A stretch of DNA of 56,076 nucleotides from Chitinophagales bacterium (GCA_020629005.1 JAHDEE010000013.1:1-56076); one strand, 5' to 3'. Numbered from the stretch's first letter, positions 1 to 56,076 are shown. Made by a program: numbers and translations. Notes: a model not told the origin generated them from the letters alone.

Positions 1-33
1 CGTAACTGGTTGCCTCACAAGACATTAAAAAAA

Positions 34-52
34 TGCAAATCATTTTGTTTGC
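34..52 (-). terminator. possible weak terminator after the first gene
   Basis: Just past the TAA of the minus-strand gene, the transcript would read GCAAA, an 8-base loop, TTTGC, then a run of seven T. The stem is only five base pairs, so this is a weak candidate. Confidence 0.3.
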
Positions 53-1540
53 TTACCTCTGGATTTGCAGGCTCCTTTGTGTTGACCATGCAGGACCTTG
101 CACATTCAGCAAGTATTGGCCAGAAGGCAAAGCTGATACATCCAGAGAGGTATTGGGCATTAATTGCCCGGTCATTACCACTTTCCCACTGGCGTCTATC
201 AATTCGTAGCTCATCTGGGCTTCCGAAAATGCGGCACCCAGGTCAATACTAAGCCTATTGCTGACAGGATTCGGGAATACAATTAGCTGTTCCTCAACAC
301 TTGAATCAATGCCTACAGCTTCTTCAGTACTGACTGTAATTGTGCCTTCTACTGTAAATCCGTCTCTGTTGATGATTACACTGTAGTCTCCTGCTTCGGT
401 TATGGTGCGCGCAGCGCCAGTAAGACCATCAGACCATTCGTACATTACATCATCACCTACCCAGGCATTCAGTTCCATACTGCTGCCTGCTTGCAATCGG
501 ATCTCCGCCCCCATGTTCATTTCCAGGGGTGCCAATTGGTTTCCAAGATCATCGTATACCATGTTCATTAGCGGCGCAATGGCATTGCTTTCATTGTCCA
601 TCTCGACAATATTCAACAGCTCCCCTGTTTCAATATCTACAATGTAGATGGCGCCTTGTCGAACATAGAAGAATCGTCCATTGGCCACATCGATATCGCA
701 ATCTCCCATCGAAAATCCATCCGTACTTGTTGGCTCCTCAGAAATCACCGTGACAACACCAGTCTCTGGATCAATTGTAGCTAAGCGAAGCTGAGAATGG
801 TAGGGATCATTGTCAAAGATGTTAGGATCAGGAACGCTTATAAAATGGAGACCATAGAGTTTTCTTGTCTCGTAATTGTAGGTCAAATTTGCAAAGAACT
901 GCTGGCTATCTGCCTCAGGGAATTCAATGCTCTGCTTAGTTGAGGTACCATCATCCAAATCAACAGTATGAATATTGTTTCCATCCACGAAGTAATACTT
1001 CCTGTGAATCGGATCAATATCAGAGTTTCCTGAACTATACGAGCCGTAGTGAATGGGCTCTTCGTTGATGTAAGTCAGCTCACCAGTAGCAGGGTACACT
1101 TTAACGAACTTTAGCAAATCACCTGCTCCATATTCATGAGATACACCGTAGATTACATCATCAAGCCAATTGTATGCAATATTGGTGAAGGGTATCACCG
1201 ATCCATTGGGATCATCAATTACTGAACTGCTGATTACTTCACCATCATAGGCGCTTACTCTATAAATTTTGGCATTGGAACCTCCACCCCAGATGTAAAA
1301 GTAAGATTTTGAGATTGGGTCAAAGTCAGCCACTCCCTGAGAAAATCCCTGACCGCTAAGGACCTGTTCAGAAATAACCGTCAGCTCACCTGATTCCAGG
1401 TCCATTTCTGCCAATCGTAGGCCCTCATTGGTGAAATTCAGGCCATACACGGCATTGTATTGCGCGACAGAAGTCTGGCTGAAAAGGCCAAGCAGGAGGA
1501 GAGAAAGGAAAAGATTAGTTGCTCTCAAGAACATAAGCAT
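53..1540 (-). CDS. secreted protein with T9SS type A sorting domain
   Basis: A 495-residue exported protein of unknown function. Residues 1-26 form a signal peptide (hydrophobic LFLSLLLLGLF, cleavage near SVAQ). The central ~330 residues repeat a pattern of aromatic/Gly segments with FYI, YYFVDG and RFFYV strands, suggesting a beta-propeller-like fold that tracks value-like loops (LESGELTVISE, ETGVVTVISE). The last ~75 residues form a Por-secretion-tail domain: VFPNPVSNRLSI near residue 421, then DASGKVVMTG and LPSGQYLLNV. In Bacteroidota this domain directs export by the type IX system and usually surface anchoring. It is alone on its strand here; the next gene upstream is 112 bp away. The propeller reading is inference; the sorting tail is clear. 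Confidence 0.85.
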   Translation of the reverse strand: MLMFLRATNLFLSLLLLGLFSQTSVAQYNAVYGLNFTNEGLRLAEMDLESGELTVISEQVLSGQGFSQGVADFDPISKSYFYIWGGGSNAKIYRVSAYDGEVISSSVIDDPNGSVIPFTNIAYNWLDDVIYGVSHEYGAGDLLKFVKVYPATGELTYINEEPIHYGSYSSGNSDIDPIHRKYYFVDGNNIHTVDLDDGTSTKQSIEFPEADSQQFFANLTYNYETRKLYGLHFISVPDPNIFDNDPYHSQLRLATIDPETGVVTVISEEPTSTDGFSMGDCDIDVANGRFFYVRQGAIYIVDIETGELLNIVEMDNESNAIAPLMNMVYDDLGNQLAPLEMNMGAEIRLQAGSSMELNAWVGDDVMYEWSDGLTGAARTITEAGDYSVIINRDGFTVEGTITVSTEEAVGIDSSVEEQLIVFPNPVSNRLSIDLGAAFSEAQMSYELIDASGKVVMTGQLMPNTSLDVSALPSGQYLLNVQGPAWSTQRSLQIQR

Positions 1541-1652
1541 TGATTTAAAGGGTTAACAAGTGAATTAGGATAATACCTTCAATATGCTAACCTGGCACAA
1601 ATGGTTGCCTGAGTTCGAGATTCTAATCTTGATCTGCCATGAAAGAGATCAT

Positions 1653-2225
1653 CTATTCTAAATTCAGGTTATACTTCGTGAGCAGTCCTGGGAGGCCCTC
1701 AAGGGCAAACTTTGCCTGATTGATTTCATTCCTTTCCGGATCAATTTGAAAGTTGATAGACTGCCGAAAATCAGCTCTTTCCAGAATCGTATTTTCAAAG
1801 ACTGCCAAAGATAGATCACAATCGTCAAAGCGCGCAGAACTCAAGTCTGCTTCCGTGAAGTCGACCTCTTGCAATTTGCAACGCGCAAAGCTAATTCTCG
1901 GAAGACGACATTGGTAAAAGGAACTATAATTGAGCTGGCAATCCTGAAACTCGAAGGAAAGCAGCAACTTGTTGCAATGGTCGAATCTCAAGCCAAGCAT
2001 TTTACAAGCTTGAAATAAAACATCTTGCAGCACTGTATTGTTCAGACCGATCATCGACAAATCACAAGACTGAAAGACACAATCCATAAAATTGCAGTCC
2101 CGCAAATCCAGATCTACAAAGCTACAGGAATCGAAATGGCAGTTCTCATAATTGGCCACCTTCCAATCTTGATCGGCAAATCGCAGGCCTTCATAACGCT
2201 GATCCTCGATATACTCTTTGCTCAT
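1653..2225 (-). CDS. pentapeptide repeat protein
   Basis: A 190-residue protein made almost wholly of degenerate A(D/N)LXX-type pentapeptides, such as CSFVDLDLRDCNFMDCVF, VDFTEADLSSARFDDCDL and ADFRQS. These fold into a right-handed quadrilateral beta-helix. There is no signal peptide, so it is likely cytosolic. Some relatives (Qnr, MfpA) mimic DNA and protect gyrase, but most members have no known job and nothing here points to gyrase. It stands alone, 112 bp upstream of the T9SS gene, with a dispersed structured repeat behind its start. Cysteine is unusually frequent in the coil positions. Confidence 0.85.
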   Translation of the reverse strand: MSKEYIEDQRYEGLRFADQDWKVANYENCHFDSCSFVDLDLRDCNFMDCVFQSCDLSMIGLNNTVLQDVLFQACKMLGLRFDHCNKLLLSFEFQDCQLNYSSFYQCRLPRISFARCKLQEVDFTEADLSSARFDDCDLSLAVFENTILERADFRQSINFQIDPERNEINQAKFALEGLPGLLTKYNLNLE

Positions 2226-2301
2226 GCAATGCTTCCTTTTAAAATTCTCAATTAGCGTTCAAAGTAAGAATTTTGAAGAAAATGGCATTGTTTTTTTATT
2301 G

Positions 2302-2478
2302 GGAGCGAAGCGAATCCCCTCTATCACTTTTCGTCCTGCTCTCCGCTACTATTCGCGGCACATCAGCCTGTTCGTGCTCGGCGCCTGCTGTCTCTCCGCA
2401 GGCTCCGAGCCAGCATCCGCCGGCACTCACGCACGGCTGCTGAGCCACTCATAACCGCTACGATCAGGGCTATTGCGA
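2302..2478 (+). repeat. structured dispersed repeat, family 1, copy A
   Basis: First of seven copies. It begins GGAGCGAAGCG and ends GGGCTATTG. Inside, GCGGCACATCAGCC pairs imperfectly with GGCTGCTGAGCCAC (outer stem), and GTGCTCGGCGCCTGCTG with a downstream GCCAGCATCCGCCGGCAC (inner stem). The apical part carries TGTCTCTCCGCAGGCTCCGAG, the most conserved internal stretch. The 2226-2584 gap holds nothing else that I can see. Confidence 0.8.
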
Positions 2479-2584
2479 CACTTCCTTCTCCGGAGAAACA
2501 AGCTTAAGACAGGCCGGTTCCTGTTAGCCAATTTTGTACGGAAAGACAATTCACCGAGATTTTGGAAGTAGCCTGCTTTGTTGA

Positions 2585-2989
2585 TCAGGCCAGCTGCGGC
2601 TCAGCCGGGTCGAAGAGCTGTTTGAAAAAGGAGACCTTAACGAACTTCGACCAAAAGCCTCTCACGTCAGGAAAATTTTGCGACTTCTGGATGTGCTGTG
2701 GATTGTCGCTACTGCTTACAATATAGACCGGTGGCCTTTCACCTTCAAAGGGAATTCTCTGGTATTCTTCCAGGAAGTCCCAGCCGGTTTTGATAGGCAT
2801 GTTAAGGTCTAACAAGATGTAAGTCGGAACCGTGCAATCGTGAGTTCGAAGACCATCAATTGCCTGGTCTACACTGGAGTAAGTATCTACAGACGGCTGC
2901 ACTCCATCAAGCGCTTTCTGTATCATTAATCGGTGAAAGCAGTGGGTGGCGGGATCGTCATCAACCATGATTATCTTAAAGCTATTCAT
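2585..2989 (-). CDS. single-domain response regulator (CheY-like receiver)
   Basis: A 134-residue stand-alone receiver domain with no output domain. The acidic pocket is D10-D11-D12, the phospho-acceptor is D61 in ILLDLNMP, the switch Ser is in VSSSD (about residue 92), and the conserved lysine is K115 in FWSKFV. Such proteins act by contacting a kinase or another target rather than DNA. No histidine kinase is adjacent; the nearest is the PAS kinase starting at 8308, so partnership is only a guess. Phosphorylation chemistry should be intact, as all key residues are present. Confidence 0.9.
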   Translation of the reverse strand: MNSFKIIMVDDDPATHCFHRLMIQKALDGVQPSVDTYSSVDQAIDGLRTHDCTVPTYILLDLNMPIKTGWDFLEEYQRIPFEGERPPVYIVSSSDNPQHIQKSQNFPDVRGFWSKFVKVSFFKQLFDPAEPQLA

Positions 2990-3622
2990 ACAAAAAGTTT
3001 AAATTTCGGTGATGAGCCAATGGCTAATCAAATCACAATATCAGTTTCAAGCTACGTGCCAAAGGGACCTCAGATTGTTGGCAATTGCCTATTCGCACTG
3101 ATTGTGAGCGACTATTGTTTAGTCGTGTTGTGCATTGGTGGTGCAGTGGCTGCATAGCTGTGGAAACTGGTAGCGACTCTGTAGTGCCTCCTCTGTTTTG
3201 AGGCTTGCAAACTGTATGCTTTTGATTGGCAAGTGCGAATTCGGGTCAGGCAACTTCGTTTCCATAAATGCCATAGAAACTAAAAAAGCTAACTATTTCC
3301 ACCTTTGCGCTCTGCTCTTGATAGCAGTCTACTGCTAAATGCTTCTCTGAGAAGTACTTTAGCGCAATCACCAAATTGTTTTACCCATTTGATCCAATTG
3401 TGTCGACCGACATGAGCCTAAGGGGATTAGGGCAAGATATCAATACCTGCTTTTGACTACTTCGCAGCAGAGACCGCCTCATTAGGAGCGAATACTGCTT
3501 ATGGACTAGTTTTCTATCCGCTTGCCGACAGACTAAGTAAACAGGATTGCCTATCATGCAATGCCTTCGGGAAAGATTAAAAAAACTACCTTTCTTGAGG
3601 TAACGTTATATGATGATGAAGG
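2990..3622. other. intergenic region without a recognisable gene
   Basis: No ORF here has convincing composition or a recognisable domain. The only clear signal is the terminator at its right end, which faces the plus strand although no plus-strand gene precedes it. An unannotated small RNA would explain that. Confidence 0.5.
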
Positions 3623-3654
3623 AGGAGTGGCGCGGACCACTCCTCTCTTTTTTT
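3623..3654 (+). terminator. strong Rho-independent terminator, orphan
   Basis: AGGAGTGG (3623-3630), loop CGCGGA, CCACTCCT (3637-3644), then CTC and seven T. The stem is eight perfect pairs. It also lies just beyond the stop of the minus-strand DUF3307 gene, but the T-run is on the plus strand only. Confidence 0.8.
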
Positions 3655-3708
3655 GTCTTTTAGTGCGCTGCAGGATTTTGCCTTTCCCCAATATCGCTGC
3701 TGTTGTCC

Positions 3709-4482
3709 TCAGTTTCTGAGATACTTTTTCATTTCCAAATAGAAGTAGCCGATCAATATCGCTATCCCAAAGCTCAAGAGCGTTCCGATGAGAATGTACT
3801 CGGTGAGCTTACGACTTCTCGAGTCTCTGATTTCGCCAAAACGAAAGACCGATTTTGCCGTAATTAGAAAACCAATTCCAGCAAGATTTCCTGAGATCAT
3901 GAAACCGAAAATGAATAGTCGCTCCAACATACCGATGTAGCTTCCTGCGTTTGGCAAGGCAGATTCTTCTTCAGCTCTATGTTGCTCTTGTAAGTCTCCC
4001 GAATGCTGTACCTGATTTGCTACAGGCGTCCATTGGGAGATTAAAACCTTAATCACCTGTGAGGAAACGAAAGTAAGCAAGGCAATGCTTGTGAGCTGCA
4101 AGAGCAAAAGATCTTTGCCAAAGTGGTTGAGTAGATCTAAGACAAAGGGCTCAAAGTGATTGGCCAATAAGAGGATGCACAAGAAATGTAAAAGCTGATC
4201 TGCAAAAAAGACCATGTTGCGATAACCGGGAAAAGAAAGATGCAGCTTCGCAATATCGATGACCAGATGAGATCCCGCCAGCAGAAATGCAGAAAGCAAG
4301 AGCAGCGGTTCAAGGCCTGTAGTCAATACTGCCCCGATATAAAGCAGGAGATGAACCAGAACATGGGCATAGAGCATTGGAGAACGGTGCTTTCGTGTTT
4401 GCTTGTCTGTAACCCAACTGTCGAACTGCAACAGGAAATCACCGATAAGATGAGCCAAAAGTAGCTTGAGAAACAAGATCAT
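3709..4482 (-). CDS. DUF3307 family integral membrane protein
   Basis: A 257-residue multi-pass protein. The opening MILFLKLLLAHLIGDFLLQ, followed by the HRSPMLYAHVLVHLLLY segment, is typical of DUF3307. Hydrophobic helices lie at about residues 1-20, 40-75, 85-105, 115-150, 185-210 and 230-250, separated by one polar loop (~155-180, rich in Q/H/E). Its ATG overlaps the stop of the upstream satD-like gene in an ATGA, so the two are translationally coupled. DUF3307 next to a SatD-type protein is a recurrent pair in bacteria. Function is unknown; the partner suggests a membrane component under the control of a winged-helix protein. Confidence 0.85.
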   Translation of the reverse strand: MILFLKLLLAHLIGDFLLQFDSWVTDKQTRKHRSPMLYAHVLVHLLLYIGAVLTTGLEPLLLLSAFLLAGSHLVIDIAKLHLSFPGYRNMVFFADQLLHFLCILLLANHFEPFVLDLLNHFGKDLLLLQLTSIALLTFVSSQVIKVLISQWTPVANQVQHSGDLQEQHRAEEESALPNAGSYIGMLERLFIFGFMISGNLAGIGFLITAKSVFRFGEIRDSRSRKLTEYILIGTLLSFGIAILIGYFYLEMKKYLRN

Positions 4483-5102
4483 AGAGAAGTGCCTTTTTGT
4501 GGGATTTGTTTTGCGTAGCGTTGCAGTAATTTTTCTATTTCATCGAAGCCTGCCCGTTTGAGCCCCTCGCTTACCGTGCTTTGGGATCGATCCAGTAATT
4601 CGGCCAGTTCCATTTGATTGAATTCCGGATGATCTAATGCCGCTTTGAGAATATATGCAGTTTTAGGAGCCCATTGGTCCATTACCAAAGAGGCCAATTG
4701 GAAGTATAAGTTCCATTCGGAATCGAGATTTTTCCAGGGAGAACTAACGGCTAATCGTTTCTTCTTTAGTGCTTCGAAGCAGCGACCAGAGTTTGTGTAT
4801 GCCTCACCATTACTTTCTGTAATACTGGATTTGGGAAAATCTTTGGTACCTATGCCAATGGCGATCCTAACATCTAAATGCTTATTCTGCTTGATCAGTG
4901 CCTTGATTCTAATCGCACTCAAAAGGGCAAGTTCTGCCGGAACCTCAACTTGAAATGCATCTCCCCTATAGATTTCCCAAACCTTTGGACTAGGCCCAAA
5001 TTCGTCAAGCAGCTGCTTTAAGCCAGTCTGCCAGGAATTCGGGTCGATCGACCTGGAATTTACGATGTCACCAGTTAATATGGCTGTGATTTCTTTATCC
5101 AC
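4479..5102 (-). CDS. SatD-family protein with C-terminal winged helix
   Basis: A 207-residue cytosolic protein starting at GTG. The N-terminus AILTGDIVNSRSI is the SatD signature. The middle (WEIYRGDAFQVEV, RIAIGIGTKDF, NGEAYTNSGRCFEAL) resembles a nucleotide-cyclase-like fold. The last ~50 residues (MELAELLDRSQSTVSEGLKR) form a helix-turn-helix of winged-helix type. It is coupled to the DUF3307 gene by a 4-base overlap. Two identical palindromes stand 11 and 39 bp upstream of its start, which suggests autoregulation through the C-terminal domain. The family was named from the Streptococcus mutans sat locus, but its biochemical role is not settled. Confidence 0.8.
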   Translation of the reverse strand: MDKEITAILTGDIVNSRSIDPNSWQTGLKQLLDEFGPSPKVWEIYRGDAFQVEVPAELALLSAIRIKALIKQNKHLDVRIAIGIGTKDFPKSSITESNGEAYTNSGRCFEALKKKRLAVSSPWKNLDSEWNLYFQLASLVMDQWAPKTAYILKAALDHPEFNQMELAELLDRSQSTVSEGLKRAGFDEIEKLLQRYAKQIPQKGTSL

Positions 5103-5112
5103 AGGACTAAGG

Positions 5113-5160
5113 TATCGCTTTTTTGGACGATAATCAACAATATCGCCTAAAATGCCGATA
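5113..5160. promoter_or_regulatory. pair of TATCG-N10-CGATA palindromes (candidate SatD operator)
   Basis: TATCG at 5113-5117 faces CGATA at 5128-5132, and TATCG at 5141-5145 faces CGATA at 5156-5160. Both have exactly ten spacer bases, with centres 28 bp apart. A fifth half-site CGATA lies at 5184-5188. They sit directly upstream of a gene encoding a winged-helix domain, as expected for an autoregulatory operator. Confidence 0.6.
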
Positions 5161-5271
5161 ATTAATAAATTCGTTCAAACTGCCGATATCCTCCATTGAA
5201 TAGAGCCTGAGACAAAAATGCAACGAATGATCACAGCAATGCAGGCAGTTCGAAACAGATCAGGATGTTGA

Positions 5272-6429
5272 TTAAGAAGCCTGCGTCAACTCAATTACGG
5301 TGAGTTCTCTGGGCACCAAAAAACGAAGTGGAGGCCCCCAGTAACCGGTTCCACGACTAACATATAGTGTGGATTCCTTTACTCTATAAAGCCCTCTGAA
5401 GTATGGCTCTACAGCCTTGACTATCAAATTGAATGGAAAGAACTGGCCTCCGTGGGTATGGCCAGACAGCTGAAGCGTAACACCATGCTCTGCTGCCTCT
5501 GTAAATTGCCTGGGCTGATGGGCCAATAAAATCAGAGGAATGTTCTTATCCCTACCCTCCAGGGTTTTCTGTAAGTCTGGCTTATGCGGAGGCCCTATTC
5601 GATGTCCTGTAAGATCAGGGACCCCAGCCACCTCCAATCGTTCGCCTTCATGCTCTATGGAAACCCGCTGATTCATCAGCACCTGGATTCCAAGACCCGG
5701 CAGAAAACGAATCCATTCATCGACTCCTGAATAGTACTCATGGTTGCCCGTGATAAAGAATACGCCATGCTTTGCCTCTAAATTTCGCAATTCAGACAGA
5801 TCATCTCCCAGATCCCCAACACGACCGTCCACCAAATCACCGGTGATCACAATAATATCTGGGCGTTCGGCATTGGTCTTTTCCACTAATTCTCTTATAA
5901 ATGCGGGACCATTTGTCGGGCCAATGTGTATATCTGTTAACTGCACGATTCTCAGTCCGCTCAGACTGGAGGCAAGATTTAAGATCGGAATGCTGATCCG
6001 CTTGATCGGTGTAGGGCCATTTCCCTGGTAAAGACCTACAAGCGTAAATATTGCAGTAGCACCCATCACAATCGTAGCTAGTAACCGGGATAACCAAACT
6101 ATATCTTCAGGACCGGGTCCTACAAACATTGAATAAACCAGCTGTATCACCTCAATGAGCAACATCTGAAATCCCAGAAAACCCATAATCCCTAGCCAGG
6201 AATACGACAAATACATGAAAAAACGCCGCATTTTCCCACCAAGAAACACCCGCGCGGGCATCGCCAATGGAATAAAACTAGCCAGGAGCATCAGCAGACA
6301 AGTCAGAAGCGCTGTCACAACAGAAGACCATTGAGGTTCCTGAACCAGATTGTCCCAAAACCAATAGTGAATACCAAAATAAACACTGGCAAAAACCAGA
6401 ACGGGAACAATTACTTGTAGCAACCTCAT
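5272..6429 (-). CDS. membrane-anchored metallophosphoesterase (YkuE/calcineurin-like)
   Basis: About 385 residues from the chosen ATG at 6429 (an in-frame ATG at 6471 would add 14 polar residues before the first helix). Four hydrophobic segments occupy the first ~150 residues, followed by a soluble calcineurin-like domain with all metal motifs: TDIHIGP, GDLVDG, GNHEYYSG, LLAHQP and GHTHGGQ. Relatives such as YkuE act on envelope lipid or undecaprenyl-linked phosphates, and the catalytic side is likely outside the cytoplasm. The gene follows the helicase gene with little or no gap, so co-transcription is likely, though the two roles are unrelated. The substrate is not deducible from sequence. 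Confidence 0.85.
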   Translation of the reverse strand: MRLLQVIVPVLVFASVYFGIHYWFWDNLVQEPQWSSVVTALLTCLLMLLASFIPLAMPARVFLGGKMRRFFMYLSYSWLGIMGFLGFQMLLIEVIQLVYSMFVGPGPEDIVWLSRLLATIVMGATAIFTLVGLYQGNGPTPIKRISIPILNLASSLSGLRIVQLTDIHIGPTNGPAFIRELVEKTNAERPDIIVITGDLVDGRVGDLGDDLSELRNLEAKHGVFFITGNHEYYSGVDEWIRFLPGLGIQVLMNQRVSIEHEGERLEVAGVPDLTGHRIGPPHKPDLQKTLEGRDKNIPLILLAHQPRQFTEAAEHGVTLQLSGHTHGGQFFPFNLIVKAVEPYFRGLYRVKESTLYVSRGTGYWGPPLRFLVPRELTVIELTQAS

Positions 6430-6475
6430 GTGAAATAAATCTGTTTGGTCAATCCGACAGCCGGATAGCAAGGAG

Positions 6476-7780
6476 CTACACTTTGGTAATTCTAAGCTTT
6501 CTCTTCTTCAACCTTTGATTATCAAGCAGGTGAATCAATTGCGGAACCTTATTCTTTGCAACTGCAGCAAAGGCACAATCCTGCTTCAGTTCAATTAGCC
6601 CTAATTGCTCTTTGCTGAGCCCACCCTGCTTGAGAAAGAATCCGGCAATGTCTCCTTTTGAAATCTTGTCTTTCCTTCCGCCTGATAACAACACCGTTGC
6701 CCAGGGTGAGGGTTTAGGGACAGGGGCTATATTCAGAATTTCTTCTTCCAATGAAGGAATAAAGTCTGGAAGACGCTCCTCCTTCCAATGAAGTATAAAA
6801 GCAGTTCCACCTCGCTGCATTCTTGCAGTACGGCCATTTCTGTGTACAAACTCCTGACTGCGTACTGGCAAATGATAGTGGATAATGAACTCGATTTCAG
6901 GAACATCTATTCCCCGAGAAGCAAGGTCAGTAGCCAATAAAAGCTGATGACTTCCGTTTCTGAACTTGATCAAGGCACGTTCCCTTTGCTTTTGCTCCAT
7001 TCCACCAAAAAAGCAACCATGAGGCACCTTGTGATGCGAAAGAAAATCGCTGACTCTTCGAATACTGTCCTTAAAGTTGCAAAAGACGATACCCGGCTTG
7101 TCTGCCAAATGGCATAGTGCATTGAGCAAAGTATCGAGCTTGTCCTTTTCAGGAGATATTATTGCTTTCAACTGCAACTGCTCCAACTCCTGATCAAGAA
7201 AGTTGACATATTTAGGATCTGATAGACCAACAAACTCCGGCACAATCACCTCATGAGTTGCCGAAGTCAATATCCGCTTCTGTATGCTCGGCAGGCCTTC
7301 CACAATTTCCCGCATCTCGGATTCAAAACCGATTTCTAACGACTTATCAAACTCGTCCAAAACAAGGGTTCGAATCTCACGAGGGTTAAAGGTATCCCGA
7401 CGAAGATGATCAGCCAAACGGCCGGGAGTTGCAATCAAAATGGCAGGTTTATGTTTTAAATCGGCTCGGTCTTTGGCAAAGGCCCTACCCCCATAAAATG
7501 CATTCACCTTGTAACCGGTGCCCATTTCGCGCAGCACCAACTCAATCTGCAAAGCAAGCTCTCGGGAAGGTACGACGATTAGCACTTGCACCTCCTTGTT
7601 GTCATCCCTCAATTCCCCCACAATAGGCAACAAAAAGGCAAGCGTTTTGCCTGTTCCTGTGGGAGAAAGTAAAATAATCTCAGCAGAAGAGTAAATAGCT
7701 TGACCAGCCTCCACTTGCATTTCATTTAAACTGGCAATGCCAATTTTCTTCAAGATCTCTCGCTGATTCTTTACCTGCAT
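6476..7780 (-). CDS. DEAD-box RNA helicase, DbpA-like
   Basis: A 434-residue ATP-dependent RNA helicase with the complete core: SPTGTGKT (39-46), PSRELALQ, TPGRLADHL, LDEFD (a DEFD variant of DEAD), TSATHE, ASRGIDVPEI and HRNGRTAR. The last ~75 residues (VLLSGGRKDKISKGDIAGFF, then CAFAAV) match the DbpA RNA-binding domain, which in E. coli targets hairpin 92 of 23S rRNA. A role in 50S ribosome assembly is therefore likely. No Q-motif is obvious beyond the LNEMQ at residues 18-22, which fits its usual position. Confidence 0.9.
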   Translation of the reverse strand: MQVKNQREILKKIGIASLNEMQVEAGQAIYSSAEIILLSPTGTGKTLAFLLPIVGELRDDNKEVQVLIVVPSRELALQIELVLREMGTGYKVNAFYGGRAFAKDRADLKHKPAILIATPGRLADHLRRDTFNPREIRTLVLDEFDKSLEIGFESEMREIVEGLPSIQKRILTSATHEVIVPEFVGLSDPKYVNFLDQELEQLQLKAIISPEKDKLDTLLNALCHLADKPGIVFCNFKDSIRRVSDFLSHHKVPHGCFFGGMEQKQRERALIKFRNGSHQLLLATDLASRGIDVPEIEFIIHYHLPVRSQEFVHRNGRTARMQRGGTAFILHWKEERLPDFIPSLEEEILNIAPVPKPSPWATVLLSGGRKDKISKGDIAGFFLKQGGLSKEQLGLIELKQDCAFAAVAKNKVPQLIHLLDNQRLKKRKLRITKV

Positions 7781-8307
7781 AGTCTCTCTGCTCTTTGAAG
7801 TCGCAAATTACGCACTTTGGCTCAAAAAACAGCCAACACCCTACCTGACAAACAAGCCCATCCAGGTAGAAATACCTCCACCGAGCTGACCTTTGGGCAA
7901 ATCTGAAGTACATGTGCAGACAAAACCCTACAAATTAACCACAACAAACACAAAAGATGCTACAGTTTCACAAACAGCAGTAAAATCCTGCCAAAAGGTT
8001 AATAGTTTAAAATGCCAAATACTGCAATTTCCCATATCAACAATCGCAATGTCAATAACTCAAATGGCTCCCTTTCTGCAAAAGCCCATAAGCAATTAGC
8101 AGGCAGTACTTTACTGTGTAGTATTTGTACGGTGTTGAAAATCGCAACATTGGCAAAGCCTTTCGCCCGTTCTTTGTTAAAGGCCGAACAGGTTGACAAC
8201 TTAGACAATGGTCCCATATATAAATTACTACTTCCCGCCTTTCTGGTTATGGTATTGAGTTATCATATACCGACGAAGCAGTTTATCGTCAACAAAGCAG
8301 TAGGAAA
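7781..8307. other. intergenic region between divergent helicase and kinase genes
   Basis: About 530 bp that should hold two divergent promoters. Open frames crossing it (for example 8012-8323 on the plus strand) have no recognisable domain and a composition unlike the neighbours. I see no strong hairpin or repeat. Confidence 0.5.
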
Positions 8308-9534
8308 ATGGGAATTACGATAATTCTGGGATTGCTGTCTCTAACATTGCTGATTACATGCATGCAGTTGTTTAGAGGAATAGCAAAGGAGCGGAAGGGA
8401 AAAGAAAATCTTATACACTTGCTTGAGACTATACCCATCGGCGTTTGTCACGTAGATAAGGAACTCGAAGTGATTTGGTGCAATAAGAAGATCAAGAATC
8501 TATATGAGATGCCTGAAGATTGCTTCGGGTCCAATCTGGCAGAATATGTAAATCCCAACATTATTGCAATTGTAAAGGAGACCTTGGCAGGCAATGATAA
8601 AATGGAGGTGATCTCATTTGAAGGAGGATTATCTGCCGACAAAACTCCTGTGTTTGAGTATGCTCCGGGAGTGCGCTGGATGAAGCTTTCTTATGTACCC
8701 ATATTATCGGAGCAGGGGAATCTACTTTCCTATGTCATTCTGAATGAGGACACAACAGACGAAAAGCGAGCGGAGCATCAATTGTTGGTTAATAACAAAA
8801 CCATACAATTGCAGCTACGCAAAATCGAAGATTTGAACAGCGGCCTATCTGAAGCCAATGCACATCTGGATAAATTTGCCGCAATGGCTTCTCATGATCT
8901 CAAGTCTCCCTTAAAAGTCATCCACGGTTTTGCTGGACTACTGGCCAACAAGGAGGACGAGGAATTTGGCCCTCAGGACAGAAGAATGGCCAATTATATG
9001 GAACAATGCACCAAACAAATGGGCACTTTGATCGAGGATTTGCTGACTTTTTGCAGGTTGGACCAAAAGTTGGATGATCCTGTACCAGTACAGACCAGCA
9101 AGATTGTTGATAAGGCCCTTTTCAATTTGCAATGCAGCATCAAAGAGAAAAAAGCCAACGTGCATTTCGACAAATTGCCGAAAATCGTTGTGCAGGAAAG
9201 TCTGGTATTGCAATTGTTTCAAAACATACTAGGTAATGCCTTGAAGTTCACTGAATCTGTGCGGCATCCACAAATTACGCTTAGCTCGGAGCCGGCTGAG
9301 GGCCAGTTTGTGCTGTTTACGATCGCGGATAACGGCATAGGCATAAAACCCGAGAAAACGAAGGAAATATTCCAGGCCTTTACCAGGCTTCACAACAAAA
9401 ATCAATACGAGGGCACAGGTCTAGGCCTGGCTATATGCAAGAAAATAGTTGAATTTCATCAAGGCAAGATTTGGATCGAAAGTGAACAAAATGTGGGCAC
9501 ATCTGTAAAGTTTACGCTCCCGCTTGCTACCTAA
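8308..9534 (+). CDS. PAS-domain sensor histidine kinase
   Basis: A 408-residue kinase. Residues 2-23 form one membrane helix. A PAS domain follows at about 30-150 (LLETIPIGVCHVDKELEVIW). After a short coiled coil comes HisKA with the phospho-acceptor in MASHDLKSPLKVIHGF. The HATPase_c domain has the N box (NILGNALKFT), G1 (DNGIGI) and G2 (GTGLGLAICKKI). All catalytic motifs are intact. There is no periplasmic sensor, so the PAS domain probably reads a cytosolic signal or cofactor. It is an orphan; the stand-alone receiver at 2585 is a possible but unproven partner. Confidence 0.92.
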   Translation: MGITIILGLLSLTLLITCMQLFRGIAKERKGKENLIHLLETIPIGVCHVDKELEVIWCNKKIKNLYEMPEDCFGSNLAEYVNPNIIAIVKETLAGNDKMEVISFEGGLSADKTPVFEYAPGVRWMKLSYVPILSEQGNLLSYVILNEDTTDEKRAEHQLLVNNKTIQLQLRKIEDLNSGLSEANAHLDKFAAMASHDLKSPLKVIHGFAGLLANKEDEEFGPQDRRMANYMEQCTKQMGTLIEDLLTFCRLDQKLDDPVPVQTSKIVDKALFNLQCSIKEKKANVHFDKLPKIVVQESLVLQLFQNILGNALKFTESVRHPQITLSSEPAEGQFVLFTIADNGIGIKPEKTKEIFQAFTRLHNKNQYEGTGLGLAICKKIVEFHQGKIWIESEQNVGTSVKFTLPLAT

Positions 9535-9956
9535 AATAAACGAAGCAACTCCTAAACCGAGAGAGAGAATCAGATCAAACAGGCCCAAGGCTCCTGAGGA
9601 AAAGATATTCCCCACCCCAATGCCGCATCACAGCGACCCAGAAGCTTGTGCTTTGCGTATCGAAGCAGGGATTATCCGAGGCGAGTGGAGTCTAGCTAAG
9701 GAGTGTTATTCCTTGTCGCCACCAGAGCAGCGCACATCGATTTGCTTGGAAATGCTGTCTGGCACCTCCCTGGAACTCTCGATTCTGATCAACAGCAATC
9801 AAATCGTTTCAGGTTTTAGTCCACTCATAACAATGTATGTGCCAGAAGGCGGGTTTTGCATTCTAAACAGCAAACTTTTGCACATATCGACCTCCTCTCC
9901 TGGATCAATGCGCAGCAATGTGTCTAGACTACCTCGTATAACACGCTTTAATATTA
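9535..9956. other. intergenic region without a recognisable gene
   Basis: Follows the kinase stop. An open frame runs through it into the repeat that starts at 9957, so it cannot be taken as a conserved gene. I see no terminator with a T-run after the kinase. Confidence 0.5.
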
Positions 9957-10135
9957 GGAGCGATAGGGCCGTCCAGCGCGTTAAGGTATTACCTGCTCTC
10001 CACTACTATTCGGCAGCCATCTGCCTGTTCCTGCACGGCCACTGTAGTCTCTCCGCAGGCTCCGAGCCTCCATTGGCCTGGCAGTCACCACGGCAGCTGG
10101 CCGCCTCATATCCGTTGCGATCAGGGCTATTCTGA
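9957..10135 (+). repeat. structured dispersed repeat, family 1, copy B
   Basis: Begins GGAGCGATAGG and ends GGCTATTCTG. The outer arms are GGCAGCCATCTGCC and GGCAGCTGGCCGCC. The inner arms are CTGCACGGCCA and TGGCCTGGCAG. The conserved core AGTCTCTCCGCAGGCTCCGA is present. It lies between the kinase gene and the end of the large minus-strand gene. Confidence 0.85.
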
Positions 10136-10171
10136 CACCAACACCCACGTCGCATGAAAACCATTTATCAC

Positions 10172-13100
10172 CTAGAAATTAAATCCGACACGTAAAGAGA
10201 ATGCATCCTGTTCTTCCGTGAAACTGTAATGTGGCTGAACCACTAAAAAGCCAAGCAAATCAAACCACACACCAATGGTTTGAGAGTGATGCCAATCTTC
10301 ATTTCCATCTATTTCATCCAACCACACACGACCGGAGTCAATACCAGCCAATAGTCCAATATCCATAGGTAGCCAGGTATTATCCCATGTAAACAGCCTT
10401 GCCCTCAAATCAACATTGTGGAAAAATAGTCGATCACCACGAAAACGATTTAAGCGATAACCACGAAGATTAGTGGTATTTCCTAAATCAGGATACTGGA
10501 AAAACTGTGGATCACCAAAAATCTGGGCATAACCGAATTTGTTGGCCAACACAAGCTCAGGTCGGTTCACAAGTGTGATATAAAAACTCATGTCAGCATT
10601 CCACTTAAGCACTTCTTCGTCCAGGTTCAACTCCCGGAGATATTCAATACCTGCATTCCAAAGCAGTCCATTTGCAGGAGCATTTAGTCGGTCTACAAAG
10701 CCGGAACTTACCGCAAAATCAGCACCAACATACCAACGTCGATCAAGATCTTGCCCCTGAAAGCCAAAAGATTCACTCGTGGAAATTCGGCCTTCGTCCA
10801 CTTCTATATCATTGGTTACCAAGCTGGGACCAAAAGTAAAGGTAGTTGCCTGGTCATTGGTGCTATAGAATAGTTGTGGGCGAAAATCGAATGACTGCAA
10901 CCTTACCCAATTGTATCGTATATCGGATTCGATCGGACTTGCTTCGTTGGCAGGACCATAATAATTGGTGTACCAGGGAAAATCCACATTCGAGCTAAGA
11001 GACAATCCCAAAGGACCAATCACTTCAGGAAACAGACCTGTGTAGCCAATCCGAACAGCATTTCTGCTGAAGGGAGCGACAGAGAAATTGGCAGACTGAG
11101 AAGCTTTATAGGGGAGTTTTCTCCATGCATTCGTAGTCCAATTTAGCATGCCTCCGAGCCAAAATCCATCATCAACGGTGCTACCAAAGGTAGGAGCATA
11201 GAAATTTGTGTTGTATAGAAATCCATTTCGTTCATAGTCATTCACATGCACATCGAGCGAAGTTTTGTCTTTTATGCCTTCTCCCTTGAGTTTTATGCCA
11301 TCAGGTTCATCATAAGCGAACAGCCGCTTGCCTCCTGTCTTGTTCTTGAACTCGTCTTTGTCTGCTCCGCCGATAAAGCGGATTCGGATGGCGGAGTTAT
11401 CAGCTCCGCTAACCTTCACTTCATCTTTGCCTCGAAGGCCGTACAGACGTATCTCCCTGGTTTCCTTAGGGAGAAAGGTGCGGTCATAGTGTTTTATGTC
11501 TCCCTTATCCTTTCGCTCCGCATACCAAGTTACATTAACGCTGCCGTCTTCGAATCGCTCGACTTCAAAACGATCTTTGTGGTCAGTGCCGGAAATCTGC
11601 ACTTCTTGGGATAGAAACTCATATTGCTTCCTGCAAATAGTGAGCAAATTATCTCTTCTGGATTTGAGCATGCTGATCAATTCTGCATCGTCTTCTCCTC
11701 GCACCTCTGGAGGAAGCATATCCCAGGCATCAGTCAAGGCTTCGTCTGTCATGTCCTTTTGCATCTGCTCCACTGCTTGTACCCATTCCGACCATTCCAG
11801 ATCATGTAGAAAGTATCGATCAAAATATCGCGCATTGAAGGAATGCTGGGCCGGGTTTTTGAGGTCGTGCTTTATGGTTCGGAATTTCTTCACAATGAAG
11901 GCGGCAACATACCAGGGCAGCACCCCTTTGAACTTATAAAAGGCCTGGTCCCTGTCCCTTGGAATGGGTCTGTAAATCGTCTTATCCCCCTCTTTAAAAC
12001 TGGCCCAACGCCATTGATCATCGTGTCTATCCCAATCGTGTATTAATAAATCAAAAATGCGAGATTTTAGCACCCATTGCTGATCCACATGATGGTTCTT
12101 CTTCTCTCTCAAATTGACAAGTAGATCAGAATAGCCGATGATATTTGGCGAAAAGCCGAATTGCTCGGCATCACTCCAGTCGCCGCTCGGTCGCTCTTCA
12201 AGTAAGTAGACTTCTTCAGGGAATTGCGAATTGTAATTACCAAGGCCACGCTGATGCTTCAGGTAAACCAATTTGGGTGCCGTGTAATAGATGCCGGCAG
12301 ATTTAGACAATTCGGGAATCACCAGCGCCGCGTAGGGATGACTGGCACTGTTTTGATCTTTCATGATGTTGAGCAGCTTCAGGTCCCCCATTCCTGGAGG
12401 CACGAGCTTTCTGTAGTCTTTATTGATTGACCTGAGAATAAACTGCTTTCCATCTTCACGTTGCATCCGCAGTGAATTGGAAGCCATACCACCACCTTTC
12501 TTGACGGGGGTAAGACCGCCAAATTGCTTTTCCAAATCTATAAAAGGAACCTGCACTGGCGTTGCCCACATTTCACGGTACTGGGAACCTGTAATAAATT
12601 GAAGTGCCTTGCTTGTCATAAAAGATTCATTAGCGGCAACCAATGTATCCTGCTTTGCAATTGGCAAATAGGTGATCTCCTCCTCTACCGTGCCAGGCCG
12701 GGGAGCTCTGAGCTGGTACCTATAGATTAGTCTGGCTTCTTCTCCGGGTTTTACAGAATACATTTCCATCCAGGTTTCAAACTCTTCGTAGAACAGTATT
12801 TTTGTAAAGCCAAGCGCTTGATTGGCAAAACTAACGTACTTGTCTTTTGACGTGTGATTCGTCTTTGCACCACTACCGCTAATAATAAATTGAAGCCGAT
12901 TTGCCGCGAAATGTTGCAGACCATTATCATGAGCCGAGGCAAAAACCACTCGCATTCGCAGCTCTTCGGCGATAGCGGTAATGCCTTGCGTTAGCTCCTT
13001 GTACTGCGCATTTGCCAGATCCTGCTTTCCCCCAGTAATTTTACGATACAACTGCACAGCCGTTCCAAAGACGGGAAGAGGAATCGACAAGCCGTGTGAC

Positions 13101-13861
13101 TCCCTATATGGGAAAATGTGGTCTTTTAGCGACGCATGTCCACCATGTATTCCATTAGACATGATCGGATGGTGCATGAAAAAGACAACTTCGTCATTCT
13201 TGTGTTCCGTCAAAGCTTCCTTTACAGAATCGAGCAAATCATGTCTCGACTTTATGTGACAGCCTTGATTTATGTGCTTCTCTCCTTCCCAATCTTGCAG
13301 CCACCATTGACTATCGAGAAAAATGTATGCCAGGTCTTTGTGAATCTTCACAACCTTCGGGTCACCGCATCCATTACCAGGTACCATTCTGGCTTTCTTC
13401 TTTTCTGAGAAGTATGATTCAATGAACTTCTCTTGTCTCAGCAGCGCCTTACGTCCTTTTGCTTTTGCATTGTTCCAATCTTTCTCGCCTGCAATGAAGT
13501 ATGCCCTACCTTGGTAATCTCTCAATATTTCCAGTTGTTGGCCTAGGACAGTCTCAGCATTTGTACGCCCTTCATCCTTTTTGCCCGGCATGCCATCATC
13601 ATAGATTTGATCACCGAGAAAAACCATACTGGATTCCTCAGACTCAACTGACAGCATTTGCTCCAACGCGGCCAAAACAGGTCGCGTCGAATCAGCAGCC
13701 GTTGCCCCTGCATCACCTAACATATATAGGGAGTGAACCACAGGTTTGTCTGGCAGACTTAGTTCAGACCAGTCTTCGGTTTCTGTGTCGTAATAGGGTG
13801 TTTTTGTGGCCGTACAAGCGGACAGTGCAAGTAGAACTAAGAGCAGTAGATATCGATTCAT
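10172..13861 (-). CDS. lipoprotein: metallophosphoesterase, kinase-like region and outer-membrane barrel
   Basis: A 1229-residue protein from the ATG at 13861, chosen because it opens a lipoprotein signal (MNRYLLLLVLLALSAC, Cys16). Residues ~40-325 are a calcineurin-like phosphoesterase (LYMLGDAGAT, FLGDQIYDDG, GEKDWNNA, FFMHHPIMS, ASAHDNG). Residues ~445-740 contain GGGMASNSLRMQ, FILRSINKD and HDWDRHDDQWRW (~608-619), which recall the nucleotide loop, lysine and DRHxxN-type catalytic loop of atypical kinases of the FAM20/HipA type. The last ~400 residues are beta-strands ending in VGFNF, typical of a BamA/D15-like barrel. It is likely an outer-membrane enzyme. The kinase reading is by motif only. 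Confidence 0.75.
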   Translation of the reverse strand: MNRYLLLLVLLALSACTATKTPYYDTETEDWSELSLPDKPVVHSLYMLGDAGATAADSTRPVLAALEQMLSVESEESSMVFLGDQIYDDGMPGKKDEGRTNAETVLGQQLEILRDYQGRAYFIAGEKDWNNAKAKGRKALLRQEKFIESYFSEKKKARMVPGNGCGDPKVVKIHKDLAYIFLDSQWWLQDWEGEKHINQGCHIKSRHDLLDSVKEALTEHKNDEVVFFMHHPIMSNGIHGGHASLKDHIFPYRESHGLSIPLPVFGTAVQLYRKITGGKQDLANAQYKELTQGITAIAEELRMRVVFASAHDNGLQHFAANRLQFIISGSGAKTNHTSKDKYVSFANQALGFTKILFYEEFETWMEMYSVKPGEEARLIYRYQLRAPRPGTVEEEITYLPIAKQDTLVAANESFMTSKALQFITGSQYREMWATPVQVPFIDLEKQFGGLTPVKKGGGMASNSLRMQREDGKQFILRSINKDYRKLVPPGMGDLKLLNIMKDQNSASHPYAALVIPELSKSAGIYYTAPKLVYLKHQRGLGNYNSQFPEEVYLLEERPSGDWSDAEQFGFSPNIIGYSDLLVNLREKKNHHVDQQWVLKSRIFDLLIHDWDRHDDQWRWASFKEGDKTIYRPIPRDRDQAFYKFKGVLPWYVAAFIVKKFRTIKHDLKNPAQHSFNARYFDRYFLHDLEWSEWVQAVEQMQKDMTDEALTDAWDMLPPEVRGEDDAELISMLKSRRDNLLTICRKQYEFLSQEVQISGTDHKDRFEVERFEDGSVNVTWYAERKDKGDIKHYDRTFLPKETREIRLYGLRGKDEVKVSGADNSAIRIRFIGGADKDEFKNKTGGKRLFAYDEPDGIKLKGEGIKDKTSLDVHVNDYERNGFLYNTNFYAPTFGSTVDDGFWLGGMLNWTTNAWRKLPYKASQSANFSVAPFSRNAVRIGYTGLFPEVIGPLGLSLSSNVDFPWYTNYYGPANEASPIESDIRYNWVRLQSFDFRPQLFYSTNDQATTFTFGPSLVTNDIEVDEGRISTSESFGFQGQDLDRRWYVGADFAVSSGFVDRLNAPANGLLWNAGIEYLRELNLDEEVLKWNADMSFYITLVNRPELVLANKFGYAQIFGDPQFFQYPDLGNTTNLRGYRLNRFRGDRLFFHNVDLRARLFTWDNTWLPMDIGLLAGIDSGRVWLDEIDGNEDWHHSQTIGVWFDLLGFLVVQPHYSFTEEQDAFSLRVGFNF

Positions 13862-13907
13862 AATGCAAGTGACGATAAAAGCAACAATAGCAAAGAGGGC
13901 CAGGGTA

Positions 13908-14105
13908 TTAGCGTCTCTGACTGCGTTTTCGTTGCTGTTGATACATGGCCCAGCCGAAGCCCAGGGCAAACAACAGAAGACCCAGGTTGCTCAGCATCGG
14001 ATTAACCCCATCTGATACGGTCGCATAGATGAAAAGGATGGTGCCTACGGCCATCGATATATTGGCTGCGAGATTGAGCATTCTATTTTCTTTCATATTT
14101 GACAT
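13908..14105 (-). CDS. small two-helix membrane protein
   Basis: 65 residues from the ATG at 14105: a short polar start, a helix at about 8-28 (NLAANISMAVGTILFIYATV), a short loop, a second helix at about 35-53 (LSNLGLLLFALGFGWAMY), and a basic tail QQQRKRSQRR that should face the cytoplasm. The gene starts 13 bp after the stop of the MBL lipoprotein gene and ends 46 bp before the next start, so it fits an operon with its neighbours. The frame is open further upstream, but that part overlaps the preceding gene. Function unknown. Confidence 0.6.
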   Translation of the reverse strand: MSNMKENRMLNLAANISMAVGTILFIYATVSDGVNPMLSNLGLLLFALGFGWAMYQQQRKRSQRR

Positions 14106-14118
14106 TTTTTCCCAGTGG

Positions 14119-15096
14119 CTAGAGCGGATATTCATTTTGCATGAGCGCAATTCCAAAGCCCGCATCGTAGACTTTCGATCTTTGATCGCTATTGGTTTGT
14201 AGTACTGGATTTGTATGATTAAAATGTAAGAAGAAAATTTTTTCTCTTTCGGATTCAGGTTCTTCAGCAAACAGTTCCATTGTTTCAACTATGAAGGGAT
14301 GAGGGATCTCGGACATGTCACGATTATTGAGTTCTTCACCATCATAGAAGGTAGCGTCCAGAAATGCATAGTCCACTTTTTTGACCTCTTCAATAATGTC
14401 CTTTTCCCATCGCTCCCATTTATCGATATCCGGTATAAACAAGGCGGTCTTGTTTGGCCCCTTGATGCTGAATCCAACAGTCTCGGAAAATTCATCTCGA
14501 TGAGGAACGAGAAAAGGCTTTACTGAAAGATCGTCGCTGAGCTTGACCTCTACCTGGTGCTCTAATTGTCTTAAGCTAATATTGTGGTTCGATACAAGTT
14601 GGCTCCAGGGACCATTTTGACGTAGATAATCTGCCATTTTGGGCATGACATATACCGGCTGTTTGTTGGCATTCATGGCCTCTTTGCCGAGTTGCATCAA
14701 GCCTGTGTAATGACCGATATGCGCATGTGTTATGAAGATTGCCTCGGGCAAGAAAGTCGCTGGCGGTTCTACACAACGATGCAAAATTTCGAGTTGCCTG
14801 ATAATGTCCGGGCTTGCCTCAAACAAATATGACTTGTTGTTATCGGCATCAATCAGACCCAATGCGACAACATTTCTCGTTGGATCAGGATTCTCGAATA
14901 GGTCATTACAGCATTTCTTCTTGCAGCCGATTTGAGGAGAGCCGGCATCTTGCACGTTTCCCAGTATCTTGATGCTTGTCTTCTGCACAGGAACCGGTGC
15001 AGTCTTGGCGTCCAGCCAAGAGGAAGAAGGGTCCGGTTTGTCTGAGCAAGCGCAAGCCAAAACAAGTATTAGAAACAGCAGGCTATCAAGCTTCAT
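14119..15096 (-). CDS. PqqB-like metallo-beta-lactamase-fold lipoprotein
   Basis: A 325-residue exported lipoprotein (signal FLILVLACAC, lipobox Cys near 15-17). The start of the mature domain, ILGNVQDAGSPQIGC with a following KKCC, matches the PqqB-type MBL subfamily. The metal motif is ITHAHIGHYTGL, where the canonical HxHxDH reads HAHIGH, so the usual Asp is Gly. Further motifs are PHRDEFSETVGF, IPDIDKWERWE and FLHFNHTNP. No other pqq gene is nearby and the protein is exported, so it is unlikely to make PQQ here. A hydrolase of unknown substrate is the safest call. Confidence 0.75.
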   Translation of the reverse strand: MKLDSLLFLILVLACACSDKPDPSSSWLDAKTAPVPVQKTSIKILGNVQDAGSPQIGCKKKCCNDLFENPDPTRNVVALGLIDADNNKSYLFEASPDIIRQLEILHRCVEPPATFLPEAIFITHAHIGHYTGLMQLGKEAMNANKQPVYVMPKMADYLRQNGPWSQLVSNHNISLRQLEHQVEVKLSDDLSVKPFLVPHRDEFSETVGFSIKGPNKTALFIPDIDKWERWEKDIIEEVKKVDYAFLDATFYDGEELNNRDMSEIPHPFIVETMELFAEEPESEREKIFFLHFNHTNPVLQTNSDQRSKVYDAGFGIALMQNEYPL

Positions 15097-15176
15097 TGTG
15101 GCATTTGTTCCTACTAAGCTAGAAAAAAATCAGTAAAATCCCGGAGGGGGCCCACATTGCCTTGGATCGTGTATGA

Positions 15177-16319
15177 TCAAAAACCCATAGAGCGACCGAT
15201 GATCTCTTTCATGATCTCATTCGTGCCACCGTAAATTCTCTGCACACGACTGTCTGTGTAAGCTCGCGCTATTGGGTACTCACGCATGTAGCCATATCCG
15301 CCATGCAATTGCAGACATTGATCCACGACTTTGCACTGCATATCAGTAACCCAATACTTGGCCATCGAAGCCTTTTCCGGACTCAGGTTACCTGCGTTTA
15401 GTTCTGTAATGCACTGGTCAACAAAAGTCCTCGCTATCGTCACTTCCGTTTTCATTTCCGCCAGTTTAAATCGGGAATTCTGAAACGAACCTATTGAACG
15501 ACCAAAAGCCTTCCGGTCTTTGCAATACTGAATGGTAATATCCAGGCAGGTTTCCGCCGCTGCAACTCCCATCAAGGCGATGGACAATCGCTCCTGGGCA
15601 AGATTATGCATTAAGTAGAAAAAGCCTGCACCTTCCTGTCCAAGTAGGTTTTCAACAGGTACCATAACATCTTCAAAAAACAGCTCAGCAGTATCCTGCG
15701 CTTTAAGCCCGATCTTGTCTAAATTTTTGCCACGGCTGAAGCCTTTCATTCCTCGTTCGACGACCAACAGTGAAATTCCGCCGTGACTCTCTTCCGGTGC
15801 TGTCTTCGCTACCACGATGACAATATCACTCATGATGCCATTTGTAATAAATGTTTTAGAGCCATTGACAATATAATGATCGCCTTTCTTGATTGCTGTA
15901 GTTTGGACCGCAGCGAGATCGCTGCCAGTGCCAGGTTCAGTCATTGCAATAGCGGTGACTACTTCTCCGCTTACCATTCCAGGCATCCAACGCTGCTTCT
16001 GTTCATCTGTGAAGTAGGTCGTGCAATAGGGTGCGACGATATCGTTCTGCAAAGCAAAACCGGGTCCACTCGTCCCTCCCCTGACTAGCTCTTCAGAAAT
16101 AATGGCATTGTATCGAAAGTCTTTAAAGCCCAGGCCGCCGTGCTCTTCTGGAAAATCCATGCACAACATGCCAAGTGCACCAGCTTTCAACCATAGGTCT
16201 CGCGGCACGATTCCTGCATCATCCCATTGCAATGAATAAGGTTCGACTTCCTTCTTGACAAAATCTCTAACTGCCTGTTGAAACATTAAATGCTCTTCTT
16301 CTAAAAGATGCTCCTGCAT
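15177..16319 (-). CDS. acyl-CoA dehydrogenase
   Basis: A 380-residue flavoenzyme for the first step of beta-oxidation. The FAD and substrate signatures are present: AIAMTEPGTGSDLAAV, FITNG, RKAFGRSIGSFQ and LHGGYGYMREYPIARAYTDS, with the catalytic base in YGGTNEI at E368. Length and motifs are standard for short/medium- or branched-chain enzymes. Chain-length preference cannot be read. It is divergent from a second, more distant family member at 16472; the 152 bp between them should hold both promoters. The TGA-free end leaves 80 bp before the next gene. Confidence 0.93.
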   Translation of the reverse strand: MQEHLLEEEHLMFQQAVRDFVKKEVEPYSLQWDDAGIVPRDLWLKAGALGMLCMDFPEEHGGLGFKDFRYNAIISEELVRGGTSGPGFALQNDIVAPYCTTYFTDEQKQRWMPGMVSGEVVTAIAMTEPGTGSDLAAVQTTAIKKGDHYIVNGSKTFITNGIMSDIVIVVAKTAPEESHGGISLLVVERGMKGFSRGKNLDKIGLKAQDTAELFFEDVMVPVENLLGQEGAGFFYLMHNLAQERLSIALMGVAAAETCLDITIQYCKDRKAFGRSIGSFQNSRFKLAEMKTEVTIARTFVDQCITELNAGNLSPEKASMAKYWVTDMQCKVVDQCLQLHGGYGYMREYPIARAYTDSRVQRIYGGTNEIMKEIIGRSMGF

Positions 16320-16410
16320 AAACTGGTTTTAAGATCCCCCCCAAGTGATGATTTTCAATGGGCTTGCAAAATGCAAAATAAGCGGCAGATTCTCATCCCT
16401 GGTCCGCTCA

Positions 16411-16418
16411 TAATTTTG
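16411..16418 (+). promoter_or_regulatory. Bacteroidota-type -7 element
   Basis: TAATTTTG matches TAnnTTTG and lies 53 bp before the ATG of the plus-strand acyl-CoA dehydrogenase gene. No convincing -33 TTG lies at the expected spacing, so confidence is modest. Confidence 0.35.
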
Positions 16419-16471
16419 CGTTCTCAATCACAATACTCGACAGAATGCTATCTTCGTAGAAAACTGGAACA

Positions 16472-17701
16472 ATGGACTTTAGACCTTCAGATCGCACTTC
16501 GGAATACCTTGAGAAGATAAAGGATTTCATGAATGAGCATATTGTGCCCTTCGAAATGTCATTTCTTGCTGAGCAGAGAGAAAAAAATCTGGGAGGAAAC
16601 TGGCTCAAATGGGAGCAGTCGCCCTGGATCGAAGAGCTAAAATCGAAAGCTCGCGAACGTGGTCTCTGGAATCTGTTCATTGACAGCAAAGAATACGATG
16701 GAATGCCAAACGTTGATTATGCCCCATTGGCAGAGCAAATGGGTAGATCTCAAATTGCATCGGTGGTATTCAATTGCAATGCTCCGGATTCCGGTAATAT
16801 GGAAGTACTAATGAAATACGGCACTGATGCTCAACGGGAACAATGGCTTGGGCCCTTGATGGACGGAAAGATCAGATCCGCGTTTTGCATGACCGAACCA
16901 GAAGTAGCATCATCAGATGCGACCAATATGCAGGCCACCGCAGCACTGGAGGGCGACGAGGTGGTAATCAATGGTACCAAATGGTGGTCAAGTGGTATCG
17001 GTCATCCAGATTGCAAGGTGATCATTTTTATGGGATTGACTTATCCTGAGGCACAAAAGCACGCCAGACATTCGATGGTTTTGGTTCCATTGGACAGCCC
17101 GGGTGTGGAAATCAAGCGAATGCTTCCTGTCTTCGGCGAATTTGATGAGCCGTTCGGGCATGGAGAAGTCAGTTTTACAGATGTGAGGCTTCCGAAGGAA
17201 AACATTGTACTCGGCCCAGGTAGAGGTTTTGAGATTGCACAGGGTCGTTTGGGTCCTGGACGTATCCATCATTGTATGCGATGCATAGGCGCAGCTGAAA
17301 TGGCCTTGGAGTTGATGATAAAGAGGGGCATGGAACGAGTGGCCTTTGGGCGGCCGATCATCCAGCTGGGAGGTAACAGAGAGCGAATTGCCAATCTGCG
17401 GATTGCCATCGATCAAGCGAGATTGCTAACCTTGCATGCAGCATGGAAAGTTGATCAGTTTGGAGGTCTTGGCGCAGTGTCAGATGTGTCTGCGATCAAG
17501 GTTGTAGCACCAAATGTTTTGCAGTTAGTAGCCGATGAGGCTATACAAATGTTCGGAGGTGCAGGGGTATCCAACGATACACCGCTTGCCATGATATTTG
17601 CATATGCGAGAATCATCCGAATAGCTGATGGGCCTGATGCTGTGCACAGAGGCTTGGTTTCCAGATTCGAACTGAGAAAATATAAACAAGCCTCAAAATG
17701 A
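16472..17701 (+). CDS. acyl-CoA dehydrogenase, ACAD10/11 (LvaC)-like
   Basis: A 409-residue protein. The FAD motifs FCMTEPEVASSDATN and INGTKWWSSGIGHPDC, plus the C-terminal RIIRIADGPDAVHRG block, place it with ACAD10/11-type enzymes. These act after a kinase in breakdown of 4-hydroxyacyl-CoA; LvaC in Pseudomonas putida levulinate catabolism is one. The usual form of the last block is DGPDEVH. Here the Glu that aligns by eye with the catalytic base reads Ala. An APH-type kinase of the matching class is encoded at 19977, on the same strand, three genes on. Family is secure; the pathway is inference. Confidence 0.85.
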   Translation: MDFRPSDRTSEYLEKIKDFMNEHIVPFEMSFLAEQREKNLGGNWLKWEQSPWIEELKSKARERGLWNLFIDSKEYDGMPNVDYAPLAEQMGRSQIASVVFNCNAPDSGNMEVLMKYGTDAQREQWLGPLMDGKIRSAFCMTEPEVASSDATNMQATAALEGDEVVINGTKWWSSGIGHPDCKVIIFMGLTYPEAQKHARHSMVLVPLDSPGVEIKRMLPVFGEFDEPFGHGEVSFTDVRLPKENIVLGPGRGFEIAQGRLGPGRIHHCMRCIGAAEMALELMIKRGMERVAFGRPIIQLGGNRERIANLRIAIDQARLLTLHAAWKVDQFGGLGAVSDVSAIKVVAPNVLQLVADEAIQMFGGAGVSNDTPLAMIFAYARIIRIADGPDAVHRGLVSRFELRKYKQASK

Positions 17702-17803
17702 AAACAGTAGCTTTAATGCCAGGCTTCACAGCTTGATTTCGAGAGGCGGACTGAACTAAATTTCGCATTTCACAATTGATATTAGAAACCAAAGCTTAAA
17801 TCT

Positions 17804-18667
17804 ATGTCCAAGTTACAGCGCTTATTGAATGGCAATGTTGTCCCAAGAATGGCTGGGATAATTTTTCTGTTGTTCCTATTAGGAATCCTTTTTTCACGCA
17901 TGTTAGTAAATGTTGCTCCGGGGGAAGAGGGGCACATTTACCAACCATTTGGCAACGGTCTTAACACTGAGTACCATTATGCCGAAGGAATGCATTTGGT
18001 CGCCCCCTGGAATGAGCTGATCATTTACGATATCCGTCAAAAGACCATTGACCAGCAAATGGAAGTACTGGATAAAAATGGATTGGAAGTGAGAATCGAT
18101 CTTAGTTTGACATATGCTCCTACGAAAGGAAGCACCGGCATTATCCATAATGAGACCGGGCGATCGTATGAATCAGTCTTAATCATCCCCCAAATAAGGA
18201 GTGTAACGAGAGAAATTATTGGTCGGTACACAGCAGAGGAGTTATACTCTACTAAGAGAGATGTGCTACAAACTGAAATTGAAACGATGGTCAACACGAA
18301 CCTCAATCCAAGCCATATTACGGTGAAGTATGCTTTGGTACGAGATGTGGGATTACCAGAGCTGATCGCTCGATCGATTGAACAAAAGGAAGAGCAAGAA
18401 CAAAAGAACCTCTTGGCTGAAAAGAAGAAAGTGGAAGCTATTAATTTGGCAGCAGCGCAAATAGAAAAGGCGAGAGGTGATAGTAGTGCTCAAGTGATTA
18501 GGGCGGCTGCAGAGGCCGAGATGATTCGCCTGAAGCAGGCGCAGCTAGCACAGTCTCCAAATTACATCGAGTTGGTCAAAGCCCAACAGTGGGATGGCAG
18601 CTACGGTTCAGGCAATGTATACGGTGGTGGTGTCAGCTTGTTCAAGTCGCTACCAGGCCCAAAGTAA
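17804..18667 (+). CDS. SPFH/prohibitin family protein
   Basis: A 287-residue protein with one N-terminal membrane helix (about 14-34, AGIIFLLFLLGILF), then an SPFH domain (NVAPGEEGHIYQPF, YDIRQKTIDQQMEV) and a long charged coiled coil (about 185-255, EQKEEQEQKNLLAEKKKVEA). Prohibitin-like proteins form large ring assemblies at the inner membrane that organise lipid microdomains and often restrain FtsH-type proteases. No FtsH or NfeD gene is adjacent, so its partner is elsewhere. The tail is Gly-rich (SYGSGNVYGGG). It is 102 bp after the dehydrogenase gene. Confidence 0.9.
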   Translation: MSKLQRLLNGNVVPRMAGIIFLLFLLGILFSRMLVNVAPGEEGHIYQPFGNGLNTEYHYAEGMHLVAPWNELIIYDIRQKTIDQQMEVLDKNGLEVRIDLSLTYAPTKGSTGIIHNETGRSYESVLIIPQIRSVTREIIGRYTAEELYSTKRDVLQTEIETMVNTNLNPSHITVKYALVRDVGLPELIARSIEQKEEQEQKNLLAEKKKVEAINLAAAQIEKARGDSSAQVIRAAAEAEMIRLKQAQLAQSPNYIELVKAQQWDGSYGSGNVYGGGVSLFKSLPGPK

Positions 18668-18892
18668 GTCCAATATGTGAGCAACAAGGTGTTCAAGTCG
18701 AGCAGTTTACCAAGGTACATTGGTGGAAAAATCGATAAAAAACCGAATAACAATGGTATCAATCGAGTTCCTAACAGAATGCTCGTCAGATAACTATAAC
18801 TGAGGTTCATTGTTAGATGAAATTGTCCGCTAATATTCAGTTTAGCTTAGGTCTATGCCCTTTCTTGGGATTTTACTTAATCTAAACATATC

Positions 18893-19378
18893 GTGATGAA
18901 AAGAAATTCATGGATCATGGCGGCCTTCTATGCGTTATTGTTTGGGTTTGTTATTGCATCTTGTGGTAAGGATGATGATGACGAATTCATAGCGGATGAT
19001 GCAACGTTTGCAAATTTCACCAGCTGGACCCTTAAAGCCACTGAGACGGGAGTAGATCCTAGTGGGGCACTAGGGGCTGCTCACAATGGCGAGGCTGAAA
19101 ACAGTATCAGACGAATTTACGTCAAAGACGGATTGTCTCTTAGTGATGGAAGCTATGCCAACGGAACAGTGATTGTGAAACATACCTCTAATGAACCTGG
19201 AGATGTAAACAGCTATCAGGGCATGGTAAAACGTGGCAACGGCTTTAACAGCGCCAACAGTGATTGGGAGTGGTTTAAGCTAAATGCGGACGGCACCATT
19301 ATCGAAAGAGGTGATAACATTGGAGCTTGTGGCGGTTGTCATGCAGCTTCACCTCGAGATTATGTGTTCACTGAGTAA
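18893..19378 (+). CDS. cytochrome P460-like c-heme lipoprotein
   Basis: 161 residues. Residues 1-24 form a lipoprotein signal ending VIASC, followed by an acidic spacer (KDDDDE). The domain (FTSWTLKATETG, HNGEAENSIRRIYVK, YANGTVIVKH, DWEWFKLNADG) ends with a c-type heme site C146-GG-C149-H150 only 11 residues from the C-terminus. This order fits the cytochrome P460 family, which carries one unusual heme and in nitrifiers oxidises hydroxylamine. In heterotrophs the role is unclear. Nitrogen-oxide or H2O2 detoxification at the outer membrane is possible but not shown. A strong terminator follows the stop. Confidence 0.75.
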   Translation: MMKRNSWIMAAFYALLFGFVIASCGKDDDDEFIADDATFANFTSWTLKATETGVDPSGALGAAHNGEAENSIRRIYVKDGLSLSDGSYANGTVIVKHTSNEPGDVNSYQGMVKRGNGFNSANSDWEWFKLNADGTIIERGDNIGACGGCHAASPRDYVFTE

Positions 19379-19405
19379 TAATTACTAAAGGTGAAATAAC
19401 AAGAC

Positions 19406-19444
19406 AAAAAGCGGAGTGATGTAATTCATCACTGCGCTTTTTTT
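19406..19444 (+). terminator. Rho-independent terminator
   Basis: AAAAAGCG-g-AGTGATG, loop TAATT, CATCACT-g-CGCTTTTTTT: 15 pairs around one G/G mismatch, with a seven-T run. It closes the P460 gene 27 bp after its stop, and the A-run makes it usable from both sides. Confidence 0.92.
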
Positions 19445-19976
19445 GTGCGTTGCAAAGAGAGATAAGGATTCGCAAAAAAAGAGAAAAGTAAACCTAAAAA
19501 AGCGGCATAGGGTAGAATTCTGGATTCATTGAATGTAAGTTGATGATTAGCAGTAATTTAAGTAATGAGATTCATGCTCAGGGAGTAAATCAGGCTAGTA
19601 AAGCTCAATTAGCTGCTAATTGAATTGTTAACTTTCGCGGTCTTCGTTCACAATTGTTGCAACATTGATTTCTATATTGTGGACAGCTGCAGATTGGTAT
19701 CCGCACTAACACAGTTAATGCCCCACCTCATTAATTTAGGTTAAGCAGAAACTTAAATTAAGTGGACTTTGCCAGAAACCTGCAAAGAGCCATTGGTGAA
19801 TTGTACCCCTTTTTAGCTAATCGAGCAGCATTCGATTGGGGCCGGGTTACTGCTTAACCGGCCCCTTCGCTATTGGCAGGTACTACAGGATTGTACGACT
19901 ACTTCTCCAGTAGTTCGCAGAGTTGTGCCTTGGCGAAGCGCCAGAAAATTCGGACCTTAGTGCAAAGCTAACAGGC
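19445..19976. other. intergenic region without a recognisable gene
   Basis: About 530 bp, AT-rich on the left. It must hold the promoter of the kinase gene. Apart from the GC-rich hairpin at 19838-19865, I see nothing I can name. An in-frame TTG at 19923 would extend the kinase by 18 residues, but that extension has no family match. Confidence 0.5.
19838..19865 (+). other. GC-rich hairpin in the leader of the kinase gene
   Basis: GGGGCCGG(G)TTA, loop CTGCT, TAACCGGCCCC: 11 pairs with one bulged G. There is no T-run, so it is not a standard terminator. It lies 112 bp before the chosen ATG and could be a leader structure or a protein site. Confidence 0.45.
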
Positions 19977-21041
19977 ATGCATAGACCAGTACGTCCGGGG
20001 GAAGAACTTGATCACAAGGCACTGAGGCAATACCTCTCACAGCAATCATTGGTTAGTGATCCCGATGCGGAACTCAATGTGTCTCAATTTTCCAACGGCT
20101 ATTCCAACCTTACTTATCTTCTGGACATCGAAGCAAAACAGTACGTGCTTCGTCGTCCACCCAAGGGAGCAATCAAACGGGGCCATGATATGAGTCGGGA
20201 ATACAAGGTGCTTTCCAGATTATATAAGGGCTTTCGAAAATCTCCAAAGGCTTTGTGCTACACAGATGATGAATCTGTAATTGGTTCCTCGTTCTATATC
20301 ATGGAAAAGATCGACGGTATAATTCTTTCCCCTAAGGAAGCTTTCAAGCGAAAGATAAGTCCTGAGGAGTTTCCGGTCATCGCCAACAGTTGGCTGGACA
20401 CCTTTGTGGAGCTTCATGCAGTAGACTATAAAGCGGTAGGCTTGGAGGATCTTGGAAGACCAGTCGGTTATGTGCAAAGGCAAGTAGAAAACTGGAGCAA
20501 ACAATATCTGAAGGCAGCCACAATGGAAGTTCCTGAAGCGCACACGGTAATGAAATGGTTGGATGAAAATCAGCCGAAGGAGTATGAACACAGTCTTATC
20601 CACAATGACTACAAGTATGACAATATCGTATTTGCGGACGATAGTTGGCAAGAGGTAAGATCAGTGCTGGATTGGGAAATGTGCACATTAGGTGATCCGA
20701 TGATGGACCTTGGCGGGAGCATTGCTTACTGGACAATGGAAAGTGACGATGACAGAGTCAAGATGGGTCTGGCCTCACCCACAGTTATGCCAGGAAATCC
20801 GGGCCGAGAGGAGATTGTTCAAATGTACGCTCAACGGACCGGCAAACCCATCAATCACCTTGTCTTTTACTATTCCTTCGGCTTGTTTAAGCTTGCAGTA
20901 ATCGTTCAACAAATTTACTACCGATACCAAAAGGGCCTGACGAAGGATAAGCGCTTTGCCAATCTGGATCAGGCAGCACAGTTGCTATGTATAATTGCGT
21001 CGCAGGCGATCGCTAAGCAGCGCATTGAGAGACTACTCTAA
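19977..21041 (+). CDS. APH-type phosphotransferase, ACAD10/11 N-domain (LvaA)-like kinase
   Basis: About 354 residues from the ATG at 19977. The start matches the family opening HRPVRPGEELD. Kinase motifs: FSNGYSNLTYLL (nucleotide loop), YVLRRPPKG (with the phosphate-binding Lys/Arg), LIHNDYKYDNIVF (catalytic HxDxxxxN loop) and VLDWEMCTLGDPMMDLG (metal-binding DWE). This subfamily is not an antibiotic kinase. It forms the N-terminal half of human ACAD10/11 and corresponds to LvaA, which phosphorylates 4-hydroxyacyl-CoA. The matching dehydrogenase class is encoded at 16472. The ring of evidence is family-level; substrate is inferred. Confidence 0.87.
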   Translation: MHRPVRPGEELDHKALRQYLSQQSLVSDPDAELNVSQFSNGYSNLTYLLDIEAKQYVLRRPPKGAIKRGHDMSREYKVLSRLYKGFRKSPKALCYTDDESVIGSSFYIMEKIDGIILSPKEAFKRKISPEEFPVIANSWLDTFVELHAVDYKAVGLEDLGRPVGYVQRQVENWSKQYLKAATMEVPEAHTVMKWLDENQPKEYEHSLIHNDYKYDNIVFADDSWQEVRSVLDWEMCTLGDPMMDLGGSIAYWTMESDDDRVKMGLASPTVMPGNPGREEIVQMYAQRTGKPINHLVFYYSFGLFKLAVIVQQIYYRYQKGLTKDKRFANLDQAAQLLCIIASQAIAKQRIERLL

Positions 21042-21086
21042 ACATTCTCAATCACTAATCAAGAAAGCGAACAAATCCCGGCATTG

Positions 21087-21623
21087 TTATAGTAGTGCCG
21101 CAACAAATTCTGCAAGCTTTGCTTCGAAATCCTGCTTGAGTGCTGGATCTTTAATGCCTTCCGGGCCAAAATTATCTTTGAATGAAGGCAATGAAAAGCC
21201 GACCAACTTATTCTCATTCATCCATTTGAATTTGTTGAGGGCGATGTCCAGAATGGTTGCTCCGCCTCTTGGACCCGGAGAAGTAGCCAACAGCAGCATT
21301 GGCTTGCTGCACCAAACATCACTGTCGATGACGGAAATCCAATCCATGATGTTCTTAAAGGCCGCTGAATAAGCTCCGTTGTGCTCAGCAAATGATATGA
21401 TGATTCCGTCTGCCTCTTTTAATTGGGCCTTGAACTGGTGCGCTAAATCCGGTATACCGTCTTCAGCCTGGCGATCGACAGAATATATTGGCATTTCATA
21501 ATCGTTAAGATCCAGCAGATTGATGGAGGCTTCTGCAATCTGATTTGCGGCAAATTCTGCAAACTTCTTATTGATGGAGGCTCGGCTGCTGCTAGCACCC
21601 ATTGCCGTAATCTTGGTAGACAT
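21087..21623 (-). CDS. NADPH-dependent FMN reductase
   Basis: A 178-residue flavodoxin-fold protein. The FMN phosphate loop is AMGASSSRASINK (8-20) and the second flavin loop is PGPRGGATILD (~121-131); the segment FAEHNGAYSAAFKNIMDW is characteristic of the NADPH:FMN/quinone/azo reductase family. No signal peptide, so cytosolic. It is convergent with the kinase gene, 45 bp apart, with no clear terminator between. Likely substrates are FMN or quinones. Confidence 0.9.
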   Translation of the reverse strand: MSTKITAMGASSSRASINKKFAEFAANQIAEASINLLDLNDYEMPIYSVDRQAEDGIPDLAHQFKAQLKEADGIIISFAEHNGAYSAAFKNIMDWISVIDSDVWCSKPMLLLATSPGPRGGATILDIALNKFKWMNENKLVGFSLPSFKDNFGPEGIKDPALKQDFEAKLAEFVAALL

Positions 21624-21722
21624 AATTATTAGTTTGACCGGCTAAGGTAATGATTTAGATTCGATTTCCGGGGTATAAGGTAGAGCGTAAAGAGTAGAGG
21701 GTATGCGCGACCGTGGGTGTTT

Positions 21723-21897
21723 CAGAATAGCCCCGGGCGAAACGGTATGAGCTGCTGTGATAGCGTGGTGAATGGCTGCCAATGGCGGCTCCGACCTTAG
21801 GAGGAGACGGCAGTGGCAGACCATGAACAGCTAGCACAGTAGTGAATAATAGTGGAGCACGGGACTGGAGCCAACGCGATGGTGTTGATTTCGCTCC
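21723..21897 (-). repeat. structured dispersed repeat, family 1, copy C (reverse)
   Basis: On the minus strand it begins GGAGCGAAATC and ends GGGGCTATTCTG. The outer arms pair as CTGCTGTGATAGC with GCTAGCACAGTAG (11 of 13). The inner arms are TGGCTGCCAATGGC and GGCAGTGGCAGACCA. Its flanks match copy F (45924) closely although the stems differ. It directly precedes MITE copy 1. Confidence 0.85.
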
Positions 21898-21914
21898 AAA
21901 GAATTATTTAGCGA

Positions 21915-22077
21915 TTAAGGGACAGCGAATCAATAACTGTCCATTTTGACTTGCTAGAAATGCTTTATCCATCGTTATTTTTCTCCACCAGCCAACAAGG
22001 ATGCTGTCAAAAAATGCCTCGTCTAAATCATTTCCAGCGACGTCAAAATCGGACAGTTATTGATTCCCTATCCCTAA
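21915..22077 (+). mobile_element. 163 bp MITE-like element, copy 1
   Basis: Starts TTAAGGGACAGCGAATCAAT and ends ATTGATTCCCTATCCCTAA. The ends form an imperfect inverted repeat of ~48 bp, and the centre carries a conserved ~65 bp with GTCAAAAAATGCCTCG. There is no transposase. This is the only copy in the window that does not touch a stop codon. Confidence 0.85.
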
Positions 22078-22225
22078 GTGTTTGGAAGCCAGAATGCTTG
22101 ATCAGAATAGGGATCGAAGATGAAGTCAAGAGACGTATCCTTGAGAGTAATTTTGTACATTTGCGCTCGCTATCGATGCAGAATAAGAACTCACCCCCAA
22201 GCAAGCACATGAAAATGAAAGTGAG

Positions 22226-23053
22226 ATGGTTCCTAGTGAAATGATGCAACCTTATTATCCGATCATCAGGGTGATTTCGAAGGCATATGAGATTCCGCAG
22301 TTGGGTAGAAAGAGGAGAATTGCTGCTCTGCTCCCGCATGATTATTATGATAGTAATAAGAGCTATCCGATCCTGTATTTGAACGATGGGCAAAATCTTT
22401 GGGAGGACCGTGGGGCTTATGGTGATTGGGGTGTAGATGATGCAATGCAATTGCTTGCTTCTCAGGGTATGAAGGAGATCATTGTAATTGGAATTGATCA
22501 TGGGGGCTCTTCGCGGCTGAATGAATATGCCCCATATGCTAACCATCGCTTTGGAGAGGCGCAGGGTGATTTGTATCTGGACTTTCTTATAAATACCCTT
22601 ATACCTTACGTTGAGAAAACATTTCGCGTGAAGCAAGGAAGGGAAAACACAGGTATTGGCGGAAGTTCTATGGGAGGATTGATCAGTCTTTATGCCGGAC
22701 TTCGATACCCAAATATATTCAGTAAATTAATGATCTTTTCTCCTAGTCTATGGGTGGCACCAAAGATTTATGAAAAGACACGGGCTTTCACACCTACTCA
22801 GCCGGTGAACATTTATCTGTATGCGGGCGAAAATGAAAGCGAGGAACACCTTCCCAACGTCACAAAACTGAGGGAAGAGCTACTATTACATAAAGATGGT
22901 GTTAATAATATAAGTTGCAAACTATCTGTAGACCCAAGAGGAACTCATAATGAGCGCTTTTGGAATAAGGAATTCCCTATAGCCTTAAAGTGGCTTTATT
23001 TTCACTCTAAATTCGACTCTGATGAATATCAGTACCCACAAATCACTCCCTAA
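22226..23053 (+). CDS. alpha/beta hydrolase, PF00756-type esterase
   Basis: 275 residues without a signal peptide. The fold markers are KSYPILYLNDGQNLWE, EIIVIGIDHGG and the nucleophile elbow GGSSMGGL; the catalytic acid and His lie near YLYAGENESEEH and PRGTHNERFW. These resemble IroE/Fes-like and feruloyl-esterase-like cytosolic hydrolases that cut ester or acyl links. The 3' end overlaps the aminopeptidase gene by 32 bp, so the two form one operon with the broken ATP-grasp gene after them. A second esterase of the same superfamily is on the facing strand at 29107. A tailoring hydrolase role in the cluster is inferred. Confidence 0.88.
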   Translation: MVPSEMMQPYYPIIRVISKAYEIPQLGRKRRIAALLPHDYYDSNKSYPILYLNDGQNLWEDRGAYGDWGVDDAMQLLASQGMKEIIVIGIDHGGSSRLNEYAPYANHRFGEAQGDLYLDFLINTLIPYVEKTFRVKQGRENTGIGGSSMGGLISLYAGLRYPNIFSKLMIFSPSLWVAPKIYEKTRAFTPTQPVNIYLYAGENESEEHLPNVTKLREELLLHKDGVNNISCKLSVDPRGTHNERFWNKEFPIALKWLYFHSKFDSDEYQYPQITP

Positions 23054-24473
23054 TAAAACGGGATGTATCATCATTCCATTTCTGGAGGACAAGATTGACA
23101 AGCAGCTGATAAAGCAATTTGCTGATACAGAAGAAGAACTGGATTTTTCAGGTCGATTCAAACAAAAGCTAAGTCTGTATCCTGCTGATCGGCCGAAGGT
23201 GCTATTGCTTGGCCTTGGTAAAGCTGAACAAATTTCACAAGCGGCTGACGCATTTCGCAATCTGGCTTTCAAGTTAAACAACAGATTTGGGGACCGAGCA
23301 AGTGTGATTTTGAGTCATTTGGAGGAGAGCTATGTTTTGGAGGCAGCTCTGGGAATGAAAATGGCTACCTATCAGATCGGGACTTTTAAATCTAATCCAG
23401 CGAAGGCCGTTGGGATTCACAAGCGCAATTATCCCATTCAATTTGTTAGCGATTCTCCGAAGGCAAAATCGCTGGTGACGGAGGGAATAGCCATTGCCGA
23501 TACCCGCTGCGAAATGATGCGACTGGTTGATATGCCTGCGGACCGGAAGACACCTGAGTATATTGGCAAGTATGTACTAAAGTCGGCAAAAGCGAACGGA
23601 TTCACAGCAAAGGTGCACAACAAGGCTAGGTTAAAGAAGATGGGTTGTGAGGCGATTCTGGCAGTAGGTCGCGGTAGTGAACATCCTCCTGTGTTGATTG
23701 AAATGGAGTACAAGCCCAAGGGCAGCAAGTCCAAAATTCCGGCTTTAGGCCTGGCTGGTAAGGGTATCACTTTCGATACTGGCGGATTGTCGATTAAGGG
23801 ATCGATGAACATGCATTATATGAAGTCCGACATGGGTGGAGCAGCAGCTGTGATTGGTGCTATGGAGTTGGCAGCAAAGCTTAAGCTACCGATACATATC
23901 GTGGCTATGGTGGCAGCCTCAGAAAACAGTGTAGATGCATTGAGCATAAGGCCCGGAGATGTAATTGGCAGCTATTCTGGAAAGAGTATTGAAATTATTG
24001 ATACCGATGCAGAGGGCCGTCTGGTGCTGGCGGATGCGCTAGCTTACATGAACGAAAAGTACAGTCCGGAATGTATGGTTGATCTGGCGACGCTAACTGG
24101 AAGTTGTGTCAGAACATTTGGATATGCATGCGGCGGGCTGTTTACCCAAAATGACGGACTTGCTGAACAGCTCACCTCGGCTGGGCTGAAGGTGAGAGAA
24201 AGAGTTTGGCGACTTCCAATGTGGGATGACTATCTGAGTGACATTCATTCCGATATTGCCGATGTGCGAAACTTTAGTGGCAAGCCCATTAATGGAGCCA
24301 TAGCTGCTGCCAAGTTTCTTGAGTTCTTCACTGAGGAACACCCGAACTGGGCACATCTTGACATCGCCGGAGTTGCTTTTGGAGGTTCGGAGTATAGTAA
24401 GATGAAAGCGGCCACAGGATATGGACCGAGATTGCTATTGGAATTTATTAGAGGAATGATCAAAGCTGCATAA
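23022..24473 (+). CDS. M17 leucyl aminopeptidase family protein
   Basis: A 483-residue cytosolic dizinc aminopeptidase. The N-terminal macro-like domain occupies ~1-150. Catalytic-domain motifs are LAGKGITFDTGGLSIKG (Lys and first metal Asp), MKSDMGGAAAV, and DTDAEGRLVLADAL (the family signature, usually NTDAEGRL; here Asp replaces Asn). Length is normal for PepA. The start lies inside the esterase gene, and the ATP-grasp gene follows after 11 bp. The position in a run with ATP-grasp ligases raises the idea that it trims or recycles a peptide-like product instead of serving general turnover, but that is inference. Confidence 0.93.
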   Translation: MNISTHKSLPNKTGCIIIPFLEDKIDKQLIKQFADTEEELDFSGRFKQKLSLYPADRPKVLLLGLGKAEQISQAADAFRNLAFKLNNRFGDRASVILSHLEESYVLEAALGMKMATYQIGTFKSNPAKAVGIHKRNYPIQFVSDSPKAKSLVTEGIAIADTRCEMMRLVDMPADRKTPEYIGKYVLKSAKANGFTAKVHNKARLKKMGCEAILAVGRGSEHPPVLIEMEYKPKGSKSKIPALGLAGKGITFDTGGLSIKGSMNMHYMKSDMGGAAAVIGAMELAAKLKLPIHIVAMVAASENSVDALSIRPGDVIGSYSGKSIEIIDTDAEGRLVLADALAYMNEKYSPECMVDLATLTGSCVRTFGYACGGLFTQNDGLAEQLTSAGLKVRERVWRLPMWDDYLSDIHSDIADVRNFSGKPINGAIAAAKFLEFFTEEHPNWAHLDIAGVAFGGSEYSKMKAATGYGPRLLLEFIRGMIKAA

Positions 24474-24484
24474 ACACTGAAACC

Positions 24485-25694
24485 ATGAGCACTGCACTTA
24501 CTTTTCTATGCATTTCGAGATTTTTTAAGGGAGAAGCCCTGATGGAAGCAGCGCATGCCAGTGGGCATAAAGTAATGTTGCTTACTTCAGGAAAGCTTCG
24601 CAATGAAGCCTGGCCCTGGGAAGCAATTGATGAGGTATTCTATATCGAGGAAGATAAGCAGGGGCGCTGGAACATGGCCCATGTTCAGTCAGGGCTTGCT
24701 CATTTACTTCGAAGAAATAAGATTGATCGTTTGATCGCTATGGACGATTTTGACGTGGACAAGGTGGCAGATCTTCGGGAACATTTCCGGATAACTGGAA
24801 TGGGGCAATCCCAGATATTTCAGAGATAAGTTGGCCATGCGTAGCAAGGCGAAGGAACACAAGATTCCGATTCCTGCTTTTACCAGTTTGTTTACCAGGG
24901 AGGAGATTGATCAATTTGCGAAGGAGGTTGCCTCACCTTGGATCCTGAAACCACGTTCTTCTGCCAGTGCGAGAGGGATTACAAAGATAAAAGAGGCGGG
25001 CGAACTTCCTGCTGCTATTGCCTCCTTAAAGGAAGAGTGGCATGGCTATCTACTGGAGCAATTTCGCCCAGGCAAAGTCTTTCATTTTGATGGACTCGTG
25101 AACGAGGGTAAAGTGATCTTCGGTAAAGCTAGCCAGTATTTAGATACACCATTGGAGATCACGCAAGGCGGAGGCATATTTCGATCACAAACAATAGCAG
25201 ATGACTCTGAAGATGCAAAGAAGATGAAGTCAATAAATGCAAAAGTGATGAAGCATTTTGGCTTGAAGTACGGCGCCTTTCATTCGGAGTATATCAAGGG
25301 AGAGGATGGGAAGTTTTACTTTCTAGAGACTTCTTGCAGGGTTGGTGGCGCGCATATCGCAGAAATGGTTGAAGCAGCAACAGGCATCAATCTTTGGGTA
25401 GAATGGGCTAAAATCGAAGTTGCCAATGCACTAGGCACTAGTTACAAACTACCAAAGGTGTTGAAGAAACACGCGGGAATAGTATTGTCCCTGACTCGCT
25501 TTCAAAACCCTGATGATTCGCCTTTTGATGATAAGGAAGTATGCTGGAGGCTAAAGAAGGATTGGCATATTGGATTGATCCTTTCGGCACGAAGCGCAAA
25601 GAAAATCACAACGATGCTGGAAGAATATTCTGCTAGAATTGCCCGGGACTATCAGGCTTCGCTTCCCGAACAGGAGACACTTTACAATCCTTAG
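24485..25694 (+). pseudogene. ATP-grasp ligase split by a frameshift
   Basis: Two open frames together make one ATP-grasp protein of ~400 residues. The first (24485-24829) is the pre-ATP-grasp domain and ends MGQSQIFQR. The second frame carries RYFRDKLAMRSKAKEH immediately at 24813, which is the family sequence that should continue from GMGQS. Skipping one C in the CCC at 24810-24812 restores the frame. The second part has ATP-grasp motifs WILKPRSSASARGI, YLLEQFRPG, GAFHSEYI and YFLETSCRVGG. Either the gene is broken, or the base call is wrong, or +1 frameshifting occurs. It follows the aminopeptidase gene by 11 bp and converges with the minus-strand half of the cluster. Confidence 0.8.
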
Positions 25695-25739
25695 ACCTAA
25701 AGCTCGATCGGTCCTGGAGGTTTGCACGATTGACGCAGC

Positions 25740-26939
25740 TTAGCGTTCGAAGAAGCCAACACTGCCGCCTACCCAGGTGCGATCTTTATTGTATTTGCTT
25801 CCCACCATATCCCCTTTTGTAAGGCGAACGAGGTTGTTTACCACAACCGGTCTTTCTTGATCCTTTTGCCATAACATCAGCATTCGCACTTCACATTTGG
25901 CGGGATCGTCTAAGGTTGGAATCAGCGCATCATAGTGTACTTTGCGCTGGAGAATGTAGTTGCTTTTATCCTCTAGCTTGTCCAAATCGTTTGCCGTTAT
26001 GTTGAGATTTACGCCAGCACCTGCGAATGAGAAGATTGGCTTTAACACATATTTATCCAGGTCTTCAGGGTATTCAGTCAACTGATCTACAAATAAACTT
26101 GGGGGGTTATATTGACTATTGATCAGAGGTAATATAAACTTGCTAATTCTGAAGAACCATGCTGGATGCCCAACCCATTTCACATCAACCTCTTCGTGAA
26201 AATAGAAGCTGCGCTCGAGATCGGGCCTTCTGTGTAGCTCATCAAAAATGACTCGGTTGTAGATGCGCTCGATCTTGATCTCCTTTCCTGCTTCATCCAT
26301 GTAAAACAGATTGCGATCACGTTTGATCAGATCCCCTATGCACAGCACCTTGATTCCCAGTTCGGCTTCGGTAAAGACAAAGTCAATATAGGTATGTTGC
26401 TTTTCAGGCTCCACCTCCAGCATTACGACATGTTTTGTGTCGCTCTCACCGATAATAATATCTCTTAGTATCTCGACATATTGCTGGGAGGAAATATCGC
26501 CCAGCAAATGGCTGTAACCCTCCGGAATCTCGAAGTGCTTTTGATAACTTTGGGCCAGGTGGTTCTGGAAGAAATAAAGGGATGGAAACCCTTGAACTTC
26601 GATCAGCTGCGGGAGCAGCTTACCTTCCGGTGTTTTGCAGATACCAAAGTCCATTTGGATAAAGGGACAATAGTCGTCTTCATTTGGAATCTGTACTCCT
26701 CCCCTTTCGAGCGCCGAATTGGTTAGCGATTTGAATTCGGGTTCGTAAATTATCGAACCAATTTCTTCACAGGCATCAAGTAGCGTTTCCTTTAATTCTT
26801 TTGGAATAAAAACCGGCGTTTCTGCCACCCTAAATTCAGGACTGATACCTCTCGGATTAGCCTGCAGTGACTTCAGCAATTCTCGATACTGTGCTTCGCT
26901 GAATCGCTCGTTGTATTGCTGTCGTACCTGCTTATGCAT
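25740..26939 (-). CDS. uncharacterised ATP-grasp-like protein
   Basis: 399 residues, cytosolic, with no confident named family. The segment KYVLKPIFSFAGAGVNLNI (~310-330) looks like the ATP-grasp phosphate/lysine loop, and YILQRKVHYDALIP and CEVRMLMLWQ fit the strands that follow. The N-terminal half has FIQMDFGICKTPEG, LPQLIEVQGFPSLY and IYNRVIFDEL. This resembles glutathionylspermidine-synthetase-like or permuted ATP-grasp ligases. It is the last gene of the minus-strand run, 25 bp after the amidotransferase gene, so it likely acts with it. A C-N ligase role is inference. Confidence 0.6.
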   Translation of the reverse strand: MHKQVRQQYNERFSEAQYRELLKSLQANPRGISPEFRVAETPVFIPKELKETLLDACEEIGSIIYEPEFKSLTNSALERGGVQIPNEDDYCPFIQMDFGICKTPEGKLLPQLIEVQGFPSLYFFQNHLAQSYQKHFEIPEGYSHLLGDISSQQYVEILRDIIIGESDTKHVVMLEVEPEKQHTYIDFVFTEAELGIKVLCIGDLIKRDRNLFYMDEAGKEIKIERIYNRVIFDELHRRPDLERSFYFHEEVDVKWVGHPAWFFRISKFILPLINSQYNPPSLFVDQLTEYPEDLDKYVLKPIFSFAGAGVNLNITANDLDKLEDKSNYILQRKVHYDALIPTLDDPAKCEVRMLMLWQKDQERPVVVNNLVRLTKGDMVGSKYNKDRTWVGGSVGFFER

Positions 26940-26963
26940 ATCGCTGCCTCTTGGATGAATTTG

Positions 26964-27791
26964 CTAGCTTTGCAAGTCTGCCAACTGTACGGACAGATTC
27001 TTGATCGCGGTTTCGATGAAGTTGGGCAGAATACTGCTTTGCGTCAACTCCACCTTAGCAGGATCAAGTAGACGCTCCATCATCAGTTGATATTTCTCCT
27101 CGCCGAAGGTATGCTTGATTTTGCGCTTGTTTTCTTCCTGGGCCATATACCAAAGCATCCCATCGGGATCAGCTTCTGGGTGGAATTGAGTCCCAACTAC
27201 CTCATCTGAAAAGCGGACCGCCATTATCGCCCTTTCATAGGCCACATGATCCCTAATCTTTTCCAGAGAAAGAATAGTGGCTCCATGATCTACAAAATGA
27301 TCAAGATTTGGCTGAATCAACTGCCAATCTCTACTGTCAACGGCGAAATACGGATCTGGAAGCCCGTGCAAAATGGGGTCCGTTTGTCCTGCATCGGTTT
27401 TATGCACCGGATGAACACCAAAGGATGTAGAGTGGCGCTTGGTGATATCACCTAATTCTAAATGTGCACAAGCCATTTGGAAAGAATGACAGATCAAAAA
27501 GAAGTACTTCTTCCGAGAAACAGTAGTTGTGTTATAGGCAAAGACCTGATCAAGCAAGGTTCCAAACTTCTTGTCCCAAATGCCATTTCCTTCGAGCGGA
27601 TTTCCTGGACCTCCTGATGAGATATAGATATCAAAGTCAATTGTAGGAACCTCGTCCTTCACACGAACGTCAAATTCCGTCATTTCCAACTGATCGCTAT
27701 ATTTAGCTACGATCTCTCGGATGCAGGCCATCCCTTTGTTTTCTTGCCCTGCATACATATTCAACAAGGCGAGCTGCAGTTTCCTTTTCAT
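26964..27791 (-). CDS. class I glutamine amidotransferase-like protein
   Basis: 275 residues from the ATG at 27791 (an ATG at 27818 would add nine residues). The GATase fold shows SSGGPGNPLEG (oxyanion strand), the nucleophile Cys in FLICHSFQ (residue 101) and the His-Glu pair in GTQFHPEADPDG (204, 206). The classical GxCxGxQ elbow reads ICHSFQ, a variant that keeps Cys. The C-terminal ~60 residues are an extra helical part. Beside ATP-grasp genes, such proteins supply ammonia or hydrolyse gamma-glutamyl bonds. Which applies is not visible. Confidence 0.85.
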   Translation of the reverse strand: MKRKLQLALLNMYAGQENKGMACIREIVAKYSDQLEMTEFDVRVKDEVPTIDFDIYISSGGPGNPLEGNGIWDKKFGTLLDQVFAYNTTTVSRKKYFFLICHSFQMACAHLELGDITKRHSTSFGVHPVHKTDAGQTDPILHGLPDPYFAVDSRDWQLIQPNLDHFVDHGATILSLEKIRDHVAYERAIMAVRFSDEVVGTQFHPEADPDGMLWYMAQEENKRKIKHTFGEEKYQLMMERLLDPAKVELTQSSILPNFIETAIKNLSVQLADLQS

Positions 27792-27820
27792 ACTGTATTT
27801 CAATCGACGTATAAACAATG

Positions 27821-27873
27821 ATCAAGCCAGAAGTGGAGCTCGCTTTGAGCCACCACTTCTGGCTTTGATTTTT
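27821..27873. other. long intercistronic hairpin
   Basis: AAGCCAGAAGTGG (27824-27836) pairs perfectly with CCACTTCTGGCTT (27853-27865), with an inner GCTC/GAGC pair and a T5 run on the plus strand. It stands between two minus-strand genes, where it could partly terminate, protect the upstream mRNA or set expression ratios. The plus-strand T-run would also stop read-through from the converging genes. Confidence 0.6.
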
Positions 27874-27928
27874 GAGGCCATCTAAGATAGACAATATCGG
27901 TCAATTACGCCTATCATTGCGCTAAAAC

Positions 27929-29077
27929 CTACTTATTCTTCTTGGCAGTAACTCCCGCTTTACTCTTCGCTCCTGCCTTGGCTTTCGTCGTGGACTTCTT
28001 AGCGCTAGTTTTGCTAGCTGTCTTCTTGGCAGCCGTTTTCTTTGTCACTATTTTGGCTGTTCCATTGGCAGAGGCTCCTGCAGCACCATTTTTGCTCACC
28101 GTTCTTGCTTTTCGTACTACTCGTTTAACCGGCTTGGCTTGAACAGATTCTACCATGAAATCTCCCCAGGTCAGGTTCATTTTACCTTCCTTGTGTGCCA
28201 AGGCACGCTCAATGGCAAAGGTTGCTGAATTCTCGACAATCCATTCGAAATTCTCCTCGCCGACAGAATGCCGATCTGCGTCCGGAGCTGGATTGCAGAA
28301 ATCAATGGCATATGGAATTCCGTCACGAACCGCGAACTCTACGGTATTGAAGTCATAACCCAAAGCCTTGTTCAACTTAATGGTCAGCTCCTCTACTTTC
28401 TTTAAGAGCTTCTTATCCGTACAAGGATTGTCCACCTGGTACCGCAAATGATGAGGATTTCTTGGCTCGTAAGGCATAACCAAAACTCGATCTCCGCCCA
28501 GGCAGTAGTTTCTGAAATAGTGATCAAAAACAATTTCCTCCTGAAGCATCATCACCAATTGCCCGGTTTCCGCATGTGTGGCAAACAAGTGCCCAGGATC
28601 ATTGATCTTGTACACATTTTTCCAGCCACCACCAGAATATGGCTTCATGTAAGCAGGAAATCCGATGTGGTCAAAAATGTATTCCCAATCTGTAGGGAAT
28701 GCCAGATTTCGGAAAGATTTTTCACTGGTATCATCTGGTCGATGATGTGAAGGCAAAAGCACCGTTTTGGGAACAGGTACACCAATCTTTTCAGCCAGGC
28801 AGTTGTTAAAGAATTTCTCGTCTGCGCTCCACCAGAAAGGATTGTTGATCACTGCTGTTCCAGTAGAAGCGGCATTCTTCAGGGCAGCTCGGTAAAAGGG
28901 TACATCCTGTGAAATGCGGTCTATGATGACAGCATAATCCAGCGCTGTATTTTGCTGAACCACATCGATACGCACAGCCTCAGCCTGCACACCCTTGATA
29001 TTCTTTGAGTTAACTCGCTCAATAAAAGCGTTCGGAAAGGTATCTTCCTGTCCGAATAATATTCCGATTTTCTTCAT
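27929..29077 (-). CDS. ATP-grasp ligase with histone H1-like Lys/Ala tail
   Basis: 382 residues. The first ~310 are a D-Ala-D-Ala-ligase/RimK-like ATP-grasp enzyme: MKKIGILFGQEDTFPNAF, YAVIIDRIS, AYMKPYSGGGWKNVYKI (ATP loop), MMLQEEIVFDHYFRNYCLGG and the metal motif NTVEFAVRDGIPYAIDFCNPAPD. Such enzymes join a carboxylate to an amine through an acyl phosphate. The last ~65 residues are low-complexity Lys/Ala/Thr (KKTAAKKTASKTSAKKSTTK), like eukaryotic H1 or bacterial HctA/AlgP tails. A tail on a ligase is odd: it could bind nucleic acid or polyanion, or serve as its own amine-rich substrate. The sequence stays in frame without a break. Confidence 0.85.
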   Translation of the reverse strand: MKKIGILFGQEDTFPNAFIERVNSKNIKGVQAEAVRIDVVQQNTALDYAVIIDRISQDVPFYRAALKNAASTGTAVINNPFWWSADEKFFNNCLAEKIGVPVPKTVLLPSHHRPDDTSEKSFRNLAFPTDWEYIFDHIGFPAYMKPYSGGGWKNVYKINDPGHLFATHAETGQLVMMLQEEIVFDHYFRNYCLGGDRVLVMPYEPRNPHHLRYQVDNPCTDKKLLKKVEELTIKLNKALGYDFNTVEFAVRDGIPYAIDFCNPAPDADRHSVGEENFEWIVENSATFAIERALAHKEGKMNLTWGDFMVESVQAKPVKRVVRKARTVSKNGAAGASANGTAKIVTKKTAAKKTASKTSAKKSTTKAKAGAKSKAGVTAKKNK

Positions 29078-29106
29078 CGCTAATGGAATTGTATAATTTA
29101 AATTTA

Positions 29107-29817
29107 TTAATGCATCATATGGGAAAGATACTTAGGGAACATCTTCCTCCACAAAGGCCAGTCATGTTTTTCTCCCCGATAGATATCCAGCCAATGCTTG
29201 ATACCCTTAGCATTTAGTATGCCAGACATTTTTCGACTTGCATCCAAACAAATATCATGTTCCCCTACGCCTAGAACTATGCTCATCTGCCAAAGATGCG
29301 GGTTATTGTTGCCAGGCATATAATCCACAGGGTTGTTGAAGTAGACGTTTTCATCATAGTAATTGTCTACAAAAGACTTCACTTCAAAGGCTCCACTCAT
29401 AGACAAGAGGTGGCTTACCCTGTCTGGGTGTCGAAAGGCAAAATTCAAAGCGTGAAAGCCTCCAAAACTTGGTCCGGCCACACATGCTTTTGCATGACCT
29501 GACTTCTGCAAAGCCGGTTCAAGGATTTCTCTATGTATAAACTTATCATACCAGATATGATTCTTCACTCTGGAAGCCGGCGGAATGGATTTATTGTACC
29601 AGCTATATGCATCTACACTAGATGGACAATAAACTTGTATCATGCCCTTCTCAATAAACCATTTAGCCGACTCCAACATTTTGAAATCGCGGTTTTCGTG
29701 ATAAGAACCTTTGGTTGTAGGAAACAGGATCACCGGTCGCCCTGTGTGCCCGAAGATAAGGAGCTCGGTGTCCATACTGAGTGTGGGTGAGTACCACTTT
29801 TTATACTGCTCTTGCAT
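29107..29817 (-). CDS. PF00756-type esterase
   Basis: 236 residues, cytosolic. Motifs: LLIFGHTGRPVILFPT (core strand), VDAYSWYNKSIPP, the nucleophile elbow AGPSFGGFHAL, and a C-terminal EKHDWPLWR with the catalytic His. It belongs to the same superfamily as the esterase at 22226 but is a distinct subgroup that often lacks a signal peptide. It lies 53 bp after the GH31 gene and 29 bp before the ATP-grasp gene, so it could belong to either unit. The mirrored presence of an esterase on both arms of the ATP-grasp locus favours that assignment. Confidence 0.85.
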   Translation of the reverse strand: MQEQYKKWYSPTLSMDTELLIFGHTGRPVILFPTTKGSYHENRDFKMLESAKWFIEKGMIQVYCPSSVDAYSWYNKSIPPASRVKNHIWYDKFIHREILEPALQKSGHAKACVAGPSFGGFHALNFAFRHPDRVSHLLSMSGAFEVKSFVDNYYDENVYFNNPVDYMPGNNNPHLWQMSIVLGVGEHDICLDASRKMSGILNAKGIKHWLDIYRGEKHDWPLWRKMFPKYLSHMMH

Positions 29818-29869
29818 TTTCAGATCGCCTTTTTAGGAACCCTAAAATGCAATTTCACGGGCCCTTTTG

Positions 29870-32260
29870 TCAAAATCGGTGCAAAAGTAGTACTTTATTA
29901 AATGTGGGGTCTACATTTAGGACGAAAATATTTCCATCAATTTCTCCCTGGTCAACCATCTCCACCCCATCGACGCTTGCACTTGTAATTGGAAAGGGGC
30001 AACCTATGAAGCTGATTTTCAGTGATGTGTATGGTGGCACAAATTCTCCAGCATAGCTGTGTTCGAGTGTCGCAGAATCAGTTGCGCCTTTAAACAAAAA
30101 TTCCGACCATCGGTATTTCTTCTTCTGATACTCATAACCATCATTGGAATCTGTATACAAATTACTCTTGATCTCCGATTCTGAGAAGTAGACTCTCAGT
30201 TCTAACTGTTCCACCTCTTTCTCTCCCACATATTGCATGAGGGGAAACTGCGGAATCACTGCTCCACCTCTGACCATGAGCGGAATTCTATCCAATGGGG
30301 CCGGCATCTTATAGGACCTGCCACCGCTGTAAGCCCGGTTGGTCCAGTAATCGTACCATTGCCCATCTGGAAGCAGGACGGATCGGCTTGTGACACCTTC
30401 TTCAAGCACAGGACAGTATAGAAGATGATCTCCCAGCATGCACTCATCCGATCGATCAATAAATTTTTCATCCTTGACAGTTCGGTCGAAGAGCATTGGC
30501 CTCAACATAGGCACACCGAATCGATGGTGCTGGAAGAAGCAGGTGTAAATGTAGGGCAGCAAGCGATATCGAAGGTTGATGAACACACGAGCATAGTCCA
30601 TATACTCTTTGCCAAATGACCATGGCTCCTGGTCTCCGTGATCCCCACTCGAATGTGTTCTGAAGAACGGATGAAAGGCAGCTAAAGCCACCCAACGCGC
30701 ATACAATTCGCCAGTAGGTCGTTCCGTAAATCCACCCACGTCAGAGCCACTAAATGAAACTCCGGAAATCGCCAATCGCTGTGTCTGTAAATGGGCGATT
30801 TCGAGGTGTTCCCAGGTGGCCACATTATCTCCGGTCCAGGTAGAACTATAACGTTGAAATCCGGCATAGCCAGATCTTGTGATCACCAATGGACGTTTGT
30901 TTCCCGCAAATTTCTTTACGCCATCCAAAGTTGCCCTTGCCATCTGCATGCCATAGACATTATGCGCCTTTCGATGACTGCAGGGATGTCCATCATAGTC
31001 ATGCCGCACATCGAGATGCATGGTTTTGCTATCTACTTCAAACAAGGCAGGCTCATTCATATCGTTCCAAACACCTGCAATTCCTTGCTTTTCGATCAGT
31101 TCCTCAAACAAAGTAGCCCACCATTCTCTCACTTCTCTTCTGGTGAAGTCAGGAAACAGGCAGTCTCCAGGCCAGACCTTGCCTTGAGCGTAAGCGCCAT
31201 CAGACCTGCGACAGAAGTATCCTTTGCCCAGAGCTTCGGTGAAAACAGAATAGTCAAAATCGATCTTAATCCCGGGATCAATGATCACCATCGTCTTAAA
31301 TCCTTGCTCGCTAAAATCGGCGATCATCTTTTTTGGGTCAGGAAACTTTTCTGCATCCCAGGTGAAGCAACGAAACCCGTCCATATAATCTATATCCAGA
31401 TAGATCGCATCACAGGGAATTTGATATTCTCGGAGCTTACTGGTTATCTCCCGTACCTTCGACTCGGGGTAGTAGGACCATTTGCACTGTTGGTAGCCTA
31501 GTGCCCACAGAGGTGGCATTTCAGGCGTACCGGTCAGCATGGCGTAACGCAGGGCTACATCCATCAGATGTGGGCCATTAATGAAATAATAATTCATCTC
31601 TCCGCCATCTGCCCAGAAGCTGCAAACATCGTCACGTTCACGGCCAAAATCGAAAAAGCTGTGGAAGCTGTTATCCATGAAAATGCCATAAGCCTTGTCA
31701 TGATGATAGCCGTAATACAGGTTGATATTCTTGTATAGCGGATCTGCTGTTTTGCTAAATCCGTAGGTATCGGTTCCCCAATTCGAGAAACGTTGGCCTC
31801 TCAGATTCTGATCCGCAGCTTTGTCACCAAGTCCATAGAAGGCCTCTCCTTCCTGGACCTTCTTGCTCATTTCCACGATATCCGTCCCAAACCTCGGATG
31901 CACTTCCCAATGGAATCCCTTTTCGTCTTCACATAAGATATGATAGGCCAGGTCGAGAATAGTGATCTTGAGGTTTTGTTTGTTCACCACACAGCGCAGC
32001 TTACTGGTGCTCAGCAATATATGTTGATCCGTTTCTTCTATACTCGGCACAGGATAGCTGGGACGATAATGTGGATTGATCGCATAGCTAAAATCTTCCT
32101 CGAAAAGCAGGCTGGTGGCATATCTAAATCGGAAAATATCCTGCTCCAATACATAAATTCTCACTCGCGCTTGTGCATCAGTGCTGATCTCCAGATAATT
32201 CCCTTTCCACACATGGCTTTTCCATGCACCTGGGTAAAATTCCTTTACTTCTTTCTGCAA
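29870..32260 (-). CDS. GH31 alpha-glucosidase
   Basis: A 796-residue cytosolic glycosidase with no signal peptide. An N-terminal galactose-mutarotase-like sheet (~1-220) precedes the (beta/alpha)8 barrel. Catalytic motifs are GVWNDMNEPALFEV (nucleophile Asp of WNDMNEP) and the acid/base region STWTGDNVATWEHL; the sugar subsite motif is FRTHSSGDHGDQEPW. The proximal C-domain ends near LRVYF. It likely cleaves alpha-1,4 or alpha-1,6 glucosides made during glycogen turnover, since glgC, glgA and glgB stand directly upstream in the same run (73 bp gap to glgC). Confidence 0.92.
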   Translation of the reverse strand: MQKEVKEFYPGAWKSHVWKGNYLEISTDAQARVRIYVLEQDIFRFRYATSLLFEEDFSYAINPHYRPSYPVPSIEETDQHILLSTSKLRCVVNKQNLKITILDLAYHILCEDEKGFHWEVHPRFGTDIVEMSKKVQEGEAFYGLGDKAADQNLRGQRFSNWGTDTYGFSKTADPLYKNINLYYGYHHDKAYGIFMDNSFHSFFDFGRERDDVCSFWADGGEMNYYFINGPHLMDVALRYAMLTGTPEMPPLWALGYQQCKWSYYPESKVREITSKLREYQIPCDAIYLDIDYMDGFRCFTWDAEKFPDPKKMIADFSEQGFKTMVIIDPGIKIDFDYSVFTEALGKGYFCRRSDGAYAQGKVWPGDCLFPDFTRREVREWWATLFEELIEKQGIAGVWNDMNEPALFEVDSKTMHLDVRHDYDGHPCSHRKAHNVYGMQMARATLDGVKKFAGNKRPLVITRSGYAGFQRYSSTWTGDNVATWEHLEIAHLQTQRLAISGVSFSGSDVGGFTERPTGELYARWVALAAFHPFFRTHSSGDHGDQEPWSFGKEYMDYARVFINLRYRLLPYIYTCFFQHHRFGVPMLRPMLFDRTVKDEKFIDRSDECMLGDHLLYCPVLEEGVTSRSVLLPDGQWYDYWTNRAYSGGRSYKMPAPLDRIPLMVRGGAVIPQFPLMQYVGEKEVEQLELRVYFSESEIKSNLYTDSNDGYEYQKKKYRWSEFLFKGATDSATLEHSYAGEFVPPYTSLKISFIGCPFPITSASVDGVEMVDQGEIDGNIFVLNVDPTFNKVLLLHRF

Positions 32261-32332
32261 TTGCTTCTCCTCTTTCGGCTCCTGATTTTCGATGACAATC
32301 CTGTTTTGGGGTGTTAAATTTTTAGTTTTTGA

Positions 32333-33619
32333 TTAGCTACTCACTTGTCCGATCTGCATATTGGCTGGGATATGCACATTCTTCTTTACGATAATGATGC
32401 CGTCCTTGATGCAATAAAGCTCCGTCTCATGGTCTTTCAGACTCTCGTGGCCCACAATGGACACATTATTTCCGATTTTGACGTTCTTATCGAGAATCGC
32501 GCGACGGATCTTGCAGTTGTTTCCGATGCCCAGTAGCTTGTCCGGTTTGCCTTCAATCTTATTGAGGGTCTGGTAATAATCATTCCCAGCCAATATAGAT
32601 TCGGTAATGACTGTGCCTTTCCCAATTCGTGAACGAATACCGATCACACTGTGCGATACCGACTCTGCATGAACAATACAGCCATCTGAAATCAAAGCAT
32701 GGGTGAGACGGGTTCCAAAAATCTTTGAAGGGGAAAGCATTCTTGCGTTCGTATAGATTTGATTGGTGTTATCATACATATTGAATGCCGGAAGGAAATG
32801 TGTCAGATATAGGTTTGCAGCAAAATAGCTGGATATACTTCCGATATCGGTCCAATATCCTGCAAAGGGAAAGCTAGACACCTTATAGTCTGGCGATTGC
32901 ACCGCATGAGGAATCAGTTCCTTGCCAAAGTCTAAAGCCTCCGGAAGCTCTTCAAATAGGCGATACATAGACTTTCGGGAAAAAACATAAATGCCCATAG
33001 AGGCAAGGTATTCTTTACCGCCTTTTGTAAATTCCTCTCCAAGCGGCGATTTCCAATTCGGCAGCTCTTCTAAATCCGGCTTTTCAACAAAATCAGCAAT
33101 CGTACTTTGATCATCGACTTTCATGATGCCGAAGCCTGTAGCATCGGCAGCATTCACAGGAATGGTGGCCACTGTCAAATCAGCCTCTGTCTCAATATGA
33201 CGCTGCAAAACCTCCCTAAAATCCAGTTGGTAAAGCTGATCGCCAGAAAGAATCATTACATACTCAAAATCCTGTGAATTGATTCTGGGAAAAGATTGAC
33301 GTACAGCATCTGCCGTCCCAAGAAACCATCCCTGATTCTTTCTGGTTTGTTCTGCCGCCAAAAGGTCTACAAAGCCACTGCTGAAAGTATCAAAATGATA
33401 CGCTTGACGAATATGCCTGTTGAGAGAAGCAGAGTTAAACTGCGTGAGAACAAACATCCGGCGCAAACCGGAATTTAGACAATTGCTGATCGGAATATCG
33501 ATCAGGCGGTATTTACCACATATTGGAACCGCAGGTTTTGAACGGTCCATGGTGAGCGGATACAAGCGTCTTCCTTCTCCACCGCCCAGAATAATTGCGA
33601 TCGTTTTTTGGATACTCAT
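32333..33619 (-). CDS. glgC: glucose-1-phosphate adenylyltransferase
   Basis: 428 residues. It makes ADP-glucose from ATP and glucose-1-phosphate, the committed step of glycogen synthesis. The nucleotide loop GGGEGRRLYPLTMDRSKPAVP starts near residue 12; the sugar-phosphate site is FVEKPDLEELPNW, and SGDQLYQLDF carries the metal Asp. The C-terminal left-handed beta-helix (~300-428) has the expected hexapeptide pattern. glgA lies upstream, separated by a 163 bp MITE-like insertion that lengthens the gap to ~200 bp. Allosteric control residues cannot be assigned by eye. Confidence 0.95.
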   Translation of the reverse strand: MSIQKTIAIILGGGEGRRLYPLTMDRSKPAVPICGKYRLIDIPISNCLNSGLRRMFVLTQFNSASLNRHIRQAYHFDTFSSGFVDLLAAEQTRKNQGWFLGTADAVRQSFPRINSQDFEYVMILSGDQLYQLDFREVLQRHIETEADLTVATIPVNAADATGFGIMKVDDQSTIADFVEKPDLEELPNWKSPLGEEFTKGGKEYLASMGIYVFSRKSMYRLFEELPEALDFGKELIPHAVQSPDYKVSSFPFAGYWTDIGSISSYFAANLYLTHFLPAFNMYDNTNQIYTNARMLSPSKIFGTRLTHALISDGCIVHAESVSHSVIGIRSRIGKGTVITESILAGNDYYQTLNKIEGKPDKLLGIGNNCKIRRAILDKNVKIGNNVSIVGHESLKDHETELYCIKDGIIIVKKNVHIPANMQIGQVSS

Positions 33620-33662
33620 TCTTTCCAGTTTGGCAGCAATATCGGTAATTTCTTCGAGTCAT

Positions 33663-33825
33663 TTAAGGGATTGGGAATGAATATCTATACCATTTTGACG
33701 CCGCTTGAAATGATTTAAACGAGGCATTTTTTGACAGCACCCTTGTTGGCTGGTGGAGAAAAATACCGATGGATAAATCATTCCTAAAAAGTCAGAATGG
33801 GCAGTTATTGATTCTTTATCCCTAA
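33663..33825 (-). mobile_element. 163 bp MITE-like element, copy 2
   Basis: On the minus strand it starts TTAGGGATAAAGAATCAATA and ends TCCCTTAA. It lies between glgA and glgC. Its first four bases TTAG give the stop codon TAG of glgA (ACT-TAG). The most diverged copy in the window, with changes such as TATACC for ACTGTC in one arm. Confidence 0.85.
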
Positions 33826-35255
33826 GTCGCCCACAACATTCGATACTCATCAGCATAGGCACCTATTGATCGCTGCCAGGAGTTATCTTCCTTCACGCAC
33901 TTTCTCACCAGTTTTGTAAAGGCCTTTTGATCACCGTAGAGCATCAAGGCCCTGACAATAGCATTGGCAAGCTCTTCAGTACTACCATCATAGAAGCGAA
34001 TACCGTTGCCTTTATCTCCGATGTCAGACACCGTATCCATCAGTCCACCAGTAGCGCGTACTATGGGCACCGTACCGTAGTGCAGACTAAACATCTGATT
34101 GAGTCCACAGGGTTCAAATCTTGAGGGCATCAACAAAAAATCTCCCGATGCATATAGCTGGTGTGCTACATCTTCATTATACATCAGCAGCCCCTTTACC
34201 CGACTGCCATGCCTCTGCTCACAAGCTTGCAGCAGTCCTTCAATCTTTTTGCTGCCAGTTCCGAGGATCACAAAATTGGCAGAACCTCCACGTGCAAAAA
34301 CCCGGTCAATTGCAGCTGGAATTAAATCCGCTCCCTTTTGGGCAGCTAGTCGACCGATAAAAGTAAACAAAGGCAAATCTTCATCCAGTTGAAGTTCCTG
34401 ACACAGATAGGCCTTATTGGCTTTCTTGAATTGCTTCCAGGACCGTGTCATTCGATGCTTGATTTTGGGGTCCTTTCTGGGATTCCAAACTTCCGTATCT
34501 ATCCCGTTCAGTATGCCCCGGGATTTCGCAGCCTCATCCTGCAAGAGACTATTGAGAGAAGGCAAATGCGCCTGAATCTCTCGTAAATAGTTTGGCGAAA
34601 CAGTGCTTAATCTCCAACAACATTTGATAGCCGCTGCCAAAGAATTGATATGCCCATCCCACTCCAACAGACCACCATCGTGATCGTGAAAATCAGGTAG
34701 GAAATGACGTGCCGACCAAGGCATAGGACCATGATGGGCTGCATTGTGAATCGTCAAATACGTCGGAATCTCACGGAGCTTCTCAAAGGCATAACCCTTC
34801 TTCATGAAAAAGGGTATCAGGCCAGCTTGATGATCATGACAATGAACCAGATCAAAAACGTTTGCCGCTTCATTTAGCCAAAGCAGCACAGCTCTCTGAA
34901 AACTGATGTTACGTGCAATCTCATCTCGAAAGCCCTCTCCGTCCGCATCCAGATAAACGGAATTTCTGTCGAATTTCCCCGGTATGTTTACGCAATAGAA
35001 AGGATAACCCATATGTTCAGGAGCGAGATAAAGCACTTCATATTGAACCGGCTCAAGTCCCAGATAAAAGCTCCCGCTTTGCACTTGCTGAAACTCCTGC
35101 TCTCGAAACCAGGGCAGGTCGTATTTCGGGATAATGACAGAAGCTTCTATCTGCTCCTCGGGAAAATACTTGGGCATCGCACCCACCACATCTCCCATTC
35201 CACCAGCCTTCGCAGCCGGATAACACTCTGTGCTAATGTGTAGTACGCGTTTCAT
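33822..35255 (-). CDS. glgA: glycogen synthase (ADP-glucose-dependent)
   Basis: A 477-residue GT5 glycosyltransferase. The ADP-glucose loop is K16-AGGMGD-22 (KTGGL type). Other motifs are HCHDHQAGLIPFFMKK, TIHNAAHHG, GRLAAQKGADLI and the C-terminal PSRFEPCGLNQM with the catalytic Glu. Its ATG directly follows the glgB stop with no spacer, so translation is coupled. The C-terminus is MLWAT; the final Thr codon and the TAG use the end of the downstream MITE. Length is normal, so the insertion has not obviously truncated it. Confidence 0.95.
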   Translation of the reverse strand: MKRVLHISTECYPAAKAGGMGDVVGAMPKYFPEEQIEASVIIPKYDLPWFREQEFQQVQSGSFYLGLEPVQYEVLYLAPEHMGYPFYCVNIPGKFDRNSVYLDADGEGFRDEIARNISFQRAVLLWLNEAANVFDLVHCHDHQAGLIPFFMKKGYAFEKLREIPTYLTIHNAAHHGPMPWSARHFLPDFHDHDGGLLEWDGHINSLAAAIKCCWRLSTVSPNYLREIQAHLPSLNSLLQDEAAKSRGILNGIDTEVWNPRKDPKIKHRMTRSWKQFKKANKAYLCQELQLDEDLPLFTFIGRLAAQKGADLIPAAIDRVFARGGSANFVILGTGSKKIEGLLQACEQRHGSRVKGLLMYNEDVAHQLYASGDFLLMPSRFEPCGLNQMFSLHYGTVPIVRATGGLMDTVSDIGDKGNGIRFYDGSTEELANAIVRALMLYGDQKAFTKLVRKCVKEDNSWQRSIGAYADEYRMLWAT

Positions 35256-37160
35256 TTATTTCTCGTCTATCTTTTTTAGTATGCTAATTCCCAAAGGCGG
35301 AACTACGATCGTTAAAGCGTGCTCATGGCCGTGGCGCTCCCCAGCTTGCGTGGTCAAGAGACCCGGATTCTCTTGTCCACTGCCCCAGTATCGCCTGGAA
35401 TCACTATTAAGCAATTCTTCCCAGCTGCTCTCCTCAGCAAGCCCTACCTCATAGCTATCAATTACAATGGGTGCGAAATTACAAACGACCAGCAAACATT
35501 CCTTTTCCGACTTGCGCAGATAGCAAAGCACATCACAGTCTGGATCATCAAAATCAATCCATTCCCAACCAGCCCTCTCAAAATTCAGTTCATATAAAGC
35601 AGGATGCTTTCGATACAGATTATTCAAATCTCTGACCAGCAACTGAAGGCAGCGATGAGCATCATATTGCAACAATTCCCAGTGCAATTCATGATCAAAA
35701 TTCCACTCATAAGTCTGCCCAAACTCCGAACCCATAAACAGCAGTTTATATCCCGGATGTGTATACATATAGCCATAGAGCAAACGCAGATTGGCAAATT
35801 TCTGCCATTCATCTCCAAACATCTTATACACCAAAGATGCCTTGCCATGCACTACTTCATCATGAGAAAGGGGCATGATGTAGTTTTCATTATAGGCATA
35901 GGAAAAGGAAAAAGTAATCTCGGTTCGATGGTGCTTTCGAAACAGCGGATCTCGACGAAAATGCTTCAACACATCATTCATCCAACCCATCATCCATTTC
36001 AAACCAAATCCAAGACCACCCTCATGTACGGGAGTAGTCATACCCGGAAAATCAGTAGACTCCTCAGCCATCATATGCACATCGGGAAAGTCCGCATACA
36101 CAGAGGTATTCAATTCCTTCAGGAAGTCTACAGCCGCTAAATATTCATTTCCGCCAAGCTCATTTGGCTCCCATTCTCCTTCCGCTCTCGAATAATCCAG
36201 ATACAACATAGATGTCACAGCATCTACTCTAAGACCATCCAGATGATAATATTTCAACCAAAAATGCGCACTGGAAATAAGAAAGGAACGGACCTCGTTT
36301 TTTTCATAGTTAAACACCAGACTTCCCCAATCAGGGTGCTTACCTTTGCGATCATCCGGATGCTCATACACACAGGAGCCGTCAAAATCCACCAGGGCGA
36401 ATTCGTCCTGCGAAAAATGTCCAGGCACCCAATCCAGAAAAACCCCAATACCGGCACGATGCAATTGCTGAATCAAATACATCAATTCCTGTGGGCAACC
36501 AAAACGCGAAGTCGGAGCAAAAAAACTAGTCGGCAGATATCCCCACGAAGGATAATACGGGTATTCCATAAGCGGCAAAAACTCCACATGCGTGAATCCC
36601 ATTTCCAGCACATACTTTACCAGTTGCGCTGCCATTTCCTGGTAAGAAAGTGACCGCCCCTGCTCCTTTCGCCAGCTCCCAATATGCAATTCATAGATGC
36701 TGACCGGCTTATCCAATGCTTGACGTTTTCCCCTGGTTGCCATCCAGGCATCGTCGCTCCATTCATAAGCCAAATCCCAAATCACCGACGCAGACTTTGG
36801 CATCATCTCCGTATGATAAGCAAAAGGGTCCGCCTTCTCCCGAACCCGATCATCCAGCTTAGAATAGATCCGATATTTATACAAGGCACTTTGATTCACC
36901 TCAGCCACAAATCCTTCCCAAATTCCCGAGTGATCCTCACGCAGAAATAACGGATACTGTGCGCTTTGCCAATCGTTAAAATCAGCCATCACTTCTACAG
37001 CGCGAGCCGCCGGCGCATAAACTGTAAACTGCACACCATATACACCCTCCACCTGCACCAGCTGTGCACCAAACTTTTCATAAAGTCGGGCATGGCCACC
37101 CGACTGAAAAGCTTCGATATCCAAAGCATCCAGAAGGCTATTTTTTTGAGTCTTTATCAC
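35256..37160 (-). CDS. glgB: 1,4-alpha-glucan branching enzyme
   Basis: A 634-residue GH13 enzyme that forms alpha-1,6 branches. A CBM48 domain (~30-110, VYAPAARAVEVMADFNDW) precedes the barrel. The catalytic residues are D313 in DGLRVDAVTSMLYLDY, Glu of MMAEESTDFPG (366) and Asp of LSHDEVVHGK. It lacks the extra N-terminal module of E. coli GlgB, as is common. It heads the minus-strand run glgB-glgA-(MITE)-glgC-GH31, so its promoter must lie in the 37161-37206 stretch or within the repeat beyond it. Confidence 0.95.
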   Translation of the reverse strand: MIKTQKNSLLDALDIEAFQSGGHARLYEKFGAQLVQVEGVYGVQFTVYAPAARAVEVMADFNDWQSAQYPLFLREDHSGIWEGFVAEVNQSALYKYRIYSKLDDRVREKADPFAYHTEMMPKSASVIWDLAYEWSDDAWMATRGKRQALDKPVSIYELHIGSWRKEQGRSLSYQEMAAQLVKYVLEMGFTHVEFLPLMEYPYYPSWGYLPTSFFAPTSRFGCPQELMYLIQQLHRAGIGVFLDWVPGHFSQDEFALVDFDGSCVYEHPDDRKGKHPDWGSLVFNYEKNEVRSFLISSAHFWLKYYHLDGLRVDAVTSMLYLDYSRAEGEWEPNELGGNEYLAAVDFLKELNTSVYADFPDVHMMAEESTDFPGMTTPVHEGGLGFGLKWMMGWMNDVLKHFRRDPLFRKHHRTEITFSFSYAYNENYIMPLSHDEVVHGKASLVYKMFGDEWQKFANLRLLYGYMYTHPGYKLLFMGSEFGQTYEWNFDHELHWELLQYDAHRCLQLLVRDLNNLYRKHPALYELNFERAGWEWIDFDDPDCDVLCYLRKSEKECLLVVCNFAPIVIDSYEVGLAEESSWEELLNSDSRRYWGSGQENPGLLTTQAGERHGHEHALTIVVPPLGISILKKIDEK

Positions 37161-37206
37161 TTGAGCTGATCTTGTGCCACAAGTTAAGCTAAACTATCAA
37201 TATTTA

Positions 37207-37384
37207 GGAGCGAAGCGATTCCGGCCGTAGAGCCGGCTTGCGGGCTGTCCACTATAATGCAGCAAGCATCCAGCCGCTTCGTGTATCCCGCATGTCTGTC
37301 TCTCCTATCGTCGAGCCAGCCCTGCAGGCACACTCAGTCGGCTGTATGCCTGCTGCATTCCGTTTCCATCCCGGCTATTTTGCA
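37207..37384 (+). repeat. structured dispersed repeat, family 1, copy D
   Basis: Begins GGAGCGAAGCG, ends GGCTATTTTG. The outer arms 37257-37276 and 37339-37358 pair over 18 of 20 bases (ATGCAGCAAGCATCCAGCCG against CGGCTGTATGCCTGCTGCAT), yet this stem sequence is unlike that of any other copy. TGTCTCTCC is kept in the apex. It lies just upstream of glgB. Confidence 0.88.
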
Positions 37385-37401
37385 CCGCCTCTCCATCGCG
37401 A

Positions 37402-37545
37402 AAGCAGGGATTTGGGATGTGGGATGCGGGCCATGAGACCTGGGATGTGGGATGTGACTCTCCCCGAATGCCCGGCGTGACGTCCCCGTCGCGCCGACAA
37501 CTTGGTCGGTCGTAAGTCTCCGTTTTCCGGTTCGGGGATTTTAGA
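37402..37545 (+). repeat. REP-like GC hairpin unit, family 3 (single unit)
   Basis: A GGGATTTGGGATGTGGGATG-type run leads into CCCGGCGTGACGTCCCCGTC and GCGCCGAC (37471-37498), a 10 bp stem with a TCCC loop, then ACTTGGTCGGTCGTAAGTCT. Same unit as in the arrays at 42008 and 45545. It abuts family 1 copy D. Confidence 0.75.
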
Positions 37546-37578
37546 TTCCGGACTGTACCTTATAAACTATACCATAAA

Positions 37579-37606
37579 CCAAGTACCAAGTACCAAGTAC
37601 CAAGTA
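37579..37606 (+). repeat. tandem 7-mer, four copies of CCAAGTA
   Basis: Four perfect CCAAGTA units ending exactly at the stop codon of the SGNH esterase gene. Could vary in number by slippage without touching the protein. Confidence 0.85.
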
Positions 37607-38308
37607 CTACTCAACAACCTCTCTCAAAACCTTCCAAACATTTTCTGCAACAATCTCTTGTCCCTTCGCCGTAGGGTGTATACCGTCGGCCTGGTTGAGT
37701 TTGGAAATACCGGCAACCCCCTCAAGTAAGAAGGGAACAAAAGCAGCATTAAATTCCTTGGCCAGTTTTGGGTACACAGCATTGAAGCCTTTCGCATATT
37801 CTGGGCCAAGATTTGGAGCCGCCATCATGCCGGTGAGCACCAATTTTGCCTCCGGCTTCTTTTCACGGACCTGCTCGAAAATAGACCGTAAGTTCTTTTC
37901 TGTTTCTTCGAAGGGAAGACCGCGAAGCATATCATTTCCACCAAGCTCCAAAACAAAAATATCAACTGGCTGCCGCAGCACCCAGTTGATTCTGTTTTTG
38001 CCACCGGCTGTGGTTTCTCCACTGAGTCCGGCATTAATTACTTTGTAATTTTCGCCTAGCGAGTCAAGGCGATTCTGTATGTGATCAGTGAAAGCCTGTC
38101 CCTCTTTAAGACCGTACCCTGCTGTCAAACTGTTGCCAAAAAACAGTATAAACTTGTCTTTGCTATTGGAAGCAGCAGCACTGGCTTTCTGTGCAGATTC
38201 TGCAGTTTTACTTGAGGGCTTCTTACTCTGTTGCTTTTGTTCCGTACCAGAACAGCCCCATTGCAGGCCAAGAAACAAAAGCAATCCGATCACTTTCAAA
38301 TTAGTCAT
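37607..38308 (-). CDS. SGNH/GDSL arylesterase-like lipoprotein (TesA type)
   Basis: 233 residues from the ATG at 38308, chosen because it opens a lipoprotein signal (LLLFLGLQWGC). A Ser/Lys/Ala-rich linker follows. The SGNH blocks are FFGNSLTAGYGL (nucleophile Ser; GDSL reads GNSL), GLSGETTAGG, LELGGNDMLRG and DGIHPTAKGQ (catalytic Asp and His). E. coli TesA relatives hydrolyse thioesters, aryl esters and lysophospholipids in the periplasm; here the lipid anchor places it at a membrane. A tandem 7-mer touches the stop codon. Confidence 0.9.
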   Translation of the reverse strand: MTNLKVIGLLLFLGLQWGCSGTEQKQQSKKPSSKTAESAQKASAAASNSKDKFILFFGNSLTAGYGLKEGQAFTDHIQNRLDSLGENYKVINAGLSGETTAGGKNRINWVLRQPVDIFVLELGGNDMLRGLPFEETEKNLRSIFEQVREKKPEAKLVLTGMMAAPNLGPEYAKGFNAVYPKLAKEFNAAFVPFLLEGVAGISKLNQADGIHPTAKGQEIVAENVWKVLREVVE

Positions 38309-38345
38309 CTGCGAATATAGAAAGCCCGCCATTAAGACACAAACT

Positions 38346-39209
38346 TTAGAATTCTTCAATCAATACGCCCATCTTGCCCATCTGTGCATCACGCAACGCC
38401 TGCATGACTTCTGTCTGCGTATTCATGACGAAGGGCCCGTAATGACTAACCTCCTCTCCTATCGGCTCGCCCGACAAAACAATAAATCGGCTCGTTGAAT
38501 GTACTTCCAGCTCGATACTACCCTCCTCATTGTTGAACCAAATCATATCCTTCGCCTTAGCCTTTTGTCCATCTACTGCAATCTCTCCATCCAGCAAGTA
38601 GATCAAGGTATTGTAGTGTGAAGGCAATTGCAGTGACAACTTAGCACCGGTTTCCGTCTTAGCTCGCAATAGGGTTTGGGGACTGTAGGTTCTTGCAGGA
38701 CCTTTGACACCTTCGTATTCCCCTGCTACTACAGCGATCTCTGCCTTGTCCACACTTATTTTTGGCGTTGCCTCATCACTTAAAGGCAAGTAGTAGGGCT
38801 GCTCCATTTTATGCTTGGCAGGTGTATTTACCCAAAACTGGATAAACTCCTGATCTCCACCTTTTTCCAACAACTGCTTGCTAGGGCGCTCACTATGCGT
38901 AATGCCTCTTCCGGCATGCATCCATTGGGTACCACCTGCTTTCACTACCGTATTATTACCGAGAGAATCCTGATGCTGAACATCTCCTTTAAATATGAAG
39001 GTAACAGGAGAGAATCCCCTGTGCGGATGTGCTCCCACTCCAACATCGCGCTGGTGCAAACCTGGCTTTACGGGATGATCCCAATGATGGATCAACAGAA
39101 AAGGATCGATCTGATCCAATCCTGCTGCTGGCAGCGGTTGGTCCAGCAAATGACCACCCATATTTACTTCTTGGGCGGCAATCACTCTTCTTACTGTTCG
39201 ATTTTTCAT
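38346..39209 (-). CDS. pirin family protein
   Basis: 287 residues from the ATG at 39209 (the family opening VRRVIAAQEV follows). The bicupin metal site is visible: HPHRGFSPVTFIF, VQHQDSLG and WMHAGRGITHSE. Bacterial pirins bind Fe or similar metals and many oxidise quercetin; others modulate central metabolism. The gene is divergent from an HxlR regulator, an arrangement that often answers to quinones or electrophiles. The promoter and operator between them are listed separately. Length is normal. Confidence 0.92.
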   Translation of the reverse strand: MKNRTVRRVIAAQEVNMGGHLLDQPLPAAGLDQIDPFLLIHHWDHPVKPGLHQRDVGVGAHPHRGFSPVTFIFKGDVQHQDSLGNNTVVKAGGTQWMHAGRGITHSERPSKQLLEKGGDQEFIQFWVNTPAKHKMEQPYYLPLSDEATPKISVDKAEIAVVAGEYEGVKGPARTYSPQTLLRAKTETGAKLSLQLPSHYNTLIYLLDGEIAVDGQKAKAKDMIWFNNEEGSIELEVHSTSRFIVLSGEPIGEEVSHYGPFVMNTQTEVMQALRDAQMGKMGVLIEEF

Positions 39210-39255
39210 TGTTTTAGTTTTTAGCGTTTCTACGCTTTTTCGCTTAATTCTTGCA

Positions 39256-39289
39256 CAAAGATAAACTAACACTTACTTTTGCACAAGTA
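39256..39289 (-). promoter_or_regulatory. pirin promoter with overlapping HxlR-type operator
   Basis: On the minus strand, TATCTTTG (39263-39256) fits the TAnnTTTG -7 element, and TTG (39286-39284) lies 20 bp upstream as a -33. A perfect TACTT-N6-AAGTA palindrome (39274-39289) covers that -33. TTGCACAA also occurs twice, 28 bp apart (39251 and 39279). This fits repression of pirin by the divergent HxlR protein. Confidence 0.6.
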
Positions 39290-39311
39290 CTTACCAAAAT
39301 GTCAGTATAAA

Positions 39312-39632
39312 ATGAGCAAGCACAGTGCGGAAAACTGCCCTCTGCGAGGAGCGCTAAAGGTCCTGGGAGGCAAATGGACAATGATTATCATTAAGGGCTT
39401 GGGAGAAAGGGAGTTGCGTCTCTCTGAAATGAAAAGAGCCATCCCGGACATTTCCGAGAAAGTACTAATCGGAAAACTCAAAGATTTGGTCGCTCTGGAT
39501 ATCGTCACTAGAAAGGACTACAAACAGCTTCCACCGAAAGTAGGATACCTGCTTACCACAAAAGGTAAAGAAGCTCTAGCAGTTGTACAGAAAGTTGAAC
39601 AATTTGGCGTAAAAATCGGCCTTCATGGCTAG
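39312..39632 (+). CDS. HxlR family transcriptional regulator
   Basis: 106 residues from the ATG at 39312 (earlier in-frame ATGs lie inside the operator region). The HxlR winged-helix signature is complete: CPLRGALKVLGGKWTMIII, RLSEMKRAIPDISEKVL and a wing with YKQLPPKVGYLLT. A single Cys (C9) just before the first helix is in the place used for redox sensing in YodB/QorR-type members. It is divergent from pirin and probably represses it and itself. Family certain; the inducer is inferred. Confidence 0.92.
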   Translation: MSKHSAENCPLRGALKVLGGKWTMIIIKGLGERELRLSEMKRAIPDISEKVLIGKLKDLVALDIVTRKDYKQLPPKVGYLLTTKGKEALAVVQKVEQFGVKIGLHG

Positions 39633-39651
39633 TGCTGCGTAAACAAAGTAT

Positions 39652-39772
39652 GTGACACCTTTAAGGAGCTTATCTTTTTGTCAGCCTAGGCGCGAGGATG
39701 GAGCATAGCCGTAGCTACGTGACTGACGAGCAACGAAGGATGACAGAAATAGAAGCCCTTAAAGGTGTTGCG
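39652..39772. repeat. single-copy inverted-repeat element (~120 bp)
   Basis: GTGACACCTTTAAGGAGCTT...GTCAGCC at the left faces GGATGACAGAAATAGAAGCC...GGTGTTGCGG at the right. About 27 of 34 bases are complementary. The centre holds smaller complementary parts such as GTAGCTAC. It looks like a MITE or REP-type element, but only one copy is in this window. Confidence 0.5.
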
Positions 39773-39775
39773 GAC

Positions 39776-40158
39776 TTCGCTTGCGTAGCACTAGGCAGAG
39801 CTTCGAGCAGAATCGGCAACAATCGATTCTCTACTAGCGCTTGCTTCTCTATACGCACCAACTCCAGCCTAACAAATTCGCTTAACTTTTCTTGGCAAAA
39901 AAGATTTGCTTCAAAGTAGCACATCATTTAACTTTGAATCACAAAGTACTTTTAAAAACTGAATTGAGCTTGTTCTATTAGCCAAATATGCCAGGCTATA
40001 CACCAGTTCGAAGAACCACAATAAGTACAATGGGAGAGCTATGCCTCTCCATTCTTTGAGCCATTTCACTTTGCATTTCAAAGTTCTTTGCATTAAGAGT
40101 GGCTATCGAAACGTAAAGACAGTCGTTGACCTATTTGTTCACCCCCATAAACTAAAAG
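39776..40158. other. intergenic region without a recognisable gene
   Basis: Open frames on both strands here lack family features. It must hold the promoter of the Coq4-like gene. Nothing else seen. Confidence 0.45.
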
Positions 40159-40743
40159 ATGCAAACACAACATTTTGCAACCAGAACCTGCCAAGCGCAG
40201 GGAATGAATTATACAATCTCTGAAGGCACGCAAATGTACCAGAAGAGCCTTGAGTGGCGCGAATTCATCTGTTACAGGCTGACTGAAACCTTTGTACCAC
40301 TTTACAAGAAGATGTTCAAACCTAGCGATTCAAAGTGGCGAGTGCAGCTGGATAAGCTGCGCAGCTACCCAACTGGTAGCCTGGGTAACAGTTGGGCAAG
40401 ATTTTACGAGGATCAGTCTTTCGGAATCAGCCCTAATTATGAGGCCCACGATATTTGTCATGTCATCCTTGGCTATAAGACCAGCATCGTTGAAGAAACT
40501 CGTATGTATAGCTTTTTATTTGGTTCTGGAAAGCGTTCCATTCCAACCATACTAACTATATTGATCGGCTGCTTAATTCTTCCTGAATTCATTCCTCAGT
40601 TTTATACGGACTTTAAACTGGGTCAAAAAAGCCTAAACTTCTCAAAATGGGATTTTCGCTATTTGCTACGAGAATCAGTTCAGGACCTTAGGTTGATGAT
40701 CTTTCAAAAGGAAATCCAAGAGGGCAAGGCTGTACTATTCTAA
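40159..40743 (+). CDS. Coq4-like protein
   Basis: 194 residues (179 if the ATG at 40204 is the start). The Coq4 metal motif HDxxHx11E is present as H97-D-I-C-H101 with E113 (EAHDICHVILGYKTSIVEE). Upstream, YPTGSLGNSWARFYED also suits the family. In mitochondria and some bacteria Coq4 removes and oxidises C1 of the ubiquinone precursor. Bacteroidota normally make menaquinone, so the role here must differ or the gene may be acquired. A hydrophobic stretch at ~128-145 may be a peripheral membrane contact. No quinone gene is adjacent. It converges with the DUF2804 gene. Confidence 0.72.
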   Translation: MQTQHFATRTCQAQGMNYTISEGTQMYQKSLEWREFICYRLTETFVPLYKKMFKPSDSKWRVQLDKLRSYPTGSLGNSWARFYEDQSFGISPNYEAHDICHVILGYKTSIVEETRMYSFLFGSGKRSIPTILTILIGCLILPEFIPQFYTDFKLGQKSLNFSKWDFRYLLRESVQDLRLMIFQKEIQEGKAVLF

Positions 40744-40863
40744 TCATGGAAAATCCGAAACCTTTCGGAGTCTGCAAGTGACCAGGCAACAATAGCAATA
40801 AGGAAATGGATTAGCAATTCTAGTGCCTCACTGGAGAAAACGAGGATTGCAGTAAACTCTATG

Positions 40864-41955
40864 TCAGATTCGCAGGTAGAATTTCTCACCCATTCCAAAC
40901 AATTGGTCGATGGAGATCTTGTTGCCATCGCTGTCAGTCAAAGAGCCCTCATAATTTCCATAGGGCCCGCTGTATTTACTCTTAAAGAGCAGTGCATTGA
41001 TATCAACCTGTGTATCCACCACTGGATGGAATCTCAAGTCAACCATGCCGTATGCATCTTTGATGACCCAGGTTTCCATCAAACCCTTGGGCCGACTTAC
41101 CTTGATCGGTGGCAATGGATGATTTCGACCATCCAGCCAAAGGGCGTTTTCATTATATCGCTCTTGATCTAAGACCTGATTATCTGTGAGGTTAAAACCA
41201 ATCAAGCTGCCTTCCTGGGTGTGTCCTGCGCCCGTAATCCAGTCGTATCGGGTTGGGAATGGATAATAGCCTTTGTGATCGTCAATGATTAGAAAAGAAG
41301 AGTCCGGGTCAAACTTGACTTTATCTTTGCCGATCCTCAGCTTTCCTTTCATAGGCATCAGACATTTGTGAGAATACATTCCACGATTGTTGGCGAAGGG
41401 AAGAGAAACGACTGTGGGCTCGTATCGCTCTGTATCATGAAGGGCCCGAAATGTTGCCTTCACGTCCGGAAGATCGCCCAGTCCCTTTATGGCAATCTCC
41501 AGTCGGAGCTTTGAAGAGTCTATGTCGTGACTAGCCTTCAAGCTCATATCTCTACTGTTGTAATAGGCAGTACTGTCGAAGAGTCCATTAGGCACTTCTA
41601 GCTTCCAGGCGGGCACTTTCTTCTCGTACTTGAATTTCTTCCCTGATACAATATCGTAGCAAATGAATTGGACCAAAGCAAACTTCTTTGCATTATAGAT
41701 GGCTACCAGCATAAAGTAGTCCTGGTTGCCCAGTTGAAAGGCCTGCCATTCCCGCAATTGGAGACCTTGCAATCGGCCAGGTAATGGCAATTTGTATGGT
41801 CCCTTGGCTTCATCGAGGTTTACGTACCTGATAGCATCATTGAAACAGCCAAATCGTATTTTTCCGTTTTCTACCAGCCTTTCCGGAGCGGGTTCAATCT
41901 TTCTACGGTAGGAAGGAATTACTGTCGTGGTTTGTTCGTCTCTGTCGTGGTTCAC
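40864..41955 (-). CDS. DUF2804 family protein
   Basis: A 363-residue protein without signal peptide. The family pattern is clear: LPLPGRLQGLQLREWQAFQL near residue 55-75, YSHKCLMPMKGKL, IIDDHKGYYPFPTRYDWITG and GFNLTDNQVLDQERYNENALW. DUF2804 is predicted to be a two-sheet lipocalin/AttH-like fold found beside lipid-metabolism genes. No enzymatic motif can be pointed to. A REP-like array stands directly upstream (from 42008), so the promoter lies in only ~50 bp or inside the array. Confidence 0.82.
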   Translation of the reverse strand: MNHDRDEQTTTVIPSYRRKIEPAPERLVENGKIRFGCFNDAIRYVNLDEAKGPYKLPLPGRLQGLQLREWQAFQLGNQDYFMLVAIYNAKKFALVQFICYDIVSGKKFKYEKKVPAWKLEVPNGLFDSTAYYNSRDMSLKASHDIDSSKLRLEIAIKGLGDLPDVKATFRALHDTERYEPTVVSLPFANNRGMYSHKCLMPMKGKLRIGKDKVKFDPDSSFLIIDDHKGYYPFPTRYDWITGAGHTQEGSLIGFNLTDNQVLDQERYNENALWLDGRNHPLPPIKVSRPKGLMETWVIKDAYGMVDLRFHPVVDTQVDINALLFKSKYSGPYGNYEGSLTDSDGNKISIDQLFGMGEKFYLRI

Positions 41956-42007
41956 GGTCCTTTGTTTATTGGGTTCTATCTAGAATAATGGTCTTTCCAC
42001 AATAACG

Positions 42008-42425
42008 GGAATCTTTTTGTGGGATTTGGGATTACAGGTTACAGACTACGGATTTAGGACCCCGGCTGCCCGGCGTCCCCGTCGCGCCGACTGCTTGGCT
42101 GGTCGTAGGTCTCTGTTTTGGGGATTCGGGATGTGGGATTTGAGACTGCGGATTACAGACTATCGACTTAGGACTCCAGCTGCCCGGCGTGACGTCCCCG
42201 TCGCGCCGACTGCTTGGTTGGTAGTAGGTGTCTGTTCTGGTGATTGGGGATGAGATTTGACACTGCGGATTACAGACCACAGATTTGGGACTTCGGCGGC
42301 GCGGTGTGACGTCCCCGTCGCGCCGACAACTTGGCTGAGTAGTAAGCCTCTGTTTTGGGATTTGGGATTGGGGACTTGGGATATGGGGCTTGGGATTGCG
42401 GACTACAGACCAAATGTAAGGTAGC
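42008..42425 (+). repeat. REP-like hairpin array, family 3 (three units, ~120 bp period)
   Basis: Three units, each made of a GGGATTT-like run, GCGGATTACAGACTACGGATT-like spacer, the GC hairpin (42065, 42183, 42301) and TTGGCTGGTCGTAGGTCTCT. The first hairpin has lost five bases. The 41956-42563 gap holds nothing else clear. Confidence 0.8.
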
Positions 42426-42563
42426 ATAGTAATGATATCGTTGGTTGGTTTAAACTTGTATGGACACAGAAATTGACCAGCTCAGTTTGCTTGCTATTTT
42501 ACTTTGTTCAAGAAAACAGTAAAACGGATTTTTTTAACATTACCTTTGCATCCTATAATCAAA

Positions 42564-43871
42564 ATGATAACTCGTATGAAAATCAATTTGAGGTGCTTAC
42601 CAGGATTCTTGTTGGGATTGATGTTGGCTGCTCCACTAGTTGCGCAATCGACGGAGCCAGGGTCTCAGCCAGGCTTTACAATACAATTAAAGGTGCCATC
42701 AAACGCTGTTTCGATTGATCCCCCAATCTCTGTTCCTGCGAATGTAAACAAGACAAGTACGGCAACAATTGTGAGAAGCTTCGACACTGACTTCCCGATT
42801 GCCTATCGTGCCGCTGCAAACTTTGCTTGTGATATTTGGGAAACACATATAAAGTCTGATCAGCCAATAAAGATATACTTCAAAAATCACTCTGCCAACA
42901 ATGGAATTCTTGCAGAAACCAATGTTTTTACCGGAATCGAAGATGACTTTAATCTTATGGGTGATATCAATTGCGCAACGCCTGCTCCGGCCAGGCTGAA
43001 CCCTGGGGAAGATTACTTGTTTAATACATGTTATGTAGACCATTACCCATATAATGCTCCTCCGGAAACTTACTTTTGGAGTCTTGACATATTGTATACA
43101 GATATCGAAGGCAATGTTAACTCCTTTCCACTGAGTGATAGTGCTTTTGATGGCACGTATGATTCGTGGTTTAGCGGCAATGTTCCGGCTAACTTACCGC
43201 AATGGGGAAATGGGAATGTTTGGTTACGAAACTTCGATGGCAGTTTACGTGCAGTGGTGAGTGTTTTTGCCATTTCTGCTGATGATGAGTATTTTTCAGA
43301 TGAACTTCAGGTTGGGCTCGTTTATCCTCTTTCTCAGCCCTTGATAGGAATTAGTAGTGAAAGTTGCCAAACTGCTACTCTAGAATTTTATTCTCAAGGT
43401 GCTGCAGCCTATATCATTCACTACAGTACCACTGCAGGCGCTCCGTATGAATATTCGGTTAATGTACCGAGTGGATCTTACTCTTTTACAATTGACGGTT
43501 TGTCACTATTGAGTGACTATTACTTTACTGTTGAGGCTTTTAATGCCGAGGGACAAAGCACAATGGGTTCTCAGGTTAAGAAAGATAGATGTTGAATTAT
43601 TCAAGTTGATGTTTTTCCTAATCCGAATACAATGGAGTTGCATGTAGGAACTAAGTTGGAAAGTGATGATTCCTCAGCTGGTTCGGGAGACATTCATATT
43701 GAGGGTGTTACCATCTATAGCGCCATTGATCCGAATGTAAGCAGAACTATTTCAGGTGTCGATACTCAAGAGGTGCGAGTGCCGGTAAATGATTTGCCTT
43801 CTGGTGTATATGTAATTGAAACGAGAAGTAGTGAATGCGGCACCAAGACAACCCAATTCCTAAAGCAATGA
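42564..43871 (+). pseudogene. secreted T9SS protein interrupted by an in-frame TGA
   Basis: From the ATG at 42564 (or 42576) a signal peptide (GFLLGLMLAAPLVAQ) leads an unrecognised domain (~40-260) and a fibronectin-III-like domain (~265-340, AAYIIHYSTTAG, YYFTVEAFNAEG). The frame meets TGA at 43593-43595. The same frame then continues with QVDVFPNPNTMELHVG and LPSGVYVIETRSSE, a complete T9SS sorting tail ending at 43871. Without it the protein would be exported to the periplasm but not sorted. It is either a recent nonsense mutation, a base error or read-through. The ATGA junction with the next gene at 43868 implies that the full frame was once translated to its end. Confidence 0.8.
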
Positions 43872-45325
43872 CTAAATTACTGATAGCTCTATACTGGTTC
43901 TTTTGGTCTTTGGGGCTTAGCGCTCAGGCTTGGGATATACTTATATTGGAGAAGGAGGATACGACTCTTGCTGGTCGCCAGGTACTCGAATTGGCTTCGG
44001 GTGATTTGTTATTGCCGGTAGAAAATTGGTTTTTCAACCCAAACTCAGTTGGTGTTTATATTAGTGGTTTCCCGCAGTACGGGTTTGACTTGATAAGAGT
44101 CAATAAGAGGCACCAATTGGATACCAGTTTATTTGTAACTCTTGCTCCTAAATTCGTGATAGGAAGTTTGTCGCATTTTGATGACAGCGTAATTGTTCCT
44201 GTAGAATTATATACAGGATTTGAACCATGTATAAGCCCTAGCCCCTATGCTCAGGCAGCCTCGCAAGCAACAGACCTTGGCTTGATTAGGCTTGGCAGTA
44301 ATGCTAGCCTATACTTGCAAGATACTGTGCACTTACATAGAGACAGTTCACTCTGCGGTCATTTGGATATTGTGCAGTTTGCCAATTGTCACGACAAATT
44401 GAGAGCCCTTCGCCATAGTCCCAATGGGTCAAAGTTGATGCTTGAGACAATTGACCCTTACAGCTTTGAGATTCTGCACACACAGTATATAGACGCTCCT
44501 TCTGTACCTTCGGTTGCTTATTTTGAATGCGAAGACAACATGATCTTGCTGTATTGCAGAAACGACCAACGATTGTGCAAAATGGATTATGAAGGTAATA
44601 TTTTATGGAGTAGCGAGGAAATAGCCTCGGCTGTAGAGATAGAAGTTTCCCAGGATAAGGAATACTACTGGATTAGAAGCCACGCATATGGTGAGGGCGT
44701 TCAAACCTATATTTATAAGTTTGATAGGTTGGGGAATCTTATCACTACCTTTGCCTTTGAGGATATGCTAGTGAGAGACATCGAACCAATTGGCGATGGA
44801 ATGATAATGGCTCTGGAGAATGGGAATTCTGAGGTTAAACTTCATATAGTCAATGCAAGAGGCCGGATTATAAATACAGAATCCTTCTATTATGAACGGC
44901 TTCTAGGAAAATACATCGAGTTACTCTCAACTGGTGAGGTGTTGATGGTGGCTGATAAGATAGACGCATTTAATCTGGGAGTCTGCTGTATTGAGTTGGG
45001 TGATAACACGCCAAATAAAGTTCTGATATTGAAGAAACCCTTGCAAGAAATTTGGAATCCTGAAATTCTTGAAGAGGCTATTGTAGAAGTATCTCCAAAT
45101 CCCGCCGAGTCAGAATTCGAGTTGATATTCCGTGATCATGTTCCTCAGTCAAATGAGAATTTATCCTACATATTGCATTCGATCAGCGGACAAGAGATGA
45201 TGAGGGATCAGATTCAAGGTCCTTCTCAGTTTGTTTCTATTGTTCATCTGCCAGCTGCAATTTACCTGCTTTCAATTTATGATGATGAGGCTCTGGTCAG
45301 CACACAAAAGGTAGTCAAGTATTAA
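43868..45325 (+). CDS. secreted protein with T9SS sorting domain
   Basis: 485 residues from the ATG at 43868, which overlaps the TGA of the preceding frame. Residues 1-19 are a signal peptide (LIALYWFFWSLGLSAQA). The middle (~20-400) has repeating blade-like segments (LELASGDLLLPV, IEVSQDKEYYWIRSHAYG, KFDRLGNLITTFAFED, LLSTGEVLMVAD), suggesting a beta-propeller. The tail ~410-485 is a Por-secretion domain (VEVSPNPAESEFELIF, HSISGQEMMRDQ, LPAAIYLLSIYDDE). Its TAA stop is formed by the first bases of MITE copy 3. Function unknown; partner of the preceding gene. Confidence 0.85.
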   Translation: MTKLLIALYWFFWSLGLSAQAWDILILEKEDTTLAGRQVLELASGDLLLPVENWFFNPNSVGVYISGFPQYGFDLIRVNKRHQLDTSLFVTLAPKFVIGSLSHFDDSVIVPVELYTGFEPCISPSPYAQAASQATDLGLIRLGSNASLYLQDTVHLHRDSSLCGHLDIVQFANCHDKLRALRHSPNGSKLMLETIDPYSFEILHTQYIDAPSVPSVAYFECEDNMILLYCRNDQRLCKMDYEGNILWSSEEIASAVEIEVSQDKEYYWIRSHAYGEGVQTYIYKFDRLGNLITTFAFEDMLVRDIEPIGDGMIMALENGNSEVKLHIVNARGRIINTESFYYERLLGKYIELLSTGEVLMVADKIDAFNLGVCCIELGDNTPNKVLILKKPLQEIWNPEILEEAIVEVSPNPAESEFELIFRDHVPQSNENLSYILHSISGQEMMRDQIQGPSQFVSIVHLPAAIYLLSIYDDEALVSTQKVVKY

Positions 45326-45484
45326 GGGACAGCGAATCAATAAATGTCCATTTTGACTTGCTAGAAATGATTTATCCATCGTTATTTTTCTCCACCAGCC
45401 AACAAGGATGCTGTCAAAAAATGCCTCGTCTAAATCATTTCCAGCGACGTCAAAATCGGACAGTTATTGATTCCCTATCCCTAA
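45322..45484 (+). mobile_element. 163 bp MITE-like element, copy 3
   Basis: Nearly identical to copy 1. Its first bases TTAA provide the TAA stop of the T9SS gene (TAT-TAA). Same orientation relative to the gene as copies 2 and 4. Confidence 0.88.
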
Positions 45485-45544
45485 GCTGTCTCTGTGTGCT
45501 TTCAGGCGTAGTTTGCGAATTTCTTTCTTCACACCGTGCCGCTG

Positions 45545-45920
45545 GAGTCCCAAATCTGTAGTCTGTAATCCGCAGTCTCAAATCCCACATCCCCAATCCC
45601 CAAACCAGCGACCTACGACCAACCAAGCAGTCGGCGCGACGGGGACGTCACGCCGGGCAGAGGTAGTCCGCAAGCCGTAGTCTCGTAGCCCAGATCCCAA
45701 AACAGAGGCTTACGACCAGCCAAGCGGTCGGAAATCCCTCATCCCAATCCCCAAAACAGCGACCTACGACCAACCAAGCGGTCGGCGCGACGGGGAGGTC
45801 ACGCCGGGCGAAGGCAGTCCGCAAGCTGTAGTCCCCTGTCTCCAAGTCCCAAATCTCAAGTCCAAAATCCCAGATCCCAGATCCCAGATCCAGATCCCAA
45901 ATTGCAACGGCGGAGGGAAG
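45545..45920 (-). repeat. REP-like hairpin array, family 3 (reverse, two intact and one broken unit)
   Basis: Reverse-strand version of the 42008 array. Hairpin cores lie at 45630-45658 and 45780-45808; a third unit at ~45720 has lost its hairpin (GCGGTCGGAAATCC). The right part is a run of CCAGATCCCAGATCC-type repeats. Confidence 0.8.
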
Positions 45921-45923
45921 GTG

Positions 45924-46098
45924 CAAAATAGCCCCGGGCGAAACGGTATGAGGCAGGTTGCTGCCGTGGTGAATGGCTGGCCATGGGGGCTCGGAGCCTG
46001 CGGAGAGACCACAGGGCCAGATCATGAACAGGCAGCAGCCTGCCGAATAAGAGTGGAGCACGGGACTACAGCCAACGCGCTCTTTTCTGTGTCGCTCC
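45924..46098 (-). repeat. structured dispersed repeat, family 1, copy F (reverse)
   Basis: On the minus strand it begins GGAGCGACACAG and ends GGGGCTATTTTG. The outer arms GGCAGGTTGCTGCC (45952-45965) and GGCAGCAGCCTGCC (46031-46044) pair over 13 of 14 with one G-U. The inner arms are ATGGCTGGCC and GGCCAGATCAT. It follows the family 3 array directly. Confidence 0.88.
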
Positions 46099-46229
46099 AA
46101 AAACATAGAATCAACTGTCAATTTTGTACTTTCGCATTTCCGTAGAACTCATTCAGAAAGGATTCTCAAAAATGATGATGCTTGACTGTTGGAGGTTTAT
46201 TCGGAATTACTAAAACATAAAATCGAAGC

Positions 46230-47432
46230 ATGGACGCGTATATTTTTGATGCAGTGAGAACGGTAAGAGGTAAAGGCAATAAGCGGGGCTCGCTAATGAG
46301 CATTACGCCGACGGAATTGTCAACTCAGGTGTTGCAGGCGATGCAAAAGAAGCATGATTTGGACACGGGCAAGGTGGAAGATGTTATTCTGGGTTGTGTG
46401 GGTCAGGTGAAAGATCAGGCGGCGAATATTGCTAAGACGGCCGCTCAGCATTCTGGATATGGGGACCATCTTTGCGGTGTTACTTTAAATCGCTTTTGTG
46501 GGTCTGGATTGGAATCGGTGAATCAGGCGGCGGCATATGTGAAGTCAGGCTTTCGGGACTTGATTGCTGCTGGTGGTGTGGAGAGTATGTCGCGAGTGGC
46601 AATGGGATCGGATGGCGGTGGAATGTTTATGGATCCAAGCATAGCGATTCCGGGCAACATTGTGCCGCAAGGAATATCGGCTGATTTGATTGCTTCGAAG
46701 TATGGCTATTCCAGGGCGGATGTAGATCAATTTGCCTACAGCTCGCAAATGCGGGCAACGGTAGCGGAAAAAGAAGGTCGGTTTAAGTCCAGAATTCCTG
46801 TGGTGGATATCAATGGCTTAAGCGTGTTGAATACAGATGAGAATATCCGTCCTTCCACTACTGTTGAGGGATTGGCCAATTTGAAACCCTCTTTTGAAAT
46901 GATGGGTGCCATGGCTGGATTTGATGCTGTTGCTATAGACAGATATCCAGAAGTCGAAATCATTGAGCATGTGCATCATGCCGGAAATTCCTCTGCTATT
47001 GTGGATGGTGCTGCTATTGCACTTGTAGGATCTAAGCAGGCCGGGGAGGACATAGGATTGAAGCCAAGGTTTAGAGTGCGTGCAGCTGCGATCCATGGTA
47101 CTGACCCTACAATTATGCTGACTGGAATCGGGCCGGCTTCGATTAAGGCCTTGAAGCAAGCAGGCATGAATGCTTCAGATATAGATTTGTTTGAAATCAA
47201 TGAGGCATTTGCCGCAGTGGTACTTAAGGCGATGGAGGACATCGGAATCGATCATTCGAAAGTGAATGTGAATGGTGGGGCGATTGCACTAGGTCATCCG
47301 CTGGGAGCTACCGGTTGCATGCTGCTTGGAACCGTGATGGACGAACTCGAAAGCCGAGATTTGAGTACAGGGCTTGTGACACTTTGTATAGGTGGTGGCA
47401 TGGGAATCGCAACTATTATTGAGCGGGTGTAA
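46230..47432 (+). CDS. acetyl-CoA C-acyltransferase (thiolase)
   Basis: 400 residues. The last step of beta-oxidation: it cleaves 3-ketoacyl-CoA with CoA. The acyl-accepting Cys is C90 in [10 protein letters not shown]. The base His is in [15 protein letters not shown], and the second Cys in [18 protein letters not shown] is also present. It is first in an operon with the FadJ-type gene 73 bp downstream; together they cover the last three steps of the cycle, with the acyl-CoA dehydrogenases at 15-17 kb for the first. Confidence 0.95.
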
Positions 47433-47505
47433 GTTGCTGCTTTTGCCGCTAAAATTTATTGCGCCTGGAATCATAAACCAGGCTGTCAAAATTAGAAAAA
47501 ACAAG

Positions 47506-49680
47506 ATGGAAAATATCAATAACAATTTATTTAGTGTTGAAGTTGATCAGGATGGAGTAGCCTTGATGCTCATTGATCAAAAGGACAATCCCACCAACCT
47601 CTTTAGCTTCGAATTTATTCGGGAATTTTGTGCTGTTGCCAAACAAGTGATCGAAGATGAGCAAGTCAAAGGAATGGTAGTGACTTCCGGACAACGGATG
47701 TTTATGCCTGGGGCGGATCTTCGGGAGCTGAAAACGATGGGCGGTGATGCGGAGAAACTGTTTGCTGATGTGATGACTTTACATGAGCAGTTTCGAGCAA
47801 TTGAAACCTGTGGCAAGCCTTTTGTCGCTGCGATCAATGGTACGGCTATGGGAGGCGGATTGGAACTTTGTCTGGTTTGTCATCATCGAATCGCTTTGAA
47901 CAGTACCAAGATCAAACTGGGTTTTCCGGAATCAAAAGTGGGACTGTTACCGGGAGGTGGCGGAACAGCAAAAGCGCCCTATCTGCTCGGCATTCAAAAT
48001 GCATTGATGTACCTGCTTCAAGGAAAGGAAGTGCGTCCGCAACGAGCATTAAAAGACGGCTTGATTGATGCGCTGGCGGAAACGCCAGAAGAGCTAATCA
48101 GCATGGCTAAGGATTGGGTCAAGGAAAATGCAAATCCAGTTCAGCCATGGGATAACAAGAAGCACAAAATTCCGGGAGGCGCTCTTTGGTCGCCGACTGG
48201 TGTACAGGTGATGATGGGTGCGGCAGGCAATATTTCGAAAATGACCCATGGTAACTATCCGGCTCAGCAGCATATTTTGAGTGTGGTGCATGATGGGCTT
48301 CAAGTGCCTATAGATCGTGCGCTGGAAATTGAGGCCCGGTATTTCACCAAATTGCTGAACAGCAAGGAAGCCAAGAACATGATTAGGACTGGCTTCACCG
48401 AATTGCAAAAAGCCAAAAAAGGAATTGCGAGACCTGCTTCGGAGCCAAAGTATGAAATCAAGAAAATCGGCATGCTCGGTGCCGGAATGATGGGCGCAGG
48501 TATTGCTTATGTATCGGCAAAGGCGGGTATGGAGGTGGCTCTTAAAGACATCAGCATCGAAGGAGCTGAAAAGGGCAAGGCATACTCCAAAATGTTGCTG
48601 GATAAGGCTATTTCAAAGAAGCGGTCTACGCCTGAAAAGGCGGAGGCCTTGCTTGCTCGTATCAAACCCACAACCGACTATGGCGATTTTGCAGATTGTG
48701 ATATGATCATAGAAGCCGTATTTGAAGATCCAGCATTGAAAGATAAAGTGACTAAGGAAGTAGAAGCAGTATTGCCTGCCGACAAGATATACGGTTCCAA
48801 TACCTCCACTATTCCGATCTCCATTTTGCAGTATTTCTCTGCCCGACCAGCCAATTATATTGGGATTCACTTTTTCTCGCCAGTAGACAAGATGCCGTTG
48901 GTTGAAATCATAGTGGGTGATAAAACGGAAGATCGGGCTATTGCTGCAGCGGTAGATTATACCGTAGCCATTGGTAAGATTCCGATAGTGGTCAATGATA
49001 GTCGAGGCTTTTATACCTCTCGATGCTTTGGCACTTTTGTAGCCGAAGGCATGTTCTTGCTAGAAGAAGGAGTTCCGGCGGCAATGATAGAAAATATTGC
49101 TAAGAAACGAGGTATGGCCGTTGGCCCGCTTGCGGTACATGATGAAGTGACGCTGACCTTGAGCAAGCATGTTTTCGAAAGCAATCCGGATCCAAAGAGG
49201 CCTTTCCAGGAGAGATGTCAAAAGATGGTGCTGGACCTGATTGCAGATGGCAGAACGAGCAAGAAGGATGGAGCAGGTTTTTACGATTACCCACAAGGTG
49301 AGAAGAAGCGACTATGGAACGGACTCAAGAGCAAGTATAACAGTAACATAGAGACATTGGACGAAGCCACTATTGGTAACCGGATTTTGCACTTTCAAGC
49401 TTTGGAAAGTTACCGCTGTCTCGAAGAGGGCGTGCTTCGTTCCACCACCGACGGGGACCTCGGCTCTGTACTTGGTTGGGGCTTCCCGATTTATACAGGC
49501 GGCACCTTGTCTTACATCGACTACTACGGAATTAATCAGTTTGTGGCCGACTGCGATTTGTATGCAGAAAAATATGGCGTCCGATTCCAGGTGCCTCAGT
49601 CCCTGCGGACTCTTGCCGAACAGGGAAAGTCAGTGCATGATTTTGATCGGGCAAGCATGGCTAAGGAGCAAGTTTCGTAG
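47506..49680 (+). CDS. fadJ: trifunctional-type enoyl-CoA hydratase/3-hydroxyacyl-CoA dehydrogenase
   Basis: 724 residues from the ATG at 47506; frames further upstream run into the thiolase end. The N-terminal crotonase domain (~1-300) has the oxyanion segment AAINGTAMGGGLELC and GFPESKVGLLPGGGGT with the catalytic Glu. The NAD-binding dehydrogenase domain begins IGMLGAGMMGAGIAY (~325); the catalytic His lies in IGIHFFSPVDKMPLVEII. Two C-terminal helical domains follow (ending near GWGFPIYTGG). The order is that of FadB/FadJ; FadJ fits the length and the separate thiolase. Confidence 0.93.
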   Translation: MENINNNLFSVEVDQDGVALMLIDQKDNPTNLFSFEFIREFCAVAKQVIEDEQVKGMVVTSGQRMFMPGADLRELKTMGGDAEKLFADVMTLHEQFRAIETCGKPFVAAINGTAMGGGLELCLVCHHRIALNSTKIKLGFPESKVGLLPGGGGTAKAPYLLGIQNALMYLLQGKEVRPQRALKDGLIDALAETPEELISMAKDWVKENANPVQPWDNKKHKIPGGALWSPTGVQVMMGAAGNISKMTHGNYPAQQHILSVVHDGLQVPIDRALEIEARYFTKLLNSKEAKNMIRTGFTELQKAKKGIARPASEPKYEIKKIGMLGAGMMGAGIAYVSAKAGMEVALKDISIEGAEKGKAYSKMLLDKAISKKRSTPEKAEALLARIKPTTDYGDFADCDMIIEAVFEDPALKDKVTKEVEAVLPADKIYGSNTSTIPISILQYFSARPANYIGIHFFSPVDKMPLVEIIVGDKTEDRAIAAAVDYTVAIGKIPIVVNDSRGFYTSRCFGTFVAEGMFLLEEGVPAAMIENIAKKRGMAVGPLAVHDEVTLTLSKHVFESNPDPKRPFQERCQKMVLDLIADGRTSKKDGAGFYDYPQGEKKRLWNGLKSKYNSNIETLDEATIGNRILHFQALESYRCLEEGVLRSTTDGDLGSVLGWGFPIYTGGTLSYIDYYGINQFVADCDLYAEKYGVRFQVPQSLRTLAEQGKSVHDFDRASMAKEQVS

Positions 49681-49690
49681 GGCAGCGCTG

Positions 49691-51757
49691 TCAATTTTGA
49701 GCAGGTACCAACACAAGCGGTCGGTTAAAATGCTCGACTACCTTATTCATGTAGGCCCGCAGCTTTGCATATTCCTTGCTTTCATACACCGCTTTCTTAA
49801 AGGAATAAGAACCGGTGATCTCGACAACAGAACCCTCTTGAACCGCCGAGAGCGATATACTCGCCAGGCTGTTATCGATGGAATAAGTCTCGGGAAGAGT
49901 AGCAACTTCATAGCCCTGAGGAACTTCCACACGAACCCTGTAGTCGTTTGCCTTGGCATAAACTAGATCCACGGGATAGTCCCTGTATTTTTGCTGTAGC
50001 AGATTCTCAGTCATCGCAAGACCGATAAAGGGGTCCAGCTCAAAGGTCTCCTGGTCTTTCCGAAGGGCCAACTTCCCTTCAAAACCGATCGAGTAGGGTC
50101 GATCAATTCGATCATAATTGCTGGTCTTGATACGGTTTACCTCGGTGAGACTTGAACAAATCTCTTGCTTGATCTTTGCCGTGTCATTCTCGTATAGCTG
50201 TTTCTTGTGAAATGCAGCATAATCAAGAGAGGAAATCGAGGCAGACACCTGAGCGGAAGAAGTTGCAACATCCGGACGAATCGTAATATCGTGAATGGTA
50301 TGTGCAATCGTATCCGCATCCAAGGGAATCCAGGACACCTCTTCAGGATTGACCACAAATCCCTTATCGTTCAGGCATTGGCTGGGTATCAGATCAAATG
50401 CCAGCTGACGGGAAGTGGCGTCTGCAAGAAAGGGATCCTCTGTGTCAACATGAATGATCACATTATTGAAGAGGTGCTCAAATGGATATTCCGTTTTGAA
50501 TCGTCCATGATTTCTAGTGCTAATTAGCACCGGTTTAGCTTTAACCCCTGCTTCCTTCAGACAAGCAAGAAGAAAGAGATTCAACTCTGCCGAATTTCCC
50601 TTCCTCTTTTCCATAAAGTCTTTAGCAGACATGGTGCTCCGCTTTTCAAACTCCCCATTCCAGCTGAAGTCTTTCCGCACTCTATAAATGACTTTTTCGG
50701 CCCGCGTCAACGCATCTGTGCCAGAAAACAACTTCACAAAATCGTACTTCTTCTTAGCCAGCTTTTGAGCGTTTTTCAAATACTTACCGAACTTTGGATC
50801 AGCTAACATCTCCTTACTAAGCTCTGGCCAGGTGGTCATAATCTGCCGAGATCCCCCATGCGGGAAATTCTCCCTGGCCAACTGAAAATCCATCTTAACC
50901 CGATAATCATTAATCGAAGTGATATAAGCTTCGTCTTCGAATGCCGGAATGTCCCTCATCCCATAGGTATACTTTATATCCTGAAACTGGCCGCCTTCTT
51001 CAATGTTTTTACCAAATACCTCGGTCGCGTTTCCCCAGGAGCGATCAATATCCTGCTTTTCTGTACGCTCTACATCAAACTTGTCGAGCCCTTGCGCCAA
51101 AAAAACGTACTCGTAGAAAGGAATCATGGATACCTGGTATTCACTGTAAATAGTGGGAACACGATCCTGAAAAGACCAATCCGGCAAGCGCTCCATGAAT
51201 GGACTCTCAATGACATAGCGATACTCGACAATTCGCCCAGCCTTAGCACGCGGGCAGGTGTAGGTCCGTTCAATCTGCTGTTGATCGATCTGCTTCTCTT
51301 TGAATTCCTTGTCATCCATATCCCAGGACAACAATACATCCTCCTTATTACTGTAAGTTGTTGCCTCAATAGAAATCAGATGTTCCTGGATGAAATCATT
51401 GCGAAATAGCGGAATCTTAATCTTCTTGTAGTCTTCTCCTTCTTCATCCAGAATCAGGATTCTTCGGGTTCGAGTAAACCTGATCACATAATCCATGCTG
51501 ACCTTGGCGTAGCGGGTGTCAACTGTTTCCCGATTGTAAAACCCAGAATACTGTTTACGAAGATGCGATTCATCCGATTTTACGAATACGGATTCACCAC
51601 GATCAAACAAGACCACTGCAGAAGCATCTGGATATTTCTCAGAAGTGACCATCTTTAGGTCACCCAAAAGCACATCACCAAATTCTCTCTCAAACTCCTG
51701 GGCCCAAAGGGAGAAAGTAGTGATAAAGATCAATAAAAGGGATAGCAAACTCTTCAT
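49691..51757 (-). CDS. DUF3857 protein with transglutaminase-like domain
   Basis: 688 residues with signal peptide (LLSLLLIFITTFSLWA). The DUF3857 domain spans ~30-280 (RFTRTRRILILDEEGEDY, IEYRYVIESPF). The transglutaminase-like core (~310-460) contains KGNSAELNLFLLACLKEAG and STRNHGRF. In the catalytic family this site is GNCxD, so the nucleophile Cys is Ser here, while the His region remains (TEYPFEHLFNNVIIHV). It is probably not a classical protease or transglutaminase. A C-terminal DUF3858-like beta domain follows (YRVRVEVPQGYEV). A periplasmic or surface location is likely; function unknown. Confidence 0.85.
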   Translation of the reverse strand: MKSLLSLLLIFITTFSLWAQEFEREFGDVLLGDLKMVTSEKYPDASAVVLFDRGESVFVKSDESHLRKQYSGFYNRETVDTRYAKVSMDYVIRFTRTRRILILDEEGEDYKKIKIPLFRNDFIQEHLISIEATTYSNKEDVLLSWDMDDKEFKEKQIDQQQIERTYTCPRAKAGRIVEYRYVIESPFMERLPDWSFQDRVPTIYSEYQVSMIPFYEYVFLAQGLDKFDVERTEKQDIDRSWGNATEVFGKNIEEGGQFQDIKYTYGMRDIPAFEDEAYITSINDYRVKMDFQLARENFPHGGSRQIMTTWPELSKEMLADPKFGKYLKNAQKLAKKKYDFVKLFSGTDALTRAEKVIYRVRKDFSWNGEFEKRSTMSAKDFMEKRKGNSAELNLFLLACLKEAGVKAKPVLISTRNHGRFKTEYPFEHLFNNVIIHVDTEDPFLADATSRQLAFDLIPSQCLNDKGFVVNPEEVSWIPLDADTIAHTIHDITIRPDVATSSAQVSASISSLDYAAFHKKQLYENDTAKIKQEICSSLTEVNRIKTSNYDRIDRPYSIGFEGKLALRKDQETFELDPFIGLAMTENLLQQKYRDYPVDLVYAKANDYRVRVEVPQGYEVATLPETYSIDNSLASISLSAVQEGSVVEITGSYSFKKAVYESKEYAKLRAYMNKVVEHFNRPLVLVPAQN

Positions 51758-51814
51758 GGGTGTATTTTTGGGTAGATTAATACAACAAGCTCAACCAGGA
51801 AAGTAAATCATTCT

Positions 51815-52795
51815 CTAGGCAATCTCGAAAGCACCTACTGCGTTTTCGCATCCTTCCCAGTTAGTTTTTATTGTTTCCTCCGAATATAAATAATCTTCAG
51901 GTGTCAACAAATCCGGAAACCCTTTCCAACCAGCTGTAGGACCATAAAAATTACCCGATTTTGCCTCGGCATCCATACTTGCACGTATTATTCCTGCTGC
52001 TCCATCTTCTGCACTCTGAGCTCTGCTCATCAAACCGCTGTCCTTTTCCATGCCGCCATGAACAGCAGTTGTAATCTGCAATTGTGTTGCTGCCAGACCA
52101 GGATGAGCCAATAATGGCATCACATTTTCAATCTTGGCCGCCTCCAGCTTTTGCTTTAGACCATAAGTAAAGGCACAGTTCGCAAGCTTGGTTTGGTGAT
52201 AACGCTCCCAACGTGGACCTTGAAAGGCAAAATTTTCTGCTTCGGTCCCATCTCCACCGAGATTCCCTCCTTTCTTCTCAAAATATTGCGCACCCAAAGG
52301 ACCACCCAATCTAGCCATTGAAGTATGGTTGACAATTCGTGCCTCACTGCTATTCTTGAGCAATGGGAACAACTCCTTTGTTAGCAGAAAATGGGAAATT
52401 ACATTGGTCTGCATCTGCACATCAAAACCGTCTCCCGTAGCCTTGTCAGCCAGCGCCATTACGCCTGCATTGTTTACCAAAACATCGATTGTCTGGTAAA
52501 TTTTTCGCACAAACTCAGCTGCAGCCCGCACACTTTCAAAACTCTGTAGATCACATTCGACAGCCTCAAAGCTCGCCCCCGGCACTTCTTCCTGAAGCTT
52601 CTGCAAAGCCTTATCCGCGCGCTCGCTTTTGCGGTTCAACAAGATCACTGAAGCACCCTTTTTAGCCAATTCCCGGGCACAGATGTAACCTGTACCACTG
52701 GTAGTGCCAGTGATGGCGGCCACTTTGCCGCTCATATCCTGCGAATGATTTTCGAGAACTGTCCCTAAGTGTACTGTTTCAATTTGATTGCTCAT
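51815..52795 (-). CDS. short-chain dehydrogenase/reductase
   Basis: 326 residues, Rossmann fold. The cofactor loop is ITGTTSGTGYICARELAKKG (TGxxxGxG, residues 29-35). Other motifs are DLQSFESVRAA (adenine-ring Asp), NNAGVMA and the catalytic YHQTKLAN. The serine is in IVNHTSMARLGG. It resembles the retinol-dehydrogenase/WWOX-type SDR subgroup, which uses NADP(H). The Arg in LLNRKSE after beta-2 agrees with NADP preference. Substrate unknown. It lies 57 bp upstream of the DUF3857 gene on the same strand. Confidence 0.92.
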   Translation of the reverse strand: MSNQIETVHLGTVLENHSQDMSGKVAAITGTTSGTGYICARELAKKGASVILLNRKSERADKALQKLQEEVPGASFEAVECDLQSFESVRAAAEFVRKIYQTIDVLVNNAGVMALADKATGDGFDVQMQTNVISHFLLTKELFPLLKNSSEARIVNHTSMARLGGPLGAQYFEKKGGNLGGDGTEAENFAFQGPRWERYHQTKLANCAFTYGLKQKLEAAKIENVMPLLAHPGLAATQLQITTAVHGGMEKDSGLMSRAQSAEDGAAGIIRASMDAEAKSGNFYGPTAGWKGFPDLLTPEDYLYSEETIKTNWEGCENAVGAFEIA

Positions 52796-52922
52796 ATCGG
52801 TAAGATTTATTTTTGCTTAATTGTAATTGCCCGTCAAAAGTACATAGAATTGACGAATTCAAATTCAACATTCTGAGCTCCGAAGAAGGGAATCCAAGTG
52901 AAAGCCTGGCTCAAGATTGTTT

Positions 52923-53097
52923 GGAGCGACAATGCACTCCTTCTAGTTTAGGGCTTGCTTGTGCTCCGTTCTTATGTGCTGGCAGCCTGCCGGCAACCCC
53001 TAAAGACCGCCCCCTGTTTGATATATATTCACTGGCCCGAGACAAGTTTGTGTTGGCAGGCTGCCAGCACATACCACTTCGCCCAAGGCTATTTTGA
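52923..53097 (+). repeat. structured dispersed repeat, family 1, copy G
   Basis: Begins GGAGCGACAATG, ends GGCTATTTTG. Its outer arms are perfect: TATGTGCTGGCAGCCTGCC (52973-52991) against GGCAGGCTGCCAGCACATA (53055-53073), 19 of 19. The TCTCTCC apex is lost, so this is the most diverged copy inside yet the best paired outside. Confidence 0.88.
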
Positions 53098-53451
53098 TCG
53101 TGCAGTCGCTCAGGCCCTATCTTGTCTTCCTAAGCTTTGCTGTCCATAGCCTGAGGCAACAGAATGATACAAGGAAAATTGCTGACGGCCAAAACAATTA
53201 TTGCGACCTGATTGGGTTTCAAATCTCCGTTTGATCCTGGCCTTTTGACATTAGTTGCCCTTTTCTATTGCTACGTCTAAAGCGCAAAAGCGTGCCATCA
53301 CACAATCGAAGCAGATGCTGAGTACTTATGAATGCACTCATCAAGTCTTTAATTGTAGGAGTTTTGTGCGGGGAAGAAGGCAACTGCCTACAGACAAAAC
53401 GCAAGCACAGGAGAAGCAAGGTTTCAAGGCCCCTTTCGGATGACGAAAGCC
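53098..53451. other. intergenic region without a recognisable gene
   Basis: About 350 bp between a family 1 repeat and MITE copy 4. Open frames lack domain features. Nothing I can name. Confidence 0.45.
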
Positions 53452-53614
53452 TTAAGGGATAAGGAATCAATAACTGTCTGATTTTGACGCCGCAAGAAAT
53501 GATTTAGACGAGGCATTTTTTGACAGCATCCTTGTTGGCTGGTGGAGAAAAATAACGATGGATAAATTATTTCTAGCAAGTCAAAATGGACAGTTATTGA
53601 TTCTCTATCCCTAA
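53452..53614 (-). mobile_element. 163 bp MITE-like element, copy 4
   Basis: On the minus strand it starts TTAGGGATAGAGAATCAATA. Its first bases TTAG form the TAG stop of the tail-specific protease (CTT-TAG). Same orientation to the gene as copies 2 and 3. Confidence 0.88.
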
Positions 53615-55644
53615 AGCATGTCATTCAAAATAAAGAGGCATTCCTGAATGTAGGGGTCCGACTGAATTTGTTCCACAAGTCTTTGTCTGCGAAGTTTTAG
53701 CATCTCCCGCTCTCCTCTGTTCTCCGGGATTACCAGTTCTGCATGGAAGCCTTCGATCGGCGCTTCTATTTCCTCCAGTTGCTGGTCCAATAGGTAATCG
53801 TTCTTTTTGCTGTCGAGGAATTTCTTGTAATTGAGCGTGATCATTGTTGCCTTTTCTTGCTCAGCGAGTCTTTCGGCCCGCTTGACTGCCAGGTTGAAAT
53901 GATCACTGCTAGCAACTCTCGTCTCACTCTTTATTCTCAAGGAGTCAAGACCCTCAACCAAGTTAACGTTCTGGATGGGATTGATTAGTGAATCCAGACT
54001 AACAGGAGGCAGCGCAAAAGGACCTGTGCGTTCGCCACTGCGGATATAGCCGAAGCCATCAGGCAGCACAATATCTGCTGCTATGCCGTTGTATTGAGGA
54101 GAGCGACCACTTGCAGTGAAAAAATTGCCAACAGTCAGCTTTACCTGTCCAGGTTGAGCTTGCAGACTATCTTCAACTTCTAAATCAAAGAATTGCTGAA
54201 TACTTCCCTTGCCGAAAGTTTGAGGACTGCCAACAATCAGGGCTCGCTTGTAGTCTTGCAGTGTTCCTGAAGTAAGTTCGGAGGCCGAACTACTTCGACC
54301 ATTTACCATGATCAACAGCTCTCCATCAAAAACTACTTTACCATCATCATCTGTGATTTGGCTAACATCACCTTCTTTGTATCGACTTTGCATAGCCACT
54401 GCATCTTCGAGAAAAAAGCCTATAATTTGTGCTGCTTCACGCGCTGATCCTCCCCTATTGAAACGCAGATCCAGAATCAAGGCTTGTGCTTCTAATTCGT
54501 TGAGTGCTTCCAGTTCTTGTAATACATGCCAGGCTGAACCTTCGTCACCCATGTAAAACCTGGGCAATCGCAAATAGCCTATAGGCTGCTCCGCCAGTGA
54601 ATCAGAGAGCATGAAGGAGCTCGCGGTCTCCAATTCGACCTGGCCTCTTGGCACCTTAATTTGTCTGCTTGTATTTGCAGTGCCTGCCACCAGAAGCTGA
54701 ACACTGGAGCCTTCTGGTCCTTTCAACAGCGCCACAATCTCGTTCATAGCCAGGCCACCAACATCCTTCATCTCCCCGGAACCATCCGAGATCGTCAGGA
54801 TGATGTCTCCTTCTTTGAGCTGCCCTTGTTTCCACGCCGGACTTCCAACGAGTAATTCCGTAATCTTTGGATAATCATTTTCGATTTCCAACCTGGCACC
54901 AATACCGACGAATTGCCGTGTATACTCCGCCTGCCAATCAGACTTCGATTGGGGAGACATATAATAAGACTGATAATCCTGCACTTGCAAATAGGCGTTG
55001 GTAAGCGCTTCGGCGCACTCAAGTAGGTCCATATTTGCCTTTACTTCTGCTCGTTCTATTAGACGTTGTTGCACTTTTGTAAATGCTCTTTTCTTTAGGA
55101 TTTGCAGTTCCTTCTCCGGAGCGATCAATACTTCTTTGGTCAATTGCTCAAGCAGCTTCCAATGAAAATGCCTTTTCCATTCTTTTGTTCGTTTGCGACC
55201 ATCCTTTGGTCTGTCTCTTCGTTCTGGATTCGATTCGAAGCGTGCACTAGAATCCAGGTCAAGATGCTTGGGCAAAAGCTGCTTGTAAAAAGCAGCCCTG
55301 GCCAATCCAGCTGCATTAATTTCCTTGTGTGCTGCTTCTACCAACAATGATTCACCCTGAGCCATATCCCGAAATAATAGCTCTTGCAAGGCTTGCCATT
55401 CATTGATACTCACCCTGGTTAAGTGCAGCCGATCTTCATCCAGCTCGTCAAGAAATTGCTGGACTATTGTGTCACAGAGTTCCTGGGTCCAAGGTTTTGC
55501 GGAGAGATGATTTTCCGTGGCAACTTCTACGGCGGCGGGCAAAAGACTTGGTTGGCGTATTTTGTTCACCGTGGTTTGGCTATTGCAGGAAGTACCGAAC
55601 AGCAAGATGGAGATCGCAAGAAAGATTGAGTGGCTAGGGCGCAT
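53611..55644 (-). CDS. carboxy-terminal processing (tail-specific) protease
   Basis: 677 residues, exported; LAISILLFGTSC is a lipoprotein signal with Cys20. An N-terminal helical domain (~35-240) is as in Prc/Tsp. The PDZ domain (~250-330) has GSPAWKQGQLKEGDIILTI. The S41 core has LILDLRFNRGGS, the nucleophile in NGRSSSASE (~453) and the base K479 in TFGKGSIQQ. A C-terminal DUF3340-like part follows. Such proteases degrade envelope proteins and process penicillin-binding proteins or lipoproteins. Its stop codon is supplied by MITE copy 4. Confidence 0.92.
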   Translation of the reverse strand: MRPSHSIFLAISILLFGTSCNSQTTVNKIRQPSLLPAAVEVATENHLSAKPWTQELCDTIVQQFLDELDEDRLHLTRVSINEWQALQELLFRDMAQGESLLVEAAHKEINAAGLARAAFYKQLLPKHLDLDSSARFESNPERRDRPKDGRKRTKEWKRHFHWKLLEQLTKEVLIAPEKELQILKKRAFTKVQQRLIERAEVKANMDLLECAEALTNAYLQVQDYQSYYMSPQSKSDWQAEYTRQFVGIGARLEIENDYPKITELLVGSPAWKQGQLKEGDIILTISDGSGEMKDVGGLAMNEIVALLKGPEGSSVQLLVAGTANTSRQIKVPRGQVELETASSFMLSDSLAEQPIGYLRLPRFYMGDEGSAWHVLQELEALNELEAQALILDLRFNRGGSAREAAQIIGFFLEDAVAMQSRYKEGDVSQITDDDGKVVFDGELLIMVNGRSSSASELTSGTLQDYKRALIVGSPQTFGKGSIQQFFDLEVEDSLQAQPGQVKLTVGNFFTASGRSPQYNGIAADIVLPDGFGYIRSGERTGPFALPPVSLDSLINPIQNVNLVEGLDSLRIKSETRVASSDHFNLAVKRAERLAEQEKATMITLNYKKFLDSKKNDYLLDQQLEEIEAPIEGFHAELVIPENRGEREMLKLRRQRLVEQIQSDPYIQECLFILNDML

Positions 55645-55771
55645 AGCAATTGGGTATAGTTTTGCACATAAATTACTGCTAATGGATCACACTTTTACCA
55701 ATTTAAGGAATTTTAGGTTTTTGAGTGCCGATTTGGCGATCAGTATTTTGGTTCTACGGAGAAGGGAAGAG

Positions 55772-55948
55772 CAAAATAGCCTCGGGCAGAGCGGTATGGG
55801 CTGCCTGCATGCGACAGTGACTGCCACTCCATGCTGGCTCGGAGCTTGCCGGAGAGACAACATGGAGTGTGCAGGAACAAAGCAGGCAGGTAGCCCATAA
55901 GAGCGGAGCACGAGACAGAAGGTTCTACGAAGACAGGCGCTTCGCTCC
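55772..55948 (-). repeat. structured dispersed repeat, family 1, copy H (reverse)
   Basis: On the minus strand it begins GGAGCGAAGCG and ends GAGGCTATTTTG. The inner arms CACTCCATG and CATGGAGTG are perfect. The outer arms GGGCTGCCTGC and GCAGGTAGCCC pair with one change. The apex has TTGTCTCTCCGGCAAGCTCC. The 55645-56030 gap holds only this and the terminator. Confidence 0.88.
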
Positions 55949-55992
55949 AAAATTTTGAACAATTATTTGTCCTCTTGAGCTAGCTATAAAGC

Positions 55993-56023
55993 AAAAAGGC
56001 CACAATGTTATTGCGGCCTTTCT
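55993..56023 (-). terminator. Rho-independent terminator
   Basis: On the minus strand: AAAGGCCGCAAT, loop AAC, ATTGTGGCCTTTTTG. Twelve-position stem with one G-U-like position, then five T. It lies 8 bp after the TAA of the gene fragment at the right edge, which it should close. Confidence 0.85.
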
Positions 56024-56030
56024 CCCTAAG

Positions 56031-56076
56031 TTATTTGACGACATACTTTAGAACTTTCCATTCGTATTTTTTCGCT
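56031..56076 (-). CDS. 3' end of a gene cut by the window edge
   Basis: The last 14 codons of a minus-strand frame read AKKYEWKVLKYVVK and then TAA, followed at once by the terminator. Too short to identify. Confidence 0.5.
   Translation of the reverse strand, partial: AKKYEWKVLKYVVK

Follow-up and report, generated by a model that had tools for sequence, protein, structure and literature searches.

A co-inherited set of amidoligase genes across the Bacteroidota that may build a small pseudo-peptide

Introduction

Multi-amidoligase peptide operons were reportedly predicted by Iyer et al. in 2009, in a survey of amidoligase neighbourhoods. Operons that link several unrelated amidoligases, which are thought to work successively, are the subject of an earlier proposal (PMC4431377), and the idea of an operon with several amidoligases is prior art. 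A series of stand-alone amide ligases also operates in the E-64 pathway (PMC12568646), where a pseudo-peptide is made without an NRPS, as we propose here; that pathway differs from ours, however, in being fungal, in drawing its second ligase from another family (amide bond synthetase), in using an oxygenase for the warhead and in having no matching operon. Among individual enzymes, RimK, a poly-alpha-L-glutamate ligase, adds amino acids to RpsF and RimB removes them (PMC12239564), while YgiC and YjfC are peptide-spermidine ligases according to the report of Pederick 2023, as quoted in PMC12568646.

Here we describe a locus within a window of 56,076 nucleotides (the whole stretch of DNA analysed) from a Chitinophagales bacterium. 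In common with the multi-amidoligase operons, the Bacteroidota gene set to which it belongs has several linked amidoligases: at least two are found in a conserved neighbourhood, with peptidase and amidotransferase partners. The part of the literature that we consulted, which did not include Iyer et al. 2009, gave no description of this exact gene set.

Results

Inspection of the open reading frames (ORFs) of the window placed seven genes in two converging arms between 22226 and 29817, with the same coordinates and strands as in an earlier note on this DNA. The plus-strand arm consists of EST1 (22226-23053), a PF00756 alpha/beta-hydrolase (108.6 bits), an M17 leucyl-aminopeptidase-type peptidase (23022-24473; PF00883, 364 bits), which is a dedicated paralogue, and GRASP1 (24485-25694; PF13535/PF02222 above cut-off), an L-amino-acid-ligase-type ATP-grasp enzyme split by a frameshift into ORFs at 24485-24829 and 24831-25694. 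The first gene of the minus-strand arm is EST2 (29107-29817), a PF00756 esterase (33.3 bits), followed by a RimK-like ATP-grasp ligase (27929-29077) that is the constant member of the set, by GAT (26964-27818), a class-I glutamine amidotransferase-like protein with PF00117 above cut-off, and by a GSP-like ATP-grasp enzyme (25740-26939) of the YgiC/glutathionylspermidine synthetase/glutathione synthetase fold group. Between the RimK-like gene and GAT lies an empty slot (27819-27928), which, as a comparison of stretches revealed, holds a YbdK-type carboxylate-amine ligase, GCS2, in relatives. Since both EST1 and EST2 pass the family cut-off, the earlier note was right to see one PF00756 esterase in each arm, as it was in its identification of the M17 peptidase and the class I amidotransferase. 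When M17, GSP-like, GAT, RimK-like and EST2 were compared with their counterparts in a genome of the same genus (G001), substitutions stood at 0.50-0.65 at third codon positions and 0.07-0.15 at second positions, implying that the locus genes are under selection and are not chance ORFs.

The two minus-arm ligases had been described as an ATP-grasp and an ATP-grasp-like protein. No family scored above its curated cut-off for either of them, and PDB searches from their alignments gave, by sequence alone, marginal matches only, and we therefore predicted their structures, which confirmed the fold in each case; for the product of 25740-26939, which had been called 'ATP-grasp-like', the more exact description is a GSP/YgiC-type fold. 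The core of the RimK-like model was mostly well predicted, and its closest match was RimK (Z 20.2, 2.9 Å, 259 residues), with LysX (19.4) and ArgX (19.2) close behind. The protein shares the ATP-grasp fold with these enzymes but is only about 15% identical to them, carries a variable basic or helix-hairpin-helix (HhH) tail of its own, and falls below the TIGR00768 cut-off (37.2 versus 143.4 bits, 2e-9). Lys145, Glu247, Asp259 and Asn262 are invariant across 38 sequences. No retropepsin partner recurs near the set in the 61 genus-level groups defined below.

The basic tail that had been noted for this protein is a Lys/Ala-rich, disordered C-terminal segment (residues ~306-382, 27932-28162, minus strand), with pLDDT below 50 from residue 314 onward. 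Tails of at least 40 residues, which may be lysine-rich, proline/acidic or HhH, were found in 33 of 91 relatives, about half of the relatives having 20 residues or fewer; the families represented are histone-like HC2 (PF07382), above cut-off in L062, and HhH (PF14520). Besides the window, examples of tailed ligases are L062:9905-11338, L064:10001-11377, L046:9390-10700 and L101:10001-11467. Two divergent RimK-like homologues of 34-35% identity (L018:1501-2466 in G039, and G143:C12:16954-17817) occur in genomes that have none of the other ligases. The G039 copy is without Asp259 and Asn262, which are expected to bind Mg, and, judging by these residues, may be a derivative that no longer has catalytic activity.

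The GSP-like model (pLDDT 92.8) matched YgiC with Z 25.8 (3.5 Å, 342 residues), and further whole-length matches were YjfC (25.7), GspS (24.3) and the (homo)glutathione synthetases (GSH synthetase, 24.2). Cp1B, the ATP-grasp enzyme of the E-64 pathway, falls in the same fold group (Z 22.6). The score for PF03738, at 20.6 bits, lies below the cut-off of 29.3. In GspS, an R-x-D and an E-x-N motif bind substrate and metal. In a MAFFT alignment with YgiC, made from the sequences at about 20% identity, the corresponding positions read non-Arg-x-D97 and E114-x-Q116, so that the Asp and Glu are kept; a profile comparison of the two spans only 89 columns. Because the Arg is lost and the Asn has become Gln, we do not file the protein as a GspS/YgiC enzyme, and these motifs suggest that its chemistry may differ from that of YgiC. 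YgiC, YjfC and GspS have their fold in common with the GSP-like protein over its full length; structural identity is 12-14%, the active-site Arg and Asn differ, and so do the operon partners.

An intact GRASP1 orthologue (L042:6375-7574) matches the L-amino acid ligase 4wd3 (1.4e-20, ~267 residues), which is its closest solved relative. GRASP1 is homologous in sequence to the L-amino-acid ligases (PDB 4wd3, 3vot), but unlike them belongs to a conserved set of several ligases that also includes an aminopeptidase. The frameshift that had been read in the plus-arm ATP-grasp gene was also seen here: in G001 the gene is one full-length frame that follows EST1 and M17 on the same contig, and nucleotide alignment places a net 5-base gap near 24810 (24800-24831) in the window copy. 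Since the two halves are still similar to their G001 counterparts, at 81% and 71% identity, the break is either recent or a fault of the assembly.

A tree divided esterases that clustering had placed together into a group of 17 M17-linked members, including EST1 (support 98/97), and a group divergent from EST2; the esterases of operons with a circularly permuted ATP-grasp sit on a long branch, and their placement is unsure. EST1 is 88% identical to the G001 copy. EST2, which was found in 78 of the 101 stretches analysed, has an invariant serine in a G-x-S-F-G-G motif and an invariant C-terminal His (13 members). Besides EST1 and EST2, a third esterase of the PF00756 type was seen in many carriers (L068:7190, L101:8793, L085:8353); it diverges from EST2, groups apart from EST1 and is absent from the window. 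A second M17 peptidase of the window genome, on another contig, is 40% identical to the M17 of the locus. The dedicated M17 paralogue was present in the RimK-like carriers examined, and all four non-carriers checked had only a housekeeping-type M17. In GAT, Cys110, His213 and Glu215 are invariant (15 members).

Among named genomes, at least 580 stretches encode a RimK-like relative; 80 of these, all from Bacteroidota, were taken further. Adding the window itself and 20 stretches drawn from relatives gave the 101 stretches (61 genus-level groups) used for ORF clustering. In relatives, EST2, RimK-like, GCS2, GAT and GSP-like follow one another on one strand in a fixed order, with GCS2 present in 81 of the 101 stretches, mostly adjoining the RimK-like gene and usually placed between it and GAT. 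The second arm, EST1-M17-GRASP1, nearly always lies on the opposite strand, with M17 nearby in 13 genus-level groups and GRASP1 in 16, indicating that the window's converging arrangement is itself a conserved feature; it is also seen in L042, L065, L069, L072 and L083. The block of five genes, like the convergent arm, turns up again in loci of flavobacterial, cytophagal and saprospiral origin. No further gene family was found near the set in more than 6 of the 61 genus-level groups, and there is therefore no widely recurring transporter.

Three further connections were considered and rejected. A run of alpha-glucosidase, glgC and glgA genes lies past EST2 on the same strand (29870-35255), and is also found in G001, while in G013 and G036 a glgC gene neighbours the set; a link to glycogen was set aside, as the run is shared with the nearest relatives only (glgC in 4 groups, glgA in 3, the glucosidase in 2). 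A RiPP or graspetide system was rejected after a scan of 842 small ORFs, none of which was common to more than two genus groups. Nor did PADLOC return a match to anti-phage defence systems for the eight proteins submitted.

To these neighbourhoods we added a phylogenetic profile of RimK-like, GSP-like, GCS2, GAT and GRASP1, based on 99 genomes sampled evenly from the Bacteroidota. RimK-like was present in 33 genomes (including G039 and G143, as the 34-35%-identical homologues only), GSP-like in 26, GCS2 in 25, GAT in 21 and GRASP1 in 20. All 26 genomes with GSP-like (p 8e-18), all 20 with GRASP1 (p 1e-12) and all 21 with GAT (p 2e-13), by tests uncorrected for relatedness, lie inside the RimK-like carriers, as do 24 of the 25 with GCS2, the one outlier being a 35%-identical homologue. 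Within the family f34, the set is either wholly present or wholly absent, and this pattern is a stronger argument than the p-values. In several genomes, such as G100 and G116, the members are far apart yet co-occur. GRASP1 is missing from many carriers, and the two arms are therefore separable. Members of the genera Flavobacterium, Pedobacter, Algoriphagus and Dyadobacter are among the carriers.

The earlier note had taken the locus for a candidate peptide-type pathway and had proposed a check of its conservation across Bacteroidota. Our comparisons show a conserved, co-inherited multi-ligase system, whose block and co-occurrence recur phylum-wide and whose convergent layout is found in other families and orders. 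Genes that were scattered and independent had been set beforehand as the outcome that would speak against the idea; they are scattered in some genomes but not independent. The note's statements that the locus lacks an obvious precursor peptide and a transporter agree with the small-ORF scan and with the census of neighbouring families. The picture has also changed: the set is common across Bacteroidota, and so no local curiosity, and it is larger than first noted, in that a GCS2 ligase, which the note missed and which is absent here, belongs to it.

The GCS2 proteins of relatives score above the YbdK-type equivalog cut-off (NF010039; 547 versus 371 bits). The window genome, by contrast, is without the gene: a search of the whole genome (G000, 97% complete) gave no match, and the slot measures 110 bases. 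The window lineage has thus lost GCS2. Among the relatives searched, 8 of 17 GSP-like carriers (the window genome and seven related ones) have no GCS2, and all eight have GRASP1. At least one of GCS2 and GRASP1 was present in each of 40 GSP-like carriers (p 0.014, with relatedness left uncorrected), which weakly suggests that either GRASP1 or GCS2 can supply the first step.

We also examined five RimK-like carriers without GSP-like (G072, G092, G080, G152 and G088). In G072, G092 and G080, an ORF of 450-470 amino acids follows the RimK-like gene, in the slot, and is succeeded by GAT and a further ORF. In L142:7643-9055 and L145:7576-8928 the slot ORF matches circularly permuted ATP-grasp models (for PF14403, L142 passes the cut-off and L145 falls short of it), and the ORF after GAT is a PF00756 esterase in both loci. 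The presence of a circularly permuted ATP-grasp in the GCS2 slot is a ligase replacement. GRASP1 also accompanies the variant operons of G072 and G092. The slot ORF of G152 resembles the others in size, and the core genes of the G088 stretch were not recovered by ORF calling.

Discussion

Taken together, gene content, folds, catalytic residues, synteny, co-occurrence, the loss of GCS2 and the replacement of a ligase elsewhere have been computed from the genomes. From here we infer substrates, the order of steps and a small-molecule product as opposed to a protein tag. The reading we favour, with little better than even confidence, sees in the locus one instance of an amidoligase set that is co-inherited across the Bacteroidota and whose most likely product is a small pseudo-peptide, made in the cytoplasm without the ribosome. 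In the simplest mechanism, acyl-phosphate ligations would follow one another. The first dipeptide or gamma-glutamyl amide would come from an amino-acid ligase, namely GRASP1 or, in relatives, GCS2; the RimK-like enzyme would extend it via an acyl-phosphate, and the GSP-like enzyme would cap its carboxyl terminus with one more amino acid or with an amine. GAT would provide or take away nitrogen at an amide or gamma-glutamyl group, and M17 and the esterases would trim or recycle the product and its intermediates. The frameshifted GRASP1 of the window, the altered active-site motifs of the GSP-like family and the weak test behind the first-step role of GRASP1 or GCS2 count against this explanation, and the lack of a widely recurring transporter or regulator would be unusual if the product were secreted. 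More tentatively, and with some doubt, we suggest that the RimK-like ligase is a constant around which the others are interchangeable between lineages (GCS2 with GSP-like, GSP-like with GRASP1 in the combination seen in the window, or a ligase of the circularly permuted ATP-grasp type), in which case related species may make related but different molecules.

The main rival is the reversible tagging of a protein or ribosome, in which the RimK-like enzyme would add amino acids to a (nucleo)protein reached through its basic or HhH tail and M17 would remove them. It draws on RimK as the closest fold, on the precedent for a ligase paired with a protease that RimK and RimB set in acting on RpsF (PMC12239564), and on the long tails, mostly lysine-rich or HhH, of about one third of relatives, with the HC2 match as an instance; lysine-rich and HhH tails suit a macromolecular target more than a small molecule, and so tell against our own reading. 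We nonetheless consider tagging unlikely, given that the tails of the other two thirds are shorter than 40 residues, that the RimK-like protein scores below the RimK family cut-off, and that tagging has no need of the extra ligases, the L-amino-acid-ligase-type enzyme or the amidotransferase.

A shade less probable again, and the second rival, is a glutathione-like or peptide-polyamine metabolite: GCS2 would form a gamma-glutamyl amide, to which the GSP-like enzyme would add glycine, beta-alanine or a polyamine. The outcome would be either a thiol of low molecular weight or a peptidyl-polyamine. In most carriers a YbdK-type GCS2 does lie close to a ligase of the GSH/GSP-synthetase fold, and such a product would fit both the gamma-glutamyl:cysteine ligase activity of YbdK (Lehmann 2004, as quoted in PMC2588565) and the peptide-spermidine ligase activity attributed to YgiC/YjfC (Pederick 2023, as quoted in PMC12568646). 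However, the window genome and seven related carriers have no GCS2, G072 and G092 have neither GCS2 nor GSP-like and carry the circularly permuted ATP-grasp instead, the active-site Arg and Asn of GSP-like differ, and the constant member, RimK-like, is left unexplained. A chance juxtaposition of general-purpose hydrolases and ligases that are inherited together, with no common pathway, is very improbable: the families are individually common and neighbouring genes are often inherited together, but co-occurrence persists where the genes are unlinked, carriers form strict subsets with an all-or-none pattern within a family, a separate M17 paralogue accompanies the set, and the same layout is found across orders.

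The set, with its three to five amide-bond-forming ligases, has been retained by many Bacteroidota of the environment, and 33 of the 99 sampled genomes have the constant member or a homologue of it. This would indicate that a major phylum has a peptide-type metabolite or modification that has gone unrecognised, and the ligases themselves are candidate biocatalysts.
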